From a virus, in IMG/VR virus record IMGVR_UViG_3300009161_000003, positions 48,923 through 112,922 of that record: a stretch of DNA of 64,000 nucleotides; one strand, given 5' to 3'. Shown here piece after piece: positions 1 through 64,000 of this stretch. The notes under the pieces are model-generated. The model did no database searches and was not told the DNA's origin. It saw only the letters and a list, made by a program, of their open reading frames with translations. Both the position numbers and the translations under genes were made by a program. Each line of letters begins with the position of its first letter. Positions within the stretch are counted from its first letter, which is position 1.

Positions 1-472
1 TATTATTTACATTATGGTTATCAACATTTTTTCCATGAACAATATAGTGTGTTGTTGATGGTTCTGCATTGATTGAATAGTACCCATGAAAACGAGGTGC
101 TGGGAATGGACCATGATCATGCCAATCTAATTTTCCCTTTTTTGTAAAATTAACATTAAACCAACCTTGAACCATAAACTTTTGTTTGCTAAAATCAATA
201 TCATAGTATTCACAAGCCTCTTTAATTAATTCAGAAAGACCTGTGTATACATTATAAATTTCTGGATTATAAAATTGAAAAACATTGTAATCTCTCCATT
301 TTATGGTAGAAATACTTTGAGAATCAACAAAGTTATCTGACTTAGGGTCTAATGGAGTAATTCCTTTAATTTGTTCATTTTGTATTTCATCGTAAGTTTT
401 AAGCAAAAAACCTTTTAATTTATCAAGATCATTGTCTAAAAATCTTTCAAAAAACTTATGTTCTTTTTTCAT
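1..472 (-). CDS. Fe(II)/2-oxoglutarate oxygenase-like protein, partial
   Basis: The start codon is the ATG at 472 and 157 codons are present; the C-terminal part lies beyond the left edge of the window. The protein is a paralogue of the complete gene at 2726-3442: both have a Q(S/G)WFN strand, a WHDH metal-binding motif, HGYYS and an AEPS-T-HY stretch in the same order. That pattern fits the 2OG-Fe(II) oxygenase family seen in many phages (PF13759-like). The substrate is unknown. The distal His and Arg expected of the fold are off the edge here but present in the paralogue. It follows a DUF6065-like gene and probably has its own extended -10 promoter. Confidence 0.7.
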   Translation of the reverse strand, partial: MKKEHKFFERFLDNDLDKLKGFLLKTYDEIQNEQIKGITPLDPKSDNFVDSQSISTIKWRDYNVFQFYNPEIYNVYTGLSELIKEACEYYDIDFSKQKFMVQGWFNVNFTKKGKLDWHDHGPFPAPRFHGYYSINAEPSTTHYIVHGKNVDNHNVNN

Positions 473-496
473 AACAAAACCTTTCTATTTCTAATA

Positions 497-505
497 AGTA
501 TATCA
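497..505 (-). promoter_or_regulatory. Extended -10 promoter for the left-edge oxygenase gene
   Basis: The minus strand reads TGA-TATACT, 24 bases upstream of the ATG at 472, and overlaps the stop codon of the upstream gene. It matches the TGN-TATAAT pattern found before other genes in the window. No good -35 box is visible. Confidence 0.4.
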
Positions 506-1237
506 TAAATACGTCTTCTTTTGCCATGTAGTTTTTCTGTAATACCCAGTTACATTTGTCCTTCTTTTCTCTTCAGATATATTTTTTTTTGCATACTCTT
601 TTTCATCAATCACAATCTCTTTTTGCCAAGGCTCCCTTTTTATTGGCAGCATCTGGCATATAGGAGTTCCTTTTGGAATAATTCCAAAGAAATTCTTTTT
701 TATAAAAATTGGAATAAAGGCAGGCAGACCCCAGATATCTGAATCAACAACGGCAGATGAAGTATAAAATGGTAAATCATATCTATTGAATGGATGAGTA
801 ATTAAAATAGAGTACCCTTTAGGTGTTTCATAAAACCAATTCATTTTTATACCAAAATGAATAGGATGGCATTCTAGTGGAATAGCCATATCTACAGCGG
901 GTCTTTTGTCTACTAAAATTATTCCACTATTCCACGAAAGAGAAGGAATTCCATCCTTATCTAATTCTACTAATAGGTCCTCCTCTAAACAATACATATA
1001 CCCCATTACCATTGCGTCAAAAAAAGGTAAACAAAGTTTAGTAGACACATTGCTTCCATCTACCCCTCTATCGTTGATTGGTGCCAAATCTTTTAATTTA
1101 TTGCTTGCTCCTCCATATGGAGATAAATCTTTATACCAATCTGGAAGGCACTTTATAGCCTCTACTGGAGGAGACAACCTTTTAGTAAAATCAGAAGCAC
1201 CTTCACTTGCAACAAAAGTTATTTTTTTATTTTTCAC
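503..1237 (-). CDS. DUF6065-like phage protein
   Basis: This 244-residue protein starts at a GTG preceded by AAGGAG. It resembles the protein at 58357-59073: both have an early P-x-W-Y-K-D motif, a GYS-(I/C)-L motif mid-protein, a KGTP-x-x-Q-x-x-P-x-KR-x-x-W motif near residues 190-205, and a C-terminal aromatic/lysine tail. I recognise this layout as the DUF6065 family, common in phages and of unknown function. It overlaps the upstream gene by 11 bases, so the two are probably translated together. No catalytic motif is evident. Confidence 0.65.
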   Translation of the reverse strand: MKNKKITFVASEGASDFTKRLSPPVEAIKCLPDWYKDLSPYGGASNKLKDLAPINDRGVDGSNVSTKLCLPFFDAMVMGYMYCLEEDLLVELDKDGIPSLSWNSGIILVDKRPAVDMAIPLECHPIHFGIKMNWFYETPKGYSILITHPFNRYDLPFYTSSAVVDSDIWGLPAFIPIFIKKNFFGIIPKGTPICQMLPIKREPWQKEIVIDEKEYAKKNISEEKRRTNVTGYYRKTTWQKKTYL

Positions 1238-1883
1238 TGTACTCCTTTATAATTTTTTTTATAATAACCTTATCTTTAATAATGATATCAAATGCTGGAG
1301 TATTGTTTTCAATAATAAAAAAACCATCTTTTATCATTGATTCTTGTTTCTTAATTAAAAAATATATCCACTTTGGGTAAATATGTTTTAGTTTTATATC
1401 TATTTTATTTAATTTAATTGTTTCTGGAAAAACAAAAAACGGAGAACTTAAAATATTTCTGATCTCAACATCAACATCTTCATCAATAATCCATTGTGTA
1501 TACATCTTGTATTGTGCTAAGTAGCAGTCATCTTTATCTTGTAAAACCCTATCTGATGGATAAAATTGTCTTAGCCATGTTTTATCTAATGCATAAATAT
1601 TATGAACACCTTTTCTTTCAACCCATATGTCTGCATGTGTATGTTGTCTTAAAACAATGTAATCATTTTCTAAGATTAATTCTGGCCTTATTCCAAAGTT
1701 AAGGGCATAAGCATTAACAGGTTTTACTATATTATTTTTGTATTTACTATTTAAAACCCCTTCAATTTTTGTCCACTTTCTAGGCACATTTGAAATATTT
1801 TGAATTTCATAAAAATCAATATTCGCAGAGTTAAGCCAAAATTTTGATCCAACTATATTGTTAAGCACATTATCATGAGACAT
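1227..1883 (-). CDS. Hypothetical protein downstream of tRNA-Thr
   Basis: I do not recognise this 218-residue protein. It has no signal peptide or membrane helix, is rich in Ile, Lys and aromatic residues, and ends in a basic Ile/Lys-rich tail. Its ATG lies only four bases after the 3' end of the tRNA-Thr gene, and the AGAGG of the tRNA acceptor stem is the only Shine-Dalgarno-like sequence in range. It overlaps the following DUF6065-like gene by 11 bases, so the two may act together. Confidence 0.6.
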   Translation of the reverse strand: MSHDNVLNNIVGSKFWLNSANIDFYEIQNISNVPRKWTKIEGVLNSKYKNNIVKPVNAYALNFGIRPELILENDYIVLRQHTHADIWVERKGVHNIYALDKTWLRQFYPSDRVLQDKDDCYLAQYKMYTQWIIDEDVDVEIRNILSSPFFVFPETIKLNKIDIKLKHIYPKWIYFLIKKQESMIKDGFFIIENNTPAFDIIIKDKVIIKKIIKEYSEK

Positions 1884-1887
1884 ATTG

Positions 1888-1958
1888 AGCCTCTTGCAGG
1901 AATCGAACCTGCACCATCCGCTTACAAGGCGGAAGCACTGCCACTATGCTAAAGAGGC
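1888..1958 (-). tRNA. tRNA-Thr (anticodon TGT)
   Basis: The minus strand folds into a full cloverleaf: acceptor GCCTCTT/AAGAGGC, a four-base-pair D stem, anticodon stem TCCGC/GCGGA with loop CTTGTAA (anticodon TGT, reading ACA), a short variable loop, and T stem GCAGG/CCTGC with loop TTCGATT. The discriminator is T and CCA is not encoded (the DNA reads TCA), so the 3' end would need host CCA addition. Its codon suits an AT-rich phage. Confidence 0.93.
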
Positions 1959-1970
1959 ATTTTTTTGTTC

Positions 1971-2150
1971 TTATTCTAATATCTTGAATACTACTTGGCA
2001 TGGATCTCCACCTTCGTCCCACTCCTGTGCTTCTTCTGGAGTCATATGAGGATCTCCATCATGTGTATTACAAAATGGTGTCGTTATCCATCCCCTTGAA
2101 ATTCCGTTATTAATCCATATATCAAACTCTAATTCTTCTGTTTTGTCCAT
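1971..2150 (-). CDS. Small acidic hypothetical protein (59 aa)
   Basis: The open frame from ATG 2150 to TAA 1971 encodes 59 residues, very acidic and Trp-rich, with motifs such as CNTHDGDPHMTPEE and EWDEGGDPC. Two Cys and two His in the middle could bind a metal, but this is not a standard zinc finger. It lies between the peptidase gene and the tRNA. No Shine-Dalgarno is visible; a TACAAT hexamer ends five bases before the ATG, so a leaderless message is possible. I recognise it only as a small protein of a type common in phages. Confidence 0.65.
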   Translation of the reverse strand: MDKTEELEFDIWINNGISRGWITTPFCNTHDGDPHMTPEEAQEWDEGGDPCQVVFKILE

Positions 2151-2164
2151 AATATATTGTATCC

Positions 2165-2689
2165 CTAAATACTCACTGTGTCAATTGGACCAAGACATGA
2201 TGTAGAAAATTTAATGGCAGATGAAACAGCATTTATAGATCTTTTGCGAGCATCTTTTTGATTTTCAGTAGCGTGTAAATTTCCTAATGCATATTGCATT
2301 CCAGATCCCATTACTAAATAATCTCCAGTGTATTGTGTTAAAGACATATCCGCAGCACTGTGCTCAAAGATCTTTCCTTTAACGCAAATAATCATTCCAA
2401 AATCAGAATCTTTTGATACATCTACCCACCACTCATTATAAAAATCACGAAGTTCTTTAATAAATTTAGTGTACATAAATTTTTCAATATTATTTCCAGT
2501 TGGAATTGATGGTTTAAAATTATGTTTTATTCTATCGCCATCCATAGTTCCTGCGTATCCAAATAGGTATGGACCTTGTTGCCAAACTTTTGAGGTGGCA
2601 CATTGAAGTATGATTTCATCGTCAGATACGCCTCTTTCGCCAGACATATAAATTTTTTCATCTTTGCGAACAACGACAATACAAGTCAT
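2165..2689 (-). CDS. Proteasome/HslV-like Ntn-hydrolase peptidase
   Basis: This 174-residue protein resembles the beta-type proteasome and HslV peptidases. Removal of Met1 would expose Thr2 as the N-terminal nucleophile. Lys34 sits 32 residues after it, the exact spacing of Thr1-Lys33 in proteasome beta subunits; the usual Asp17 position holds Glu18 (in SGERG). The motifs FGYAGTMDG and MGSG-x-x-YALG-x-L match the family's later conserved strands. It is likely a cytosolic threonine peptidase. No AAA+ partner such as HslU is in this window, so it may use a host ATPase or work alone. AGGGAG precedes the ATG. Activity is inferred. Confidence 0.75.
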   Translation of the reverse strand: MTCIVVVRKDEKIYMSGERGVSDDEIILQCATSKVWQQGPYLFGYAGTMDGDRIKHNFKPSIPTGNNIEKFMYTKFIKELRDFYNEWWVDVSKDSDFGMIICVKGKIFEHSAADMSLTQYTGDYLVMGSGMQYALGNLHATENQKDARKRSINAVSSAIKFSTSCLGPIDTVSI

Positions 2690-2725
2690 GCTACTCCCTT
2701 AGTTTTGTTATTTTTTTTAATATTA

Positions 2726-3442
2726 TTATGCTTCATCATAGATCTGAGGTAATGGAAAATAATGTTGTTCCCAAAAAGTTTCATGTTCTTGAAATTTAGA
2801 ATTAAGAAAATCTTTTTGTAAAGCCATATTTAATGGAATTATATCGTATGCAATTGTAATTCTTGGACCATCAAAATTCCAATCAGACATTGCGTGTGGA
2901 AAACCAACTAAAGACAATATTGCACGATTATTAATGTTATGATTTATTTTTATATCTCCATTAATATTATAATGTGTTTCAGAAGGTTCTGCACTTACAG
3001 AATAATATCCATGAAGAGCAAAAACTTTACGATCTGGATGCACATGATCATGCCAATTTAACTTTCCACCCTTTTCATTATTGTTAATATTAAACCATGA
3101 TTGACATACAAATTTTTGACTATTATAGTCCACATCATAATACTTACAGGCTTCTCTTGTCATGTCAACAACAGAGGAATAAAGGTCATGGATAAATGGG
3201 TAGTACATTTTAAAAGCATTATATTCTCTAGATTTTATTGTAGAAATAGAATTTGATTCTTTAAAAAATTCATTTTCTGGATGAAGAGTATCAAACTTTT
3301 TTACTCCACGCATTTCACCATTAAGAATTCTATCATATTCAAATTCTAAAACTTCTGTTGCTTCTTTTAAATCTATATTTAAATCTCTATAAAAAAACTT
3401 TTGTGGCTTATAGTTTTTATTAAAATAAGGTACCTTGCCCAT
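2726..3442 (-). CDS. Fe(II)/2-oxoglutarate oxygenase-like protein
   Basis: This complete 238-residue protein is a paralogue of the partial one at the left edge. The jelly-roll pattern is clear: QSWFNIN, a WHDH-x-HPD metal-ligand region, LHGYYSV and AEPS-x-THY strands, then a distal FPHAMSDW His and GPRITIAYDI with the Arg expected to hold 2-oxoglutarate. This fits the PF13759-like oxygenases common in phages; the substrate is unknown. A near-consensus promoter lies just upstream, so it can be expressed separately from the lysis/surface genes before it. Confidence 0.75.
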   Translation of the reverse strand: MGKVPYFNKNYKPQKFFYRDLNIDLKEATEVLEFEYDRILNGEMRGVKKFDTLHPENEFFKESNSISTIKSREYNAFKMYYPFIHDLYSSVVDMTREACKYYDVDYNSQKFVCQSWFNINNNEKGGKLNWHDHVHPDRKVFALHGYYSVSAEPSETHYNINGDIKINHNINNRAILSLVGFPHAMSDWNFDGPRITIAYDIIPLNMALQKDFLNSKFQEHETFWEQHYFPLPQIYDEA

Positions 3443-3469
3443 AAAACCCCTTCAGTAGTAGATACATTA

Positions 3470-3499
3470 ATTGTACCACTTAAAGGGGTCTTATGTCAA
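3470..3499 (-). promoter_or_regulatory. Sigma-70-type promoter (TTGACA-N18-TACAAT)
   Basis: The minus strand has a perfect TTGACA at 3499-3494 and TACAAT at 3475-3470, separated by 18 bases, 27 bases upstream of the ATG at 3442. CCCCTT and AAGGGG stretches flank the -10 and could form a hairpin at the start of the message. Confidence 0.75.
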
Positions 3500-3515
3500 C
3501 TAAGGGGATTTGTCC

Positions 3516-3806
3516 TTATTTAGACTTTTTGTCCACTGACGAGAATGCTGCATTAATTTCTTGAATTGTAAGTTTGCCATCGTCAAGAAACCCTCTAGCC
3601 AGTCTTTCAACTACAGTTGCCACTCCTAGCGTTCCAGCCAGAATAACAGCCTTTGTTGTACTAATTCCCACTACTGCTCCAGCACCTATTACAGATAGTC
3701 CTGATGCTGCAAATACCGCAACAATTCGCATAACAATATTATTTATGCTTGCAATTGCTCCTGATCCGACTTGGGTAGCCTCTTCAATTTGTTTTGCTCT
3801 TGCCAT
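3516..3806 (-). CDS. Small membrane protein, possible holin-like
   Basis: This 96-residue protein has two adjacent hydrophobic Ala/Gly/Val-rich segments (about residues 22-48 and 50-66) and a charged C-terminus with an EF-hand-like DDGKLTIQE stretch. Length and layout fit small phage membrane proteins, holins among them, but no family is recognised. AGGAGG precedes the ATG. It lies two bases after another two-helix protein, and the pair follows a large secreted protein that also carries DGKL-type repeats. The lysis role is inference only. Confidence 0.6.
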   Translation of the reverse strand: MARAKQIEEATQVGSGAIASINNIVMRIVAVFAASGLSVIGAGAVVGISTTKAVILAGTLGVATVVERLARGFLDDGKLTIQEINAAFSSVDKKSK

Positions 3807-3808
3807 TT

Positions 3809-3979
3809 TTATTCCTCCTTTTTATTTCTGATTGGATAACTTATCATCCAAGCAATAAATGTACCTATAATTGCATAACCAACTACTGTTTTAGCACTTC
3901 CGTCTAAAACAACCCAGGCAATGAACATGCCAAGGATGGTCCAAAGTTGATCTATCATATCTTTTAGTATTTTTACCAT
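3809..3979 (-). CDS. Small two-helix membrane protein (56 aa), possible holin
   Basis: The frame from ATG 3979 to TAA 3809 encodes 56 residues with two hydrophobic segments (about residues 12-24 and 31-48) separated by a short DGSAK turn and followed by a basic tail (RNKKEE). This is the shape of a small class II holin-like or other phage inner-membrane protein. The start overlaps the end of the upstream secreted-protein gene by seven bases, and the next small membrane gene begins two bases later, so all three are probably co-translated. A function in lysis is plausible but unproven. Confidence 0.6.
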
Positions 3980-6267
3980 CTCTCATTCCTCCTTGACCCT
4001 GATGAGCCACTGCCTGACCCTCCAGAATTTCCTCCTCCAGTTGACCCACCTGAAGATCCTGCTGCGCCTGCTGCTCCTGTGGCTGCTCCAACAGCATTAA
4101 TTGCTGCTCCTGCAGCGATAACTGTTGCAACAACTGCGTCTGTAGATTCATTTCTTTCTTCATCACTCATGTCTGCTCCAACATTTCCAAATGCTGCCAA
4201 TGCTGCTCCTGGATCTGAAAATGCTGCTGATAACAACGCTCCTGGGTCTGTCAATAACTCTAAAGAAACAGCAACTTCTGCTGTAATCACAACTTCATTT
4301 CCATTCACATCTGTACGAACCTCAACTGGAGTTTCTGGTGGAAGATCTTGTAACTGAATGCCTGCTTCAGCAACCTGTTCTTTTGTAAGGTTTTCTCCTG
4401 GCGCTACAGATTGAATAAGAGCGTCAGCAACAATATTTTTTTCTGCTTCAGATAACTTTCCATCTCCACTTACTAAATCAATAATTGCTTTTAAATCTTC
4501 TTTTGAAACTTCTCCATCTGAAGCAAGTGCATCTAATACTGCTTCTTTATCTGCCAATGAAAGTTTTCCATCTTTTGCTAATGCTTCAATTAATTGATTA
4601 GTTTCTTTTGTATCAATTTTTCCATCTGCAGACATTACATCTGCAATATCTGAAACTTCTGAACTATCTAATTTACCATCAGACAATGCATCAGACACAG
4701 TGTTATTTACTGCTTCTTGAGTTCCATTATCTATAGCATCTGCTTCAGCCTGTGCATTTGCTTCTTCTTGTGCCAGTGCTTCAGACTCTGCTTTAGCATT
4801 CGCCTCTTCTTGTGCTAATGCTTCGGCTTCTGCCTGAGCATCCGCTTCTGCTTGTGCTTGAGCCTCTGCTTCTGCTTTAGCGTCTGCCTCAGCCTGCGCT
4901 AGTGCTTCGGCCTCTGCTTGGGCATCAAGTGTTGCTTGTGCTAATGCCTCAGCCTCCGCTCTTGCATCCGCTTCTGCTTGTGCTTGAGCCTCTGCCTCTG
5001 CTTGTGCTTGAGCCTCTGCCTCTGCTTGTGCTTGTGCATCTGCAATTGCTTGCGCTTGAGCCTCTGCTTGTGCTTGTGCTGCATTTGCTGCTGCTATTGC
5101 AGCATTTTGTGCAGCAACTTGTGCGTTATATGCAGCAATGGCTGCTTCGGCCTCTGCTTGGGCTTGTGCTGCTTGTTGTGCAATTAATCTTGCTGCTTCT
5201 TCTTCTAGTCTTGCAATTTCAGCAAGTCTAGCAATTTCTGCTAACCTGTCTATCTCAGCAAGTCTAGCAACCTCAGCAAGTCTAGCAACTTCCGCAAGAC
5301 GTGCAATCTCTGCTAATCGTGCAACCTCTGCTAAACGGGCAACCTCTGCAAGTCTGGCTTCCTCTGCTTGTGCATCAATGATCGCTTGCGCTGCTGCAAT
5401 TTCTTCTGCAGTAAGACCTATCTTTAATGTAACAACGTTTGAATTTGCAGAATACATTTGCAATGTATCGTTATCTGATCTAATATTAAATGACCAAACC
5501 GTTCCACTTGGCTTTAGATTTGTTAGTACTGAGTGGTTAATTGTTATTGTTGTATTAAGAGAGTTGGGTTCTCCAACATTTCCTGTTGCTATTCCCCATC
5601 CCCCGCCATCTGCGCTAAAAGAAATAGCATATCTTTCTGGCTGAGTATTACCAGTATTAGGTGCTTCCCAAGTTAATACTGTTGATGTTTCTCCATCTAC
5701 TACTGTTAAATTTCTTGGGGCACCTATAGTTAGGGGTGCTTGTGAAGTAAAGGCTTCTGCTGGAATAATTTGCATTGATCCAGATTGATTCCAATATAGG
5801 AACACATTTGCTCCCCCACCATTTTCGTAATACATTAATTCTATAGTTTTAGGAACTCCTGCTGTAAAAGAAACTGGAGCACTTGTAGTTCCTCCACCAC
5901 CCTTATCACGCCAGTCGTTTGTTATTAAAGTGCCATCAAGATATAATTTAGTTCCATCATCTGCTGTTGCTAAAAACGATATGTTTTGGGTAGTGTTGCT
6001 AAGTATTGATCCTGTAAATCTTACAATTACGTCTTCTGAAGGTCCTCCAAGAACACTTCCACTTCCCCATTGAAAATTAATATTGGGCACAGTTGTTATT
6101 AAAGTTGGAGACATTCCTTGTGGTATATAGGGAGCAGCATTTTGACCTTGCACATTATAGACTTCTGCAGTTAAACCCTCTGTTGCATGGGCTTTTTCTG
6201 AGTACCCGAAAAATAAAGACCCGACGACAAGGCCTAAAACAATTAACGTTCTAAGTGATTTTTTCAG
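3973..6267 (-). CDS. Secreted PA14 / fibronectin III / coiled-coil surface protein
   Basis: This 764-residue protein is probably exported. I place the start at CTG 6267, eight bases after a strong GGAG; no in-frame ATG, GTG or TTG lies between the upstream stop and this point, while a later GTG (6153) would remove the signal peptide [15 protein letters not shown]...AHA. Domains in order: signal peptide (1-28), PA14-like lectin fold (about 35-180, with [13 protein letters not shown] and [15 protein letters not shown]), fibronectin III (about 185-290), nine or so RLAE-(V/I)-A helical repeats (about 297-353), an Ala/Glu/Gln-rich helix (about 353-510), five 18-residue DGK-(L/I)-xxxE repeats resembling half EF-hands (about 520-616), and a Gly/Ser-rich tail ending RRNERW. 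It looks like a cell-surface or virion-attached protein. Confidence 0.7.
4735..5375 (-). repeat. Coding repeats for long helix in the PA14 protein
   Basis: Two adjacent imperfect repeat arrays: about 5210-5375 encodes tandem six-residue RLAE-(V/I)-A units, and about 4735-5210 encodes alternating [13 protein letters not shown] units. Base composition is biased (GCT/TCT/GCA-rich on the plus strand). Such arrays can change length by slippage or recombination. Confidence 0.85.
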
Positions 6268-6282
6268 TTCCCCTTCTCCTAG

Positions 6283-6297
6283 GTCAACATTGTTGAC
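6283..6297. promoter_or_regulatory. Perfect palindrome, possible operator or mRNA hairpin
   Basis: GTCAACA-T-TGTTGAC is a perfect inverted repeat with 7-base arms, between the TATAAT at 6304-6309 and the Shine-Dalgarno of the PA14 gene. Its place over the expected transcription start is typical of a repressor site; as RNA it could form a hairpin at the 5' end. Confidence 0.5.
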
Positions 6298-6303
6298 TAT
6301 TAT

Positions 6304-6312
6304 ATTATAACA
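6304..6312 (-). promoter_or_regulatory. Extended -10 promoter for the PA14 protein
   Basis: The minus strand reads TGT-TATAAT, about 37 bases before the CTG start at 6267. No clear -35 box is seen. The same TGT-TATAAT precedes the Hsp20 gene and the 60369-62528 fibre gene. Confidence 0.55.
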
Positions 6313-6335
6313 TTATATTAAAAAGTGAGCAGTTT

Positions 6336-6393
6336 ATAGACAACTACTCGGGTCTATCGTTCACGGTATTAACCTAACGACTCTCATATAGAG
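6336..6393 (-). other. Noncoding stretch with three consecutive hairpins
   Basis: The 143-base gap between the end of the Hsp20 gene and the PA14 promoter has no open frame worth calling. It has three adjacent inverted repeats: CTCT/AGAG (6381-6393), CGTT/AACG enclosing GGT/ACC (6358-6379), and ATAGAC/GTCTAT (6336-6357). None has a run of T that would make a standard terminator. It could be the structured 3' end of the Hsp20 message or a small RNA. Confidence 0.35.
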
Positions 6394-6455
6394 CATCCGT
6401 ATTAAATATAGCCGATCAATGTTTCATAATCTCTATAACTATATATTATACAGAA

Positions 6456-6872
6456 TTATTTGATTTTTATAGATTTTGGTTTCTTTTCTTCTGGAATATT
6501 GCGTGTAACTTTAACATTTAACATTCCATCCGTAAGATCAGCAGTTGTTACTTCCATATATTCACCAAGAGCAAATGAACGAGTAAACTTACGAGCAGCA
6601 ATTCCTTTATGTAATACTTCTGCATCAGTTACTGTTGCCTGTTCTCCCTTGATAATTAAGGTTCCTTTATCTACCGCAATATCAAGGCTTTCTTTGCTAA
6701 ACCCTGCTACTGCTAGAGTAATAATATAATTATCATCATCTAGTTTAAGTAGATCATATGGTGGAAATCCACCTGCATTAATTGAATGTGCTTGGTTTAA
6801 TCTATCTAATTCTCGATTAAATCCAATAAAAAAAGGATCTTTAAAAAGATCCATAGCGAACGTTGTTACCAT
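6456..6872 (-). CDS. Hsp20 / alpha-crystallin small heat shock protein
   Basis: This 138-residue protein is an ATP-independent holdase chaperone of the Hsp20 family. The alpha-crystallin domain spans about residues 38-130: DNYIITLAVAGF near its start, GTLIIKGE, ARKFTRSFALGE and an ADLTDGMLNVKV strand; the C-terminal SIKIK resembles the I-x-I oligomerisation tail. GGAG lies eight bases before the ATG. It stands alone between a terminator upstream and the hairpin region downstream, with its own promoter. Hsp20 genes occur in several aquatic phages; a role in protecting virion assembly is inferred. Confidence 0.93.
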   Translation of the reverse strand: MVTTFAMDLFKDPFFIGFNRELDRLNQAHSINAGGFPPYDLLKLDDDNYIITLAVAGFSKESLDIAVDKGTLIIKGEQATVTDAEVLHKGIAARKFTRSFALGEYMEVTTADLTDGMLNVKVTRNIPEEKKPKSIKIK

Positions 6873-6928
6873 TTTCTTTCTCCTTTTCAGCGAGTTAATT
6901 TATATCCCCGTTAGGCAGATACTATATT

Positions 6929-6937
6929 ATTATAACA
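6929..6937 (-). promoter_or_regulatory. Extended -10 promoter for Hsp20
   Basis: TGT-TATAAT on the minus strand, 57 bases upstream of the Hsp20 ATG and directly after the T-run of the upstream terminator. The -35 position falls inside the terminator hairpin and has no consensus match. Confidence 0.6.
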
Positions 6938-6967
6938 CAAAAGGCAGGGAACTTATGTTACCCTGCC
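6938..6967 (-). terminator. Rho-independent terminator after the Ig-like secreted protein
   Basis: On the minus strand GGCAGGG (with a bulged T) AAC-ATAA-GTT CCCTGCC forms a strong GC-rich stem followed by TTTTGTGTT. It lies 17 bases after the stop codon at 6984 and isolates that gene from Hsp20. Confidence 0.88.
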
Positions 6968-6983
6968 CTAAGTGTTGGACTAT

Positions 6984-9563
6984 TTACTTCTTTTGTAGTT
7001 TTGCTACTGCTTTAGTCAATGCATTAACAGACTTCATCAATGATGCAATCTGTGTAGTCAATGAATCGATCAAGGTTGCAACTGAGGCTTGTAGCACAGT
7101 TACCTGTGTTGCAAGAGCCTTAACTGCTGCGTTTGCAGTTGCTACGTCAGCCTTGACTGCTGTTACGTCAGTCTTGACAGATGTCACTGAATCAATAACG
7201 TTAACTGCTGGAAGAGATACGATTGCAATTGCAGTGTTTTCTCCTTTAGCAAAACCAGTTACTGGAGTGTCTGCTATATCTGCTGACTGTGCAATAGTTA
7301 CAAGAGATGCAATGATTCCAGCATCTGCAAGTTTTCCATCAAAGGATTGTAATATTGCAGAGGCATTTCCATTAGCATCAGTTACTGCTGAAGTTGAAGT
7401 TACTCCGTTGCCAAAGATTCCCTTAGAATCAACTGCAAAGTTAACACTAATTCCTTTAACTGGATTTCCCCAACCATCTTTAACAGTTGCAGTTACTTTT
7501 CCACTAGCAGTTGTTAATGTAATGTTTCTTGCTGTTGTTGCAACTGCATCATTAACAGTAAAGGTTGCAGTTTGTGTCAATCCTCCACCAACAACAGTTA
7601 CTGTTGCAAGTCCAGGTTTCGTTCCAATTGCTGTAAATTCTTGTCCGCTTCCGATAGTAACAGTCTTCAAATCTCCTGTTAATGGACGAACAGTAGGTGC
7701 AGAAGTTCTAAGAACAACTCCGTCAGATGCAGTAACAACAAGTGCTACTCCAGAGACAGAAGTTCCTGAAGCATTCTTTAATGATGTTGCAATGGTTACT
7801 GCAGATGCAGTTCCTGCTGTTGTTGCTTGAACATCTTTTAATACTTTAACAGTCTCTGTGCTTCCACCAGTTAGTGTTAGTGAGGCATATGATCCCGTTG
7901 CAGAATAGGTAACTGTAAGAACATTTGCAGACGTTAGCAGACCAGTTGAAGTTCCTGGCGCAGTAACCTGAATGGTCAATGCATCAACAAAGTTTGTTGT
8001 TGAAGTGCTTGAATCTTTAAATGTAATTGTTGCATCTCCATTAATATCAGTAACTGAAGTTGCAATTGTTGTTCCAAAGTTTCTGCTTGAAGAAGACAAT
8101 GTTCCAGTAACAAAATAATATTGCTGAGCAGTGTCAAAGTTATTCTTTACATTAATCTTAAGGCTTGTGGTATCTCCACTTTTAACTACAGAGTTTGTAA
8201 TTGATGCACTTAATAGTGATGTAGAAATTCCAGTTGTTCCTAATGCACCTTGAGAAACTGAAGGAGCAGTATAGGTAACTGTAACAACAGAGTTTCCTGT
8301 TGCTAGGGCAACTGTAATTGTGAATGATCCACTAGCAGTAGTAGCAGAAGTAACATATGTTCCAATTCCATTCGTTCCAATAACTACTGGATATGTTCCA
8401 TTTGTAATTCCAGCAACGCTAGAAGATGTAATCTTAGCATTAACAATCGATCCTGCTGTTCCACTAATGGACCAACCAAGTGTTGATGCAGAAGAAGTGC
8501 TAGCAAAATATGTTGTTGATGTTGGTGTTTCAATTGCAACTGGAGCAACATACTTAACTGTAGATGTTGAAACTCCGATGGCAGTTGAAAGAGCAACCTT
8601 TGTTGCAGTTGCTACTGGATTTGTTGTAAATGTTACGACTTTGGCAACTGATGGAGTTAAAATTCCACCCAAGTTAAATGTAAGAGCAGAACTTGTTGAA
8701 CCACTATGCTTAGCATGAAGATCATAGGATCCTGTTGATGCTGTAAGTGAGTCTGTTGACTCTAAGAATGTATTTGTTGTTGGTGTTCCAGATCGTGAAG
8801 CAGTTGTTAAAACACTTCCTGGAGCAGTTAACTTACCTTTTGTTACTGTTAATGTTTCTGTTGATCCAACTGCAATAGTTGAAGAAACTGTAATTCTTTC
8901 TAGAGAATTACGAAGCAATGTTGGAATACCACTAGTATCTTTAAGTGTAATTCCAAGATCAACTGACACATCCCCTGCTGTTACTAAAGAAGAAGAACTT
9001 GTTTCTAATGAAACTGGAGTTCCTCCAACTTTAACATCTGCAGTAAAGTAAGCCTCTCCACCATCAATGGTTGAGTTTCCGCCAATTGTGTTTCCCACAT
9101 TGTCAATCCATAATAAAATTTTATATGTTCCTGGAGTTCTAAATGCGTTTGATAAAACGCTTACAGAATCAACCGTAACTGTTTCATCACTTCCGCCTAG
9201 AACAACAGTTGCTGCAGTGTTGTTTGATAAAGTTGCAAGAGCCACAAGAGTGTCTCCAACTGTAATTTGAGTTGTTGCATCGACTGTTGCTGGTGTTGGA
9301 TTTGAAATAATACGACCACGAACAGTTACTGTCTCACTTGCTCCAGATGTATCTGAAAGAGCAATCATCGATACAGAAATCTTGTTGTCTGCAGCAGTTG
9401 CTGTAGCAACGCCACTAGATAATGATGATGAACGGTTTGGAACGGTATCTACTGATAAAATTCCAGTAATTGCTGCATTGGCTGGGGCTGATGTAATTAC
9501 AGACACTCCAGACAGGGCAAGCGCACTAACTGCTGTAACAGCAATCTTTTTAAATAAGTTCAT
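6984..9563 (-). CDS. Secreted Ig-like (Big/invasin-type) surface protein with C-terminal coiled coil
   Basis: The 859-residue product starts at ATG 9563, five bases after AGGAG; a frame extension to 9584 lacks a ribosome site. The signal peptide is classic: basic NLFKK, a hydrophobic stretch, then SAPANAA. The rest is Thr/Ser/Ala/Val-rich beta structure with several Ig-like repeats; the clearest, about residues 690-770, has the Big_1-type strand pattern VTATVKDGWGNPVKG. Residues about 790-855 form a heptad coiled coil (VKTDVTAVKADVATA...). It resembles exported S-layer-like or adhesin-like host proteins more than virion proteins. It is monocistronic, with the strongest promoter in the window and its own terminator. 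Envelope remodelling or receptor masking is inference. Confidence 0.7.
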   Translation of the reverse strand: MNLFKKIAVTAVSALALSGVSVITSAPANAAITGILSVDTVPNRSSSLSSGVATATAADNKISVSMIALSDTSGASETVTVRGRIISNPTPATVDATTQITVGDTLVALATLSNNTAATVVLGGSDETVTVDSVSVLSNAFRTPGTYKILLWIDNVGNTIGGNSTIDGGEAYFTADVKVGGTPVSLETSSSSLVTAGDVSVDLGITLKDTSGIPTLLRNSLERITVSSTIAVGSTETLTVTKGKLTAPGSVLTTASRSGTPTTNTFLESTDSLTASTGSYDLHAKHSGSTSSALTFNLGGILTPSVAKVVTFTTNPVATATKVALSTAIGVSTSTVKYVAPVAIETPTSTTYFASTSSASTLGWSISGTAGSIVNAKITSSSVAGITNGTYPVVIGTNGIGTYVTSATTASGSFTITVALATGNSVVTVTYTAPSVSQGALGTTGISTSLLSASITNSVVKSGDTTSLKINVKNNFDTAQQYYFVTGTLSSSSRNFGTTIATSVTDINGDATITFKDSSTSTTNFVDALTIQVTAPGTSTGLLTSANVLTVTYSATGSYASLTLTGGSTETVKVLKDVQATTAGTASAVTIATSLKNASGTSVSGVALVVTASDGVVLRTSAPTVRPLTGDLKTVTIGSGQEFTAIGTKPGLATVTVVGGGLTQTATFTVNDAVATTARNITLTTASGKVTATVKDGWGNPVKGISVNFAVDSKGIFGNGVTSTSAVTDANGNASAILQSFDGKLADAGIIASLVTIAQSADIADTPVTGFAKGENTAIAIVSLPAVNVIDSVTSVKTDVTAVKADVATANAAVKALATQVTVLQASVATLIDSLTTQIASLMKSVNALTKAVAKLQKK

Positions 9564-9610
9564 TTTTCTCCTATAAGTTAACATGATTTTAGCCTTTATG
9601 ACTATACCTT

Positions 9611-9640
9611 ATTATAGCAGATATATGAGAACTGTGTCAA
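9611..9640 (-). promoter_or_regulatory. Near-perfect sigma-70 promoter (TTGACA-N18-TGC-TATAAT)
   Basis: Minus strand TTGACA at 9640-9635 and TATAAT at 9616-9611, 18 bases apart, with TGC just before the -10. It sits right after the terminase stop codon and about 48 bases before the start of the Ig-like secreted protein. Confidence 0.9.
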
Positions 9641-9645
9641 ACTGA

Positions 9646-11433
9646 CTATAATAAATTAAACTTTCCTAAAAACTCTTCAACATCTTTTGGCATCTGCATA
9701 TTACGCTTCTCTTCTCTTTCTTGAAACTCCTGCCGATTTCTTTCTTTTGCAGCACTGCCCCAAGTGTGTACATCAATTTCTAAGTTTAAATCTTTTTGTG
9801 TGTGTGCAATTGCTCCATAGACTGCACCACAAACAGCATCTGCTAAATCTTTAGATAACTTACGTGGGTGGTCCACTCTGTTACCTTTCATAATTTTTAA
9901 CTCAGAAAGTTCCTGAAGCAATAAATCAATTTGTGGCATTGCAATTCTTTCTTCATAAACCATCATTGCTAAATCTTCATAATGTTTTTTAGCAACTGAA
10001 ACTGTATCTGTATTTATTCCAACAGCCTTAAGTTCATTTTGAATATCAAATGATTGCCATCTATCAAAGGATACAATACCAATGTTAAATCCTTGCCTTC
10101 TTAGGTTAATAATCCATTGTTTTACTTCAGATAAGTTTACTGGCCCCTCAATTTTTGGCTCCCACCATGCAACGGCATCTACAACAACAACTGGTGCAAC
10201 CTGTTCATAGTCTTTAATAACTTGAATGTTAACCCATTTGTCAACGTGTGCAATAGCAACAGCACACTTATCATGCTTCTGTGCAAGGTCTGCGTGTATA
10301 TAATATGTTTTGTCTGGATCTGGTTTAAAAGATTCATCAAACCTTCTATTAGAATCTAGTGGATTTCTTAGCGTCATACACTTAACTAACTTATCTTTTT
10401 GTTTAAAGAATGCGTCTGATGAAAATGTTGGGATACATGCAAAGCGCATCATTGCATCACCCAAGTCTGTATAGAATGCATGTTTAAAATCTTCAATACT
10501 TCTTGTTGGGTTTACTTCCCATGTTGGTCTTTTTAATGCTAAGATTCCAGGAAACTTATATGAAATAATATAATCTTCATCCCAGGAAATTTCAAATGAG
10601 TTGTCTGGAGTATCTCCTAGTTCTGGATTTAAAATAAACTTATGGGTTCTTTCAACAACTTCTTTTTCAGCAATTACACTGTCATATTTTTCAGAGATAA
10701 AGTCTCCTGGATATCTAGGAAATGAAAGCAATACAACTTTTCCAAGATCTGGGAAACGAGAATCGACTGATCCACGAAACGCTTTATAAATATTTTCTGC
10801 AGTTTTACCTTGTTCATTACCAGTTCCAACTTCAGATGCAAAACCAGAAATCTCATCAAGAACTGCAAGCAATAGGTTTAAACCTTCATGTGATTCTCTT
10901 TCTGAGTGTCCAGAATAAACAGTTATCGATTGATCAAATTCAATAGAGTCTGCTTTTGCATTATACTTTCCCGCAAACCAAGGAGATTTTTCAATTTTAT
11001 TTTTAAATCCTTTAAAAAAAACGTTCTTTGCTTGTTGAGCATTTATAGCAACGTTAATTAAATCTATTGCGTCTCCGCTTGGTTTTCCGAAGTATCTTGC
11101 CGGGTCTTTAAGACATAGTAACTTATAAACAATATAGGCACAAGCCACAGTCGAAGTAAAGTCCTTGCCACTACCCTTCCCAAGTTGTAAAATAATTTCG
11201 TTTTTAGTAAATTTTTCATAATATTTTTTACCTTCCACTGTTCCCATTATTTTTTCTAAATCTTCTTTTTTATAAATCTGACTCATTGCTTCAACAATTT
11301 CATATTGTATTTTTGACAATGGCGGTTGGCCTAAATAGTTTGGAGACTCAATAAATGTTTTTGCATCTACTGGAACCTCTAAAAAATTATTGTCTTCAAG
11401 TACTTCTAGAAACTCATTGAACATCGTGGACAA
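9646..11433 (-). CDS. terL: Terminase large subunit
   Basis: This 595-residue protein is the ATP-driven DNA packaging motor and headful or site-specific nuclease that docks on the portal. The ATPase has Walker A GKGSGKD (85-91) and Walker B LLLAVLDE (about 187-194). The RNase H-like nuclease follows, with YYIHADLAQ (Asp382), IVSFDRW (Asp457) and a late Asp in LADAVCG (near 546). Length is normal. It overlaps the probable small terminase gene by 20 bases. Packaging genes sit downstream of replication genes, at the end of the long operon. Confidence 0.95.
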   Translation of the reverse strand: MSTMFNEFLEVLEDNNFLEVPVDAKTFIESPNYLGQPPLSKIQYEIVEAMSQIYKKEDLEKIMGTVEGKKYYEKFTKNEIILQLGKGSGKDFTSTVACAYIVYKLLCLKDPARYFGKPSGDAIDLINVAINAQQAKNVFFKGFKNKIEKSPWFAGKYNAKADSIEFDQSITVYSGHSERESHEGLNLLLAVLDEISGFASEVGTGNEQGKTAENIYKAFRGSVDSRFPDLGKVVLLSFPRYPGDFISEKYDSVIAEKEVVERTHKFILNPELGDTPDNSFEISWDEDYIISYKFPGILALKRPTWEVNPTRSIEDFKHAFYTDLGDAMMRFACIPTFSSDAFFKQKDKLVKCMTLRNPLDSNRRFDESFKPDPDKTYYIHADLAQKHDKCAVAIAHVDKWVNIQVIKDYEQVAPVVVVDAVAWWEPKIEGPVNLSEVKQWIINLRRQGFNIGIVSFDRWQSFDIQNELKAVGINTDTVSVAKKHYEDLAMMVYEERIAMPQIDLLLQELSELKIMKGNRVDHPRKLSKDLADAVCGAVYGAIAHTQKDLNLEIDVHTWGSAAKERNRQEFQEREEKRNMQMPKDVEEFLGKFNLL

Positions 11434-11950
11434 TTGTTATTACCTCATTTGCCTTAGCGATAGATGATAATCTTTTCATAATTTCATCTCTTACCTGTGG
11501 ATATTCAGAAGCAATATCACGCAAGATTTCAATTAATACTTCTTGCTTTTGTTCAACCTCTAAGATCTCTTCTGCTAGTTCTTTATTTTCTAGCAGCCCT
11601 GCTTTTTGTAGCATATCAATTCTTTTTGATTCAATGTCTAATACTAATTTAATTGCATTAGTCTTTGCTCCAAGATTATTATTTAATCCAGCCTCATCAA
11701 TAACCTCGTAGGCTTTAGAAATTAACTTACCATAGTGTTGGTCTGCTGCTGCTAATGCTTCTTTTGCTCTACCTCGAATTGCATCGTTAGCAGAAGCCAT
11801 AACTTTCCACTCATTTATAAGTGCAACAACTCTAACTCTAGGCATACTTAAATCTTTTGAAATCTTGGTTGGGTCACTACCCTTTAAATATTCTTCTACT
11901 ACTTTATTTATTTGATCTAAGTGTTCAATAAGTTCAACTTCAGTTGACAT
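11414..11950 (-). CDS. Probable terminase small subunit (HTH protein)
   Basis: This 178-residue, largely helical protein has an N-terminal helix-turn-helix (about residues 28-52, with ISKDLSMPRVRVVALI) followed by long charged helices, one with EILEVEQKQEVLIEIL. A DNA-binding HTH plus oligomerising helices, directly upstream of and overlapping the large terminase, is the normal setting of a small terminase, which recognises the packaging site. The family assignment rests on context and shape. Confidence 0.65.
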   Translation of the reverse strand: MSTEVELIEHLDQINKVVEEYLKGSDPTKISKDLSMPRVRVVALINEWKVMASANDAIRGRAKEALAAADQHYGKLISKAYEVIDEAGLNNNLGAKTNAIKLVLDIESKRIDMLQKAGLLENKELAEEILEVEQKQEVLIEILRDIASEYPQVRDEIMKRLSSIAKANEVITIVHDVQ

Positions 11951-12185
11951 GATTTATTCCTTCAATTCTATAGATTTCATCTTGAATATAAAAAATTGCT
12001 TTCTTTAAATCTTCAACATGTTTCTCTTCGTTTTTTAATCCTGCTCTCCAAAGATACTTAATAGCATTGCCTATATTAAAATTTCTATGTCTAGTTATTT
12101 CTAAGCACTCAACGCCAGATGGATCGCTAGTATAATGTTCTGGATGGCTAACTTGATCAACCGTAATTTTTAAATGATCGCTCAT
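11940..12185 (-). CDS. DUF3310 family protein
   Basis: This 81-residue protein carries the DUF3310 pattern: V-x-HPEHYT, GVECLEI, FNIGNAIKYLWRAGLK, then HVEDLKKAIFYIQDEI. DUF3310 proteins are common in phages and resemble small helical nucleotide-binding proteins; no reaction is established. It overlaps both neighbours by a few bases. Confidence 0.88.
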   Translation of the reverse strand: MSDHLKITVDQVSHPEHYTSDPSGVECLEITRHRNFNIGNAIKYLWRAGLKNEEKHVEDLKKAIFYIQDEIYRIEGINHVN

Positions 12186-12337
12186 CGCTTAGACTTCCTT
12201 AATCCAAATTTTGCAAGGTAAACGTAAACAGTCTCTACTGTACATCCACACTCCTTAGCAATCTCCTCTGGAGTCTTTTTATCCATAACATATCGTTTAC
12301 GCATAAAGACTTCTGATGTATACAGTTTAGCAGCCAT
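12182..12337 (-). CDS. Small helix-turn-helix protein (51 aa)
   Basis: Taking the ATG at 12337, just after the stop of the upstream gene, gives 51 residues; a longer frame would overlap that gene by 83 bases. Residues about 21-46 form a helix-turn-helix: KTPEEIAKECGCTVETVYVYL, then FGLRKSKR. This is the size and shape of resolvase-type or sigma-like HTH modules and it likely binds DNA. The target is unknown. Confidence 0.6.
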   Translation of the reverse strand: MAAKLYTSEVFMRKRYVMDKKTPEEIAKECGCTVETVYVYLAKFGLRKSKR

Positions 12338-12341
12338 ATCG

Positions 12342-12986
12342 TTATTTGTCAACTTCTGTCTCAAGGATATCATAGTTGTATGCGTTTGAGTCTTCAAGCG
12401 TCCATTTATCATAACTTTCAACATCCCATTTATTTGTATTAATAAGTCTTTGTATTACTAGATCTTTTTTTGTTACAAAAGATGGTTCTTTTAACCTTAC
12501 CCTGTTATTTGGCTGTATTGCAAAGTTTCCATCATCTCTTTGAATTACATGCCCACACTTGTGCTGTCCTGGATTTTCAGAGTATCCATCATCAAGTATG
12601 TTACTTTCTGGACTATGCCAATCAAGTGTAAATAAATATTTTCCAGGAACATTTGTTTTATTTCTATCAAGATATGAAATTCTCATGTTACTTAAATTTT
12701 CAAATTTTGTAACTGAAATATATGGACTAAAAGAATTCCATAAAACTAAATTATGAATTGGCTCTTCTGGAACATTTGGTTTTGTACAAAAAGCATTAAT
12801 TGGCATTCTCCACCACATTCCACCATCTTCCATTAATAAATGAAATAGTGGACTTCTTCCCTTAACAGTTGCAACTCCAAATATAACACATGGAAAATAT
12901 TGATCATGACTGTCTTCTTGATCTCTTAAAAAATTTCCACGAACATAACATTCTATTGGTGGTATGTTTGCATTTAACTCTGGCAT
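12342..12986 (-). CDS. Conserved hypothetical phage protein
   Basis: I do not recognise a domain in this 214-residue protein. It is soluble, rich in Asn, Pro and Trp, with several His and Cys (HLLMEDGGMWW, LDWHSPES, QHKCGHVI), mostly beta in appearance. It abuts the RuvC-like gene (one base shared), so it belongs to the replication/recombination operon. Confidence 0.55.
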   Translation of the reverse strand: MPELNANIPPIECYVRGNFLRDQEDSHDQYFPCVIFGVATVKGRSPLFHLLMEDGGMWWRMPINAFCTKPNVPEEPIHNLVLWNSFSPYISVTKFENLSNMRISYLDRNKTNVPGKYLFTLDWHSPESNILDDGYSENPGQHKCGHVIQRDDGNFAIQPNNRVRLKEPSFVTKKDLVIQRLINTNKWDVESYDKWTLEDSNAYNYDILETEVDK

Positions 12987-13576
12987 TACTTGTCAACTCC
13001 CATTGCTTTATCCCAGTTTTTTATAGCCCAATGCCCAATACCACAAGCATCTGCTACATCATTGTCAGTTATAGATCTATCATACTGCATATTAATAAAC
13101 CTTATTGTTCTTTCTTTGCGTAAATTTCTTTCATAGGTTTTATACCAAGACTCTGACTTTCCAGGATTTGCTGATCGTATAGCAAACTTTTCATCCTTGT
13201 CAATTTTTTTATTACCAATAAAGTTTTGCCAAGTTATTGGAGAAACTGTTCCTATAACTTTTGTGCCAGTTAGTCCTGCTGCCCCTAACAAGGCTCCTTG
13301 AACAAGCGCTAAGTCTGCAGCAACCTTTGGACTATTCATGAATACAGTATGTTCAATAACTATTGCTTCAAACCCTCCGTAATGATCTAAGAATGATTTA
13401 GTCTTATTACATGCATCCATAACCTTTTCATAATTTGTTTTACCTTCAAAATTAATCTTACCAACTGTTCCAAGAACATTATCATTAAATACAGCAAAGG
13501 CAAGGCTGTTTGTACTAGCATCAATGGCACATATTGTTTTTGGCTTAATAGCAAAGCCCCACTTATTCTTGTTCAT
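12986..13576 (-). CDS. RuvC-like Holliday junction resolvase / RNase H-fold nuclease
   Basis: This 196-residue protein has the RuvC-type RNase H fold: ICAIDASTNSLAFAVF with catalytic Asp19, AIVIEHTVF with Glu75, and a C-terminal NDVADACGI with Asp173 and Asp176. RuvC cuts four-way DNA junctions; in phages it resolves branched replication products before packaging. It overlaps the upstream zinc-binding gene by 14 bases. A second possible resolvase is at 15687-15977. Confidence 0.85.
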   Translation of the reverse strand: MNKNKWGFAIKPKTICAIDASTNSLAFAVFNDNVLGTVGKINFEGKTNYEKVMDACNKTKSFLDHYGGFEAIVIEHTVFMNSPKVAADLALVQGALLGAAGLTGTKVIGTVSPITWQNFIGNKKIDKDEKFAIRSANPGKSESWYKTYERNLRKERTIRFINMQYDRSITDNDVADACGIGHWAIKNWDKAMGVDK

Positions 13577-13853
13577 ATTGCATATAACCTTTAATTTGAT
13601 TAAGCATTCTATGTAATTCTTTTGGATCTACCGTGCAATTTGGACAATAGTTAACGTCGTTGTACATTGAAAGGGTAGTTCCACAACCTCTGGCACATTT
13701 TCTATCTTTGCCAATTCTTTTTTTTCTTTTATTTAATGCCTGCTTGTTAGCAATTTTTACTTTTGTTGCTTCATTTCTACAAGTTGGACTACAGTAAATT
13801 TGATAACTTACTGTAGCATCAAACATATTCTCGCACCAACTACACGGCTTCAC
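13563..13853 (-). CDS. Two-zinc-ribbon small protein
   Basis: This 96-residue basic protein has two cysteine clusters: CSWCENMF...YCSPTC near residues 4-25 and CARGCG...YCPNC near 53-73, each with the spacing of a treble-clef or ribbon zinc site. It resembles the zinc-binding half of HNH nucleases, but no His-Asn-His motif is present. It is coupled by overlap to the Cas4-like nuclease before it and the RuvC-like gene after it. A nucleic-acid role is inferred. Confidence 0.65.
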   Translation of the reverse strand: MKPCSWCENMFDATVSYQIYCSPTCRNEATKVKIANKQALNKRKKRIGKDRKCARGCGTTLSMYNDVNYCPNCTVDPKELHRMLNQIKGYMQYEQE

Positions 13854-14676
13854 TTAGACCCTCTAGTGGAGCAATTTTAATTACTCCTGGTCCTGCATCA
13901 GCGCAGGCCTTTTGGACTGGACAAGCCTTACAAATTTTTGAATTTGCACGATAGTTTTTATTAGGAAGAGTTCTATCTTCCCAGGCCTTGCGTACTTCCC
14001 TTAGCCAGTTAAATGTATTGTCTATCCATTGTCTATAATGGTCATTGACGCTTATTGGAATTGCAAGAAGTTCATGGCTATTTTTATTTTCATATAATAA
14101 AACTCCATCTTTCTTCTTAAGAATTTTCATATACAGCAATATCTGAATAATGTGACCTTTTTTAGCCTTATTCATTCTTTTATAATACTGAAATGCTTCT
14201 TCTCCGCATGTTTTAATTTCTAACACAACTTCTTCATCATTAATAACTAAAATACCATCTCCATATCCAAAGATTGGAGGATCTTGGTTACTAATTTTAA
14301 ATTCAGTTGTTGGCTTGCCAGTCTTTTCATCAGTAAATACTTTTGCTATTCCAGAATTAAGAATTGCGTCTTGAATTCTTCCATGAGATAACGTACCATT
14401 GCCCATATTTGCAGCAGAGAATGGAGTAGTCAAGTCATCAAACTCGTTGCCATCAAAGGCTAAGTACCAATATCTAGCACACTCACCAAACCCATAAGCA
14501 ATTGTTGATGGAGCAAATGTTTTCTTTTGAACAAACTTTTTGTCACGACCTACAAGATAGCCTTTTTCAATAGCCTCAACTAAAGATTTAGTATCTATGT
14601 GACTTTCTGCCTTTGTTTGTTTTACCATTACTTGTTGTAGTAAACTTTTAGTCATTATATTCCTTTGTTTAGACAA
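13840..14676 (-). CDS. Cas4/RecB-like PD-(D/E)XK nuclease with Fe-S cysteines
   Basis: This 278-residue nuclease has the PD-(D/E)XK core: His98 in LSHGRIQ, Asp140 in FGYGDG, Glu153-x-Lys155 in VLEIKT, and a downstream QILLYM helix. Four cysteines, Cys66 (GECARYW) and Cys249, Cys252, Cys258 (CKACPVQKAC), are placed as in Cas4 and AddB, where they hold a 4Fe-4S cluster. It likely processes DNA ends for recombination or replication. No CRISPR array is present, so it is not a CRISPR adaptation gene here. GGAA precedes the ATG. Confidence 0.85.
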   Translation of the reverse strand: MSKQRNIMTKSLLQQVMVKQTKAESHIDTKSLVEAIEKGYLVGRDKKFVQKKTFAPSTIAYGFGECARYWYLAFDGNEFDDLTTPFSAANMGNGTLSHGRIQDAILNSGIAKVFTDEKTGKPTTEFKISNQDPPIFGYGDGILVINDEEVVLEIKTCGEEAFQYYKRMNKAKKGHIIQILLYMKILKKKDGVLLYENKNSHELLAIPISVNDHYRQWIDNTFNWLREVRKAWEDRTLPNKNYRANSKICKACPVQKACADAGPGVIKIAPLEGLSEAV

Positions 14677-14683
14677 GTATACA

Positions 14684-14989
14684 CTATCTGGTGATATATT
14701 TCAGTGCTGACACTAAATTGTTTACTGCTTCTGCTGCAGTATAATAAATGTTTTTCTTTCCCCTGTTACTTTTATCAACATTTGCCATCCAGGTTGCTTT
14801 CAATGCCAACTTAGCAGCAATAGCCTGAAGTCTAACAATTTCTAAAGTTGCAACTTGAATAGGAATGTCTGGTTTAATAATAAGTTTAGCAATCATAGTC
14901 AGTGCAGTTGTAAGATCTTCATCTTGCATGTACTCTGCTATGTCTGATAGATCATTAAGTTGTTCTAGTGTTGTATTGTTTTGTTCCAA
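14684..14989 (-). CDS. Conserved hypothetical helical protein (101 aa)
   Basis: I do not recognise a family. The protein is almost entirely helical, acidic at the N-terminus (DLSDIAEYMQDEDL) and basic toward the end (NVDKSNRGKKN). It lies seven bases upstream of the Cas4-like nuclease within the recombination block; a helper role is possible but unsupported. Confidence 0.6.
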   Translation of the reverse strand: MEQNNTTLEQLNDLSDIAEYMQDEDLTTALTMIAKLIIKPDIPIQVATLEIVRLQAIAAKLALKATWMANVDKSNRGKKNIYYTAAEAVNNLVSALKYITR

Positions 14990-15007
14990 AGTTTAACTAC
15001 TTTCTAT

Positions 15008-15679
15008 TTATTTTAACAATGAGTCTTTTTTGTAATATTCTTCTTGATATCTTAAAAAGTTTTTATTTTTAACCCAAGAATTCATTCTTTTTTCTCTTTC
15101 TTCTTGGGCTCTTGCTACAAAATTTAACTCTTCAAAATCTTTTCTTGTTGAAAAATGCATAGTTAAAACTTCAGTATTGTCTCCATCATTAAACAATATT
15201 GGATCTCTCCAATGAATTGTACCTGCACCCCAAAAAAGAAGAAGGTCTCCATATTCAAGACTAAATTCATCTTCTTCAATAATAATTGGCCAATCAATAT
15301 TTTTATCTAATTGATAATCAAGCGTTAGTTTACTATAGTAATTATCAGAATCAAAATGTGGTGGAAGTTTTGGATTTACATCATCACCATGAATTTTATT
15401 ATAACTTAAATAAGAATTATGACTCATAAAAACTTCTTCACCAATAATTTCACAGGCAAATGCTTCAAGTTTTTTTCTTATTTTTTCTGGATACAAAATT
15501 TCAATTTGCATTCTTGACATTTTTGGTATAACCAATGGTCTATAAAATTCAGGCAAAGAATCGTCAACTTTTTGTTTTTCTACAATTGCCAATATTTCAT
15601 CAAGTTCTTCTTTGGTAAAGAAATCTTTTATAATATGTGGAGTTATGCTATTCTTAGGTTTATAATTATCTAGATACAT
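15008..15679 (-). CDS. Prolyl-4-hydroxylase-like Fe(II)/2-oxoglutarate oxygenase
   Basis: I start this gene at ATG 15679, giving 223 residues, because a TATAAT lies exactly six bases before it (leaderless form); an in-frame ATG at 15697 lies upstream of the -10. The protein begins with IIKDFFTKEELDEIL, typical of the P4H-like jelly-roll group, and has PPHFDSD (His-x-Asp ligands), GDLLLFWGAGTIHW with the distal His, then a strand ending in MHFSTR where the Arg may bind 2-oxoglutarate. The substrate is unknown. It differs from the two oxygenase-like proteins near the left end, so the phage has at least two types. Confidence 0.8.
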   Translation of the reverse strand: MYLDNYKPKNSITPHIIKDFFTKEELDEILAIVEKQKVDDSLPEFYRPLVIPKMSRMQIEILYPEKIRKKLEAFACEIIGEEVFMSHNSYLSYNKIHGDDVNPKLPPHFDSDNYYSKLTLDYQLDKNIDWPIIIEEDEFSLEYGDLLLFWGAGTIHWRDPILFNDGDNTEVLTMHFSTRKDFEELNFVARAQEEREKRMNSWVKNKNFLRYQEEYYKKDSLLK

Positions 15680-15685
15680 ATATAT

Positions 15686-15691
15686 ATTATA
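15686..15691 (-). promoter_or_regulatory. Probable leaderless promoter (TATAAT-N6-ATG) for the oxygenase
   Basis: TATAAT on the minus strand ends six bases before ATG 15679, with no Shine-Dalgarno between. The spacing would put the transcript start at or near the A of ATG. It lies in the end of the upstream gene. Confidence 0.55.
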
Positions 15692-15977
15692 CACCATCTA
15701 CAAATTGTTCAAGTACTGCTAATTCAGTTATTGCAAGTCTGACCTTATTTGTCCCTTCGCCAATAATAACAATTATGGCTGGGTCATTATTATTTTTAAT
15801 AGCGTCAGTGGTTGCTTTGGCCCAAACTTTTTGATTAAGGGTAAAAGATTTTCCAACTTCTTTAAAATCTACCGTAAAATTTTTCCAAGTGGCATCGCCC
15901 TTATGGGTATTTCTTCCACTATTCTTATGCTGTTTGGCGCCTATTTTTTTTGATTCTGATCTCTCACTCATCTTCAT
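15687..15977 (-). CDS. Putative Hjc-like / PD-(D/E)XK nuclease
   Basis: This 96-residue basic protein has a conserved-looking core: KNSGRNTHKGDATW, then FTVDFKE and KSFTL, where GD and D-x-K could be the metal and lysine positions of a small PD-(D/E)XK resolvase such as archaeal-type Hjc. It is followed by a charged helix and an IIVIIGEG strand. I recognise similar small proteins in other phages annotated as Holliday junction resolvases, but the catalytic assignment is tentative. It overlaps the next small gene by 14 bases. Confidence 0.5.
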   Translation of the reverse strand: MKMSERSESKKIGAKQHKNSGRNTHKGDATWKNFTVDFKEVGKSFTLNQKVWAKATTDAIKNNNDPAIIVIIGEGTNKVRLAITELAVLEQFVDGV

Positions 15978-16140
15978 AGTCCCTTTTTCCTTTTGGAATA
16001 AGACTAACTTTTGATATATGTTTTTTAGTACACATCCAAGTTAAATCTCTTGTTTCTGTCCATAATCTACAAACAATAACTTCTTCATTACATTTTTGAC
16101 AAACAAACTTTCCTTTATATGTAGAAAAATTGTTAAGCAT
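15964..16140 (-). CDS. Small zinc-ribbon-like protein (58 aa)
   Basis: The frame from ATG 16140 to TGA 15964 encodes 58 residues with Cys14, Cys17, Cys24 and Cys37 (VCQKCNEE...VC...WMC), a possible single zinc site, and a basic C-terminus. It overlaps the end of the RecA-like gene by eight bases and the next gene by 14, an ordinary coupled position in this operon. Function unknown. Confidence 0.6.
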   Translation of the reverse strand: MLNNFSTYKGKFVCQKCNEEVIVCRLWTETRDLTWMCTKKHISKVSLIPKGKRDYEDE

Positions 16141-17146
16141 TCTCTACCTTTAGTTTTAATTGTTCTTGTAAGTCTAAATCTTCTCTTACTCTGTCAATAA
16201 ATGCATCTCTACCCTGAACTTTTGTGCCATCATCAAGTTGATACCAAGCACCAGTTCTATTTACCATACCCATTTGTTCTGCGGTATCAACAAGATCGCC
16301 TATCTTATCAATCCCAATATCATTACCTCTAAAATAAAAATCATACTCACCAGACTGAAAGCCAGGAGAGGTTTTAGAGAATTGTAACTCCCATCTAATT
16401 TTTCTACCAATTTTTTCTTCAATTAATTTATCTCCTATTTTAATTTTTCCTTTGATTGCTTGATTGTCTGATTCCGATGAGAATAATTTAATAACGCAAG
16501 AGGAATAAAACTTAGTAGCCTGCCCACCAGAAGGCTGCTGACTAGTATACATAGCGTTAATATTATTACGAGACTGAGAAATAAGTACAAGCATAGTCGG
16601 CTTAACTTTGTTATTAGCATAGTTAAGCATTTTCCAAGCGTTGCTAAAGTCACGTGACTCTGCTCCAATCTGTTTTGTATTTTCTAAAGCCTTCATATCG
16701 TCTGTATCTTTTTCAAAGTAAATGGCAGGAAGCATTGATGTAATACTATCAATTACAATTAAATCAACTCCAGCATTAATAAGGCCTACTCCTACATCTA
16801 CCATATCGCTAATTGTTCGTGCTTGTGAATAGATTAGTTTTTTTGGATCTACCCCAAGTTTTATAGCCCAGTCTTCTGAGTATGACATCTCTGAGTCAAT
16901 CCATGCACAAATCTTTCCTTCTGCCTGTGCCATTGCAATCATTTGCAGACACATAGAGGACTTTGCACTTGACTTGCTACCCCAGATCAAAACCTGTCTT
17001 CCATACGGTAAACCGCCACCAAGAGCCTTGTTAAGACCATAACTGGGAGTAGGCTGGTATTCAAAAGTAATTCCTTCTCCAGTACCCAAACGTTTTCTAA
17101 GTTTAGGATCTAGTAATGCTAAAACATCTTCTACGCTAACTGACAT
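16133..17146 (-). CDS. RecA/UvsX-like recombinase
   Basis: The ATG at 17146 is preferred because GGAGG lies six bases before it; an ATG two codons upstream would sit directly on that GGAGG. The 337-residue protein promotes ATP-dependent strand exchange. It has a P-loop GSKSSAKS (56-63) in which the usual second Gly is Ala, a Walker B-like VDLIVIDSITSM, and loop regions QIGAESRDFSNA and ISQSRNNIN. The Gly-to-Ala change needs checking for activity, although the rest of the core is intact. The start overlaps the end of the DNA polymerase gene by 11 bases. Confidence 0.9.
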   Translation of the reverse strand: MSVSVEDVLALLDPKLRKRLGTGEGITFEYQPTPSYGLNKALGGGLPYGRQVLIWGSKSSAKSSMCLQMIAMAQAEGKICAWIDSEMSYSEDWAIKLGVDPKKLIYSQARTISDMVDVGVGLINAGVDLIVIDSITSMLPAIYFEKDTDDMKALENTKQIGAESRDFSNAWKMLNYANNKVKPTMLVLISQSRNNINAMYTSQQPSGGQATKFYSSCVIKLFSSESDNQAIKGKIKIGDKLIEEKIGRKIRWELQFSKTSPGFQSGEYDFYFRGNDIGIDKIGDLVDTAEQMGMVNRTGAWYQLDDGTKVQGRDAFIDRVREDLDLQEQLKLKVENA

Positions 17147-20100
17147 GAACATCCTCCAAAGTTATAGTCCCATCTTTTGTTTTGCCAAAATCAAACTTAT
17201 AGGTATTGCCCTCTTTAATATGCATATAGGCTTTTGCAAAAGATGTTGGGAATACTGTTATAGAATGTAAGTCTCTTGATGAATCTGCTAAAGTTAATAA
17301 TGCCATCTTCTTTCCAGTTTTTGTTGTTCTTGGTTTAAATGATATCACAAACATCTCTTCTTCTGCAAATGGCAATTGCTTATAATTTAAAAATCTAACT
17401 AAAGCATTTGGTGAAGTTTTAATTTCATCAACTGGTGTGGCAGAAACAATCCTATTGTCAGATGCTAATAGCAGATAAGTTTTACCAATCTCAATGGTAG
17501 TGTTCTCATCATCAAATATTCCAATTGATCCCGTTTTGTCTAACACATCAACACGAGACCATCCTGTTCCTCTTTTAATTGATTTAATCATTCCCATTAA
17601 AATAAAAGATCCTTTTTCTTCAAAATCTTCTGTTGATTGAATGAATGAATGATATTGTGTTGGCACTGTCATATTAAATTCTGGCAAATTTAAATACTCA
17701 TATAAATTTTCTTTGATCTCTTGATCATTTCTTGGGTTATCAGAAAAGGTAGCAGCACCAGTAATCCTTAGTGACTGTAAGGCTCTGCTATTTACTCCGT
17801 TTCCTTTTGTAAAAGTAAATTCTTCAAGTTGTTTGTATGATGTGAATGGTCGCGCTTGGATATATCTTTCTGCAATCTTGTCAGATATATATTTAACAGA
17901 ACTAAGTCCAAATCTAATACCTTTACCCTCAATTTTAAAATCCATATCCGAATCGTTAATGTGAGGTAACTTAATGCTAATGCCCATTCTTTTCGCTTCA
18001 ATAAGATACTCAGTTCTTCCATCTTTATCCTTTTCATTTTTTAAAAGGGCAAACATAAATTCAAGTGGATAATAATACTTTAACCAAGCGGTCCAATACG
18101 AGACCGTAGAGTAAGCAACCGCATGAGACTTGTTGAACGAATACCCCGCATGTGCTTCAAAGTCATGCCATAAATCCAAAGCAGAATTAGGACTAATGTA
18201 CTTAGAAGCACCATTAACAAACTTTTCTTTAAACTGATCAAATTCTTTAGCATCTTTCTTCTTTCCAATAATTTTACGTACCTTGTCTGCTTCTGCCATT
18301 GTCATTCCACCAAGTTCAACACAGGCTTGCATAACCTGCTCTTGATACAAAACACAACCGTATGTATCTATTGTAATGGGTTTCATAACCTTATTTAAAT
18401 AATCAATATTTTGCTTGCCGTGCTTTCTTGCAATATAGTCTTTGCCAATAGTATTCATTGCTCCTGGGCGAACCAATGCGTTAGATGCTGCAAGTTCATT
18501 TAGATTCTTCACACCCATTTTAATCAAAAGGCTTGTATATGGTGCAGCCTCACACTGAAAAACTCCTTTAGTATATCCATCTGAAATCATTTCATAAACT
18601 TTAGGATCTTCTAAATCAATTTCTAATAAATTAATTTCTTTATAATGATTCTTTTTAATTTCTGCAATAGCATCTTGAATAACACTAAGAGTTTTTAATC
18701 CAAGTGCGTCAATCTTAATTAGGCCAATTCTTTCTGCTTCTTCCATATCAACACCAACCACTGGAATTCTTTCGTCAGATCCTGGAGATGATCTTGTTTC
18801 TAGTGGTGCATATCTAAAAATTGGGTTCTTGCTTGTCACAACTCCTGCAGCATGAATTCCAGTTCCACGAATACGTCCTCGCAACTGATCTCCATATACT
18901 TCTACTTCTGGATATTTTTCTCTAAACCATAATGTTGTTTTTGAATAACAAAAATCTTCCCATGTGTCAACTTGCTTTAGTGCTTTGTTTACATCTGACA
19001 AAGGAATATTTAAAACTCTAGCGACATCTCTAACTACACCTTTGCCTTTAAACTCTAAGAAAGTAGCAATAGATGCAACGTGCCTATACTGTCTAACTAA
19101 ATAATCTTTTACTTCTTCACGACGAGTATCTTGAATGTCTGTATCAATATCTGGAAAGTCATTTCTTTCTGGATTAATAAATCGAAAAAACAGCAGTCCA
19201 TATTTAATTGGATCTATGTCTGTAATTCCAAGTGCAAAGCAGACTAAAGATCCAGCAGAGGATCCACGACCTGGACCTACCATAATTCCTTCCTTCTTTG
19301 CCCAAGCAATCATGCTTTGAACAACTAAGAAATATGGTGCAAATTTTTTATTTTTAACAATTTCTAATTCTTCACGTAATCTATTAACATATTCTTCATT
19401 ATCTTGCAGACCTTTAAGTGTCAAACCTTCAAAAGCAATCTTTTCTAATTCACTATCTGGACTTTTATATTGAACTGGTAAAAGATCAAGTCCATCTTGA
19501 ATATCATAGTCTTCTACTGTGTCTGCTAGTAGGAGTGTGTTTGAGTATATGTCTGGTCTATCTATCCCCTGTTTTTCCATTGCTAATTTAATTTCATCAT
19601 ATGATAGTAAATGTATATCAAATTTATTAAAGGTAATTTGACGATCTTCTCCGTACAGGTAGTCAAGTCTTTGCATCATATTAGTTTTCTTTTTAGACTT
19701 TTCATATGTTGCTTCTTTATTAACTTTGCCGTGAGTATTCATCAATAATTTAAACTCTTGGATTTCTTTTTGTGATGTGTCTGAATGATGACAGTCTGGA
19801 GTTACAACAACCTTAATGTTAAATTCATCTGCAAGTTCAATCAAAGCCTTATTTATTTCTGGGGTATTGTGTGGCATTACCTCAATATAATAATCATTAC
19901 CAAAATTATTCTTAAACCATTTAATATTTTTCTTTGCAATAGCAAACTCATTTTCTTCTAATGCTTTTACAATAACACTACTTGGACATGCTGAAGTTAC
20001 AATAATACCTTCACGATATTTTTCAAGTATCTTAAAATCAAATCTTGGTTTCTTAAAAAACCCATCAGTCCAGGAAACTTCACTAATTTTATTTAAATTT

Positions 20101-20411
20101 TCTAAACCAATCTGATTCTTTGCTAGAAGAACAATGTGATTATAAACAAGGTCTTGTTGACCTTCTCTTTCAGACTTATCTCGTGTATCAGATATGTCTG
20201 CACACATATATCCTTCTAGCCCAAGAATTGGTTTAATGCCTTTGGATTTTGCGGTACGATAAAACTCACGATGTCCTGAAAGTGTGCCGTGATCTGTTAT
20301 TGCCAATGCTGGCATTTTAAGATCTACGGCACGACTTAGATACTCTTCTGGAGTTGCAATTCCATCGAACAGAGAATAGTGAGTGTGTACGTGTAATCCT
20401 GCGTAGTTCAT
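17136..20411 (-). CDS. dnaE: DNA polymerase III alpha-type (family C) replicase
   Basis: The ATG at 20411 follows the stop of the preceding gene by one base; an earlier frame start would overlap it by 44 bases. The 1091-residue polymerase has an N-terminal PHP domain (LHVHTHYS at 6-12, AITDHG at 37-42), the palm with GPGRGSSAGS (about 377-387), the PDIDTDI catalytic acids (about 418-425), a KIDALGL motif carrying the third acid, and near the C-terminus an OB-fold-like segment (ILMGMIKSIKRG). It is the phage's own replicase. A separate proofreading exonuclease was not found; the PHP residues look intact and may proofread. Confidence 0.95.
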   Translation of the reverse strand: MNYAGLHVHTHYSLFDGIATPEEYLSRAVDLKMPALAITDHGTLSGHREFYRTAKSKGIKPILGLEGYMCADISDTRDKSEREGQQDLVYNHIVLLAKNQIGLENLNKISEVSWTDGFFKKPRFDFKILEKYREGIIVTSACPSSVIVKALEENEFAIAKKNIKWFKNNFGNDYYIEVMPHNTPEINKALIELADEFNIKVVVTPDCHHSDTSQKEIQEFKLLMNTHGKVNKEATYEKSKKKTNMMQRLDYLYGEDRQITFNKFDIHLLSYDEIKLAMEKQGIDRPDIYSNTLLLADTVEDYDIQDGLDLLPVQYKSPDSELEKIAFEGLTLKGLQDNEEYVNRLREELEIVKNKKFAPYFLVVQSMIAWAKKEGIMVGPGRGSSAGSLVCFALGITDIDPIKYGLLFFRFINPERNDFPDIDTDIQDTRREEVKDYLVRQYRHVASIATFLEFKGKGVVRDVARVLNIPLSDVNKALKQVDTWEDFCYSKTTLWFREKYPEVEVYGDQLRGRIRGTGIHAAGVVTSKNPIFRYAPLETRSSPGSDERIPVVGVDMEEAERIGLIKIDALGLKTLSVIQDAIAEIKKNHYKEINLLEIDLEDPKVYEMISDGYTKGVFQCEAAPYTSLLIKMGVKNLNELAASNALVRPGAMNTIGKDYIARKHGKQNIDYLNKVMKPITIDTYGCVLYQEQVMQACVELGGMTMAEADKVRKIIGKKKDAKEFDQFKEKFVNGASKYISPNSALDLWHDFEAHAGYSFNKSHAVAYSTVSYWTAWLKYYYPLEFMFALLKNEKDKDGRTEYLIEAKRMGISIKLPHINDSDMDFKIEGKGIRFGLSSVKYISDKIAERYIQARPFTSYKQLEEFTFTKGNGVNSRALQSLRITGAATFSDNPRNDQEIKENLYEYLNLPEFNMTVPTQYHSFIQSTEDFEEKGSFILMGMIKSIKRGTGWSRVDVLDKTGSIGIFDDENTTIEIGKTYLLLASDNRIVSATPVDEIKTSPNALVRFLNYKQLPFAEEEMFVISFKPRTTKTGKKMALLTLADSSRDLHSITVFPTSFAKAYMHIKEGNTYKFDFGKTKDGTITLEDVHVS

Positions 20412-20412
20412 A

Positions 20413-21069
20413 CTACCAATCTGTGTTGGTTGATGAAGTAGTTGATGGTGAGTCAAAGCCTAGATAAAAGGCTTCTTGCTCTGCATAAGGAACTTTGCGA
20501 AGTGCAAGTTCAATTTGGAATGGCTCGATTCCAGACCAATCAAATGGTTCTTTATCTGGTGCTGCTGGAATCATTGTGTAATTTGTTTCAGTACCCTGAC
20601 CATTACGCTTCATTTTCCAAACAACGTTTGAAATGCTACCAGTCTCAAGTGCATATTCACGAATTGTATTAAAAGATGATTGCTTGCTGATTCCCATAGA
20701 CCAAATGGCTACATATGGTTTTTCAATTCCATCATCTACTAGTACGTTACAGTAAAAGCGAAGACGACCACGCCATCCAGCCTTTGGGTCTTTACGGTGC
20801 ATTTCTTCTGCCCAGTCACGACCTTCTGTGTCCATAGTGTCTACTGCTTTGCGCTTGTAATCTTTTGGATTTACGTGTTCTTTGACAACTAGAGAGAGTC
20901 CACGAGATGCACTATAATTTGCAGAGTCTTCGTCTAGTTCTTCAATAAAGCGAATCTTTACTGATTGTCCATCAGCAAGTTTAAGCCATCTTACCTTTGG
21001 TGAGTTTTCATCGTATTTTGGTTTGTCGAGCAGGGCGTTGATGTTTTTTAATCCCTTTACTACGCTCAT
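20413..21069 (-). CDS. Probable single-stranded DNA-binding protein (gp32-like)
   Basis: This 218-residue protein lies directly upstream of the DNA polymerase. It begins with a basic, LAST-like segment, then beta strands rich in Trp, Phe and Tyr (VRWLKLADGQSVKIRFIEEL, RLRFYCNVLVDD), and a C-terminal Ser/Thr/Asp tail. This is the make-up of phage gp32/gp2.5-type proteins that coat ssDNA at the fork. No zinc site is apparent. Assignment rests on layout and context. Confidence 0.6.
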   Translation of the reverse strand: MSVVKGLKNINALLDKPKYDENSPKVRWLKLADGQSVKIRFIEELDEDSANYSASRGLSLVVKEHVNPKDYKRKAVDTMDTEGRDWAEEMHRKDPKAGWRGRLRFYCNVLVDDGIEKPYVAIWSMGISKQSSFNTIREYALETGSISNVVWKMKRNGQGTETNYTMIPAAPDKEPFDWSGIEPFQIELALRKVPYAEQEAFYLGFDSPSTTSSTNTDW

Positions 21070-21083
21070 ATCTTTCTCCTTTT

Positions 21084-22547
21084 TTATATTGTTATTTTAA
21101 AATCATCATACTGCTCTGCAGCACTATTGATTTTTTCTACTATTTTATTATACTCTTCCAATTCATTTTTGTCAAATGAATCTTTAGAAACTTTAAAACT
21201 ATTTCCAGCATATAAAGATATCCAACTGTACAATAGCCAAGAAGGTGGTTGCATCAAATAAGAAAAATTCTGTTTGTTTGTTTCCATATCATTAATAAAT
21301 CTTTTTATATTATAATGTTCATATTCTGGCATTGGATGTTTTAGTAAAAATTCTGACCAAAAATTGGTATTAGTTTTGTTTGTAACATAATGCATATATA
21401 GATAGGTTGTTATTGATTGTGCCATTCGTTCATTTAAATCATTAAAATAATCTATTTCCATATCAGCAATAGTATTATTAATATATTTATAGAAATAATT
21501 ATCTAAAAATAAATATAATGCATTAATCATTCCTGATATTGCAGTAGCCTCCATTGGTTCAAAGAATGATGTAGAAAGTCCTATACCTAAACAATTATTT
21601 ATTAATATTTTTTTTGCATAACCTGGAGTAAAGTTAAAAGTTTTTATAATTTCTAAATCTTTTCCAAAAAACTTATAGGCTTCTTTTATTGCATCATCTT
21701 CACTAATATAATTATTATCATAAACATATCCACAACCATATCTATTTTGTAGTGGAACTTTCCATGCCCAACCATAATTCATTGCAATTGCTTGTGTATA
21801 TGGAACTTCTTTGCCATCTAAAGGAAGTTTGCAGGCAATTGCTGATGTTGCTGGAAGAAATTTAGATGTGTCAATCCACTCAACGTTATAAGTATTATCT
21901 AAAAATAATCTAGAAAATCCAGATGCATCAATTAAAAAATCTAGACTAATGCTTGTTTCATTATCTAATGATAATTCTACAATATCACCATTATTATTTG
22001 TTTTAGTATCAACAACAATGGCATCAATAATTTCTATATTTTTTTTAACTACCTCATTTTCTAAAAAATCTCCAAGCAGTTTTGCATCTAAATGCAATGA
22101 GTATTCTTTTTTACTATTAATTGAATGAACTTTATTTTTATAAGATATCTGTGCATTTAAATTAATAGAATCTAAATTTCCATGTTCTTGCATTGCCATA
22201 TGACAAAGTTTAAAAATATTAATATTATCATAAAAAGGACGATCTTCAAAAAAATTATTAAACCCATGAAACCATGATTGGTTTTCATTGTTCCATCCAG
22301 AAAAAACAACACCATTTTTGATAGTTGCATTTGTATATTTAATTATATCTTCAACATCAAGTTTTAAATCTTTACAAATTTTATGTATGCTTGTTGTTAA
22401 CCCTTCGCCAGGTCCAAGAACTCCTATTTGTTTACTTCGCACCATTGTTATTTTTAACTTTGGATACCTTTTGTTTAACAAAAGTGCACTTAAACAACCA
22501 GCAGTTCCTCCACCAACAACAACAACATTTTTAATATCTCTGATCAT
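21084..22547 (-). CDS. Flavin-dependent (tryptophan-type) halogenase
   Basis: The product of 487 residues starts at the ATG about 22547; the open frame upstream is the shadow of the AhpD gene. It matches FAD-dependent halogenases: GGGTAG at 12-17 binds FAD, Lys77 in NATIKNG falls where the catalytic Lys79 of PrnA sits, and WAWKVP (260-265) is the W-x-W-x-(I/V)-P halogenase signature that blocks monooxygenase chemistry. FFEPMEAT may supply the conserved Glu. These enzymes make HOX from reduced FAD, oxygen and halide. No flavin reductase is in the window. A viral halogenase (VirX1, cyanophage Syn10) is known; the substrate here is not. It overlaps the AhpD-like gene by 17 bases. Confidence 0.85.
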   Translation of the reverse strand: MIRDIKNVVVVGGGTAGCLSALLLNKRYPKLKITMVRSKQIGVLGPGEGLTTSIHKICKDLKLDVEDIIKYTNATIKNGVVFSGWNNENQSWFHGFNNFFEDRPFYDNINIFKLCHMAMQEHGNLDSINLNAQISYKNKVHSINSKKEYSLHLDAKLLGDFLENEVVKKNIEIIDAIVVDTKTNNNGDIVELSLDNETSISLDFLIDASGFSRLFLDNTYNVEWIDTSKFLPATSAIACKLPLDGKEVPYTQAIAMNYGWAWKVPLQNRYGCGYVYDNNYISEDDAIKEAYKFFGKDLEIIKTFNFTPGYAKKILINNCLGIGLSTSFFEPMEATAISGMINALYLFLDNYFYKYINNTIADMEIDYFNDLNERMAQSITTYLYMHYVTNKTNTNFWSEFLLKHPMPEYEHYNIKRFINDMETNKQNFSYLMQPPSWLLYSWISLYAGNSFKVSKDSFDKNELEEYNKIVEKINSAAEQYDDFKITI

Positions 22548-23055
22548 AACCAACTTTATTGATCTGTTCTGCAGAAGGAATCCATGTTTCAGAATTTTCT
22601 TGAACACCATGACCTTCAACAATTCTATTAAAGAAATTAAAAGCAGAGCAAACTGCAACAGCATCTTTAACTTGTTCTTGTGTAAATCCAGCCTCATAGC
22701 ATTCATCATATAATTTCTTAGTCATACTTGCTGGATGCTTGGTTAACTGTTCTACTAAATTAAAAATTGTCGTCAATCTATTTGGAGTTGATTGAATCCC
22801 ACCATCTAAAATCTCAATCTCAGCATTTATTGATTCTGCAAAAACACGGTGCGATCCATAACAAAACCTACATCCATTTAGATATGATGTATATGCTGCA
22901 ATAATTTCTCTATCTTGTGGAGACAATGATGAAGCCTCTCGCAAGACTTCTTGTGCAAATGAAAGCATCATCATATATTTTTTTTGATTTTCCATAAAGA
23001 CATCAACGATTGTTGAATTTTCTTTAATTGAATCAAACACATTTTTTACGCTCAC
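22531..23055 (-). CDS. AhpD / carboxymuconolactone decarboxylase-like protein
   Basis: This 174-residue helical protein starts at GTG 23055, two bases after the primase stop, with GAGG in reach. It has the CMD/AhpD signature: LSPQDREIIAAYTS, then NGCRFCYGSH, the redox C-x-x-C-x-x-x-H motif used for peroxidase or thiol chemistry. The usual upstream Glu of the motif seems replaced by Ala. It is translationally coupled to the halogenase and may supply redox or peroxide-related activity, or act as a separate oxidative-stress enzyme. That pairing is inference. Confidence 0.8.
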   Translation of the reverse strand: MSVKNVFDSIKENSTIVDVFMENQKKYMMMLSFAQEVLREASSLSPQDREIIAAYTSYLNGCRFCYGSHRVFAESINAEIEILDGGIQSTPNRLTTIFNLVEQLTKHPASMTKKLYDECYEAGFTQEQVKDAVAVCSAFNFFNRIVEGHGVQENSETWIPSAEQINKVGYDQRY

Positions 23056-23057
23056 AA

Positions 23058-24002
23058 CTACCTCAACATTTCTAATATAGAGTTATCAATCGAACTACTT
23101 AACTTAATTATATCAGAATCTTGCATATCTCCAATATCTTTATACTTGGTGTCTAACTGTATTATTGATACCCTCGATTTTAATTTATCAATCATTTTTT
23201 TAGACATTGATTTTCCAGCCTCATCATTATCTGCTATTAGATAGATCTCATTGAAATATTTTTCTAACAACTCTACTTGGCTTTTTGAAATTGTTGCTCC
23301 AAGCGTAGCCACTGCTGGCATACCTACTTGATCTAATCTTATAGCATCAAAAGATGACTCTACAACATAGACTCTATCATTTGCTTTTACCCTATGCAGA
23401 TTAAACAAAGTTTTGCTTTTTGGAAGTCCTGGAGTATTCTTAAAATCTTTTCCTTCAACACTTCTACCCACAAAACCAATTACCATTCCTTCTGGGGAGT
23501 GAACTGGAATTGTAACCATATCCTGCTTCTCTGAATAACCTAGATTAAACTTATTAACTGATGACTTAGTTACTAGTCTGCCATCAAAATATCTCATTGC
23601 TCTTGGTGATTCAAGTGCTTGTGAGTTCAGTCTCTTAATAATAACTTCATCATATTGAACAAATACAGGTGGGGTATATAGTTGTTTTGCTACTATTTGA
23701 GTAATATCAGACTCTTGTTCTTTGCTTTTTATATACCGCAAACTTTCAAAATATGATCTGTTGCTCATCTTCATTACTAATTCTTGTAGGTTAGCAACTT
23801 GTTGGCATCCAAAACAAAAAAACAATCCACTTTCCTTTGATACTTCTCCAGCAGGAGTTCTGTTGTTATTATGATATGGACAGAAAATTATGTAGTCAGA
23901 ATCTACTTCTGATTGTATTGTGATTCCAGAACCGATGAGAACTCTTTTAATTTGATCTTCTGTGTATATATCGGATTGTACCCGTCTGCCGCGATCATCC
24001 AT
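23058..24002 (-). CDS. DnaG-type DNA primase
   Basis: This 314-residue primase makes RNA primers at the fork. It has an N-terminal CHC2 zinc finger (Cys41, His44, Cys63, Cys66; CPYH...CFGC), then a TOPRIM domain with VVESSFDA and LIADNDEAGK metal-binding acids. It is short and lacks an obvious helicase-binding C-terminal domain. The start overlaps the preceding small gene by 100 bases, and no alternative ATG, GTG or TTG before the zinc finger would avoid this. It follows the helicase, as in other phage replication operons. Confidence 0.9.
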   Translation of the reverse strand: MDDRGRRVQSDIYTEDQIKRVLIGSGITIQSEVDSDYIIFCPYHNNNRTPAGEVSKESGLFFCFGCQQVANLQELVMKMSNRSYFESLRYIKSKEQESDITQIVAKQLYTPPVFVQYDEVIIKRLNSQALESPRAMRYFDGRLVTKSSVNKFNLGYSEKQDMVTIPVHSPEGMVIGFVGRSVEGKDFKNTPGLPKSKTLFNLHRVKANDRVYVVESSFDAIRLDQVGMPAVATLGATISKSQVELLEKYFNEIYLIADNDEAGKSMSKKMIDKLKSRVSIIQLDTKYKDIGDMQDSDIIKLSSSIDNSILEMLR

Positions 24003-24244
24003 TCAATATTCTTTTTCCCTACGTAGATTCCATATACCGTTAATTTAAATTCAAACCAGTCTTTGCTTTCATTATAGTATACCGTAAAGTCTGGCTCTAT
24101 GTCAATTCTTGGAACATAGGCACATTCTTTCATTTGTACTATTAATAATCTAATATACTCTTCTTTTAGCCTGTATATGTTTGACTCATCTTTGATGTTG
24201 CCATCTAGTTTAAAACACTTTATAGGCTTATGATGAATAGACAC
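23903..24244 (-). CDS. Hypothetical protein overlapping the primase gene
   Basis: I do not recognise this 113-residue protein. It is mixed alpha/beta, with aromatic strands (DFTVYYNESKDWFEFKLTVYG) and a C-terminal helix. Its last 100 bases also encode the primase N-terminus in another frame. It lies six bases after the helicase stop. The length and position fit a real phage gene rather than a shadow. Confidence 0.5.
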   Translation of the reverse strand: MSIHHKPIKCFKLDGNIKDESNIYRLKEEYIRLLIVQMKECAYVPRIDIEPDFTVYYNESKDWFEFKLTVYGIYVGKKNIEWMIAADGYNPIYTQKIKLKEFSSVLESQYNQK

Positions 24245-24250
24245 ATCTTA

Positions 24251-25477
24251 TTATAACTGCTTATCTTCATAATCCTTGTAACGATAGTAACCTTTGTCAA
24301 AATCTACCTGTACTAAGAACTCACCCATAAAGCCATTTCTATTTTTTCTGAAGGCACATTCAATAATATCGCTGTTAGATGCTCTGCCAAGAGCAATTAC
24401 CCAGTCTGCATCATAGGCAATCTGTCTTGACCAAGCAGTTTGTCCAAGTGTTGGAACACTGCTAAGATCATTTACATCATCTGGAGTTGCAGAAGATATT
24501 GCAATAATAGGAACTTCTTCTCCAATAGCCATTAATTTTAGTTCACGGGAAAGGTTTTTCATTCTTACTGTCTCATTGTCTGATTTTTGGTTTGGACTCA
24601 TTAACTGTAAGTAGTCAACAATAACAAAATCTGGACGGTATTGATCTATTTTTCCACGTAGAACTGATGGACTTATCTCTCCACCCTGATCATTTGAAAT
24701 GATATGAAATGGATTCTTTCCAGTAACCTTATCTTTGTGCCAAGTTTTAAACATTTCTGGTTCAATGTGGCCCTGACTAATTTTTCTATGTGACCAAAGG
24801 CCTTCACCCATAATTGTAAATACACGGTTTCTAACTTCAGTCTCGGACATTTCAAGGCTAATTACTAATGGGGTTTTGCCTTGCTTCCATGCTTGTACCG
24901 CAAAATAAAGAGCAAGCCACGACTTGCCAATGCCTGGATAGGCTAAAAAAACTCCCAGTTGGCCTGGAGCGATACCACTTGGAAGATAGTTATCAAATCC
25001 TGGCAATCCAGTTTTAATCCCTGTAATCCCAGCCTCTTCCATTTTACGCAAATGATCAAAGTAGGCAGCAGCGGATTCAAAGTCAGTAGCATCAATATCT
25101 CTAACGGAGGATGTATTCTTTTTAAGTTCTGAGGTTTGAGTAATTAGAGAATCTAGGGCAACTACTGAATTGCCACTTTGTACTTCTCCTGCTGCAGATC
25201 TTAGGATTGTTTTAAGACTATCGTTTAAATAGTCACCCTGTAATTCTGAAAGGTGATGCTTCGTTGCTCCAATATCATCGACTACTTCAAAATCTCTAAA
25301 CTTTTCAATTACTAAAGATAGTGGTGGAACGGAACTGTTTGCCTCAAAGTATTTTCTAATGAATGTCCATACATCTAAATGTGTTCGTAGAAGTCCGTCA
25401 ACATTTGCTTGTAATAAAACATGAATCTGTTTATCTTTTAATACTGCATTTAATACTTTTGATTCAATGCTAGCCAT
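24251..25477 (-). CDS. DnaB-like replicative helicase
   Basis: This 408-residue helicase unwinds DNA as a RecA-fold hexamer. The N-terminal helical domain (1-120) is followed by GLPGFDNYL at about 157, Walker A YPGIGKSW (180-187), ISLEMS, Walker B VIVDYLQLM (about 285), SRELKLMA and an Arg-containing DADWVIALGR strand. It is a bit shorter than bacterial DnaB. It is coupled by eight bases with the small gene before it, which may be a loader. Confidence 0.9.
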   Translation of the reverse strand: MASIESKVLNAVLKDKQIHVLLQANVDGLLRTHLDVWTFIRKYFEANSSVPPLSLVIEKFRDFEVVDDIGATKHHLSELQGDYLNDSLKTILRSAAGEVQSGNSVVALDSLITQTSELKKNTSSVRDIDATDFESAAAYFDHLRKMEEAGITGIKTGLPGFDNYLPSGIAPGQLGVFLAYPGIGKSWLALYFAVQAWKQGKTPLVISLEMSETEVRNRVFTIMGEGLWSHRKISQGHIEPEMFKTWHKDKVTGKNPFHIISNDQGGEISPSVLRGKIDQYRPDFVIVDYLQLMSPNQKSDNETVRMKNLSRELKLMAIGEEVPIIAISSATPDDVNDLSSVPTLGQTAWSRQIAYDADWVIALGRASNSDIIECAFRKNRNGFMGEFLVQVDFDKGYYRYKDYEDKQL

Positions 25478-25778
25478 TGAGCCACTCCTTTGCCATCAAT
25501 CTTCTCTCTGCACGTTCTTTATCATCTTGATCTTTATCTTTTTTAGCCTTAATAATTTTTTCTGCCTGGTATGCAAAAGTATTCCAAGATGGACTCTCAG
25601 TAACCTTAAAATAGTATTCTAAAATATCGTAACATCCTTCAATTCCATACGACTGAATAAGAGCATCTGCTGCCCATTGTTCAACGTTAAGATTCATTGA
25701 TGGCTTTACATCATATCTTTCTTTGTGGTATTTGCTATACCTTGAAAGCAAAGCCATTCGGTCTTTGCGCTCTGGCAT
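25470..25778 (-). CDS. Hypothetical protein upstream of helicase, possible loader
   Basis: This 102-residue, highly charged helical protein has two segments: EQWAADALIQSYGIEGCYDILEYYF-type helix and a basic acid-rich tail. It overlaps the helicase start by eight bases. Small proteins in this position in phages sometimes load the helicase, but no motif proves it. Confidence 0.5.
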   Translation of the reverse strand: MPERKDRMALLSRYSKYHKERYDVKPSMNLNVEQWAADALIQSYGIEGCYDILEYYFKVTESPSWNTFAYQAEKIIKAKKDKDQDDKERAERRLMAKEWLNG

Positions 25779-25984
25779 TACTCAGAGATTTCTGCTTTGG
25801 CTTCGTTAATTTTGTCAGTTAACTTATCTTCAACAAACTTGTAAACACGTTCCATTGCTTCGTTAGTTGTCTCTCCATCTTTCTTAGAGTCAACAACTCC
25901 AAGATCAAGTCTTAATGATTGGAAGTTTCCAAGATTAAGTGTGTAGCCTAAAGTTACAGAAACCTTAGTGTTATCGTTTTCCAT
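25778..25984 (-). CDS. Small conserved hypothetical protein (68 aa)
   Basis: This acidic 68-residue protein has a beta hairpin (VSVTLGYTLNLGNFQSLRLDLGV) then a Lys/Glu-rich helix. It is coupled to the next gene (shares one base). No family is recognised; similar short proteins are frequent in actinophage-like replication operons. Confidence 0.55.
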   Translation of the reverse strand: MENDNTKVSVTLGYTLNLGNFQSLRLDLGVVDSKKDGETTNEAMERVYKFVEDKLTDKINEAKAEISE

Positions 25985-26003
25985 TTTACATCCATTCAGT
26001 TAG

Positions 26004-26546
26004 TTAGATACTCTCCGACCATATCGGAATAAAACGTCCATCTTCAGTTCTCGTATATGTAAGTATACCATCGCCCATTCTCCTAGTCAACTCTTGTTTA
26101 GTGGGAGTCATGTTGTTTGTTACAAGGCCATCTTTTCTTGGTTGACCAATATGAATTGATGCCAATATGTCCCTTATTTCCCTTATGTGACTTTCTGAAT
26201 AATAACATCTTATTTGCCAGCCACGCTTTCCACCTATGCTAGATCCTATTGGTGCTGGAATTGTTCCACGTTTAATAAGAGTAGGAATATATTTCTTATG
26301 TCTGTTAATAAGTATAGCAGTTTCTCCAATAGTATATGCCTTTTCTCTTTTCTTTTTAAATTCCGCAATAAAACAAGTTTCAATTCTATCTTTATTTATA
26401 TTATAAAGCGCAACAATTCCGTCTGATCTGTTTCTGTGATGCACTTTGACTAAATCATTATTTAAAAACCAAATAGTTTTATTACCTGAAACTATAGCGG
26501 ACTGATTGTAGTTTTGGCCCTCAATATTTCCTGTTGTAGAATCCAT
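26004..26546 (-). CDS. MerR/excisionase-like DNA-binding protein
   Basis: This 180-residue protein has a winged-helix like segment at about residues 71-120: AYTIGETAILINRHKKYI, KRGTIPAPIG, then a wing-like GKRGWQIRCYYSES, as in MerR or excisionase folds where a bent recognition helix precedes a Trp/Tyr-rich wing. It may regulate the replication operon or bind the origin. The start overlaps the upstream zinc-ribbon gene by 55 bases; a later start cannot be ruled out. Confidence 0.55.
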   Translation of the reverse strand: MDSTTGNIEGQNYNQSAIVSGNKTIWFLNNDLVKVHHRNRSDGIVALYNINKDRIETCFIAEFKKKREKAYTIGETAILINRHKKYIPTLIKRGTIPAPIGSSIGGKRGWQIRCYYSESHIREIRDILASIHIGQPRKDGLVTNNMTPTKQELTRRMGDGILTYTRTEDGRFIPIWSESI

Positions 26547-26680
26547 GATCCCTCTTTGCTGCTGTCTGGTGGATGGTAAAATTTTCTTTTACCACAAATT
26601 ACACAATAAACTTCAATATGTTCTTTGGTGCTGTACTGTCTGTCAACAAAAACAATACCACCGCATCTTGAACATTTCAC
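26492..26680 (-). CDS. Small zinc-ribbon protein (62 aa)
   Basis: The 62-residue protein has CSRCGG at the N-terminus and CVICGKRKF 20 residues later, a standard four-Cys zinc ribbon. It begins at the stop of the structural gene upstream (shared base) and leads the replication block. Function unknown, probably nucleic-acid or protein binding. Confidence 0.65.
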   Translation of the reverse strand: MKCSRCGGIVFVDRQYSTKEHIEVYCVICGKRKFYHPPDSSKEGSWILQQEILRAKTTISPL

Positions 26681-27135
26681 TAATTTGAAGACCCAACCAA
26701 AGGTGCTTTTCCAATAGCAAGAATATTAATTTTTGTATTTGCAACTCCTTTAGTATTATATCTTACAAGAAAAGAAGCATTTGTATTTGTAACTGATGTA
26801 ATAACTACAGAAACATCTTGACCTGCTGCTGTTTTTTCACTATCAAAAGGAGTTGCAACCACCATTGGAGTATTTTGAAAGTTATAGGTAATTGAAAATG
26901 CTTCCTGTTGTCCTGCAGAAACATCTTTTGATGTACCAAGAACATATGTTTTTGCAAAAACAGCCATTGTATTGATTGATCCTCCAGTAGGCTCTCCAGT
27001 TTCTGAAATAATTTTAAAAGTTCCATTACCCGAACTTGATAGCCTGTCAGAAAGTTCATTTACGGCTGCAACAATGTCATAAACATACGAAACGTCTAAA
27101 GGTTGCCCTCTTTGCGGTACAATTAATCTTCCCAT
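26680..27135 (-). CDS. Probable tail/baseplate beta-structured protein
   Basis: This 151-residue protein has an N-terminal helix (YVYDIVAAVNELSDRL) followed by an all-beta, Thr/Val-rich C-terminal domain, like short receptor-side or baseplate accessory proteins. GGAGG precedes the ATG and a TGA-TATAAT lies ten bases upstream. It lies at the border between the tail module and the replication block. Its virion role is inferred. Confidence 0.5.
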   Translation of the reverse strand: MGRLIVPQRGQPLDVSYVYDIVAAVNELSDRLSSSGNGTFKIISETGEPTGGSINTMAVFAKTYVLGTSKDVSAGQQEAFSITYNFQNTPMVVATPFDSEKTAAGQDVSVVITSVTNTNASFLVRYNTKGVANTKINILAIGKAPLVGSSN

Positions 27136-27144
27136 GATTCCTCC

Positions 27145-27153
27145 ATTATATCA
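27145..27153 (-). promoter_or_regulatory. Extended -10 candidate (TGA-TATAAT)
   Basis: TGA-TATAAT on the minus strand, nine bases before the ATG at 27135, with GGAGG in between. A transcript from here would have almost no leader, so either this is a weak promoter or the match is chance. It would start transcription of the replication block. Confidence 0.4.
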
Positions 27154-27159
27154 TTTAAC

Positions 27160-27636
27160 TTACGGTATTGATATTACACTACTCTCGTGTAAGGTTAACG
27201 CTGTAATTCTTTCTTTTGTGATTCCTTCTGGTTGAACCGCAATCCTTAATGTTGTTGCCGTTGTTGCCGTATTAGCAAAGGTGTAAGTTGTCGTGGCTGT
27301 ATTTCCAGAAAGAGTTGTTTGATTGGTTGTTCCATGATAAGAATATGAGTCAGATCCATATTTAATAAAAATATCAAGTTTTCCTCTACCTCTAGAATCT
27401 ACGGTTCTAATAGAAATTGTTCCTGCGGTAGGAGAAACAGTTACTGCATTTTTGGTAGTTTCTGCAGTAAGGCCATTTAGTGGAACGGAATCAACATAAT
27501 AAATTTTAGACCATGCTGATGTTCTATTAAAGTCATCAGAAATAATTCTATATCTTAATACGTGTTTGTTGCTAGAATTTACTGGTGGCAAATCTTTTTT
27601 TAATATTGTTATTTTTTTTATGCCTTTATCTACCAT
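27160..27636 (-). CDS. Probable tail protein
   Basis: The 158-residue product is mostly beta (YRIISDDFNRTSAWSKIYYV; Thr-rich TTTYTFANTATTATTLRIAV), as in fibronectin-like tail accessory domains. No enzyme motif is present. It shares one base with the previous tail gene, so it is co-expressed with the baseplate proteins. Confidence 0.55.
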   Translation of the reverse strand: MVDKGIKKITILKKDLPPVNSSNKHVLRYRIISDDFNRTSAWSKIYYVDSVPLNGLTAETTKNAVTVSPTAGTISIRTVDSRGRGKLDIFIKYGSDSYSYHGTTNQTTLSGNTATTTYTFANTATTATTLRIAVQPEGITKERITALTLHESSVISIP

Positions 27637-28766
27637 TAAGAAATATCTCCAATAGTTCCAATATCTAAAGCCATTCTAAATTCAACATAGTTGTTTGTAT
27701 TTGTAGATTTGGTAATTGGTTCTCCATCTGCATTTTTAACAACAGTATATCCAACCAGTCCATACAAAGGATTAACTGTGTTTATATTATCAAACCTAAT
27801 TGCATCAAAAGCAATGTAGTGTGTGTTTACTTCGTTTCCTGAATCTACAACACATGAATAAATTTTTGCAGTTTTAATTGTTGCCCAGGAAAACCCTTGC
27901 TCTAAAACAAAATTTCCTAATGTTTTTGAAATTGCAAAATATCTGTTAGTATTAAAATTAACTCCGCCTGCTCCGTCAACTAAATCAACTAAACATCTTG
28001 CATACTTGTTATTACTGTCTATAAATTCTAAAATTATTTTAAGACTATCTGGGTTTGTATAACTGGAAGCATTTTTGTTTACAAGAGAAAATGCAATTTT
28101 AATTTGATCAGATAATGAATTTTGAGACAAATTAAGATTAAGTCCAGTTTTTTGTATGTGATACTGTCCTGTTAAACTAGAAGCAACATTTGTAATGTCT
28201 TTAATTTGACTATAATCTCCTTTTATAAAAATCATATTATTAAAAAATCTACATCTTTCATTTTTTTCATTTCTATTTGCTTTAAAAAATATAGAATTGT
28301 CTGCTGCTGCCTGAAAAACATTTAAGGCTGTTGCAATAATATTGTCATCTAGTGGATAGTCAAGGGATGTTGTAATTGGCGAAGTAACATTTTCAAAAGT
28401 AGTATTGCCGTATTGCCATTGTTCTTCTTCTGTAAATAATAATAATGGTCTGCTATCAAAGCCAGAAGCATCTGGATTACCTCCCGCAGAAAAAATACCA
28501 ATTTCAGTAATTTCATATCTTTCTGTTGTTGGAAGTTCTGAAGTAAATACTATTTTATTAACTCCATCTTCTTCTACATATCCCCTTGAAGAAATGGGAA
28601 CTCTAAACATTTCAAAGTCTAAAACCTCTTTAGTAGAATACTGTCCAAAAAATTGTCCAGTTGTTAATGGTTTAGCCCCACAACCAAAAGCCATATAAGA
28701 TGCGTAGGCAGGCGTGATTCCTATTAAATATTTTGCAATAATATCTTTTCCTTTGTTAGTTATCAC
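27636..28766 (-). CDS. Baseplate/tail protein
   Basis: This 376-residue protein begins MITNKGKDIIAKYL-I, a start typical of phage baseplate proteins with an N-terminal helix and a MAFGCG strand. The remainder is a beta-rich domain with many Asn and Ser, including LVDGAGGVNFN and a jelly-roll-like C-terminal half. It lies between two structural genes, overlapping one by four bases. A receptor-side structural role is likely; the family is not recognised. Confidence 0.6.
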   Translation of the reverse strand: MITNKGKDIIAKYLIGITPAYASYMAFGCGAKPLTTGQFFGQYSTKEVLDFEMFRVPISSRGYVEEDGVNKIVFTSELPTTERYEITEIGIFSAGGNPDASGFDSRPLLLFTEEEQWQYGNTTFENVTSPITTSLDYPLDDNIIATALNVFQAAADNSIFFKANRNEKNERCRFFNNMIFIKGDYSQIKDITNVASSLTGQYHIQKTGLNLNLSQNSLSDQIKIAFSLVNKNASSYTNPDSLKIILEFIDSNNKYARCLVDLVDGAGGVNFNTNRYFAISKTLGNFVLEQGFSWATIKTAKIYSCVVDSGNEVNTHYIAFDAIRFDNINTVNPLYGLVGYTVVKNADGEPITKSTNTNNYVEFRMALDIGTIGDIS

Positions 28767-29350
28767 GATTCCTCATTTCCAAGATTTGTCTTATATATTG
28801 TACCACTTTGAAGAGTTTCAATCTGAATATTTTCTCTTGGCCCTAAATTTATTGCTTCTATAACTATTGCGCCCATTGTTAGATCTGACACAATTATGCC
28901 ACCTTGATCATTTCTATAAACATTTATTCCATCTGGTCCATTTCCCACATTTGGAACTTTTGTTTCTAATTTAATTGGAAAATTTAAAAAGTATTTGTCT
29001 GAAGTATCTTGCAATGCAATAATGTTTTTAGGGTTTAAGGCTCTTATTGTTTCTGCCATATTTGAAATTGGTTGATAAGAAATTGTGCCAGTATCTAATT
29101 TTGCACTATTTGTTAAAGATAGCAAGGCTACACCATTAATCTGTTCAAAAAAAATTAACTTAATAAAGTCTTGGTCTGGTTCTGCATCGCCTTCTTTATC
29201 TCTATTAAATTTAACATATTGTGGAGTTGCAATTTTTACTGGAGATTTTACAACTAAGTTAGGTGATAAATTAACAGAAGGTGGAACTGGCATTACTTCA
29301 TATTCATATTGATACTCTCCATCTGAAATTAATGGCACGTTACACCTCAC
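28763..29350 (-). CDS. Probable tail protein
   Basis: I do not recognise a family for this 195-residue protein. It starts with Pro/Tyr-rich EYQYEYEVMPVPPS and has several beta strands and few charged helices. It overlaps the large tail protein upstream by 11 bases and the baseplate gene downstream by four, so it is part of the tail tip operon. Confidence 0.55.
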   Translation of the reverse strand: MRCNVPLISDGEYQYEYEVMPVPPSVNLSPNLVVKSPVKIATPQYVKFNRDKEGDAEPDQDFIKLIFFEQINGVALLSLTNSAKLDTGTISYQPISNMAETIRALNPKNIIALQDTSDKYFLNFPIKLETKVPNVGNGPDGINVYRNDQGGIIVSDLTMGAIVIEAINLGPRENIQIETLQSGTIYKTNLGNEES

Positions 29351-32300
29351 TCAAATATATAGTCATGTCTGGTCCACTTAAACTTCTTGAATACTCTATA
29401 TTATAAACAACAAATCTTGAAGTAGAAGATGCTACAAGATCTAGACCATTATTGTTTTTATAATCAATTGAAATAATATCCCCTAATTGAATTGTTGGAT
29501 TAGCAAAAATTTTTAATCCAATTGATTTTTTAGGAACTATTAGTTTATCAAGCAGCCAACCAATTAATTCCTCTGCCTCTTCTGTTGTTTGTATGTATTC
29601 AACATTTATGTTAAAGTCTGTTCTTCCATGTTTAAGTCTGCTTAATTTAATATTATCATATTTTTCTTTTTCTAATTTTGGTGAATAAACTATTACATCA
29701 CCTTTAAGTTCTGGGTCTGAAAAGTTTGATCGTTTTTTAAAATAATCATCTACTGTTAGTTCGCTACTGCTATCACTAGTAAAAGCAATACCCATAATTT
29801 GCAAAGTATTAGATGTATCTGTACCAAGATTTAAAAGACTATCTGTTGCATTAAATACCAAAAACTCTGCTCCATAAGCATTTGCTTGGAATCCAGAGAC
29901 TGTATATTCTTTTAGTTTATCTGGTGCCATTACTATTTTTGCATATAGTGCTGGATATGCATTATCAAATTTAGCATTAATGTATGCACACTCTCTCATT
30001 ATAGTTCCAAATTCATCATAAAAAATATTAAATTTTGGTGTTGTCAATGTGTTAATGCCTTTTAAATAAGACTCTTGTAAAATTCCACTTAGTGCGTATT
30101 TTTTAATAGCATCATTTGCTGTAATTGATCTGTTTGAAAACGTTCTCGATATTTGATTATTAATTTCAAATCCTGTATTTTTTGAATAGTTGTCTGATAA
30201 AGCATAAATATTTTCAAACATACATTTTGAAGAACCACGAACAAACAAAGCCGTTGATTGATAGTTTGGCAAAGGATCTAAGTCGTCAACTTGAGCAATA
30301 AGTTCATTATTAATATACAAATAAAACCTTCTTATATTACTATTTGCTAAGTCTTCATACTCTACGGCTAAGTCGTATATGCTAGTGTTTTCTTCATTGT
30401 ATTTTCTTGATATACCAAAAAATTCTCCCGAATCATAATTAATTGTTTCATCATAAGTACTAAATAGTTTAACTGGAACTGCTTTACTTTCACCAACACC
30501 TGCAACAACTTTATAAAAGATAACATTGTGTGTATCTGTTGTTGCATTGTCTAATGCAATTATTTCAAAATAATATCCTAAATTTGTTGTTGGATTTAAC
30601 AAAACTGCAATTCCTCCAGAGTTTCCAGAAATATTAATTTTTTCTTCTGGCGCTGCTGTATTGTTGCCTTGTTTAGACGCATTGTTTTCATAATAAGTCA
30701 TTCCATTTAATGGAATTGATTTAATAACTACTTTGCCATCTGCTGTAGTTGTTTGACCTTGTGGTTCTCCAACAATTCTAATTCTAGTTCCAAAATGTTT
30801 AAAAACAGATTGATCTAATGTTTTATAAACATAAGACAAGTTATCTCTTGGAGAAAGGTCTGTTGTAACAAAGTCTTTACCTTTAAAAACAAGAGCAGAG
30901 GATTGAACAAGTCCTTTATTTTTTGTTGGGTCTATAATTGTAACAGATGCTCTTTCTGTTTCTGTAAGTGCATACTCTGATAAAAATCTTTTAATTACTC
31001 CATTTACTGATGCTGCTTCTGCAGAAGTAATTCCAGCAGCAACTGTACCATTTAAAGTCCCTTCAAACTCTGTTCCTCCAAATAAATATTGAGAAGACAT
31101 AAGAACGCCTTTACGATTATCTTTATTGCTCCAATAGGGGTCTAAAGATGCTGTATGGTTTTGAATAACAGTTCCAAATTGAGCCCTTCCACTTTGAACA
31201 ACTGGACCATTAACCATTCTAGTAACTCCATTAATAGTTTCATAGTATGGTTCTGCAAAAATTCTTACTTTTCCCGTTGGAAAAATTTTTCCACCAAATT
31301 TTAATTTATTTAAATAATTTTTATATTCAGAGTCACTACTTATAAAAACATTTCCAAATCCTTCAACTGAGTGCTCTACAGCATCGTATCTAATTATTTC
31401 TCCACTTGAATAAAAATATCCTTGCTGCCTAGATATTAAATAAATCCCTTCGCCAAAATCAATAATATTATTAATAAGTTGATTGTTGACTACGGTTGGA
31501 AGTACTTGGGGAAGGGTTGAGTTTAAAGCAAGTGCAGAAAGGGTAAATCCACTTGACCTACTATCTTTTAGTTCTTCTTGATTTGAAATTTCCCATAAAG
31601 CAGATGGTTTGTATACCCAATATTTATTTTCTGCACTTGATGCAATCTGCTCGCCAAATGCAGAATATGTTTTATCAATGTATCTTGTTGTATAACTAAT
31701 CTTGCCATCATTGTATATTTTTTTATCTTGTGAAGCAATACTAATTATGTTAGCAAGTTTTTTGTTAGGCAGTGTTTTATTTTGAATAATATTTGCTGTA
31801 CTTTCTGCAAGAGAGGGAGAACCTCCTAAATTTATTTCATCCCATTCAGTAGTGCTATAAGATCCAGCATCCACAGTTTCAGTTGGCTCAGTGCTATATG
31901 TTGAAGCATCATCAAAATCTGTAATAATCTCTGGAACTGGTCCTGTAACTTTAGAACCAATCATTACAGTATCAACAGATCTTTGTGTTGCTGTTGGCAT
32001 TAAATAATTTTTACTCATTGCAATAAAATTATTATATTCATCAAAAAACATTGCAGTTTGTGTTGAAGTAGCCAAACTATTTAAAACTTGTGCAACGTTG
32101 GTATCAGGACCCACATAAAAATAAGGAATAATTGGATCTGATTCTCCTTCAATTCTTTTATAAATATAGTTACTAAAACCAATAGAGTCTAACAAAATTG
32201 ATATTGCATAACTAATAGATATATTTGTAAGAAATAGTTTTGGTGCTGTTATTGATTCAAAATAAAAATAAAAATCTCTTAACTCTAAGGAGATTGTTCC

Positions 32301-33851
32301 TCCAGTTATATCTGCTTGTGGCATTCCTTCTGCATATAATGTTTTAATTGGAACGCTATAGTTTTTATTACTTACATTTAAGAATGTTTCATAAAAATTA
32401 AATTTAAGGTTTTTGGTAACATATTTAGCAATAATACTATTTGTATTGTTTTCATTAAACGCTTGATCGTCATCAAATATTGATATGTTTCCAGTAGAAG
32501 CCAGCAACTGTCCAACTGGCAAAGAGCCATTGCCAAGATCAGACAACTGCTTAGTTATAGAATAACTAATAGTTTTATTTGATATATTGGCAACTAATCT
32601 TGGAGACATTTCAATTAAATCAAAAGTAGCCTCGTACTTGTTCATTTGTTCTGCAACAATTCTTACACCTTGAATATATTGAAATTCACGATATACTCTT
32701 TGATTGTTTTTAATAAAATATTCTGGAGATGTAAAATCTGTAACAAAGTTTGTTTCTTTGGTTAAATCTAAATTTGTTAATTGCCATCCATAGTCTGGCA
32801 CAAATGTATCGTAAACTTTTGTTGTGTCGTTCCATACATAATAAATTCCTTGATCTGTTGCACTTGAAGAAAGCAAATAGGCATATCCATCAATTGATCT
32901 TGTTGGTAGTACGGTAGTAGAAGATATTTTTTCAACATGTCTAAATCTAGTTTTAAAATCATTTGGAATAATTAAACCATAAGACAATTCTACATAACCA
33001 TCTTCTTTAATTATAACGGTTGAGTCATCTCTTAAAGAGTTTGCATTAAAAGTTTTTGCTGAGACCCAAGAATTATTTAACAAATATTCAATACGCCAAA
33101 CAACAGGAACTTGTTTATTAGAGTTTCCAAAAAGTGGATCTGCAATGGGACTTGTGACAGTGTTGAAAGGGCCAAGATCTTTTGTTCCAACATGTGTTTG
33201 CATTTTGACAACAATTCGATTTGCTGGAACTGTTTCTTTATATACTACAAATGGTGCAGCATCTTCAATTGGATATTGATTATTTACAGATTTTTTTGAT
33301 ATACCCCGTTCTGTTGTGGTAAAGGATGTAGCACTTTCTTTTTCTGTTCTAAACGATGTCCAATATTTAAACTCATCATATCTTGATCCTATATAGTATC
33401 TTGGTCTTTGTGTAAAAAAACTAGTTGCTCCAATAGTAGAATCAGCAAAGACTTGATTATTAATTAAGTTAGTATTAAAATTATGAAGATATCTTCCTTG
33501 AATATAAAACGCTTTGTTGATTCCTGATCTTGGTCGGAAAGGTTTAAGACAGTCTTCTAAAGAATAAAGTCCTGCATATTGTTCTTTAAGTGTTGAAAAT
33601 AATGCTGGCTGGTCACTATTAGTAAAACCATTATCAACTACAATATCTGCATCTGTTGCTCCCGTGTAAGAATTGCCAACATCATTTGCATCAAATGAAA
33701 GTGGTGCTTTTCCTGTATCTCTATTTCTATAATTTCCTAATTTAAAAATGTTATCTGGAACATTCATATTCCACTCTGCTAAAATAGTTGAACGGGTTTC
33801 AACTGTTGCAGAATTTTCTAAATGGTTCTTTAAAGTTGTATCAAGAAACAT
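29340..33851 (-). CDS. Large tail-tip protein with embedded LamG-like domain
   Basis: This 1503-residue protein follows the distal-tail protein, the position of the tail-associated (Tal-like) tip protein. The C-terminus (about 1385-1503, KFANPTIQLGDIISIDYKN region to TIYLSEV) resembles the domains that phages use to form the central tip. Around residues 1090-1230 lies a LamG/concanavalin-like beta sandwich (YYFEIIALDN, RRFYLYINNELIAQV), a carbohydrate-binding fold. No peptidase or muramidase motif was found. The likely role is host attachment and cell-wall contact. Confidence 0.65.
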   Translation of the reverse strand: MFLDTTLKNHLENSATVETRSTILAEWNMNVPDNIFKLGNYRNRDTGKAPLSFDANDVGNSYTGATDADIVVDNGFTNSDQPALFSTLKEQYAGLYSLEDCLKPFRPRSGINKAFYIQGRYLHNFNTNLINNQVFADSTIGATSFFTQRPRYYIGSRYDEFKYWTSFRTEKESATSFTTTERGISKKSVNNQYPIEDAAPFVVYKETVPANRIVVKMQTHVGTKDLGPFNTVTSPIADPLFGNSNKQVPVVWRIEYLLNNSWVSAKTFNANSLRDDSTVIIKEDGYVELSYGLIIPNDFKTRFRHVEKISSTTVLPTRSIDGYAYLLSSSATDQGIYYVWNDTTKVYDTFVPDYGWQLTNLDLTKETNFVTDFTSPEYFIKNNQRVYREFQYIQGVRIVAEQMNKYEATFDLIEMSPRLVANISNKTISYSITKQLSDLGNGSLPVGQLLASTGNISIFDDDQAFNENNTNSIIAKYVTKNLKFNFYETFLNVSNKNYSVPIKTLYAEGMPQADITGGTISLELRDFYFYFESITAPKLFLTNISISYAISILLDSIGFSNYIYKRIEGESDPIIPYFYVGPDTNVAQVLNSLATSTQTAMFFDEYNNFIAMSKNYLMPTATQRSVDTVMIGSKVTGPVPEIITDFDDASTYSTEPTETVDAGSYSTTEWDEINLGGSPSLAESTANIIQNKTLPNKKLANIISIASQDKKIYNDGKISYTTRYIDKTYSAFGEQIASSAENKYWVYKPSALWEISNQEELKDSRSSGFTLSALALNSTLPQVLPTVVNNQLINNIIDFGEGIYLISRQQGYFYSSGEIIRYDAVEHSVEGFGNVFISSDSEYKNYLNKLKFGGKIFPTGKVRIFAEPYYETINGVTRMVNGPVVQSGRAQFGTVIQNHTASLDPYWSNKDNRKGVLMSSQYLFGGTEFEGTLNGTVAAGITSAEAASVNGVIKRFLSEYALTETERASVTIIDPTKNKGLVQSSALVFKGKDFVTTDLSPRDNLSYVYKTLDQSVFKHFGTRIRIVGEPQGQTTTADGKVVIKSIPLNGMTYYENNASKQGNNTAAPEEKINISGNSGGIAVLLNPTTNLGYYFEIIALDNATTDTHNVIFYKVVAGVGESKAVPVKLFSTYDETINYDSGEFFGISRKYNEENTSIYDLAVEYEDLANSNIRRFYLYINNELIAQVDDLDPLPNYQSTALFVRGSSKCMFENIYALSDNYSKNTGFEINNQISRTFSNRSITANDAIKKYALSGILQESYLKGINTLTTPKFNIFYDEFGTIMRECAYINAKFDNAYPALYAKIVMAPDKLKEYTVSGFQANAYGAEFLVFNATDSLLNLGTDTSNTLQIMGIAFTSDSSSELTVDDYFKKRSNFSDPELKGDVIVYSPKLEKEKYDNIKLSRLKHGRTDFNINVEYIQTTEEAEELIGWLLDKLIVPKKSIGLKIFANPTIQLGDIISIDYKNNNGLDLVASSTSRFVVYNIEYSRSLSGPDMTIYLSEV

Positions 33852-34478
33852 TTACACTTCTTCCATAGAAACCGATACGTCCCATAAGTCATGGTTGGTT
33901 TGACCACGTTTTGTAACGGTATATGAAAAATCAGAAATATAAACTTCAACAATTTCAGTATATTGATCTAAGTGTGCATATCTATCATCGGTTTGATCAT
34001 CCGCAAAATTGTTAAACTTGTCATACGATAGGAACATCCAAAATGGTCCAGTGTGGTTCTCATACCAATCTAGCATTTCTACACCGCCAGCACCCCCGTC
34101 AGCCGTGTATTCTGACCCCTGTGTAGTTACTCCAGTAGAGTCTACCCAGTCTGGTCTTCCACCATATGATCTTGAAGGAATGTTATTCCAACTTGTGCTA
34201 ATTGTATTTTTATCAGCAATATGAAAAGACCTCATGTTGCCATTTACCATTCTTTGCCTTTGTTCAATTCTTTCTGTTTTAAAATCTAATGGTGCTCTGT
34301 TGTGATCAGATAAGATTAAAAATTTATTTAGATTTGTAGTAGCAGTTGTATATGCACCTATTTCAATTCCGTCTGGAACGTAAATTCCATTTTGTAATGT
34401 ACCTGGATTTTCTGACCAGATAATGGCTTGTGGTCTTCCAAAACGTTTTCTTCCTGCGGTATATGCTGCGGTAGCCAT
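33852..34478 (-). CDS. Distal tail protein or tail hub component
   Basis: This 208-residue protein lies between the tape measure and the large tip protein, where siphoviruses place the distal tail protein. It is beta-rich with many aromatic residues (NTISTSWNNIPSRSY, GPFWMFLSYD) and ends with strands that include VEVYISDFSYTV, as in tail-tube-like folds. It shares one base with the tape measure gene. The family call rests on position. Confidence 0.6.
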   Translation of the reverse strand: MATAAYTAGRKRFGRPQAIIWSENPGTLQNGIYVPDGIEIGAYTTATTNLNKFLILSDHNRAPLDFKTERIEQRQRMVNGNMRSFHIADKNTISTSWNNIPSRSYGGRPDWVDSTGVTTQGSEYTADGGAGGVEMLDWYENHTGPFWMFLSYDKFNNFADDQTDDRYAHLDQYTEIVEVYISDFSYTVTKRGQTNHDLWDVSVSMEEV

Positions 34479-37400
34479 TAGTAACCCCTAATTCTTTGAT
34501 TTTCAATCATCTTAATTTGATTGATAACTGTTCGTGCAATATCATTTGGATTGGCATTACTGTTAGAAACATTAACGCTAAGGTTATAATTATACAGGGT
34601 TTTGGAATTATTTACTTCTGTTTGTGACCCACTAAGATTTTTAATAGAGGACATTGCTTCAGGAGTTGTAAATGTTGGTGAGTTTATAGCACCAAGAAGA
34701 GGCCCAAAACTTTGTGTTGCTTTTTTATTAACAACATATTCTCCAGGAGTAAGCATTGCTGGAACAGTATCAGTTCCACGAGCCAGACCACCAGATGCCA
34801 TGTATTTAGGAACCATTCCACCCATTGCACCAGTAAATCCAGGAATGCCGAGATAGTTTAAAGGGTTGTAGGATGATGTTTTGGGTGCAGTCTGCTTTTT
34901 GGGCATATCGCCAACCCCACCCAAATATCTGCCAAATTGGGTGGCCCAATCAAGTGCTGGTGCTGGTGCTGCCGAAACTAAAGTCGCTGCTGCTGCTTGG
35001 GCTGCTGCTTGCGCTGCTGCTGCTTCTTTTGCTTTAATTGCATCTTCTGCTTTTTGATCAGCAAATGTTGTATTACCTTTAGTTCCAAGTTCTGCTTTTG
35101 CTGCTTTCATTGCAGCATCTGCTGCCTGGATAGATTTTGTTACATCAGTTAATGCAAGTATTGTTGAGTCAGCATCTCCCTTTACATTCTTAAGAATATT
35201 TCCAAGGAATTTAGAATCATTTGGATCAATACCTGCTTCTAATGCTAACTTAATAGCACTACCTGCTGCTGCAATTTCAACTCTTGTTAGTCCTAAAGTA
35301 TCTTTAAGAGTTAAATCAAGTTTATCTTTTGCAAGTCTAATGTTGTTTGTTATATCACTTAAACGATCTGCAATAACTTTATTGTCTGCCTCAATTTGAA
35401 CTCTGGTTAATCCGTTTGGAGAAGTAACAGATTCAAGTGCATTTGTTTTTGCTTTTTGCAAGGCTTCCATTCTTGTTTTTGCAACTTGTTGAATTTTTGC
35501 ATTTCGGTAATCTTGCATTGCACTGCTTGCTGCACTAATATCTCCCTTTGCAAGTGCATCAGCAATTGACATTTTTGTTGAAATAAGTTGATTATTTTTT
35601 TCAGCAAGAGCATTGATCTCTTCTAATGCTGAAATCTGTTTATCATAAGTTTCGTTTATCTTATCTTCTTGCCTTGAAATTAAATCTAAATTATAGTTAT
35701 TATCATTTTGTTTTGTTTCTAATTTAGATTGCTCAAGAACATATTGGTTTTCAATTAGTTTTTCTTGCAATGCCACAAACTTCTCAACTATATTAAATCT
35801 TGCAACTTGACCATCCATCTCATCCATTAATGCTATCTTTTGAGCATTATCATATTGTTTTTGTGCTGCAGTTAATTCTTCTGTTTGTGTTAATAATTCT
35901 TTAAGTTGGGCTGGGCTAAGTTCTTTATTGGCAATAGCAAGTGCAATGGTTTGATCACTTGCTAACTCCATAGCCTGTGCATAACTAAATCCAGCATTAC
36001 GCAAAACAGACATAGCGCCTACTTGGTTTTTAATTCCAGCAATTTTATCTGTTAGTTGGGTTTGATATTCTCCCAATTTAATTGCTGTAAATGCTTTATT
36101 TAATGCATTTCCCAATTCAGTTAATTTCATTGAAGCAGTGCCTGCACCAGTAGTAATTTTGGCTAAATCTTCTTGCAATCCTTGTGGGCTCATAGCATCT
36201 ACAAAGTCTAAGAAATCTCTGCTTACTTTTCCATCTGCCATTAATTTTTGATCAATACCTTTAAATTGTGTTATTGATGCATTTTTGCCCATTACTTTTT
36301 TTAATTCTTCTGCTCCACCAATTGCATTAATTGTTGAGTTTTGAACAAGTTTAAGTTTCTTAAGTGTGTCATCATATGTAGTATCTCTTTCGCCACCGCC
36401 ACCTTTTTTTCCTGGTTTAAATGCTTTACTAGCATCTTTTGCTGCTTCAGTTATTTTGTTTGCTTTGTCTGTTGCCATTAAATCCGTTACTTGTTTTGCG
36501 GTTGTTAATTTTACACTTTTTTTATAACCTTTAGGATTAAACTTTCTGTCTTTTGCATCTCCTGTTAAAGTTCCTACTTTATTTTTATTAAATGTTAGTC
36601 CTTTTTCACCCATAAAATTTTTAACATCTTGGCTATTTAGATCAATAGTTTCTGTTGTAGTTACCAGTGCTGTCATGTATATCTTTTTTTGTTCATCTGG
36701 AAGTTTGTTGTAATACTCTAAATCAGTGTTTAATGCGCTTAGTGCTTTTGGATTTGCTCCTAACAATTTTGTGGTAACTTTCATGTCAATTTTACCTTTT
36801 TGTTTTTGTATCTGTGCTATTGTTGTTTGCAAAGCAGCAGCACCAAGTTTATTTTTTTCAACGTAGTTACCAATAACTTCCATATCTAAAACAGTTCCCA
36901 TTTTTCCAAGCGTTCCATAAAAATCTATAAGTTTTTGTGCTTCTTCAGGGGTTTTTCCGTGAACACTTAAAACAAGATCTTTTTGTATTTGATCTAAATC
37001 TTTTCCTGTGCCTTTTTCAGTAAACATAGAAGCAACTGCCATAGCCTCATTTCCAACTACTGCACCAAATCTTGTCGTTATATCCATAAACTTTTGTGCG
37101 CCTGCTTTGTCTCCAGTAAACATATCAACCATATTTAATACTTGCATTGGATCCATTTGACCAGACGACAACTGCATGTTGATTAAATATTCATGTTCTT
37201 TATTTAATCCTAAACTTTGTATTTGTTTTGATGCTTCTTCGGCAACTGGTGCTAGAGCAGTTCCTTTATATTTATCAATTGCAGCGCTTCTTGCTCCTTT
37301 TAATAATAAAGTTTGTACTTTTCCATCACTTGCTTTTTTATAAGAATTTAATATATCTGTATTAAGTGATGCATTTGTGGCAAGCAGTTTTATTCTTCCA

Positions 37401-40400
37401 GTTTCATATTCCCCTCTTAATTTTTCTGCCTCTACAAGTTTTCCTTCTGATTCAAGTAATTGTATTTTCTTTTGATTTTCAAGATCATAAGAATCTAAAA
37501 GTTCTTGACTTTGTTCTAAAGCAATTTTTTGCATTGCAACGGATGCTCCAGTTGATTTTGCAATTCTATCATTTCTTTGTTTGGCTCCTATTATTGCTCC
37601 TCCTATTCCGCCAATAATAGTTCCAGCAACGGCTCCAATAGCAGTTCCTATTAATGGAACAATACTACCAACTATTGCACCTGCTGCTGCGCCAGCGCCC
37701 ATACCAGCAGCAACACTACCTACCCCAATTACAATATCTTTTGGATTTTTTTTAAAACTTCCTGAAGCATTTGCTGCATTAGATGCAATATCCATTCTGG
37801 TTTTACTATCTTGAATAAGTTGTGTTTTAATTGTTAAAGGATCTTTAAGAAGGTTTTCACCTTTTGGTCCAAATAAATCAATTAGTTTGGCGTTTACAGT
37901 TATGCCAAGTGCTCTATCACCCATTGCTTCACCAATATTTGCAGCAACACTTCTTGCTTGTGCTGGTGTCATAATTCCGCTAGATATTGCTGTTGCAAGT
38001 TGAGCAGTTAATTCGCTTTGTGCAAGTTGTTGTCCACCTGGGCCGCCATCTTTTATTCTTTGTCCAAAATCTTTAACCATTTGTTGTCCTTTTTCACCTT
38101 CAACAAATGATTCTCCAAATGTTTTTTTGCCTGTTTTAATTTGAAATTGAGATAGTTTATCATTTCTTCTTCTATCCATAATTTCTCTTGCAGAAACTTT
38201 TCCAGTTGTTTCTGCTAGTTCTTTCATAGATTTTGCCCCTGCGCCCATATTAACTGTTGTCTCTATTGTTTTCTTTAATAATGCTTCATTTGATTTCTTT
38301 AAAATAAAATATGTTGCAGCAAGTCCAACAATTCCTACTGCTAGCGCACTCTTTGGTCCTTGAATCATTGTCATGGCCATTGTTGCTGCAGTTAATCCAC
38401 CCAAGGCTCCTTGATATTTTTGAGCAGTTTCATTACCCATCATACCTAGTGCCATGTTTCCCATCATAACTGTTGACATTGCCATGCTAGAACGTTGCAT
38501 CATTTTTTGGCTTCTTGCCTGTTGTGCTGCCCTTGTTTGTTCATCTACAGGTGCAGAAGATTTGTTAAAATTAAATCTAGATTTTTGTGTTTTTTCTTCT
38601 TCGTTTGTCAGTGCTTGAGCCCTTGCTTTTGATGCTGCAATTGTTGCTGCCTTTGATGCTGCAGTTGCTTTTTTTGTTTTGTTACTTTTAGAACGAATGT
38701 CACCAGTTTTCCTGTATTGAATATTTCCAGAATTCATTGCTTGAAGAATTGGACCATGTTTTTGTGTTGCTGCTTTATTTACTACAAACTCTCCAGGTGT
38801 TAGTAATGCTGGTACAGTGTCCTTTTCTCCATACCCTGGAACTGAACCACCAGACGCAAATTTCTTTGCTGTACTAAAATTTTTAAATCCGATTCCTTGT
38901 CTCATTTTTAAATAGTTATAAATCATATTTGGTGCTCTTAACATTTTTTGATGTGATTCTGGTAGTAAATCAAAATCTTTTTGGCTTCTAGGGAAAAGCC
39001 CCATAAGAGCAGTAGCATTAGGAGATTTAGCAATCATTGCATTTGCTGCTTTGACAACGTGAGAACTAATACCACCAATTTGTTTTAATCTTGCCACTCC
39101 TTTGTTAGGATCTACCTTACCTCTAGATGTCATTCCTTTATCTGCAGATCTTCCTGCTCTGTAATCGCTTGCAGCAAGTTTAACTATATTTTTTGTTATA
39201 TCTGCTGTACTATTTCCTTGAATAGCCATAAAACGTTTGTATAGTCTTTTATAGGTTGGACCATTTATGCCTTCTCCTTCAGACATTGCACCAGCAAGGG
39301 CATATCTCATTCCCATTTCTTTTTTCCATTTAGTAGGATTTGAATGTATTTTTAAATTAGTGTCAAGATCTGCTAAGGCCATTTTCATAAATTTAGTATC
39401 TTGTTCTAATTTTATTGCACTTTGTTTATTAGGTGGTTGTGGTGGTCTTGATGTAAGTTCTGCTAATCTATTTTCAATACTTTTCTTTGATTTTACTGCA
39501 TCTTGATAAGTTAAAGGATATGGTTTTGCAACATCAAGGCCACTTTGTTCACTAATTTGATTATAGCCGTGATTTCCTAAAATAGTAAAACCACTGTCAA
39601 TCTTTTTTCCAAACTTTGAACCAGCAGCAGTATGTAAGTTTGAATCTTTTCCACTTGTAAAATGTAATTTTTCTAAAGAGTTTAAGGTTGGATCATATTC
39701 TCCTCTTAATCTAAAACCTCTAGAAACCAATATTTTTCTAAATGCTGGATCTTTAATTGAAACTCTATGACCCTTTTCTCCTGGTCTTTGAACGGGTTGA
39801 GTTGTTGGTTTTTTAATGTTTTGAGTTTTTCCTTCAGCGTGTATTTTATGAATTTCTTTCCAGTTAATCTTCTTAGCGTCTTCAACTCTTTGAACCATCT
39901 GAGAGTAAGCAACTTTTTCTTCTGGGTTAAGATTAAAAGACCCAATAGAAGATTTTAATTTAGGAAGAACTCTATCTAATTCTTGTATCATTGCTTTTTC
40001 ATATTGTGCAGGAGTCATTGATTGTGCTATTGATCTTGTTGCATCAGCAAAGTATCTTTTTGCCCCACCTTTTACTCCTAGGAAGTTTACCATTGCTTGA
40101 TCTTTTACTGGAAGCATTCCTCCAAAGTTTCTTTTTCCAGATGCAGTTCCAAAAACTCCAGCAGGCCCTACGTCAGCAAGAATACTTCCAGACAAATTTG
40201 ATTTTGATAAATCTTTGTCTCCTCTAACAACAGAAGCAACTGCCTGCTTAACAAAATCAGATTTTGTAAATTCACCACTCATTGCTGCAAATCTTGGATC
40301 AAACTTAGACTCTAGAACTATTAACCTTCTACTTGGATTATTTGGATCAACCATTGTGGATAACTTTTGTTCTGGTGAAACTAATCCATGAACATCTCTT

Positions 40401-42967
40401 GCAATTGTTGTTCCACGCATTTCTGCTAAAGCAGATTTTTCATCTAAGAATGGTTTAACAAAAACTTTAGATCCGTCTGGTCTTTCATAAATACCACCAA
40501 TTCCAGGAACTGGAAAACTTCTTCCACTTGATTCTGCAACTAACTTTCCAAAGTTTTTTGGTCTAACTTTACCAAGATTACTATTTTTAACTTCATTATC
40601 AATTTCATCTAATACTGCATCTTGTTGTCTTACATCTTGAACTTGTTTAAAATTATTAGGCATTCCTAAAAATAATTTTTTCTTTTCTGCTTGTGCTTTT
40701 TGTTTTGCAACAAGTGCTTTAGCATATTCTATTGATCCTACACGGAATTGTGGTAATGTTGGATCATATCTTGGTCCACCCTTTATTTCTCCAGCATAAG
40801 GATCTCCTCCAGTTCCATTACCACGTAAAACAAATCCACCTTTATTTAATCTTTGTAAAAATCCTTTATTTTCTTGTGCTGCGTCTTTTGTTACAACAAA
40901 TTCTCCTGGAGTTAATACTGCTGGAACTGTATCTTTATTTCCCGTTCCAGGAACAAAACCTCCTGATGCAAATTTTTTTGGACCTAATCCGCCCTTCATC
41001 ATTCCTGGATTTATTCTTGCAAAATTTATTCCTGCAACGTTTGCTTTTTGGTATGCTGCTGCCAAAGCGGTTGCTGCTGCAGTTTCTGCTGTAAATGTTT
41101 GAATTAATCTTGAGTGTGATTGATTAAGGGCTGTAGCAACTGTTGCTGCTTCAATTTGTTCAGAAGACATGTATCTAGTTTGATTACCTAAAAAGTTAGA
41201 TTCTTTTCCTAATCCTAAAAATCCATTTCTTAGTGTTAAAAATAATTTAATTATATTTGCTGCACCGTTGGCAATTAAACCAAAGGTCATGAGCAATGCT
41301 GGTCCTACTAATCCAACTGCTCCAATTAACATTACAATTGCTTTTTTACTTCCATCTCCAAGCCCGTTAAATTTTTCTAATATTTTTCCAATAAATTCTA
41401 CAATAGGAGTTATTGCTTTAAGGAATTGTTGTCCAACTGGAGCAAGCGAAACTTTAAGGTTTTCTAATGATTTTTTAAATTTAGTTCCAGTTGCATTTTC
41501 TACTTTTGCAAGTTCTCTTTCTGAAAGAATTGCAAGTTCTTCTATTGATGCTCCTGCTAAATCTAGTGTCTTTGAAGCCTGTGTTCCACTTTGTGTAACG
41601 TTTTGAAATAATGTTGATAAACGTGAAAATTGAAACTTGCCAAACAATTGTTCAATGGCTCTTGATCTTTCTAGTGGAGCAAGTGTATCGAGTGCTTGTG
41701 CAAACTGGATAACAGTATCTTTAATATTACCTTTGTTTGATTCAACAATTCCATTAATGTTAATGCCTAAATCTAAAAGAAACGCTGATGCTTTCTTTGA
41801 TGGATTAATTAATGATGCAAGACCAGATTTTAGTGCGTTAGCACCTTCTGAAGCATTGATTCCACCTTCTTTCATTGCAGTCATAAAGAATGCAAGATCT
41901 TCAACATCTCCACCAAGTTGACGAATAACTGGTCCTGCTTTAGGAACTGCTATAGTCAAGTCTTCAATATTTAAAACTGTTTGGTTTTCTACAGCGTTAA
42001 GAAAATCAATTTTACCTTTTAATTTATCTGCTTGTATTCCAAATGCATTTGTTAATGATATGGTAGTTTTTAAAGCATCTGCTTGTTCAACGCCACCAAG
42101 AACGGCAAGCCTTGTTGCTTCCGCAACTTGCGCCATTAAATCAGAACCCATCTTTCCGGTAGCAGCAGCGTCTGCAGCCATCTCCATTGTTTTCTCAACA
42201 GCAACGCCATACTTTGTAAATGATAAGGCTAATAGTTGTACTTCTTTTAATGCTTTTTCTGCTTCTCCAGAAGTTGTAAACATTTCTCCATATACACGTT
42301 TAAATCTAACTGCTTGTTTTTCCAAAGCCATAAATGTTTTTCCTGCTGTTGTTCCAAGCATTGTTAGTGGAACGGTAAAACCAACCATCAACTGACGTCC
42401 AGCCCATTGAGTATTTTTACCAAAGTTTAATAGGTTAGTAGAACCTTGTTTTAATAGTTGTCCAAATAATTGTTGTTTCTGTGCAGCAATAGCAGTCTTT
42501 GTTGCTAAATGATCCATGTCTAATGCAAGCGGTCTTACTGCTATTGATTGAATTGCACCGTTTGCTGTTCTACCCATTTTAATATATTGGGTCTGCATTG
42601 TTTTAAGACGTTCTTCTGATACCTTGCCAATTGTGTCATACTCTTGTTTGAAAAGCCTACTAAATGTTTTTGTTGCACCACCAGCATATCTAAAATATTC
42701 TCTAGTGGAAAACTTGTTTCTTTCTAATGAATCGGTAAAACTGTCAGCAGAACTTTTTATTGTCGTAAGACCTGCTGAAAACTTTCCAGTAGCATTTACT
42801 GAATTTATAAGATTGCTTTGTAGATTTGCTTGTGCTTTCGCAGCAGCGGAACTTGTAGTTGCAACTGAAGCATGAAAATTTGCAAGTTGTCTTTGAAGTG
42901 CTTTTAATTGTCCAAGTGCTTGAGAGGCGTCGAGATTAACCTCAATATTGGATTGTACATCAGCCAC
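34478..42967 (-). CDS. Tail tape measure protein with embedded kinase-like domain
   Basis: The 2829-residue protein (GTG start, AGAGG upstream) sets tail length. It has an N-terminal coiled coil, a TP901/PhageMin_Tail-like region (about 150-560: MFTTSGEAEKALKEVQ, GGINASEGANALKSGL), hydrophobic segments, a glycine zipper (about 1740-1790) and three copies of an ASGG...DTVPA-x-LTPGE-(F/Y)-VV motif at about 664-695, 1367-1397 and 2720-2747. Between copies one and two, residues about 800-950 hold kinase-like landmarks: FVK Lys838, Glu849, D919-x4-N924 and an ADVG Asp932. That domain is inferred from spacing only. No lytic domain was found. Confidence 0.85.
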   Translation of the reverse strand: MADVQSNIEVNLDASQALGQLKALQRQLANFHASVATTSSAAAKAQANLQSNLINSVNATGKFSAGLTTIKSSADSFTDSLERNKFSTREYFRYAGGATKTFSRLFKQEYDTIGKVSEERLKTMQTQYIKMGRTANGAIQSIAVRPLALDMDHLATKTAIAAQKQQLFGQLLKQGSTNLLNFGKNTQWAGRQLMVGFTVPLTMLGTTAGKTFMALEKQAVRFKRVYGEMFTTSGEAEKALKEVQLLALSFTKYGVAVEKTMEMAADAAATGKMGSDLMAQVAEATRLAVLGGVEQADALKTTISLTNAFGIQADKLKGKIDFLNAVENQTVLNIEDLTIAVPKAGPVIRQLGGDVEDLAFFMTAMKEGGINASEGANALKSGLASLINPSKKASAFLLDLGININGIVESNKGNIKDTVIQFAQALDTLAPLERSRAIEQLFGKFQFSRLSTLFQNVTQSGTQASKTLDLAGASIEELAILSERELAKVENATGTKFKKSLENLKVSLAPVGQQFLKAITPIVEFIGKILEKFNGLGDGSKKAIVMLIGAVGLVGPALLMTFGLIANGAANIIKLFLTLRNGFLGLGKESNFLGNQTRYMSSEQIEAATVATALNQSHSRLIQTFTAETAAATALAAAYQKANVAGINFARINPGMMKGGLGPKKFASGGFVPGTGNKDTVPAVLTPGEFVVTKDAAQENKGFLQRLNKGGFVLRGNGTGGDPYAGEIKGGPRYDPTLPQFRVGSIEYAKALVAKQKAQAEKKKLFLGMPNNFKQVQDVRQQDAVLDEIDNEVKNSNLGKVRPKNFGKLVAESSGRSFPVPGIGGIYERPDGSKVFVKPFLDEKSALAEMRGTTIARDVHGLVSPEQKLSTMVDPNNPSRRLIVLESKFDPRFAAMSGEFTKSDFVKQAVASVVRGDKDLSKSNLSGSILADVGPAGVFGTASGKRNFGGMLPVKDQAMVNFLGVKGGAKRYFADATRSIAQSMTPAQYEKAMIQELDRVLPKLKSSIGSFNLNPEEKVAYSQMVQRVEDAKKINWKEIHKIHAEGKTQNIKKPTTQPVQRPGEKGHRVSIKDPAFRKILVSRGFRLRGEYDPTLNSLEKLHFTSGKDSNLHTAAGSKFGKKIDSGFTILGNHGYNQISEQSGLDVAKPYPLTYQDAVKSKKSIENRLAELTSRPPQPPNKQSAIKLEQDTKFMKMALADLDTNLKIHSNPTKWKKEMGMRYALAGAMSEGEGINGPTYKRLYKRFMAIQGNSTADITKNIVKLAASDYRAGRSADKGMTSRGKVDPNKGVARLKQIGGISSHVVKAANAMIAKSPNATALMGLFPRSQKDFDLLPESHQKMLRAPNMIYNYLKMRQGIGFKNFSTAKKFASGGSVPGYGEKDTVPALLTPGEFVVNKAATQKHGPILQAMNSGNIQYRKTGDIRSKSNKTKKATAASKAATIAASKARAQALTNEEEKTQKSRFNFNKSSAPVDEQTRAAQQARSQKMMQRSSMAMSTVMMGNMALGMMGNETAQKYQGALGGLTAATMAMTMIQGPKSALAVGIVGLAATYFILKKSNEALLKKTIETTVNMGAGAKSMKELAETTGKVSAREIMDRRRNDKLSQFQIKTGKKTFGESFVEGEKGQQMVKDFGQRIKDGGPGGQQLAQSELTAQLATAISSGIMTPAQARSVAANIGEAMGDRALGITVNAKLIDLFGPKGENLLKDPLTIKTQLIQDSKTRMDIASNAANASGSFKKNPKDIVIGVGSVAAGMGAGAAAGAIVGSIVPLIGTAIGAVAGTIIGGIGGAIIGAKQRNDRIAKSTGASVAMQKIALEQSQELLDSYDLENQKKIQLLESEGKLVEAEKLRGEYETGRIKLLATNASLNTDILNSYKKASDGKVQTLLLKGARSAAIDKYKGTALAPVAEEASKQIQSLGLNKEHEYLINMQLSSGQMDPMQVLNMVDMFTGDKAGAQKFMDITTRFGAVVGNEAMAVASMFTEKGTGKDLDQIQKDLVLSVHGKTPEEAQKLIDFYGTLGKMGTVLDMEVIGNYVEKNKLGAAALQTTIAQIQKQKGKIDMKVTTKLLGANPKALSALNTDLEYYNKLPDEQKKIYMTALVTTTETIDLNSQDVKNFMGEKGLTFNKNKVGTLTGDAKDRKFNPKGYKKSVKLTTAKQVTDLMATDKANKITEAAKDASKAFKPGKKGGGGERDTTYDDTLKKLKLVQNSTINAIGGAEELKKVMGKNASITQFKGIDQKLMADGKVSRDFLDFVDAMSPQGLQEDLAKITTGAGTASMKLTELGNALNKAFTAIKLGEYQTQLTDKIAGIKNQVGAMSVLRNAGFSYAQAMELASDQTIALAIANKELSPAQLKELLTQTEELTAAQKQYDNAQKIALMDEMDGQVARFNIVEKFVALQEKLIENQYVLEQSKLETKQNDNNYNLDLISRQEDKINETYDKQISALEEINALAEKNNQLISTKMSIADALAKGDISAASSAMQDYRNAKIQQVAKTRMEALQKAKTNALESVTSPNGLTRVQIEADNKVIADRLSDITNNIRLAKDKLDLTLKDTLGLTRVEIAAAGSAIKLALEAGIDPNDSKFLGNILKNVKGDADSTILALTDVTKSIQAADAAMKAAKAELGTKGNTTFADQKAEDAIKAKEAAAAQAAAQAAAATLVSAAPAPALDWATQFGRYLGGVGDMPKKQTAPKTSSYNPLNYLGIPGFTGAMGGMVPKYMASGGLARGTDTVPAMLTPGEYVVNKKATQSFGPLLGAINSPTFTTPEAMSSIKNLSGSQTEVNNSKTLYNYNLSVNVSNSNANPNDIARTVINQIKMIENQRIRGY

Positions 42968-42990
42968 TCATAGCACCTCTTTACTTTATT

Positions 42991-43308
42991 TTATATATTA
43001 ATTAAAGCACTATCTGACATGTTTGTTCCAGATGCTGCTTCAATAATTTTGTAAACTGTAGGTAAGTCTAGATTTTCCTCAAGAGACTTTAGGTCTTCTG
43101 ATAAATCAGGCTTATACTGTTGCATAGCAATTTGAACACATTCCATAAGAATACTCATTGACTTATCGTTGTCTTCTGCTACTGCTGCAATACCCTCAAA
43201 TTTCTTCATAAAAGGACGGAGTAGGGAAATCTTTAAAGGTCTAACTGAAACCTTTGTTCCGTCAATAAGAACTACAACGTTCTCATCTGCCTTTGTTGCT
43301 GCTGCCAT
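42991..43308 (-). CDS. Tail assembly chaperone, short paralogue
   Basis: This 105-residue protein aligns along its length with the first 100 residues of the 43354-44073 product: VVLIDGTKVSVRPLKI versus IVLLNNQVLECSPLKI, ILMECVQIAMQQYKPDL versus ILLECCRICMKQYSPDL, and LPTVYKIIEAASG versus LNTLYDIIEIAAG. It lies just before the tape measure gene, where gpG-type chaperones sit. GGAG precedes the ATG, and a TGA-TATAAT lies 27 bases upstream. No slippery heptamer is needed, as the long form is a separate gene. Confidence 0.75.
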   Translation of the reverse strand: MAAATKADENVVVLIDGTKVSVRPLKISLLRPFMKKFEGIAAVAEDNDKSMSILMECVQIAMQQYKPDLSEDLKSLEENLDLPTVYKIIEAASGTNMSDSALINI

Positions 43309-43335
43309 TTGTTTCTCCTTTTGTTAAGTTAGTTA

Positions 43336-43344
43336 ATTATATCA
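43336..43344 (-). promoter_or_regulatory. Extended -10 promoter (TGA-TATAAT) before the short chaperone
   Basis: TGA-TATAAT on the minus strand, 27 bases before the ATG at 43308. It would allow the short chaperone and tape measure to be made apart from the long chaperone. Confidence 0.55.
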
Positions 43345-43353
43345 CGAATAGGT

Positions 43354-44073
43354 TTATTTTTTAGTTAAATCTTCGTAATCTAAGCCCATTCCAATACCAA
43401 ACCCTGCTCTTGCTGCATTAGGACCTTGTAAAGACAATACATCGTTACCATCACTTGTTTGTCCACCACTGAAGACTCTTGCTTTCATGTCTTCCCATTC
43501 TTTTTGTCCCCTGCCATTTTCTGAATTTTTATCTAAATCTACTCCTTGAATTGCTGCTAAAAACTTTTTTTCTTCATAGTCTAAATCTCTTCTTGAGGAC
43601 AAGGTTTGCATTAATTCTGGAATAGAAAGAGATGCCTCTAACTCTTCATAGTTTTTCCATATGCCTAAAGTAAAAACCTCTGACTCTAGTTTTGCTAAAT
43701 CTAATTCAAACCAACCTTCATCTTTATCTTTTGAAATTTCTTTAATTGGTTTTATTTCTTTCTTATCAAGGTCTTCACCTTCTTTATTTTTTTGTTTTAT
43801 GTTAATTCCCGCAGCAATTTCAATAATATCGTATAGAGTATTAAGATCAATGTGTTCATCTAAATCTAAAAACAAATCTGGACTATATTGTTTCATGCAT
43901 ATTCTACAACATTCCAACAAAATATCAATAGATTCTTCATCATTTTGTGATTTTTCAAGAAGGACAAATATATCCATAAACTCTCTCATATATTTAATCT
44001 TTAAAGGAGAGCACTCAAGAACTTGATTGTTTAATAATACAATTTGAGATGTTTTAAAAACTTTTGTAGCCAT
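43354..44073 (-). CDS. Tail assembly chaperone, long paralogue (gpGT-like)
   Basis: The 239-residue protein has the same N-terminal ~100-residue domain as the short paralogue, then a charged linker and a C-terminal domain (about 150-230) with LDYEEKKFLAAIQGVDLDK and a Gly-rich end. In lambda-like phages a programmed frameshift makes a long GT form from the same gene; here the two forms appear as separate genes. The ATG has no Shine-Dalgarno and lies six bases after TGC-TAAAAT, suggesting a leaderless message. It is preceded by a terminator. Confidence 0.75.
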   Translation of the reverse strand: MATKVFKTSQIVLLNNQVLECSPLKIKYMREFMDIFVLLEKSQNDEESIDILLECCRICMKQYSPDLFLDLDEHIDLNTLYDIIEIAAGINIKQKNKEGEDLDKKEIKPIKEISKDKDEGWFELDLAKLESEVFTLGIWKNYEELEASLSIPELMQTLSSRRDLDYEEKKFLAAIQGVDLDKNSENGRGQKEWEDMKARVFSGGQTSDGNDVLSLQGPNAARAGFGIGMGLDYEDLTKK

Positions 44074-44079
44074 TAGTTA

Positions 44080-44088
44080 ATTTTAGCA
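44080..44088 (-). promoter_or_regulatory. Probable leaderless promoter (TGC-TAAAAT-N6-ATG)
   Basis: TGC-TAAAAT on the minus strand ends six bases before the ATG at 44073, and no ribosome site is visible between. The position right after a terminator supports a real promoter. Confidence 0.6.
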
Positions 44089-44089
44089 T

Positions 44090-44126
44090 AAAACAATAAA
44101 ACCCACTCCCGTTATGAGAGTGGGTT
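44090..44126 (-). terminator. Rho-independent terminator after major tail protein
   Basis: Minus strand AACCCACTC-9 bases-GAGTGGGTT, a nine-base-pair stem, followed by TTATTGTTTT. It lies 17 bases after the stop of the major tail gene. Confidence 0.9.
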
Positions 44127-44142
44127 ATTGTTTACTTTTTAC

Positions 44143-44808
44143 TTAGGCTCCGATGTAGTTTGTGCCAGATCCATCATAGTAGGTACGATCAACGATCTTA
44201 CCATATGTTGCTGTTGTGTCATCTGGAAGCATACGGAATGAAACTTCAAACATAGAAGCCTCTTCACGCTTTGCTGAAACTGTAACGGCCTCAATTGAAA
44301 GAGCACGGTATCCAACATAGACACGCTCTACTGAGTCAGACTTATCGCCATCACCAGTTCCTGGACCTACTGCAACAAGACCACGCTCAAGTGGTACTTC
44401 TCCAATGTCTCCTGCTGATAGTTGAAGGGTACGACCTGCTGATGTGTTCTTTGTTCCAGTTAATGCTGTATCTTTTCCTGCGGTTGCAAGAAGTAAATTT
44501 TCTAATGTTGCTTCGGCGAAAGCGGTAGCAAGAGTAACTTGCATTCCCTGCTTGTATAGTTTAGCAACGTCAAGAACCTGATCTACGGCTACCTCGCCGA
44601 AATCTGGTGTGAAGGTCAATTCAAGACCATTCATTGTGTATCCTACGTTGTCAAAATTTGGATTTGCTGACAAGGTGGACTTATAAGATTCTGAAGATAC
44701 AAATGCAGGAACTGCATGTGCGCCTGTTGGTGTAAGTTTGTAGTCTGCAACGAAAATTGCTGCTGCACCTACGATAATATTTGTGGATGTACCACGTGAA
44801 TATGCCAT
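44143..44808 (-). CDS. Major tail protein
   Basis: This 221-residue protein is beta-rich with a tail-tube character: GAAAIFVADYKLTPTG at the N-terminus, LELTFTPDFGEVAVDQ, and a C-terminal SIEAVTVSAKREEASMFEVSFRMLPD strand. It is flanked by its own extended -10 promoter and a strong terminator, as expected for a highly made virion protein, and lies between the tail terminator and the chaperones, the usual place of the tube protein. Confidence 0.8.
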   Translation of the reverse strand: MAYSRGTSTNIIVGAAAIFVADYKLTPTGAHAVPAFVSSESYKSTLSANPNFDNVGYTMNGLELTFTPDFGEVAVDQVLDVAKLYKQGMQVTLATAFAEATLENLLLATAGKDTALTGTKNTSAGRTLQLSAGDIGEVPLERGLVAVGPGTGDGDKSDSVERVYVGYRALSIEAVTVSAKREEASMFEVSFRMLPDDTTATYGKIVDRTYYDGSGTNYIGA

Positions 44809-44878
44809 ATTTAACTCCCTTTTTCAATTTTTTTTCTATATTAAGTTATCAAAGCATTACTAATGCCTTCTCTAAACT

Positions 44879-44887
44879 ATTATATCA
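44879..44887 (-). promoter_or_regulatory. Extended -10 promoter (TGA-TATAAT) for major tail protein
   Basis: TGA-TATAAT on the minus strand, about 70 bases upstream of the ATG at 44808, leaving a 60-base leader. Identical nine bases precede the head protein gene at 47984 and the short chaperone at 43308. Confidence 0.7.
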
Positions 44888-44893
44888 GCCTTT

Positions 44894-45481
44894 TTATGTA
44901 TAATATGGGGCTGGGTCATTTATAGTATGATAGTCATACTCAATAATAAATTTATTTAAAGTCAGTCCTCGCAGAGAAGAAAGTTCTGTTAAATCTCTAA
45001 CCTCTTCTAGTTGATAGACCTTGATATCATGAAAATATACATTTCTAATTAAGGGCACTGTTAAGTCTAAAAGAGGAGAGTCTCCATCTTGTTTTTTCAT
45101 TGTCCACCTATTTAGGTCTTCTGCTGCTGCATCTGATCTATCTAATAATTGAGATAAAATTGTGCTAACATCTAAAATTTTGCTGGGAGTTGAATATACA
45201 TAATATAATAACTGCTCACACCTAAGAGGATACAAACCACTTCTTCTATATCTAATAAGTCTGTCATATTGGACAATTACATCTGGCTGTGTATTTAATG
45301 CAATTCCTTCATCGTCATATTGTGTTGGTATGTCCACTCTGTTTTTACTTAAATCATCAATTGCTGCTGCATTAGATGGTATTGTTAAAACACTAAAGCC
45401 ATATTCATTTAATGCTGCTTGAATAAAAGCATTTATCCAGATTGGTGGAAAAGGTAGATTTACTACATCTTTGGTTGCCAT
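44894..45481 (-). CDS. Probable tail terminator / tail completion protein
   Basis: The 195-residue protein sits between the neck protein and the major tail protein, the slot of tail terminators (gpU-like). It begins with LPFPPIWINAFIQAALNEYGF, a helical start, then strands such as PDVIVQYDRLIRYRRSGLYPL and a helical LLDRSDAAAEDLNRW. A role at the head-proximal tail end is inferred from position. Confidence 0.6.
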   Translation of the reverse strand: MATKDVVNLPFPPIWINAFIQAALNEYGFSVLTIPSNAAAIDDLSKNRVDIPTQYDDEGIALNTQPDVIVQYDRLIRYRRSGLYPLRCEQLLYYVYSTPSKILDVSTILSQLLDRSDAAAEDLNRWTMKKQDGDSPLLDLTVPLIRNVYFHDIKVYQLEEVRDLTELSSLRGLTLNKFIIEYDYHTINDPAPYYT

Positions 45482-45482
45482 T

Positions 45483-46160
45483 TTACTCTACCCCCACATT
45501 AATGTTTGTAATCCAACGATAGCCAACTTCTCTACCCTTTGATTTTCCAATGTTTGATCCTGCTTGTAAGTTTTTTTTGTATACTTGTGGATTGCTTAAA
45601 TGATCATAAATTCCAGAAGCCCTTAAAAATGTTTGTTTAAAATAATAATTCATAAAGTTATCAAATGTTTTTTCATAAGAACCTTGAACCCAGTCTCCTC
45701 CAGGATTTGAAACATTAACTGGATTTTTTGTAAAAATTTGTTCTCCACCAACATTAAAAGAAAGTACGGAAGCATTTCTTGGTTTAATTACAACTGGTTG
45801 ACCATACTCCATAATTCTTGCCTTGTTATAGAACGGAACCAAAGATCCCTGTTTAATTGATGTTGATTGTTTAAAGTCAGACTTAATAGATAATCCAAGA
45901 TTGCTTACGGTATGTGTAACTTCAAAAAGTCTTTTAGATGCCATTCCAACCTTGCCCCATTCATAAACATGATGCATAGACATTGGATCCATTTTTGCAT
46001 TTGCATCAACAAACATCTTTAATGCTTCTACTGTGTCTCTTCCTAAGTTATTTAAAAATACCGTTTTTCCTTTTTGTGCCCCTTCAAAAAATCCAAAAGA
46101 ATAATCAACAATATTATTCATCTTTTTCATAAATTTTTTATCATCAAATTTAACTTGCAT
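45483..46160 (-). CDS. Probable head-tail connector (HK97 gp10-like)
   Basis: This 225-residue basic protein lies between the head-closure-like protein and the tail terminator. HK97 gp10-like neck proteins sit here. The N-terminal helix has KKMNNIVDYSFGFFEGAQKG, and later parts include a hydrophobic beta segment (VSNLGLSIKSDF). It shares one base with the previous gene. Function by position. Confidence 0.6.
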   Translation of the reverse strand: MQVKFDDKKFMKKMNNIVDYSFGFFEGAQKGKTVFLNNLGRDTVEALKMFVDANAKMDPMSMHHVYEWGKVGMASKRLFEVTHTVSNLGLSIKSDFKQSTSIKQGSLVPFYNKARIMEYGQPVVIKPRNASVLSFNVGGEQIFTKNPVNVSNPGGDWVQGSYEKTFDNFMNYYFKQTFLRASGIYDHLSNPQVYKKNLQAGSNIGKSKGREVGYRWITNINVGVE

Positions 46161-46606
46161 TAGTCAGCCCCACTTTGGTTTTCTGTTCTTCGTAAAACAA
46201 CTTTATAATAATCTATTGTACCAAAAGGGTTTACTACTGGATCATAAGTAGCAATTTCATAAATTGTACCCTTTCCAGAACGCTCTCCAGAAGTTTCTTG
46301 ATATATGAGTTCATCCATACTGTTTCTTATGTTTGTAATAATAATATTTGTAAGTGAATTATTATCTTTATTTGTTGACTTACGAATGTCATTTTTAATT
46401 CTTCCAATAAGCATGTTTTCATTTTTTGTAAAAACCTTTGCCTTAATATCTTCTGCTAATGCAGTTCCTCCTGAAGTAAAATTAACAATAACGCTTTTGT
46501 CAAAAATCCAATTCTTTAAACCAGATCCATACATATCACGTTGAATAGTTGGATAGTATATGTCTGCAATCATTGGATACAAAAAATCTGTTGCTTCGCA
46601 TGACAT
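46160..46606 (-). CDS. Probable head closure / adaptor protein
   Basis: The 148-residue protein is small and beta-rich, with YYPTIQRDMYGSGLKNWIFD near the N-terminus and a YYKVVLRRTENQSG end, in the slot of phage head-closure (gp9/gp16-like) proteins. It shares a base with both neighbours. No family is certain. Confidence 0.55.
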   Translation of the reverse strand: MSCEATDFLYPMIADIYYPTIQRDMYGSGLKNWIFDKSVIVNFTSGGTALAEDIKAKVFTKNENMLIGRIKNDIRKSTNKDNNSLTNIIITNIRNSMDELIYQETSGERSGKGTIYEIATYDPVVNPFGTIDYYKVVLRRTENQSGAD

Positions 46607-47760
46607 TACAATACTCCGATTTTAACTCTGGAATCCGATATATATTTTGAAAGAATTTTATCAACTAAAAGATTTCCAGTACCATCTAATATTGATTTAT
46701 GAAACTGAAGTTTAAATTGATCTGTATTATAAGTAGTAACATATCTCTTGTAGTAATCAAGTTTGCCACAACGAATGTCATCTATTAACATTAATGTTGC
46801 TTCTTTAATATCAAGTGGTACTACCTTATATCCCGTTTCTAAAACAAAAGTAAAGTCTGATTGGTTATCAAAAGAGTTACCGTAACCAATTGGTCCAAGC
46901 CAATCTGATTGAGCAGTTGGCAAAAACAATGGAGCCTGCTCTGATCTATTATACTCTTCTCCTGGTATATCTTTAATAATTGCAGTACCATTATCACTTA
47001 ACTTATAGGTAATTCCAAAAATTGCAGGAGTTGCTAAACTGCTGTCATACCAGAGGATATTATCTTGATACACTTTTAAAACTTTGTGACTTTTATAATT
47101 TATTGGAACATAGTCAGTTCCAAGTCCTACGTGCTCGGTTGTTTTCTTTTTATAATAAAATCCTTCTTGGAGAACTGCATCAATAATAGATCTGGCTAAA
47201 AATTCTTGTTTTTTATATTCTGCTATTTCTGTCGCTGTGCTGGCTAGAGAATTTGGATCTACATATGGTCTTTTAATCTCAAGTGCATCTTCTACTACAA
47301 TGTCTCCTGAAACTTTTGCAACTCTTCCAACTGGAGAAACTGCTGCTGCAACAACGTTCGTTGCTGTTTTTGCGTAAGATATAGTCGTAGATGTTTTTGC
47401 AGTAATTGTTTGTGTACCATTAAAAGTTTGACTAACTCCAGTTACAATAACTGAGTCTCCAACAACAAAAGGGTGGGCAGCCGATGTTGTTAATGTGGCA
47501 ACATTTGAAGTCAATGATCTGTTTGTTATAGAAGCAAAGTCAATTTCTTTAATAGATAAAGGATAAACTTTGTCGTACATATGCCATTCGTCAGTTTCAA
47601 AAGTATAATTTATTTTTTTGCCTGTGGTTGATGTAAGTCTTTTTTCTAAAAGAATTTCTTTTGTATCTTCTTCTTCAATAATTAGATCATATACTGCAGA
47701 TGCTGCTGGAACGTCATAGGAGATGCTTAATGGATATGGTGGAAGTCTCAGTACTTGCAT
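46606..47760 (-). CDS. Head-tail adaptor with inserted beta domain
   Basis: This 384-residue protein has a C-terminal helical segment (LDIKEATLMLIDDIRCGKLDYYKRYV) typical of phage gp6-like adaptor (connector) proteins, which attach to the portal. A beta domain of the kind often found in phage structural proteins is inserted at about residues 77-140 (AHPFVVGDSVIVTGV, then TTISYAKTATNV). It is longer than most adaptors because of this insertion. It overlaps the next gene by one base. Confidence 0.6.
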   Translation of the reverse strand: MQVLRLPPYPLSISYDVPAASAVYDLIIEEEDTKEILLEKRLTSTTGKKINYTFETDEWHMYDKVYPLSIKEIDFASITNRSLTSNVATLTTSAAHPFVVGDSVIVTGVSQTFNGTQTITAKTSTTISYAKTATNVVAAAVSPVGRVAKVSGDIVVEDALEIKRPYVDPNSLASTATEIAEYKKQEFLARSIIDAVLQEGFYYKKKTTEHVGLGTDYVPINYKSHKVLKVYQDNILWYDSSLATPAIFGITYKLSDNGTAIIKDIPGEEYNRSEQAPLFLPTAQSDWLGPIGYGNSFDNQSDFTFVLETGYKVVPLDIKEATLMLIDDIRCGKLDYYKRYVTTYNTDQFKLQFHKSILDGTGNLLVDKILSKYISDSRVKIGVL

Positions 47761-47984
47761 TATTTAATACCGTAGTGCTTTGCAAGTTCTAAAGCGCTAG
47801 CCTCTCTAACTGATTTATGTTGTAGGTATATATCAATAAATTCTGTTTTAACAATATTATAGCCTTGATCTATGTGTCCATATTTATCAAAATAAAGGTT
47901 TTTATCAGAGTAGATTACTGCCTGACTGTTTTGTTCTTTTACTTCAACAATCTTTTCTGGTGTTGTTTTTTTTACAGTTGACAT
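47760..47984 (-). CDS. Small head-associated protein (74 aa)
   Basis: A 74-residue basic protein with a Lys-rich N-terminus and a C-terminal ASALELAKHYGIK helix similar to the HeH/LEM-like tips of small phage head proteins. GGAG precedes the ATG, and an extended -10 promoter lies just after the capsid gene terminator. Its role is not known. Confidence 0.5.
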   Translation of the reverse strand: MSTVKKTTPEKIVEVKEQNSQAVIYSDKNLYFDKYGHIDQGYNIVKTEFIDIYLQHKSVREASALELAKHYGIK

Positions 47985-48002
47985 TTTACTCCCTTTGTTC
48001 TT

Positions 48003-48011
48003 ATTATATCA
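48003..48011 (-). promoter_or_regulatory. Extended -10 promoter (TGA-TATAAT) for connector genes
   Basis: TGA-TATAAT on the minus strand, 18 bases before the ATG at 47984 and right after the T-run of the capsid terminator. Confidence 0.65.
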
Positions 48012-48017
48012 GGTTTA

Positions 48018-48050
48018 ATTAAAAAGGGCAGAGAACGAATCCCCTGCCCT
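48018..48050 (-). terminator. Rho-independent terminator after major capsid protein
   Basis: Minus strand AGGGCAG-12 bases-CTGCCCT, a seven-base-pair GC-rich stem, followed by TTTTTAATT. It lies 17 bases after the capsid stop codon, a typical place for a terminator that also limits readthrough into connectors. Confidence 0.88.
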
Positions 48051-48067
48051 AAATAATTGCTTAATGA

Positions 48068-49189
48068 TTAGGAAGCAGCAATGTCCTTATAGGCAATTGC
48101 GTCTTCTTCTTCAATTTGAACACCAAAACGTACGAATACGGTGTATTCAATTGTATCTTTCTTTGGAACATATTGACGATTGACGGTAATATCCCGTTGG
48201 AATCCCCAAATACGGTTCTGTGGGAAAGTAAGATCGACATAATCTTCTGGATAGTAAGGAACTTCCATTACGTCAACGCCAAGTACACGAGTGGTACGGG
48301 CTCCTCCGAATGTCTGTCCTACACCATCAAGATAGTCTTGACGATTTGCTTGTGTGCTACCGTTACGGCTTGAGAAAGCCTCAGAGATAGCATCTGCAAG
48401 GGTACCGTTATTTTTAACGATACTTTGGAATACGTCTGTACCTGCATAGAACTTAAGATTGTTCTTAAGTGCACGATACTTACGTGGCATTGCATTGATA
48501 ATGCCTTGCATAACTGGAGTTGTCCAGTTATCTGATACAACTGCTGGGAGAACTGCATCGTGTGCTTGTCCCGCTCCAGTTCCTGTTACAATTTTTTTCT
48601 TAAAGCCTTCCATAATAGAAAGGAATGATCCTGTTGAACCATCTCCGTTAATAGCCAAATCTTCGATATCATTACCGAATGCGTTGGTCATCAAACGAAC
48701 AAGATGATCTTCAAGAGCAGCACCTTCAATATTATCTTCTAGACCTTCTGATGTAACTTCCCAATCAAGACGAATCTTTTTGGTTGTTAATTCTACTTTA
48801 GAAAAAGTAGCACCAGCGTTTGTATATGCACCACTGCCTTGAGCAGCAGCACGAATTACACGCTCACCAACGTTAACTTTTTCAAGTTCCATTGTATTTG
48901 CTCGCATTGTAACTCTACGTCCATCTTTTGCAAGAACAGTTGCATCCCAAACATAGTCAATAAATTGACGAGCCTGCTCAGGTCGTAGAATTCCACTACC
49001 TGCTGCACCCGAAGGATTTACAGCGTTTGGTCCAGTTGTGACTCCGGAAAGAGCAGTAGGAATATTTCCTAAAACTCCTGATGCTGGAGTTGATACTCCA
49101 CCAATTCCACCAGAGGCGAATCCACCTTCAGCGTTATAAGCGCCTACAACGGAGTTTCCTGGTTGGTTTTTAATAATTTCTTCTGACAT
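48068..49189 (-). CDS. Major capsid protein
   Basis: I place the start at ATG 49189, six bases after GGAGGTG; a TTG five codons earlier lacks a ribosome site. The 373-residue protein directly follows the prohead protease and is closed by a strong terminator. Residues 1-70 are Gly/Ser/Thr-rich and may be the scaffold-like segment; the rest has the HK97-type pattern, with RQFIDYVWDATVL, SKVELTTKKIRLDWEVT, DLAINGDGST and a final QIEEEDAIAYKDIAAS strand. It forms the head shell. The family call rests on layout, size and context. Confidence 0.85.
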   Translation of the reverse strand: MSEEIIKNQPGNSVVGAYNAEGGFASGGIGGVSTPASGVLGNIPTALSGVTTGPNAVNPSGAAGSGILRPEQARQFIDYVWDATVLAKDGRRVTMRANTMELEKVNVGERVIRAAAQGSGAYTNAGATFSKVELTTKKIRLDWEVTSEGLEDNIEGAALEDHLVRLMTNAFGNDIEDLAINGDGSTGSFLSIMEGFKKKIVTGTGAGQAHDAVLPAVVSDNWTTPVMQGIINAMPRKYRALKNNLKFYAGTDVFQSIVKNNGTLADAISEAFSSRNGSTQANRQDYLDGVGQTFGGARTTRVLGVDVMEVPYYPEDYVDLTFPQNRIWGFQRDITVNRQYVPKKDTIEYTVFVRFGVQIEEEDAIAYKDIAAS

Positions 49190-49212
49190 ATTGTTCACCT
49201 CCAAGTGAATTT

Positions 49213-50511
49213 CTACTTAAACAGGTCGGAGTCTGTGAGGAACCGTCCGCCCCATATTGACTTTTGAACCATTTCTGGTTCCTGAATAATCTCACCGAGA
49301 TCACCAGACTTGCGGAAAGCGGTGTCTTGCTCTACAGCATCGACTCTCTTTCCAAATACATCGTAAGTATCCTTAACTTCTTTAACCTCACCGGAAATGT
49401 TTTGGATTGACTTACTTAGATCAGCAATTTGAGTCTGTAGGTTGAGTACAGTCTCTTCGTTTAATGATTTAACCATTGCTGTTAGATCGCCAAAGGCATT
49501 AGCAAGAGTATTCTTGATTTCAGCAATTGCGTCAACTGTAGCGTCATCAGACTTAGCGATCTCTTCTGTTTTTTCAACAGTCTCGACAACTTCTTCTGAT
49601 TTAACAATCTCAGTTTCAACAACTGCTTCATTTGTTTCAACTGCAACAGTTTCTGCAACTTCAGCATCTACGCTTTTAGTTACAACTGTCTCAGTTGCCT
49701 CTGGTACGACCTCAACATTATCAACAACGTTTGTTGTCTCTTCTGTCATAGGACTTACCTCCTTTTGCATCTTAATTGCACTAATGCCTTTTGCACTATC
49801 AACTAAGAACTTTATCATTTTATCTTTGTCTGTATCAGACTTTTCAACAAAACCTATATTTTTCATTTGACTTCCGCTTGTAGGACTTAATTCAAAATCA
49901 TTTTCTGAAATCATAATTAATCCAGATTCTTTATCCCAAAAAACATTTTCTACGGCTAAGTCGGCGATGTCGCCTTTCATAATATTTACACCATTAACCT
50001 TTTCAATTGATACAACACTGGCAAATTGATTTGCTGGACTATCAACAAGAGATAGTTCAAATAAATCATAATCTTTAATAATTCTAATTGGGCGATCTAC
50101 TTTTTCATCATATCCATCGTCCCATTTATTCATAATTCCACCAATTGAAAATCCAGAAAGGGTACCGTCTAAAACCTTTTCCCAAGTGTTTTGTGCTCCT
50201 TTTGAAACATAAGCAGAAACAAAAACTCCTGAATAAAACTTCTTTGAGTCGGCATCGAAGTATTTATCTTCTTTAAATGAAACCATTTTACCAACTGCAG
50301 ATGGTTGATGCATTTCTCTTATGTTTCCTTTAAACGCAGCAAATGCTTTTATGCTTGCATCGCTTGTTACAATGTCATTTTGTTTGTCTAAATTATCAAG
50401 AGTTGCAAATCCCGAAACAATTCTGCGCTCTTGATCAATCTTTGAGATTGGCATAGACAATCTAAGATTGTTGCCATCCGATTTCCAATGCGCTTTATTA
50501 ATGATATCCAT
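49213..50511 (-). CDS. HK97-type prohead protease fused to scaffold-like region
   Basis: This 432-residue protein joins a prohead protease (about residues 20-170) to a long acidic coiled coil. The protease has the usual triad region: His68 in REMHQ, Ser119/Ser122 in GTLSGFSIGG, and Glu152 in FELSLVDSPAN, as in XkdF/U35-type enzymes that cleave scaffold and capsid precursors. Residues about 260-400 are Glu/Val/Thr-rich and heptad-like, suitable for an internal scaffold. TATAAT and AAGGA precede the ATG. It precedes the capsid gene with eight bases to the Shine-Dalgarno region. Confidence 0.82.
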   Translation of the reverse strand: MDIINKAHWKSDGNNLRLSMPISKIDQERRIVSGFATLDNLDKQNDIVTSDASIKAFAAFKGNIREMHQPSAVGKMVSFKEDKYFDADSKKFYSGVFVSAYVSKGAQNTWEKVLDGTLSGFSIGGIMNKWDDGYDEKVDRPIRIIKDYDLFELSLVDSPANQFASVVSIEKVNGVNIMKGDIADLAVENVFWDKESGLIMISENDFELSPTSGSQMKNIGFVEKSDTDKDKMIKFLVDSAKGISAIKMQKEVSPMTEETTNVVDNVEVVPEATETVVTKSVDAEVAETVAVETNEAVVETEIVKSEEVVETVEKTEEIAKSDDATVDAIAEIKNTLANAFGDLTAMVKSLNEETVLNLQTQIADLSKSIQNISGEVKEVKDTYDVFGKRVDAVEQDTAFRKSGDLGEIIQEPEMVQKSIWGGRFLTDSDLFK

Positions 50512-50520
50512 ATCCTTACT

Positions 50521-50529
50521 ATTATACCA
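50521..50529 (-). promoter_or_regulatory. Extended -10 candidate (TGG-TATAAT) for the protease
   Basis: TGG-TATAAT on the minus strand ends nine bases before the ATG at 50511, with AAGGA between. The leader would be about two to four bases, so the promoter would be leaderless or the site is a chance match. Confidence 0.4.
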
Positions 50530-50548
50530 ACTATTTTAATACTTTTTA

Positions 50549-52165
50549 TTACTGAGAGGATCTGCCTTCGCCTTGTGCATTTCTTCCAGCAATTGTGGAT
50601 GGGCTATCAGAGTTATTGTTTGCTCTTTGTGAATCTCTTTCTCTGTTTCCTGCTAAGTTTGCTCTAGCATCTGTTGCCTGTCTTGGAGTCATTTCAAATG
50701 GAGTGTCTCCATCTTTAATCATTGGTAATCCAAGTTTTTCTCTTGCTTCATTTGGCATCATTACTTGAGTTTTTACATACCGTTCAAGAATTTGAGACTG
50801 AGAAATTTCATCAGTAAGCGTAAGTTCGTTAAATTTAAGTTCAAGAATATCGGTCTTTTCACGAACAATTTTGTTAATTAGTTTTGATATTTCGTTCTGT
50901 GCTGGACGAGAAACTTGTTCTTTAAATGTACGATCTTGTGCAAGTGCATTAGCAATTGATCCAGAATCTCCCCCACCTAATTTAGACAATGGAACTTGAT
51001 GGGCCACTAGAATATCATTTCTATTTTGAAGTCTGTATTCTTTAAAAGATCCTTCTTGAACGCCATTTTCAATTGGCTTCATGTCAAACTCAACCTTACT
51101 ATTTTCAGTATCTCCTGGAAGCGGAATATACAAAGTTCTGTGAGACTGGCCCTTTAATCCAGTTTGTAAGAATCTAAACATTTTGTCTTCTGCATCTGGA
51201 CTTAACTTGGCACCTTTAAGTGTAATGATATATCTTGGAACTGCCTTGTTCTCAAAGTAATCAATATTGTAGTTTGATGCAAGTTGATCACCAATAAGTG
51301 AAGAAAGGGCTGAAATAATATCTGGAACTCCATAAAAAGTATTTAATGGAGAGTATTGTTTAAAATGAATAACCTCATTTGGTCTTGTGTCTGTTGTTAC
51401 TGGGTTTTGATTCTTTGCCCCAAAATTTCTAAAGTATGTAACTGCTGGCTGGATAATCTGAACATATCCGTCATTTAATCTGCGAACACGCATTGTTGTT
51501 GATGGAATGTGACCAATGTAACCAATTTCTCCTGTTACTTTACGACCAACTTCCATGTATCCGTTTCCAGTTGCCTGAACGTCTACATAAATTTTTTCCA
51601 TAATTTTTGTAAAACTATCATCATCATTAAGATTTTCTAACCAATCACGCATTTCAATCTTTGCTCTTTCAATTCTTTTGCGAGCACGGCCAAGAGAATT
51701 TTCGTCCTCAACGTTTTCAAGTTTTAGCATGGTACGTGAAGAAACAACAAAATCATAGCCAAGACCAACAACGTTTTCTACTTTAGCGTCAATTGCTGCG
51801 TGGTTTGCAAAAGATGTATCATAAAAATTTGCTAATTCATAAAGGTTGTAAGGAGGTGTAATTACATCAAAAAGTCCATAACCATTTCTAACTGCTGTTC
51901 CTGGATTTATGGCTTTTGATTTTGTATTGTCTGTTCCAGACTGAACCGCATTTGCGCTATCTAAATATGCGGTGTTTGGATCTATTGCTTTGCCAATAGT
52001 ACGAGCAACACGTCTTTTAAAGTTTTGATCAAGATTGTTTAAATTTTTAATAAAATCCCAGTTTTTATTAAAAGGATCGTTCTTTTTAAATTCATCATCT
52101 TTGTCTGCAAGATTGTCAATACTTGCACCAATGTAGTACTCTTCTTCATCAATCATCAGAACCAT
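50549..52165 (-). CDS. Portal protein
   Basis: The 538-residue portal ring protein starts at ATG 52165 or at an in-frame ATG three codons later; an AAGGAG lies closer to the latter. It has the typical portal layout: N-terminal helix, GYDFVVSS core, YMEVGRKVTG and GYVQIIQP strands, EVIHFKQYSPLNTFYGVPD, DQLASNYNIDYFENKAVPRYIITL stem region, and a C-terminal helical crown. DNA passes through the dodecamer during packaging and ejection. It overlaps the upstream gene by 17 bases. Confidence 0.88.
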   Translation of the reverse strand: MVLMIDEEEYYIGASIDNLADKDDEFKKNDPFNKNWDFIKNLNNLDQNFKRRVARTIGKAIDPNTAYLDSANAVQSGTDNTKSKAINPGTAVRNGYGLFDVITPPYNLYELANFYDTSFANHAAIDAKVENVVGLGYDFVVSSRTMLKLENVEDENSLGRARKRIERAKIEMRDWLENLNDDDSFTKIMEKIYVDVQATGNGYMEVGRKVTGEIGYIGHIPSTTMRVRRLNDGYVQIIQPAVTYFRNFGAKNQNPVTTDTRPNEVIHFKQYSPLNTFYGVPDIISALSSLIGDQLASNYNIDYFENKAVPRYIITLKGAKLSPDAEDKMFRFLQTGLKGQSHRTLYIPLPGDTENSKVEFDMKPIENGVQEGSFKEYRLQNRNDILVAHQVPLSKLGGGDSGSIANALAQDRTFKEQVSRPAQNEISKLINKIVREKTDILELKFNELTLTDEISQSQILERYVKTQVMMPNEAREKLGLPMIKDGDTPFEMTPRQATDARANLAGNRERDSQRANNNSDSPSTIAGRNAQGEGRSSQ

Positions 52166-52523
52166 GCTCCTTTATTGTTTGTTGTGCTGCATGAACTGCG
52201 CCCAAATCATTCATATTAGGAATGAGTCCTTCTTTCATTCTAGAAATTTGCTCAGAGTATTCCATCTCACTTACACGATTTACTCCAGGATGAAAAACTG
52301 GTTTTCCTTCTGGCTGACCCCAATATTCTGCTGCTTTGCGTAATTCCATAATCTTTTCAAGATCACCTTTACGTGCAGGAATGTTTAAAAGGTTTCCGTG
52401 ACCATCTCCAAAAACCTTGCCATTGGGTTTTTCCCAAAAATATAAACCCCAGTCATACTGTTTTTCAAGTACTTTAATCTTAGATTTACCAACTTCTCCT
52501 GGTTTTTTCTCTCTCATAACCAT
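52149..52523 (-). CDS. Hypothetical protein upstream of portal
   Basis: This 124-residue charged protein has two short aromatic blocks (YDWGLYFWEKPNG, GKVFGDGHGNLLNIP) and a C-terminal helix. I do not recognise a family. A TGG-TATACT ends seven bases before the ATG of codon 3 (52517), so a leaderless start there is possible; an ATG at 52523 is the alternative. It overlaps the portal start by 17 bases. Confidence 0.6.
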   Translation of the reverse strand: MVMREKKPGEVGKSKIKVLEKQYDWGLYFWEKPNGKVFGDGHGNLLNIPARKGDLEKIMELRKAAEYWGQPEGKPVFHPGVNRVSEMEYSEQISRMKEGLIPNMNDLGAVHAAQQTIKEHGSDD

Positions 52524-52524
52524 T

Positions 52525-52533
52525 AGTATACCA
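52525..52533 (-). promoter_or_regulatory. Possible leaderless promoter (TGG-TATACT) before the portal operon
   Basis: TGG-TATACT on the minus strand ends seven bases before an in-frame ATG at 52517 that has no Shine-Dalgarno. It would start transcription of the portal-protease-capsid block. Confidence 0.45.
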
Positions 52534-52535
52534 TA

Positions 52536-55500
52536 TTATGCTGGAGGTAATACAGAACTTTGCCAAATAGCGTCTTTAATTACAGAAACCTCATCTGTTT
52601 CTATGTAAATTCCTTCATTATCATCTATAATAATTTTATTTGTTCCAGTATAGTTGTTATAAACCTCACCAGCATTAACAATATACCTACTGTCCCTTCT
52701 TTTAACTAAAACGTTATTCCAATCTGCAATTGCAAAAGCACTTGTAATATTGTCCCAATATCCCCAACTTTCTTCCTCAACCTCTTCCCAAGACCTGTAA
52801 ACGTTGGACAATTCCAACTGTGATCTTGTTCCTTTATAAAAAGAAATATTGTTAAATGTCATAAGATTTCTTAAATTAATCTTTCCATTAAAAGTATTAA
52901 AGTTTAAGTTTGTTGGAAAAGACATGCCTAAAACTGTCCATCTCTGAATACTAAGCGTTGGATCAGAAACATACAATCCGTCTACATAATAATCAATTAA
53001 ATTATAAGGAAGGTTGTCAGATTTTGTTTTTGCAAAAATTCTTCCTCTATCTGCATTTGATGAGTTAGCCTGAATATAAAATTGTAAAGTATCAACAGCA
53101 TTTTCTATTTCAAATATTAAAACTGGGTTTTGTGGAAAACCCCATAAATCTAATCTTAAAAATAATTGCATTGCACTTATAGAAAAAAGATCTATTTCTG
53201 TTGGATTAACATCAATAGATATTCCACGATATAAGTTAGTTGTTCCTCCTATTAATTCAATACCGCTTTTTCTTGTTAGGTAAAGATATGGTGCACTTTC
53301 TTTGTCAATTAAGTATGAGTTTTGAGCCTTGTAATCATACAATTCTGTTGATCCAGATTCTTGCTCTAAAACATACGGCTCTATATCTATTGCGTATCTA
53401 GTTGTTATTGGATTAGGAACTGTTGCATTAAAAGTTTTTGCAGCAAGTTCTAATTTTCTTAAAGAAACTTGATTGTGTAAAATGCCAAAAACTTTAAAGG
53501 TTAAAAGATAAACTATTGCAAGATTATTAAAGTCAACTGTTTTTGATGGATAGATTAAGTAGTTGTCAACAATTTCAAACCTTTTTGTTTCCCAATTTGC
53601 TTCTTCATTTAAATCAAGAATTTTATTTTTAAGTGCTGGCATTGTTGTTGTGTATTCAAAATCTGTTTGTGTAACATTTTCTAAAATATTTTGAAAAGTA
53701 ACAAATGCTCTTACGTTAGAATTATCTGTATTAATTGACTCACTATTATCTATCCAATATCCAGACTCTTCTCCACTTTCTTCATCTTGAACTTCTGATG
53801 GTGATGGATAGTCAAGATTAAATTGAATAAAATCAATGTCTAAAACTGTTTCTTCTAAAATATTTAAAGAGTTTTTTGCAAGGGACGACAATGGAGTATA
53901 AGATTCCCAATAACCAAATGTTGCAATATCAATAAAAAATCCACCATAGTCTTCAAAAGAAAACAGGCTATAACTTCCAACATGATCAATAAAATTAGCA
54001 TTTGCAACTGCAGTTCCGTCTTCTTCAAAATAAGTGCTTATTGTATTTGTATGTTTAAAAGTATTTAAAGATACTTTATAAATATTGCCAGTAAACATAT
54101 TTGATGCATTAGGCCTACTTCCAACATATAACTTTAATGACGATGGGTTTGAAAAAAATTGAGATAATCCATCTACTAGACTTTCTTCAAGTAACTTTGA
54201 TATTTGAATTCCCGCAGAAAAAATTCCTGTTGGACAGGCTACTGTTTTAATAACTACTGATGGATCTCCTGGAGCAAGATTGTGTCTAAATAAATATTTT
54301 AAATTTCCTGATTCTCTTTCAATACTAAAACTGCTACTTTCTTTTTGTAAAAACAATAAAGTTCCATTTGTATTTTCTGTAACTTTAAAAGTTCCAACAA
54401 TTGAATCTAAAGAGTTAGAAAGAAAGGAAAGGTTTTCAAAATAAACATAAGAATTGCCAGTCCATTGATTGGATGGTTTTAAAGTAAAAAATTTATTTGT
54501 TTCATTTTGAATTAATTTATTATCGGCTTCTAATTCTCTGATAGTCTTTGTTCCAGAAGATCCAGTTAGAACAAAGTTGGGCAGGCTATAGTTTGGTGTT
54601 TTTAATCTTACAACATCTGGAATTAGTGTATCTGCTGATCCAGAACTCCAGGCTCTAGTGGTTGGAAAAGTAACGTTGTTACTATAATTTGCAAAAGAAT
54701 AATCTATTTCTGCAGTAGAACCCCCATAATATGAATCTATAATCTGTGGTGTTCTTGGAACTCCCTGACCTAAAATATAATGAATTTTTGCAGCATTGTT
54801 TAAAATAGAATAAGGATATATAGCAATACAATCTATTTTAATTTGATCTACAAGAGTTTCATAAGCGTAAATTCCAATCCAATCATTACTCTTGGTAGAG
54901 TATTCAACTGAATATTCAGGTGGGAGGGTCATGGTAGAAGTGTTTATTGAAAGAGTTCCAACATCTTCTCCGTTTACCATAAGTGTTGCTTGATCTCTAA
55001 TAAGTTTAATATGAATAATCATTGGCCTAAACCATTCGCCAACATAATGTGAAACAAAGTTTCCATCAATAGCAAGAGTTAAAAAACAATCTTTTACATA
55101 TAAACCATCTGTTGATGATATTGGACCTAAAATTCTTTTTGCATCTACTGTGTTTGCATCTGCTTGTAACCAAAATTCTAAAGTATAATTATTGTTTCTT
55201 CCAGATTCATTTAAAAATCCATATCCTGGAAAAATAAATGATGGTTTAGTATTAATAATTAAATCTTGTTCTTCTGTAAAAAATTTAACATCTGTCCATG
55301 ATTCTTGTTGATCTTCCCAATAACTCCAACTTTCATCTTGAACTTGATCCCAGGTTCTATAATCAATTACCTCTGAGTGTGGAATTATTTCAACAGCCCT
55401 AGCAGAACCATAGACAAGGGGAACACCAAAATTTTTGGCAGTTAAAGAATTATGTTCTACAACATAATATCCTTTTTCTGCATTAAGTCCATAAGCATCT

Positions 55501-56183
55501 GCATCAAGAACTGCTTCCAATGACAAATTTATGTTAGTTGGAAAAGTTCCTTTTGTTTGACCCAATGATGTTGCATTAAACTCTTCGCTATGTTGACCTA
55601 TAGCAATACCATTAAATTGAACATCATAATCTCCTGCGGACCCTCCATTAGAAGATATAATTTTAAAAACAATTTTAAACTCTGCATTAATATTTTTTGG
55701 AAATGTAAATGTTTTTGAAATTGGAATCCAGCCATTTAATTCAATATCTGTAATAGTTTCAAATACTGAAGTTACTACTGCTGGATTTCCACTTGAGTAT
55801 TCATATCCAATAGCAATAGATTGAATCTTTGAGGTTTTTGCATAATAGTATGTGCTTATAGCAAAAGTTTGCAGTGGAGCATTTAACTCTTGAAAGTTTA
55901 TTAAATTTGCACTTTTTAAATAAGAGGTTACTGCTGCACCAGTAGGAGTTGTTGGAACAAAAACCTTACGATGACTATTTGTAAAAGGCTCTGTTTGCTC
56001 TATAAAATTTTCTACTGGAACTGATCCTGATGTGACTGTTCCGTTTGTTAGAGTCCAAGTACTGATATTTCTTTGTACTTCTGATATTAAAGATATGTAA
56101 TCTGCTGAATCATCTAATGGCCAAATTGCAAGCGGATGCTCGGCAAAAATTTTCTCGGCATATAAATTAGAAGCAGTAGTCAT
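52536..56183 (-). CDS. Large LamG-like beta-sandwich virion protein
   Basis: The 1215-residue protein is almost wholly beta and has a LamG/concanavalin-like sandwich near residues 330-440 (YTLEFWLQADANT, FRPMIIHIKLIRDQATLMVNGEDVG), with others less clear. A W-x-x-V-(Q/E)-(D/E)-ESW-(S/G)-YW-(E/D) motif is repeated three times, near residues 275-290, 800-820 and 1128-1150. It likely binds surface sugars or decorates the virion. Its position between the nucleotide reductase and portal operon is unusual for a tail protein; a head fibre is possible. Confidence 0.6.
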   Translation of the reverse strand: MTTASNLYAEKIFAEHPLAIWPLDDSADYISLISEVQRNISTWTLTNGTVTSGSVPVENFIEQTEPFTNSHRKVFVPTTPTGAAVTSYLKSANLINFQELNAPLQTFAISTYYYAKTSKIQSIAIGYEYSSGNPAVVTSVFETITDIELNGWIPISKTFTFPKNINAEFKIVFKIISSNGGSAGDYDVQFNGIAIGQHSEEFNATSLGQTKGTFPTNINLSLEAVLDADAYGLNAEKGYYVVEHNSLTAKNFGVPLVYGSARAVEIIPHSEVIDYRTWDQVQDESWSYWEDQQESWTDVKFFTEEQDLIINTKPSFIFPGYGFLNESGRNNNYTLEFWLQADANTVDAKRILGPISSTDGLYVKDCFLTLAIDGNFVSHYVGEWFRPMIIHIKLIRDQATLMVNGEDVGTLSINTSTMTLPPEYSVEYSTKSNDWIGIYAYETLVDQIKIDCIAIYPYSILNNAAKIHYILGQGVPRTPQIIDSYYGGSTAEIDYSFANYSNNVTFPTTRAWSSGSADTLIPDVVRLKTPNYSLPNFVLTGSSGTKTIRELEADNKLIQNETNKFFTLKPSNQWTGNSYVYFENLSFLSNSLDSIVGTFKVTENTNGTLLFLQKESSSFSIERESGNLKYLFRHNLAPGDPSVVIKTVACPTGIFSAGIQISKLLEESLVDGLSQFFSNPSSLKLYVGSRPNASNMFTGNIYKVSLNTFKHTNTISTYFEEDGTAVANANFIDHVGSYSLFSFEDYGGFFIDIATFGYWESYTPLSSLAKNSLNILEETVLDIDFIQFNLDYPSPSEVQDEESGEESGYWIDNSESINTDNSNVRAFVTFQNILENVTQTDFEYTTTMPALKNKILDLNEEANWETKRFEIVDNYLIYPSKTVDFNNLAIVYLLTFKVFGILHNQVSLRKLELAAKTFNATVPNPITTRYAIDIEPYVLEQESGSTELYDYKAQNSYLIDKESAPYLYLTRKSGIELIGGTTNLYRGISIDVNPTEIDLFSISAMQLFLRLDLWGFPQNPVLIFEIENAVDTLQFYIQANSSNADRGRIFAKTKSDNLPYNLIDYYVDGLYVSDPTLSIQRWTVLGMSFPTNLNFNTFNGKINLRNLMTFNNISFYKGTRSQLELSNVYRSWEEVEEESWGYWDNITSAFAIADWNNVLVKRRDSRYIVNAGEVYNNYTGTNKIIIDDNEGIYIETDEVSVIKDAIWQSSVLPPA

Positions 56184-56216
56184 TATTACTCTATTTTACC
56201 ACACTAAGGCTTAATT

Positions 56217-58256
56217 TTAGTTACTAGTTTCTAATTTTATTTCACAGTAATCTGTTGTGCAATACATTTCTCCAACGGAATCAAGATTCTCAATACCGTC
56301 ATAAATTGCATCAAAATTAATGTGAGAAACCTTTCCAACATAGCCATCATATTCTTCTTTAGTGATTTGTGTGTATGGCTGTTGTGGATAAGTATGATTT
56401 CCCATTGGAAGGAAAGAAACTGCTTTTAATTGACCTTCGTACATATGAAGTGCTGGAGCAATATGTTTTGTTTCTGTTTCTTTGTCAAAAGACAAGGTTA
56501 CAGATACTCCATTGTCTGACCAATACTTCTGTGTTGTTGCAGCAAGACCAATCTTTTCAAACAAACTTACATCCTTCTCTGATCTTGGATGTCCGGAAGA
56601 TACTGGGAAGTATACTACTGTAGTATTTGCTGATACTAAATCGTCTTCAATTCTATATCCTGCTGCTTTAAATAAATGTAGCATTGGATCTGTATTTCCA
56701 AAACGAATTGCACGTAAGAAGTATTCTCCACCAACAGACCAGTGAACTCCTGGAGATGCTCCAGAAAGTAATGAAACTGATCCTGAAGGTTTCACGGTAG
56801 TTACACGAATTGATTCACGAACACATAGCCATTCTGAATATCGCTTATCATAATGACGAATCTTGTTGTATCCTTCGTCCATCCACTGTCTGGTTGTTGG
56901 CATTCCGTTTGTATCAGTAAATGATGCAATGCCAGTTAACGATGTTCCAATTCTACGGTTTCTTTGCATAATACCGTTTGTAATTTGCCAATGTGTTGGA
57001 AGCAATGTTACAGTCTTTCCATAAAGATATGCAAACTTTAAAGTACGCATAAAATCTTCTTTATCTGTATGACGATTTAAATGAACCTCAACTAATGTAC
57101 ATAACTCATAAGATTCTAGTGGTTGTTCTGCACAAGGATTGAATCCCATAACACGATAGTCTTTTCCATCTGCTGGATCTGCTAGTCTTCCATAATTTCT
57201 TGCAACATCAAGCCAAATAAAACCAGGCTCTCCATTATCTGCAATTAAATCCACATAATCTTCATAATGAGTTCCAACTTCAGCAGAAATAGAGTTATTG
57301 CTCATCCATGCCCATCCTGGATTTTCTGAATCAAACGAGTTACGATCTGGAAATAGTTCTGAATTTTTAAGATTAATAAAATCTTTATCGTTTGGATTTC
57401 CAAGAGCAAGTGTTGCAGATCTGCGAACATTGCCAGAAACAACACACGTTCCAATAAGATTTACAATATCTACAATTGCTCTAGAATCAAACTTCTCTCC
57501 TGCTCTAGAGCCAATTACTTTACGGATCATTGTATGTAGATCTATTAATGGTTTTGGACCGCTTGCAACGCCACCAAAGCCCTTAATTGGGGCTCCTAGA
57601 GGGCGTATCAGATCATAGTTAAATTCTTGAATTGTTTGATTTGCTCTTAAGAATGAATTGAGCAAAAGTCTAACGGATTCTACCCATCCTTCACGAGTAT
57701 CTGGAATTTCATATACAGATGCTGGTTCTGTTGGTGCATAAATAGATAGATCTTTTTCTTGACCTACCGTGTCAAATCCAACTCCAATACCAAGCATTAA
57801 TGCATCCATAACCCAAGCAAATAAAGATCCTGGATCGTTACGATCAATATCTCTTGTTGAAACCATTGCACAGTTCTGAAGAGATGCAGAGTTTTTTCTT
57901 TCCATTGTCATTGGGGTACCAAAAGCCCAAAGACCTCTTCCTGGAGGTGTCCACTTAAGATTAAACATACGGTCATATGCTTCTTGTGCTGATTTTTGTG
58001 CTTTATAATCATTCCAAGGCAGTCTGTTTTCTTTTGCGTGATTCTTCTGTACTGAATACATACCCTCGATTACTCTTTTACAAACCTCATACCATCTTTC
58101 CTTAGTGCCATCATCTTTTACACGGGAGTAAGTACGAACAAAAGTAATCTCTCCTAATGAGTTTCCACCTGCATCTTTGAACCCAAATGGTGGTTCAATC
58201 TCTATATATTTGTTTACAAAATCATCAGAAAAGCGAAAAGAAAATACGTCAGACAC
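56217..58256 (-). CDS. Adenosylcobalamin-dependent (class II) ribonucleoside-triphosphate reductase
   Basis: This 679-residue monomeric enzyme makes deoxynucleotides from ribonucleotides. It starts at GTG 58256 with AAGGAG upstream. All key residues of the Lactobacillus-type RTPR are present: Cys129 and Cys386 as the active-site pair, Cys375-Ala-Glu377 in NPCAEQPLESYELC (thiyl radical Cys and acid), and the C-terminal CTTDYC (Cys666, Cys671) redox pair. The cobalamin class needs B12 but no oxygen. It would feed the AT-rich phage's DNA synthesis. A good promoter precedes it. Confidence 0.93.
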   Translation of the reverse strand: MSDVFSFRFSDDFVNKYIEIEPPFGFKDAGGNSLGEITFVRTYSRVKDDGTKERWYEVCKRVIEGMYSVQKNHAKENRLPWNDYKAQKSAQEAYDRMFNLKWTPPGRGLWAFGTPMTMERKNSASLQNCAMVSTRDIDRNDPGSLFAWVMDALMLGIGVGFDTVGQEKDLSIYAPTEPASVYEIPDTREGWVESVRLLLNSFLRANQTIQEFNYDLIRPLGAPIKGFGGVASGPKPLIDLHTMIRKVIGSRAGEKFDSRAIVDIVNLIGTCVVSGNVRRSATLALGNPNDKDFINLKNSELFPDRNSFDSENPGWAWMSNNSISAEVGTHYEDYVDLIADNGEPGFIWLDVARNYGRLADPADGKDYRVMGFNPCAEQPLESYELCTLVEVHLNRHTDKEDFMRTLKFAYLYGKTVTLLPTHWQITNGIMQRNRRIGTSLTGIASFTDTNGMPTTRQWMDEGYNKIRHYDKRYSEWLCVRESIRVTTVKPSGSVSLLSGASPGVHWSVGGEYFLRAIRFGNTDPMLHLFKAAGYRIEDDLVSANTTVVYFPVSSGHPRSEKDVSLFEKIGLAATTQKYWSDNGVSVTLSFDKETETKHIAPALHMYEGQLKAVSFLPMGNHTYPQQPYTQITKEEYDGYVGKVSHINFDAIYDGIENLDSVGEMYCTTDYCEIKLETSN

Positions 58257-58285
58257 AATACTCCTTAAATTTAATTATATGTTTT

Positions 58286-58314
58286 ATTATAGCAGAGTTT
58301 TTATTTTATAACAA
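58286..58314 (-). promoter_or_regulatory. Promoter for ribonucleotide reductase (TTGTTA-N17-TGC-TATAAT)
   Basis: Minus strand TTGTTA at 58314-58309, a 17-base spacer, and TATAAT at 58291-58286 with TGC before it, 29 bases upstream of the GTG. Confidence 0.78.
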
Positions 58315-58356
58315 CTCTCAATGTTTAGAATAGGTAGAGATTTTATTTTTATAAAA

Positions 58357-59073
58357 CTATTTATAACTTTTTTTATGCCAATAAAATTTTTTATATCCTC
58401 CAGTAAATAAACTTCTAACCTTTTTTCTTTGTTTAACTATAATATTAAAATCAAAATCTTTATTAAAATCTGCAACCCAATCATTTCTTTTAAATGGAAA
58501 CACTTGAACCAATGGAGTTCCTTTTTTAATTGTTCCTTTAAATTCTTTATCTACAAAAAATGAAAACAAACCATCTGATAAAAGAGTGTCTGTATCAATA
58601 ATTGCAGAAACTGCATGCAATGGAATATAATCTTGGTGTTGTGGCTCCATAAATAAACAACTATATCCTTTTTCTGTTCCTACTACCCAAGCCATATTAA
58701 CTCTAAATAAATACTCTGTAAAAAAATTATGATTAAATGGATAATGAGATATTTGCCCCATCTTGTGAGAACCAATAAGAGGTGTATTTAATTTTTTATA
58801 TTCTTCTGGTATGTTAAAAATTTTATTATTTTCAGTCGTATCAATTTCTATATCTACTGGACATAACAATAAATATCCACTAGTTATTATATCAAAAATT
58901 GCTTGGCAACCTTTTATTGTTGTTACATCAACTGGTTGATTTTCTTGCACAATATAACTAGGTTGGTCCTTATACCATTGCGGAATATTTTTTGACATTG
59001 GTATTGGTGCAGGAAAAACATCAATCATTTTTGGATAAAGATAATTAAATGATATTTTTTTATTTTCTTCCAT
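58357..59073 (-). CDS. DUF6065-like phage protein, second copy
   Basis: This 238-residue protein shares motifs with the 503-1237 product: P-x-WYKD near residue 30, GYS-C-L mid-protein, KGTP-L-VQVFPFKRNDW near 188, and the end GGYKKFYWHKKSYK. It fits the DUF6065 family of unknown function. The ATG has no Shine-Dalgarno and lies six bases after TGC-TATAAT, which suggests a leaderless transcript and separate expression from the fibre gene above. Confidence 0.65.
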   Translation of the reverse strand: MEENKKISFNYLYPKMIDVFPAPIPMSKNIPQWYKDQPSYIVQENQPVDVTTIKGCQAIFDIITSGYLLLCPVDIEIDTTENNKIFNIPEEYKKLNTPLIGSHKMGQISHYPFNHNFFTEYLFRVNMAWVVGTEKGYSCLFMEPQHQDYIPLHAVSAIIDTDTLLSDGLFSFFVDKEFKGTIKKGTPLVQVFPFKRNDWVADFNKDFDFNIIVKQRKKVRSLFTGGYKKFYWHKKSYK

Positions 59074-59079
59074 TAATAA

Positions 59080-59088
59080 ATTATAGCA
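59080..59088 (-). promoter_or_regulatory. Probable leaderless promoter (TGC-TATAAT-N6-ATG)
   Basis: TGC-TATAAT on the minus strand ends six bases before the ATG of the DUF6065-like gene. The TGC overlaps the stop region of the Hint gene. The -35 is poor (TTGACC, 14 bases away). Confidence 0.65.
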
Positions 59089-60345
59089 TTAGTCTGGTCG
59101 GTCAAATGCTAACATGTTTTCAGTAAAGAAGTTATCATATGGTTCACAGTTAATAGATATTTTATCCATTTGAACTTCTATATTTTCAATTCCTGAAATA
59201 GGTACCCAAGTTCCTTGTGCATAGTTATAAACTTCATAAGTACTATCTATGTTTGGTGTTTGTAAAAATTGTGTAATTCCATCTTTTTTAACTAAAACAT
59301 AGTGTCCGTGTGTGTATAAAGTTCCATTGATATAAATAAAACTTTCAGCAGTTCCTGGAATTACAGACATAACAGTTGTTTCAACAACACGATCATTTGT
59401 TAAATCTATGTCAGAAGATGTCCACTCTGTCCAATTTGTTGTTACTGTATCTTCACCTAAATCCATTGCATATATAACATCTCCAACAACTAAATCTTCA
59501 ATAAACTTAGTGCCTGTTGGTGTCAATACTTTTGTTTGAACTGCAATTGAATCTCCCCAAGAATGATATCCAAAGAAATATGCACCGAAGGCACCGAAGG
59601 CACCAAAGGCACCGAAGGCACCGAAGGCACCGAAGGCACCGAAGGCACCGAAAGCACCAAAGGCACCGAAGGCACCGAAGGCACCGAAGGCACCGAAGGC
59701 ACCGAATGGAGTAAAACTAAATGCTGCAGGTGTTGTTACTACATTAGAGGATGCTGAGTTTGCTGAGTTTCCATTAGCATTTGTTGAAAATACTTGATAG
59801 GATTGTGATGTACCTGCAGTTTCTGCAACTAATAATGTTATGACTGCTGCTCCAACAGCATATGTTGGCCCATCAGAAGAAACTACTGTATTACCAGTAA
59901 TGGCACTTCCGCCTGTTGCATTAATTGTCCAGTTAACTGTGTCTCCTTGTGGAGCATCTCCATATGTTGTAGTGGTTCCAATTGTTGGTGCTTGAGGTAC
60001 TGTTGTTGCAGTAATAGAAGCAGATGCACTTGATTCAGCAGATGATCCATAAGCACTATTTGCTACTACTGTAAATGTATATGCTGTGTTTGATTGAAGT
60101 CCAGTAACTGTAATTGGGGATGTTGCTGATGTTCCAGTAAAAGATCCTGGAGAAGATGTCGCAGTATAGTCAGTTACTACAGCAGTATTTCCTGAAGTTG
60201 CAGGGGTAAAAGTAATAGTTGCAGAACCATTATTATATGGTCTTGAAGTTCCAACATTTGTTGCAGTGCCTATTGTTGGTGCATTTGGAGCAACAAAGTT
60301 ATCCTGTGCTGCTGACTTAATACCTTTTTTTCTACCTGCTGCCAT
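59089..60345 (-). CDS. Fibronectin III / (FGA)n / Hint-domain virion protein
   Basis: The 418-residue protein has two fibronectin III-like domains (about 20-115 and 116-205), a run of about 14 Phe-Gly-Ala units (213-254), and a C-terminal Hint domain (about 265-418). The Hint block A reads SIAVQTKVLTPTGTKFIEDLV with Ser in place of the usual first Cys, and block B has YTHGHYVL. The end NFFTENMLAFDRPD lacks the final His-Asn of inteins. It may self-cleave at the Ser or be inactive. A tail fibre or fibre-processing role is inferred from the neighbours. Confidence 0.7.
   Translation of the reverse strand: MAAGRKKGIKSAAQDNFVAPNAPTIGTATNVGTSRPYNNGSATITFTPATSGNTAVVTDYTATSSPGSFTGTSATSPITVTGLQSNTAYTFTVVANSAYGSSAESSASASITATTVPQAPTIGTTTTYGDAPQGDTVNWTINATGGSAITGNTVVSSDGPTYAVGAAVITLLVAETAGTSQSYQVFSTNANGNSANSASSNVVTTPAAFSFTPFGAFGAFGAFGAFGAFGAFGAFGAFGAFGAFGAFGAFGAFGAYFFGYHSWGDSIAVQTKVLTPTGTKFIEDLVVGDVIYAMDLGEDTVTTNWTEWTSSDIDLTNDRVVETTVMSVIPGTAESFIYINGTLYTHGHYVLVKKDGITQFLQTPNIDSTYEVYNYAQGTWVPISGIENIEVQMDKISINCEPYDNFFTENMLAFDRPD
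59582..59707 (-). repeat. 14 tandem 9-base repeats coding (FGA)n
   Basis: The plus strand has 14 tandem units of gcaccgaag or one-base variants (gcaccaaag twice, gcaccgaaa, gcaccgaat), in frame, each coding three residues. A 9-bp repeat keeps the frame when units are gained or lost, so length may vary between isolates. Confidence 0.97.
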
Positions 60346-60368
60346 TTTGTCCTCTTCCTATTAATTTA

Positions 60369-62528
60369 TTATGCTGACAAATCTCCCATTACAACCCATG
60401 TATCTGTTGCTCTTTTGAAAAGAGTTGCAGATGACCATTGTGTACGTAACTTTAATCCAGGAGTACTGTTTACTGTTACTCCTGCTGCTCCAGCAATTGT
60501 TACTTGTCCCGCTCCAGTTTGTAATACATCAATAGAAGTTCCTACTGGAAATGCTGTTGTTGCATTTGTTGGAATTGTTAAAGTAGTTCCGCTTGCGCTG
60601 CTAACTTCAATTAAGTTATCTCTAAGAGTTAATCCACCTGTTGATAAGTTATAAGATGCTGTTTGTTGAGAAATTGGTGTCCGTGATACAACACCTTCTT
60701 TAGTTTGTGTACCGTCGGTAAAAATAAATCCACCAGCAGTTGTGCTAAGAACCGCAGTTCCGTTAACCTTTAAATCTTTTCCTGAAGCAAGGTCAATATT
60801 CTCGGAAGATGTCCAAGAAGAAGTTGCATTAACCCAGTTAAAAGTTTTATTTGTTGCACCATTAAGTGTGATACCTCCACCATCAGCAGTGGTATTTGTA
60901 GGTGTTGCAACATCTCCAAGAACAATATTTTTATCTTCAATAACTAAGTTAGTTGAGTTAAGATTTGTAGTTGTTCCATTTACCGTCAAATCTCCAGAAA
61001 GAGTTAAGTTTACTGCTGTAGCAGTTCCAGTAAATGCTGGTGCTGCAAGTGGTGCCTTAGCGTCTAACTGTGTTTGAATTGCTGAAGTAACTCCATCAAC
61101 ATATCCAATTTCAGTAGAGGATACAGTTGAAGAAATACCAAGTTTGGTCCAGCCAATTGCTGCAGATGCGTTAATGTCAGCATCAACAATTGTTCCATCA
61201 AGAATTTTTGCAGAAGTAACTGCACCATCTGCTAAATCTCCAACAACAATTGTTCCATCAGCAATCATTGCAGATGTAACGGTTCCTGAAGGAAGAGTTA
61301 CTGTTCCTGTGAATGTAGGAGAGGCTAGTGGTGCTTTAGCATTTAATTGTGTTTGAATGGCTGAAGTTACGTTATCAAGATAACCAATTTCAGTTGAACT
61401 TACGGTTCCAATTGAGGTATTTGCAGGAAGAACGGTATCTCCAGTAAATGTTTTTGCTCCTCCAATTGTTTGAGCACCTGATTTAAGCACAATGTCGGAT
61501 GTGTCTGAAATACCGTGAACACTTGTTGTATCTTGTTCATGAGAGGTAACATCTGCTACTAGTGCAAATGTTCCTGTTGCATCTGGAATCATTATTGTAC
61601 GATCTGCTGTAGGATCTGTTACTGCTATGGTGGTTTCAAAAGCGTCTGCTGTTGTACCCTCAAAAGTAATACTTCCAGTAAATACTCCGGCATTTGTTAT
61701 ATCTGTTAAGTTTCCTGTTGTAATAACTGTTCCTGTTGCATCTGGAAGAGTAATGGTGCGGTCTGCAGTTGGGTCTGCTACTGCTAATGTAGTTTCAAAA
61801 GCATCTGCTGTAGCACCTTCAAAAAGAAGTGAAGTGGTAAAAGTTTGTCCCGATGCTACTGCACTATCTACATATGATTTATTTGCTGCATCTCCAGTTT
61901 GTGTTGGTGTTGCTATGTTAACAATCTTATAAGTATTATCTAAATCAATATTTCCAGTCATTACTCCGCCTGATTTTGCTAAACGAAGTAATACATCTGA
62001 TGATAATGCTACTGTGCCAGTTGCATCAGGTAATGTAATTGTGCGATCTGCTGTGGGATCTGTTACTGTTAAGGTAGTTTCAAAAGCGTCTGCTGTAGCG
62101 CCTTCAAAAACAATTCCTGTTGTAGCATTAATTGTTGTGCTGTTAATAGTAGTAGTTGTACCACTTACTGTTAAATCTCCTGATACTGTAACGTTTCCAC
62201 TACCGTCGGCCAAAACGACTGTACCTGTTGCGTTTGGAAGGGTAATGGTACGGTCTGCTGTAGGGTCTACTACTGCTAGGGTAGTTTCATAAGCGTTTGC
62301 TGTAGTACCTTCAAAAGAAATACTTGAACCAAATTGGGGATTTACTGTGCTGTCTGAGTCAATAAAGTAATCAAGGTTGATCCAGTGGTTTGTGCCATCA
62401 CCAATTTTAAACTTATTAGTATCTGACTCGTAACCGATTTCTCCGGCTGCAAGGATTGGGCCGTTGCCACTGTTGGTTGATATCCACTGGGCTGCAGTAC
62501 CCCTTCTCTGTTGCATTCTTGTTGCCAT
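60369..62528 (-). CDS. Modular tail fibre protein
   Basis: The 719-residue protein starts with RMQQRRGTAAQW and GEIGYESDTNKFKIGDGT, a common N-terminal phage tail-fibre anchor. The body has four copies of a module FEG-(T/A)-TADAFETT...DPTADRTITLPDATGT, two copies of STEIGYLD...TSAIQTQL-x-AKAPLA and one [11 protein letters not shown]...DKN...DGGGITL module also present in the 63073 fibre. The end is a beta-helical cap. It likely trimerises and binds the receptor. GGGGAG and an extended -10 promoter precede the ATG. Confidence 0.82.
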   Translation of the reverse strand: MATRMQQRRGTAAQWISTNSGNGPILAAGEIGYESDTNKFKIGDGTNHWINLDYFIDSDSTVNPQFGSSISFEGTTANAYETTLAVVDPTADRTITLPNATGTVVLADGSGNVTVSGDLTVSGTTTTINSTTINATTGIVFEGATADAFETTLTVTDPTADRTITLPDATGTVALSSDVLLRLAKSGGVMTGNIDLDNTYKIVNIATPTQTGDAANKSYVDSAVASGQTFTTSLLFEGATADAFETTLAVADPTADRTITLPDATGTVITTGNLTDITNAGVFTGSITFEGTTADAFETTIAVTDPTADRTIMIPDATGTFALVADVTSHEQDTTSVHGISDTSDIVLKSGAQTIGGAKTFTGDTVLPANTSIGTVSSTEIGYLDNVTSAIQTQLNAKAPLASPTFTGTVTLPSGTVTSAMIADGTIVVGDLADGAVTSAKILDGTIVDADINASAAIGWTKLGISSTVSSTEIGYVDGVTSAIQTQLDAKAPLAAPAFTGTATAVNLTLSGDLTVNGTTTNLNSTNLVIEDKNIVLGDVATPTNTTADGGGITLNGATNKTFNWVNATSSWTSSENIDLASGKDLKVNGTAVLSTTAGGFIFTDGTQTKEGVVSRTPISQQTASYNLSTGGLTLRDNLIEVSSASGTTLTIPTNATTAFPVGTSIDVLQTGAGQVTIAGAAGVTVNSTPGLKLRTQWSSATLFKRATDTWVVMGDLSA
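60745..61005 (-). repeat. Fibre module shared with the 63.7-63.9 kb copy
   Basis: About 260 bases encode a module ([11 protein letters not shown]...DKN...ADGGGITL...TSSEN...LASGK) that recurs in the adjacent fibre gene at about 63690-63935, with clear protein-level similarity. Such direct repeats can recombine. Confidence 0.7.
61555..62320 (-). repeat. Four FEG...DPTADRT fibre modules
   Basis: Four similar modules of about 115 bases at about 61555-61672, 61715-61830, 62000-62115 and 62200-62320 encode the same FEG/DPTADRTITLPDATGT unit, with nucleotide similarity readable by eye (cggtctgctgtagggtctactactgc and variants). Confidence 0.75.
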
Positions 62529-62560
62529 AATTTACTCCCCCTAGATTTTATTCTTTCTTT

Positions 62561-62569
62561 ATTATAACA
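62561..62569 (-). promoter_or_regulatory. Extended -10 promoter (TGT-TATAAT) for the fibre gene
   Basis: TGT-TATAAT on the minus strand, 32 bases upstream of ATG 62528. A GATAAC with 17-base spacing is a weak -35. Confidence 0.6.
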
Positions 62570-62574
62570 TATGA

Positions 62575-63051
62575 TTAATTAAAGTTATCTAACGGACTTC
62601 CGCCATCATAACTAGTTAACCACTCTACTGAATCATAGAATCCTGCAATTTGTGCTGAAGAAAATACATCATCATATGCTCCTGCATCTTGAAAAACGGT
62701 AGTAATAAGTCCCGTTCCATCAATTGCAGTATCGTGAATATGTTGTCTCAAGTTTGCAGTATCATCAAAGGTAGCAATCATAATCCAGTCTGCAGCATCC
62801 GTTGAATATATTGAAAGATGCTGCGTAACTGTATCAAAGTATACTTGTCCATCTACTGGTGAAACTGGAGCAGTTGATTCCGTTGGAAAAACATTTGCAG
62901 AAATTCCTGCAATTGCGGTATCAACATATAATTTAGTTGTTGCATGAGCATTCTGAGTTGGGGTGGCAACTGTAACTACTCCACCAAAGGTACCAGTTGT
63001 GGCTACGTTTAAGCCATTCTTGACCTTGAAGTCTTTATCTACTGTTGCCAT
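62575..63051 (-). CDS. Fibre-associated short tail protein
   Basis: The 158-residue protein starts MATVDKDFKVKNGLNV, the standard anchor of phage fibre and collar proteins, then ATPTQNAHATTKLYVDTAIAG and DGQVYFDTVTQHLSIYS, which match domains found in many tail-fibre proteins. The end is acidic. It lies between two fibre genes and probably assembles with them. Confidence 0.7.
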   Translation of the reverse strand: MATVDKDFKVKNGLNVATTGTFGGVVTVATPTQNAHATTKLYVDTAIAGISANVFPTESTAPVSPVDGQVYFDTVTQHLSIYSTDAADWIMIATFDDTANLRQHIHDTAIDGTGLITTVFQDAGAYDDVFSSAQIAGFYDSVEWLTSYDGGSPLDNFN

Positions 63052-63072
63052 TTACTACCCCCTATTTTTTTA

Positions 63073-64000
63073 TTAAGCCTCGATGTATGTTTTGTGAACT
63101 TTAACAACTGTGCTTGCTGATGTGCCAGTTACCTGAAGAAGAACGTTTCCAGCACTGTAAACAGCGTTTGTTGTTCCTAGTTCAGCATTGCTAACTACGT
63201 CAGCATACTCTGTTAAGTAAACGTTATTGTTTCCATCAACTGTTACAAGCATTTCAATTACTTCAATATCATTGCCAAGTTTCATTTGAACAAGATATTT
63301 AGCGCTTGAGTATGTTGCTGCTGACCAAGTGTCAATAGTTGTTGCTGATGTTGAAGCGGTTCCTGTTGCAGATCCTGAAAGTGAATCTGGATACTCCATA
63401 GATGTTGCCTTTGCTGCGCCAAGAGTTGGTGTAACAAAAGTTGGGCTATTGGTAAATGCTACTGTTGAAGATCCTGATTCATCAGTTAATGCTGTTGCAA
63501 GGTTTGCAGAAGATGGTGTTGCAAGAAATGTTGCTACGCCAGTTCCAAGACCTGAGATACCAGTTGCTACTGGAAGACCAGTTGCATTTGTAAGAACACC
63601 AGATGCTGGAGTTCCAAGTGCTGGTGTAGTAAGTACTGGTGATGTAAGAGTCTTGTTTGTAAGAGTTTCTGTTACATCTTTAAGTGCTGTTCCGTTTACA
63701 TAATATGACTTTCCTGAAGCAAGATTAAAATGCTCAGAAGATGTCCATGCATCGGTTGCGTCTACCCAGTTAAGTGTGTGATCTGTAGTACCTTTAAGAG
63801 TAATACCACCACCATCGGCACCTGCATCTGTTGGAGTTGCAACTGAACCAAGTGTAAGGTTCTTATCGTCAACTGTGATTTCTGTTGAGTTAATTGTGGT
63901 TGTTGTACCGTTTACTGTTAAATCCCCTGACAAAACAAGAGATGTACCAGTTGCAGCACCAATGTTTGGTGTTACAAGTGTTGGTGTATTAGCAAAAACA
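63073..64000 (-). CDS. Tail fibre protein, partial at the right edge
   Basis: The open frame continues beyond base 64000; the window holds 308 codons plus the stop. It reads in from the right edge through [17 protein letters not shown], then the [18 protein letters not shown]...DGGGITL module (about 63690-63935), tandem [18 protein letters not shown], and a beta-helix-like C-terminal region. Its true start lies outside. It shares modules with the 60369-62528 fibre and probably forms the receptor-binding fibre with it. Confidence 0.8.

Follow-up and report, generated by a model that had tools for sequence, protein, structure and literature searches.

Tape measure proteins fill the tail tube and exit before the DNA; those of several phages also form the membrane channel or make contact with it. 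Tape measures are currently viewed as rulers, as DNA conduits and as carriers of cell-wall enzymes, and virion proteins that contain an enzyme domain are, as a general kind, already known. Effectors delivered by the virion include T4 Alt, the Dar proteins of P1 and toxins linked to MuF.

The locus described here is a tape measure gene in a window of 64,000 nucleotides, which covers positions 48,923 to 112,922 of the 112,922-bp IMG/VR virus record IMGVR_UViG_3300009161_000003. Structure prediction and comparison of homologues show computationally that residues ∼773-1045 of the predicted protein are a discrete, real kinase-fold domain. On balance, and with modest confidence, we favor the reading that this is a probably active kinase domain of a new family, carried as optional tape measure cargo and acting in the host as a virion-carried effector; its use of ATP, its delivery and its target are the steps that we infer.

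The 2829-amino acid ORF was matched by the PHROG tape measure profile (E 4e-93) and by PF10145 from Pfam (E 1e-22). These matches, the length of the ORF and its place in the tail gene cluster identify it as a tape measure protein, the identity that an earlier sequence-only reading had given it. The genes upstream include those for portal, prohead protease and capsid protein, and the order portal-protease-capsid-...-tape measure matches that of the Streptomyces phages Yaboi, Gilson and Coruscant (Stanwilliamsviridae). The conserved N-terminal block reaches residue ∼660, and the N-terminal part is ∼30% identical to those of Streptomyces phages of the Stanwilliamsviridae kind. Alignment of the part behind the variable slot with Streptomyces tape measures was also suspected and was dropped when a profile search showed none. 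The DTVPA-LTPGE repeats recorded in the earlier reading were found at residues 679, 1383 and 2733. A glycine-zipper-like segment scored 24.3 bits against PF13488, just under the cut-off of 25; glycine zippers and channel formation by tape measures are summarized in PMC10240207. Elsewhere in the record, a WhiB-family gene (G000:C1:42779-42952, outside the window; PF02467, E 7e-14) supports an actinobacterial host, which it fits despite ∼35% G+C. The window also contains a single tRNA-Thr (TGT) gene at 1887-1958. The features of the tape measure gene are collected in Table 1.

Table 1. Window coordinates of the tape measure gene, its predicted kinase-fold domain and associated features
Feature	Position	Strand	Residues and basis
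Tape measure protein gene	34478..42967	(-)	2829 aa, GTG start; PHROG and PF10145 matches, gene order
PF10145 N-terminal tape measure domain	41639..42214	(-)	252-443
DTVPAVLTPGE motif 1	40901..40933	(-)	679-689; front edge of variable slot; repeated DNA
Kinase-fold domain (predicted)	39833..40651	(-)	∼773-1045; AlphaFold2, Foldseek, 42-sequence alignment, 106 distinct homologues
Candidate nucleotide-binding loop SSGRSFPVPGIGGIY	40484..40534	(-)	∼812-828; between first two strands in model
Lys838, β3 lysine (VFVKP)	40454..40456	(-)	106/106
Glu849, helix-C glutamate	40421..40423	(-)	106/106
Catalytic loop GDKDLSKSN (putative)	40196..40222	(-)	Asp919 at 40211-40213, Asn924 at 40196-40198; D917, D919 and N924 106/106
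D-x-G loop (ILADVG)	40166..40183	(-)	Asp932 at 40172-40174; D932 and G934 106/106
Hypervariable segment after kinase	38858..39766	(-)	∼1068-1370; identity among relatives
DTVPALLTPGE motif 2	38789..38821	(-)	1383-1393; rear edge of slot; repeated DNA
Glycine-zipper-like segment	37571..37705	(-)	1755-1799; PF13488 E 3e-5
DTVPAMLTPGE motif 3	34739..34771	(-)	2733-2743; near C terminus; repeated DNA

A scan of IMG/VR revealed relatives of the kinase domain in at least 389 stretches. A visible 5' end was available for 98 distinct kinase domains, and in 97 of these the ORF also encodes the tape measure N-terminal domain. Given that the single exception, L091, has its N-terminal domain immediately upstream in an overlapping ORF of a different frame, it represents a broken reading frame rather than a gene of its own; here (L091:4042-8960), the tape measure is split between N-terminal domain and kinase, by a sequencing error or a programmed frameshift. 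Every checkable copy of the domain sits within a tape measure gene. No relatives were found in GTDB genomes by scans with the domain or in cultured phages by tblastn with domain sequences, and no family in Pfam, PHROGs, NCBIfam or PADLOC matched the segment convincingly. Weak matches of the designed helical bundle, Toxofilin-like and similar kinds fell in the C-terminal portion, which is helical, and were attributed to composition. Given the lack of GTDB, cultured-phage and library relatives, all members of the family found here come from the genomes of uncultivated phages. A search of the open-access literature turned up no tape measure described as having a kinase domain, and both the enzyme family and its combination with a tape measure appear to be new.

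The segment had been described as looking inserted, and comparison of relatives bears this out. Among the 61 tape measures closest to that of the window by N-terminal domain and with a visible end, the kinase domain is present in 25 and absent in 36, and kinase-less tape measures exist whose N-terminal domains are 70-80% identical. On a tree of the N-terminal part, the presence of the domain needs 11 changes, at least 6 of which are forced by well-supported branches. Median tape measure length is 2942 aa with the domain and 2571 aa without it (p 6e-8), and the conserved region behind the slot starts at residue 1499 in the former and 1123 in the latter (p 7e-11), a shift of ∼376 aa. The extra length is confined to one place, the slot, which in the protein of the window is bounded by the first and second DTVPA-LTPGE motifs. 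The identities of domain and carrier are weakly correlated (Spearman 0.22), and in L243 a carrier ∼80% identical to others bears a kinase that is just 28% identical; as judged by identity, domain and carrier evolve nearly independently. Given this weak correlation, the case of L243, the optional presence of the domain and the changes on the tree, the module has been gained, lost and swapped.

Several further observations concern the slot. Better conservation of the kinase than of the carrier is not a general rule: it is seen in the most distant blastp pairs, but the overall medians are 62% for carrier and 52% for kinase. Behind the kinase, a conserved HRVSIKDPAFRK-LVARGF joint leads into the hypervariable segment, the content of which differs greatly in close relatives; it is 97% identical in L003 and 34% identical over the aligned stretch in L004. 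In the IMG/VR tape measures without kinase (L207-L278), unrelated sequences fill the slot from the first DTVPA-LTPGE motif to the conserved rear, and Pfam gave nothing convincing for the cargo regions of ten kinase-less tape measures.

An active kinase might instead work in the producing cell during tail assembly, with no role in the next host, and control maturation by acting on targets such as the tail chaperones, the tube protein or the tape measure itself. Such a function would agree with the invariable location of the domain in a structural protein, and the sequence holds no proof that the segment is ejected. Assembly, however, does not need the kinase, given the 36 close relatives that lack it despite their similar N-terminal domains, and repeated gain, loss and swapping suits cargo better than a core assembly enzyme. 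We therefore regard an assembly function as unlikely. Optional, exchangeable cargo on a conserved carrier, as found here, is characteristic of a virion-delivered effector.

Models of the domain were obtained with AlphaFold2. The earlier of these, which used 6 close sequences, was poor (pLDDT 48), and a fold search with it returned mostly kinases, none of them significant. With 42 sequences, for which homologues were gathered by iterated searches, residues 773-1054 were modeled with a pLDDT of 91.0 and a pTM of 0.89. A conserved LFLGMP lead-in to the domain starts near residue 766 (window 40672). In the first half of the model, the numbering of which plus 772 gives the protein residue number, two β-strands (36-40 and 53-56) are followed by a β-strand with Lys838 and a helix with Glu849. 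The second half starts with two β-strands and a long helix. Asp919 and Asn924 lie in the loop that comes next, which a short hairpin separates from the Asp932-x-Gly loop, and helices complete the model. As modeled, the order of these elements is that of a kinase N-lobe followed by a C-lobe. The sequence-only reading had placed a kinase-like segment at 40000-40650; the segment is real and was predicted to be two-lobed with its elements in kinase order, not coiled coil, although its extent had been drawn slightly short, the domain continuing to ∼39833.

A Foldseek search of the PDB with the second model matched CtkA (3akl/3akk, E 1.2e-3, probability 0.99), PI4KIIIβ (E 4.4e-3, probability 0.98) and HipA (3dnu, E 1.2e-2, probability 0.89), and the remaining rows among the matches listed were also kinases. 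The two-lobed architecture of a protein-kinase-like fold is thus present in the model despite a PDB E-value of 1.2e-3 at best. Given that no PDB match passes 1e-3 and that TM-scores were 0.35-0.39, the domain stands well apart from all solved kinases. The top BFVD match was A0A6J5MJB0, a phage protein annotated as PI3/4-kinase (E 6.6e-5), and among the next were phage proteins with ADP-ribosyltransferase, transferase or portal annotations.

These matches raise the question of substrate. The domain might phosphorylate a lipid or other small molecule in the manner of a PI4-kinase and so alter the host membrane at the injection site. PI4KIIIβ is among the top PDB matches and the PI3/4-kinase-annotated protein heads those in BFVD; actinobacterial membranes contain phosphatidylinositol, the WhiB-family gene points to such a host, and the same protein contains the glycine-zipper-like segment. 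The protein kinases CtkA and HipA, however, match equally well or better, PF00454 finds nothing in the kinase domain or elsewhere in the record, and substrate cannot be told from fold similarity. The similarity of the model to PI4-kinase makes a lipid substrate possible, whereas the CtkA and HipA matches favor a protein substrate; action on host lipid is, in our estimation, improbable.

The motifs picked out in the sequence-only reading were located at the residues given there: VFVKP at 835-839, ALAEMRG at 846-852, GDKDLSKSN at 916-924 and ILADVG at 929-934. An alignment was made of 106 distinct domain sequences, all from viral contigs and as little as 25% identical in pairs; Lys838, Glu849, Asp917, Asp919, Asn924, Asp932 and Gly934 were identical throughout. 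Only 40 of ∼278 columns are at least 98% conserved, and by a simple calculation the chance of finding all of five chosen columns among those 40 is ∼5e-5. The ordered set of β3 Lys, helix-C Glu, Asp-x4-Asn and Asp-x-Gly agrees with the secondary structure of the model; the kinase-order signature proposed earlier is therefore beyond chance, its five residues being invariant and its model confident. The candidate nucleotide-binding loop includes Gly815, Ser817, Phe818, Gly824, Gly825 and Tyr827, all invariant in 42 sequences, and may bind nucleotide. In close relatives, dN/dS of the kinase domain is 0.09-0.33, similar to that of the N-terminal tape measure domain, which shows computationally that the domain is under purifying selection. 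Given these values and the invariant motif residues, free variation of the motifs is argued against, and so is the alternative, raised with the original observation, that the domain is a remnant. The kinase-fold domain is probably active, as judged by its conservation, and would use ATP.

The spacing from Asn924 to Asp932 is 8 residues, compared with 18 in Escherichia coli HipA (N314 to D332) and 13 in typical protein kinases. This short spacing, together with the structural nature of the carrier's known job, would accord with a pseudokinase or structural domain in which the fold takes up space or serves in binding and has no catalytic activity. Five catalytic residues identical in all 106 homologues down to 25% identity are not what a mere spacer would retain, and we consider loss of catalysis very unlikely. 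That tape measure rod sequence should show this motif order by chance, as the failure of Pfam, NCBIfam and PADLOC to recognize a family might suggest, is largely refuted by the confident globular model, by the kinase fold matches among the PDB rows listed and by the invariance of exactly these motif residues, and is hardly credible.

If the domain is a virion-carried effector, its action can be envisaged as follows. The module would occupy the variable slot that separates the conserved N-terminal domain from a membrane-active rear part, and during tail assembly it would be packed with the tape measure inside the virion. Upon infection, the tape measure would be ejected ahead of the DNA, and the kinase domain would arrive in the envelope or in the cytoplasm of the host, an actinobacterium, refolding after entry. 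It could then phosphorylate a host molecule before phage gene expression, either easing takeover or blunting a defense.

Other cargo-like segments were observed in related tape measures. A second kinase-like segment, HGDMHPGN...DWG, occupies a slot near the C terminus in L073 (residues ∼3050-3290), L082, L084 and L105, the carriers being tape measures of 3900-4200 aa that also bear the kinase studied here; its matches to ABC1 and APH kinases stayed below threshold. This C-terminal slot was seen by eye to hold a metalloprotease-like motif, HELIHLL, in L102 (residues ∼3050-3330) and an ART-like stretch, FHGG...LFTTSS, in L087 (residues ∼3290-3650); Pfam gave no confirmation of either segment. 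An OmpA-family domain (PF00691, E ∼1e-18) occurs in the tape measures of L114 (residues 2791-2884) and L073 (residues 2711-2804). The kinase, second kinase, protease-like and ART-like slot contents resemble an exchangeable effector repertoire on a conserved carrier.

A broader proposition, plausible but rather less than evenly balanced in our view, is that, across a large group of uncultivated actinobacteriophages, the tape measure serves as a general carrier of exchangeable effector enzymes, which are delivered before phage gene expression. The kinase studied here would be the commonest recognizable cargo, with the second kinase type and the protease-like and ART-like segments in other slots. 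If the effector reading is true, the tape measure becomes a delivery vehicle for signaling enzymes, which would provide a direct handle on phage action in the first minute in the host, before gene expression. The domain would also represent a kinase family that is new and has a short catalytic-to-DxG spacing. The kinase-less sister tape measures make its function testable by comparison.

Among known kinases, HipA and CtkA (HipA_C, PF07804) share the order Lys, Glu, Asp-x4-Asn and Asp with the tape measure domain and are among its best PDB fold matches. In the best sub-threshold profile alignment, that with HipA, the lysine and glutamate columns stand in the same register. By contrast, PF07804 gave no match in the domain, and hhalign comparison with 8 HipA proteins gave E-values of 0.16-0.2 at a probability of <1%, which is not significant. 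The sequence-only reading had noted the residue order of HipA-type kinases; the domain is HipA/CtkA/PI4K-like by predicted fold, and its placement in HipA by sequence is not supported. E. coli HipA also differs in its longer Asn-to-Asp spacing (18 versus 8), and HipA is a stand-alone toxin encoded next to a HipB-like antitoxin, whereas the domain described here lies within a tape measure ORF of 2829 aa and has no such partner. The PI3/PI4 kinases (PF00454), represented by PI4KIIIβ and the annotated phage protein A0A6J5MJB0, match the domain in fold and differ in the carrier protein.

Tape measures with cell-wall enzymes likewise have an enzyme embedded in the tape measure, as in the related Streptomyces phage Yaboi, whose tape measure contains a peptidase M23 domain (PF01551, E 1.9e-22). 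Those enzymes open the wall, whereas it is not obvious how a kinase-fold domain would help to penetrate it. T4 Alt, the P1 Dar proteins and the MuF-linked toxins are head-internal or head-linked, whereas the kinase is located in the tape measure; like them, it would enter with the DNA, and it is optional, swappable cargo.
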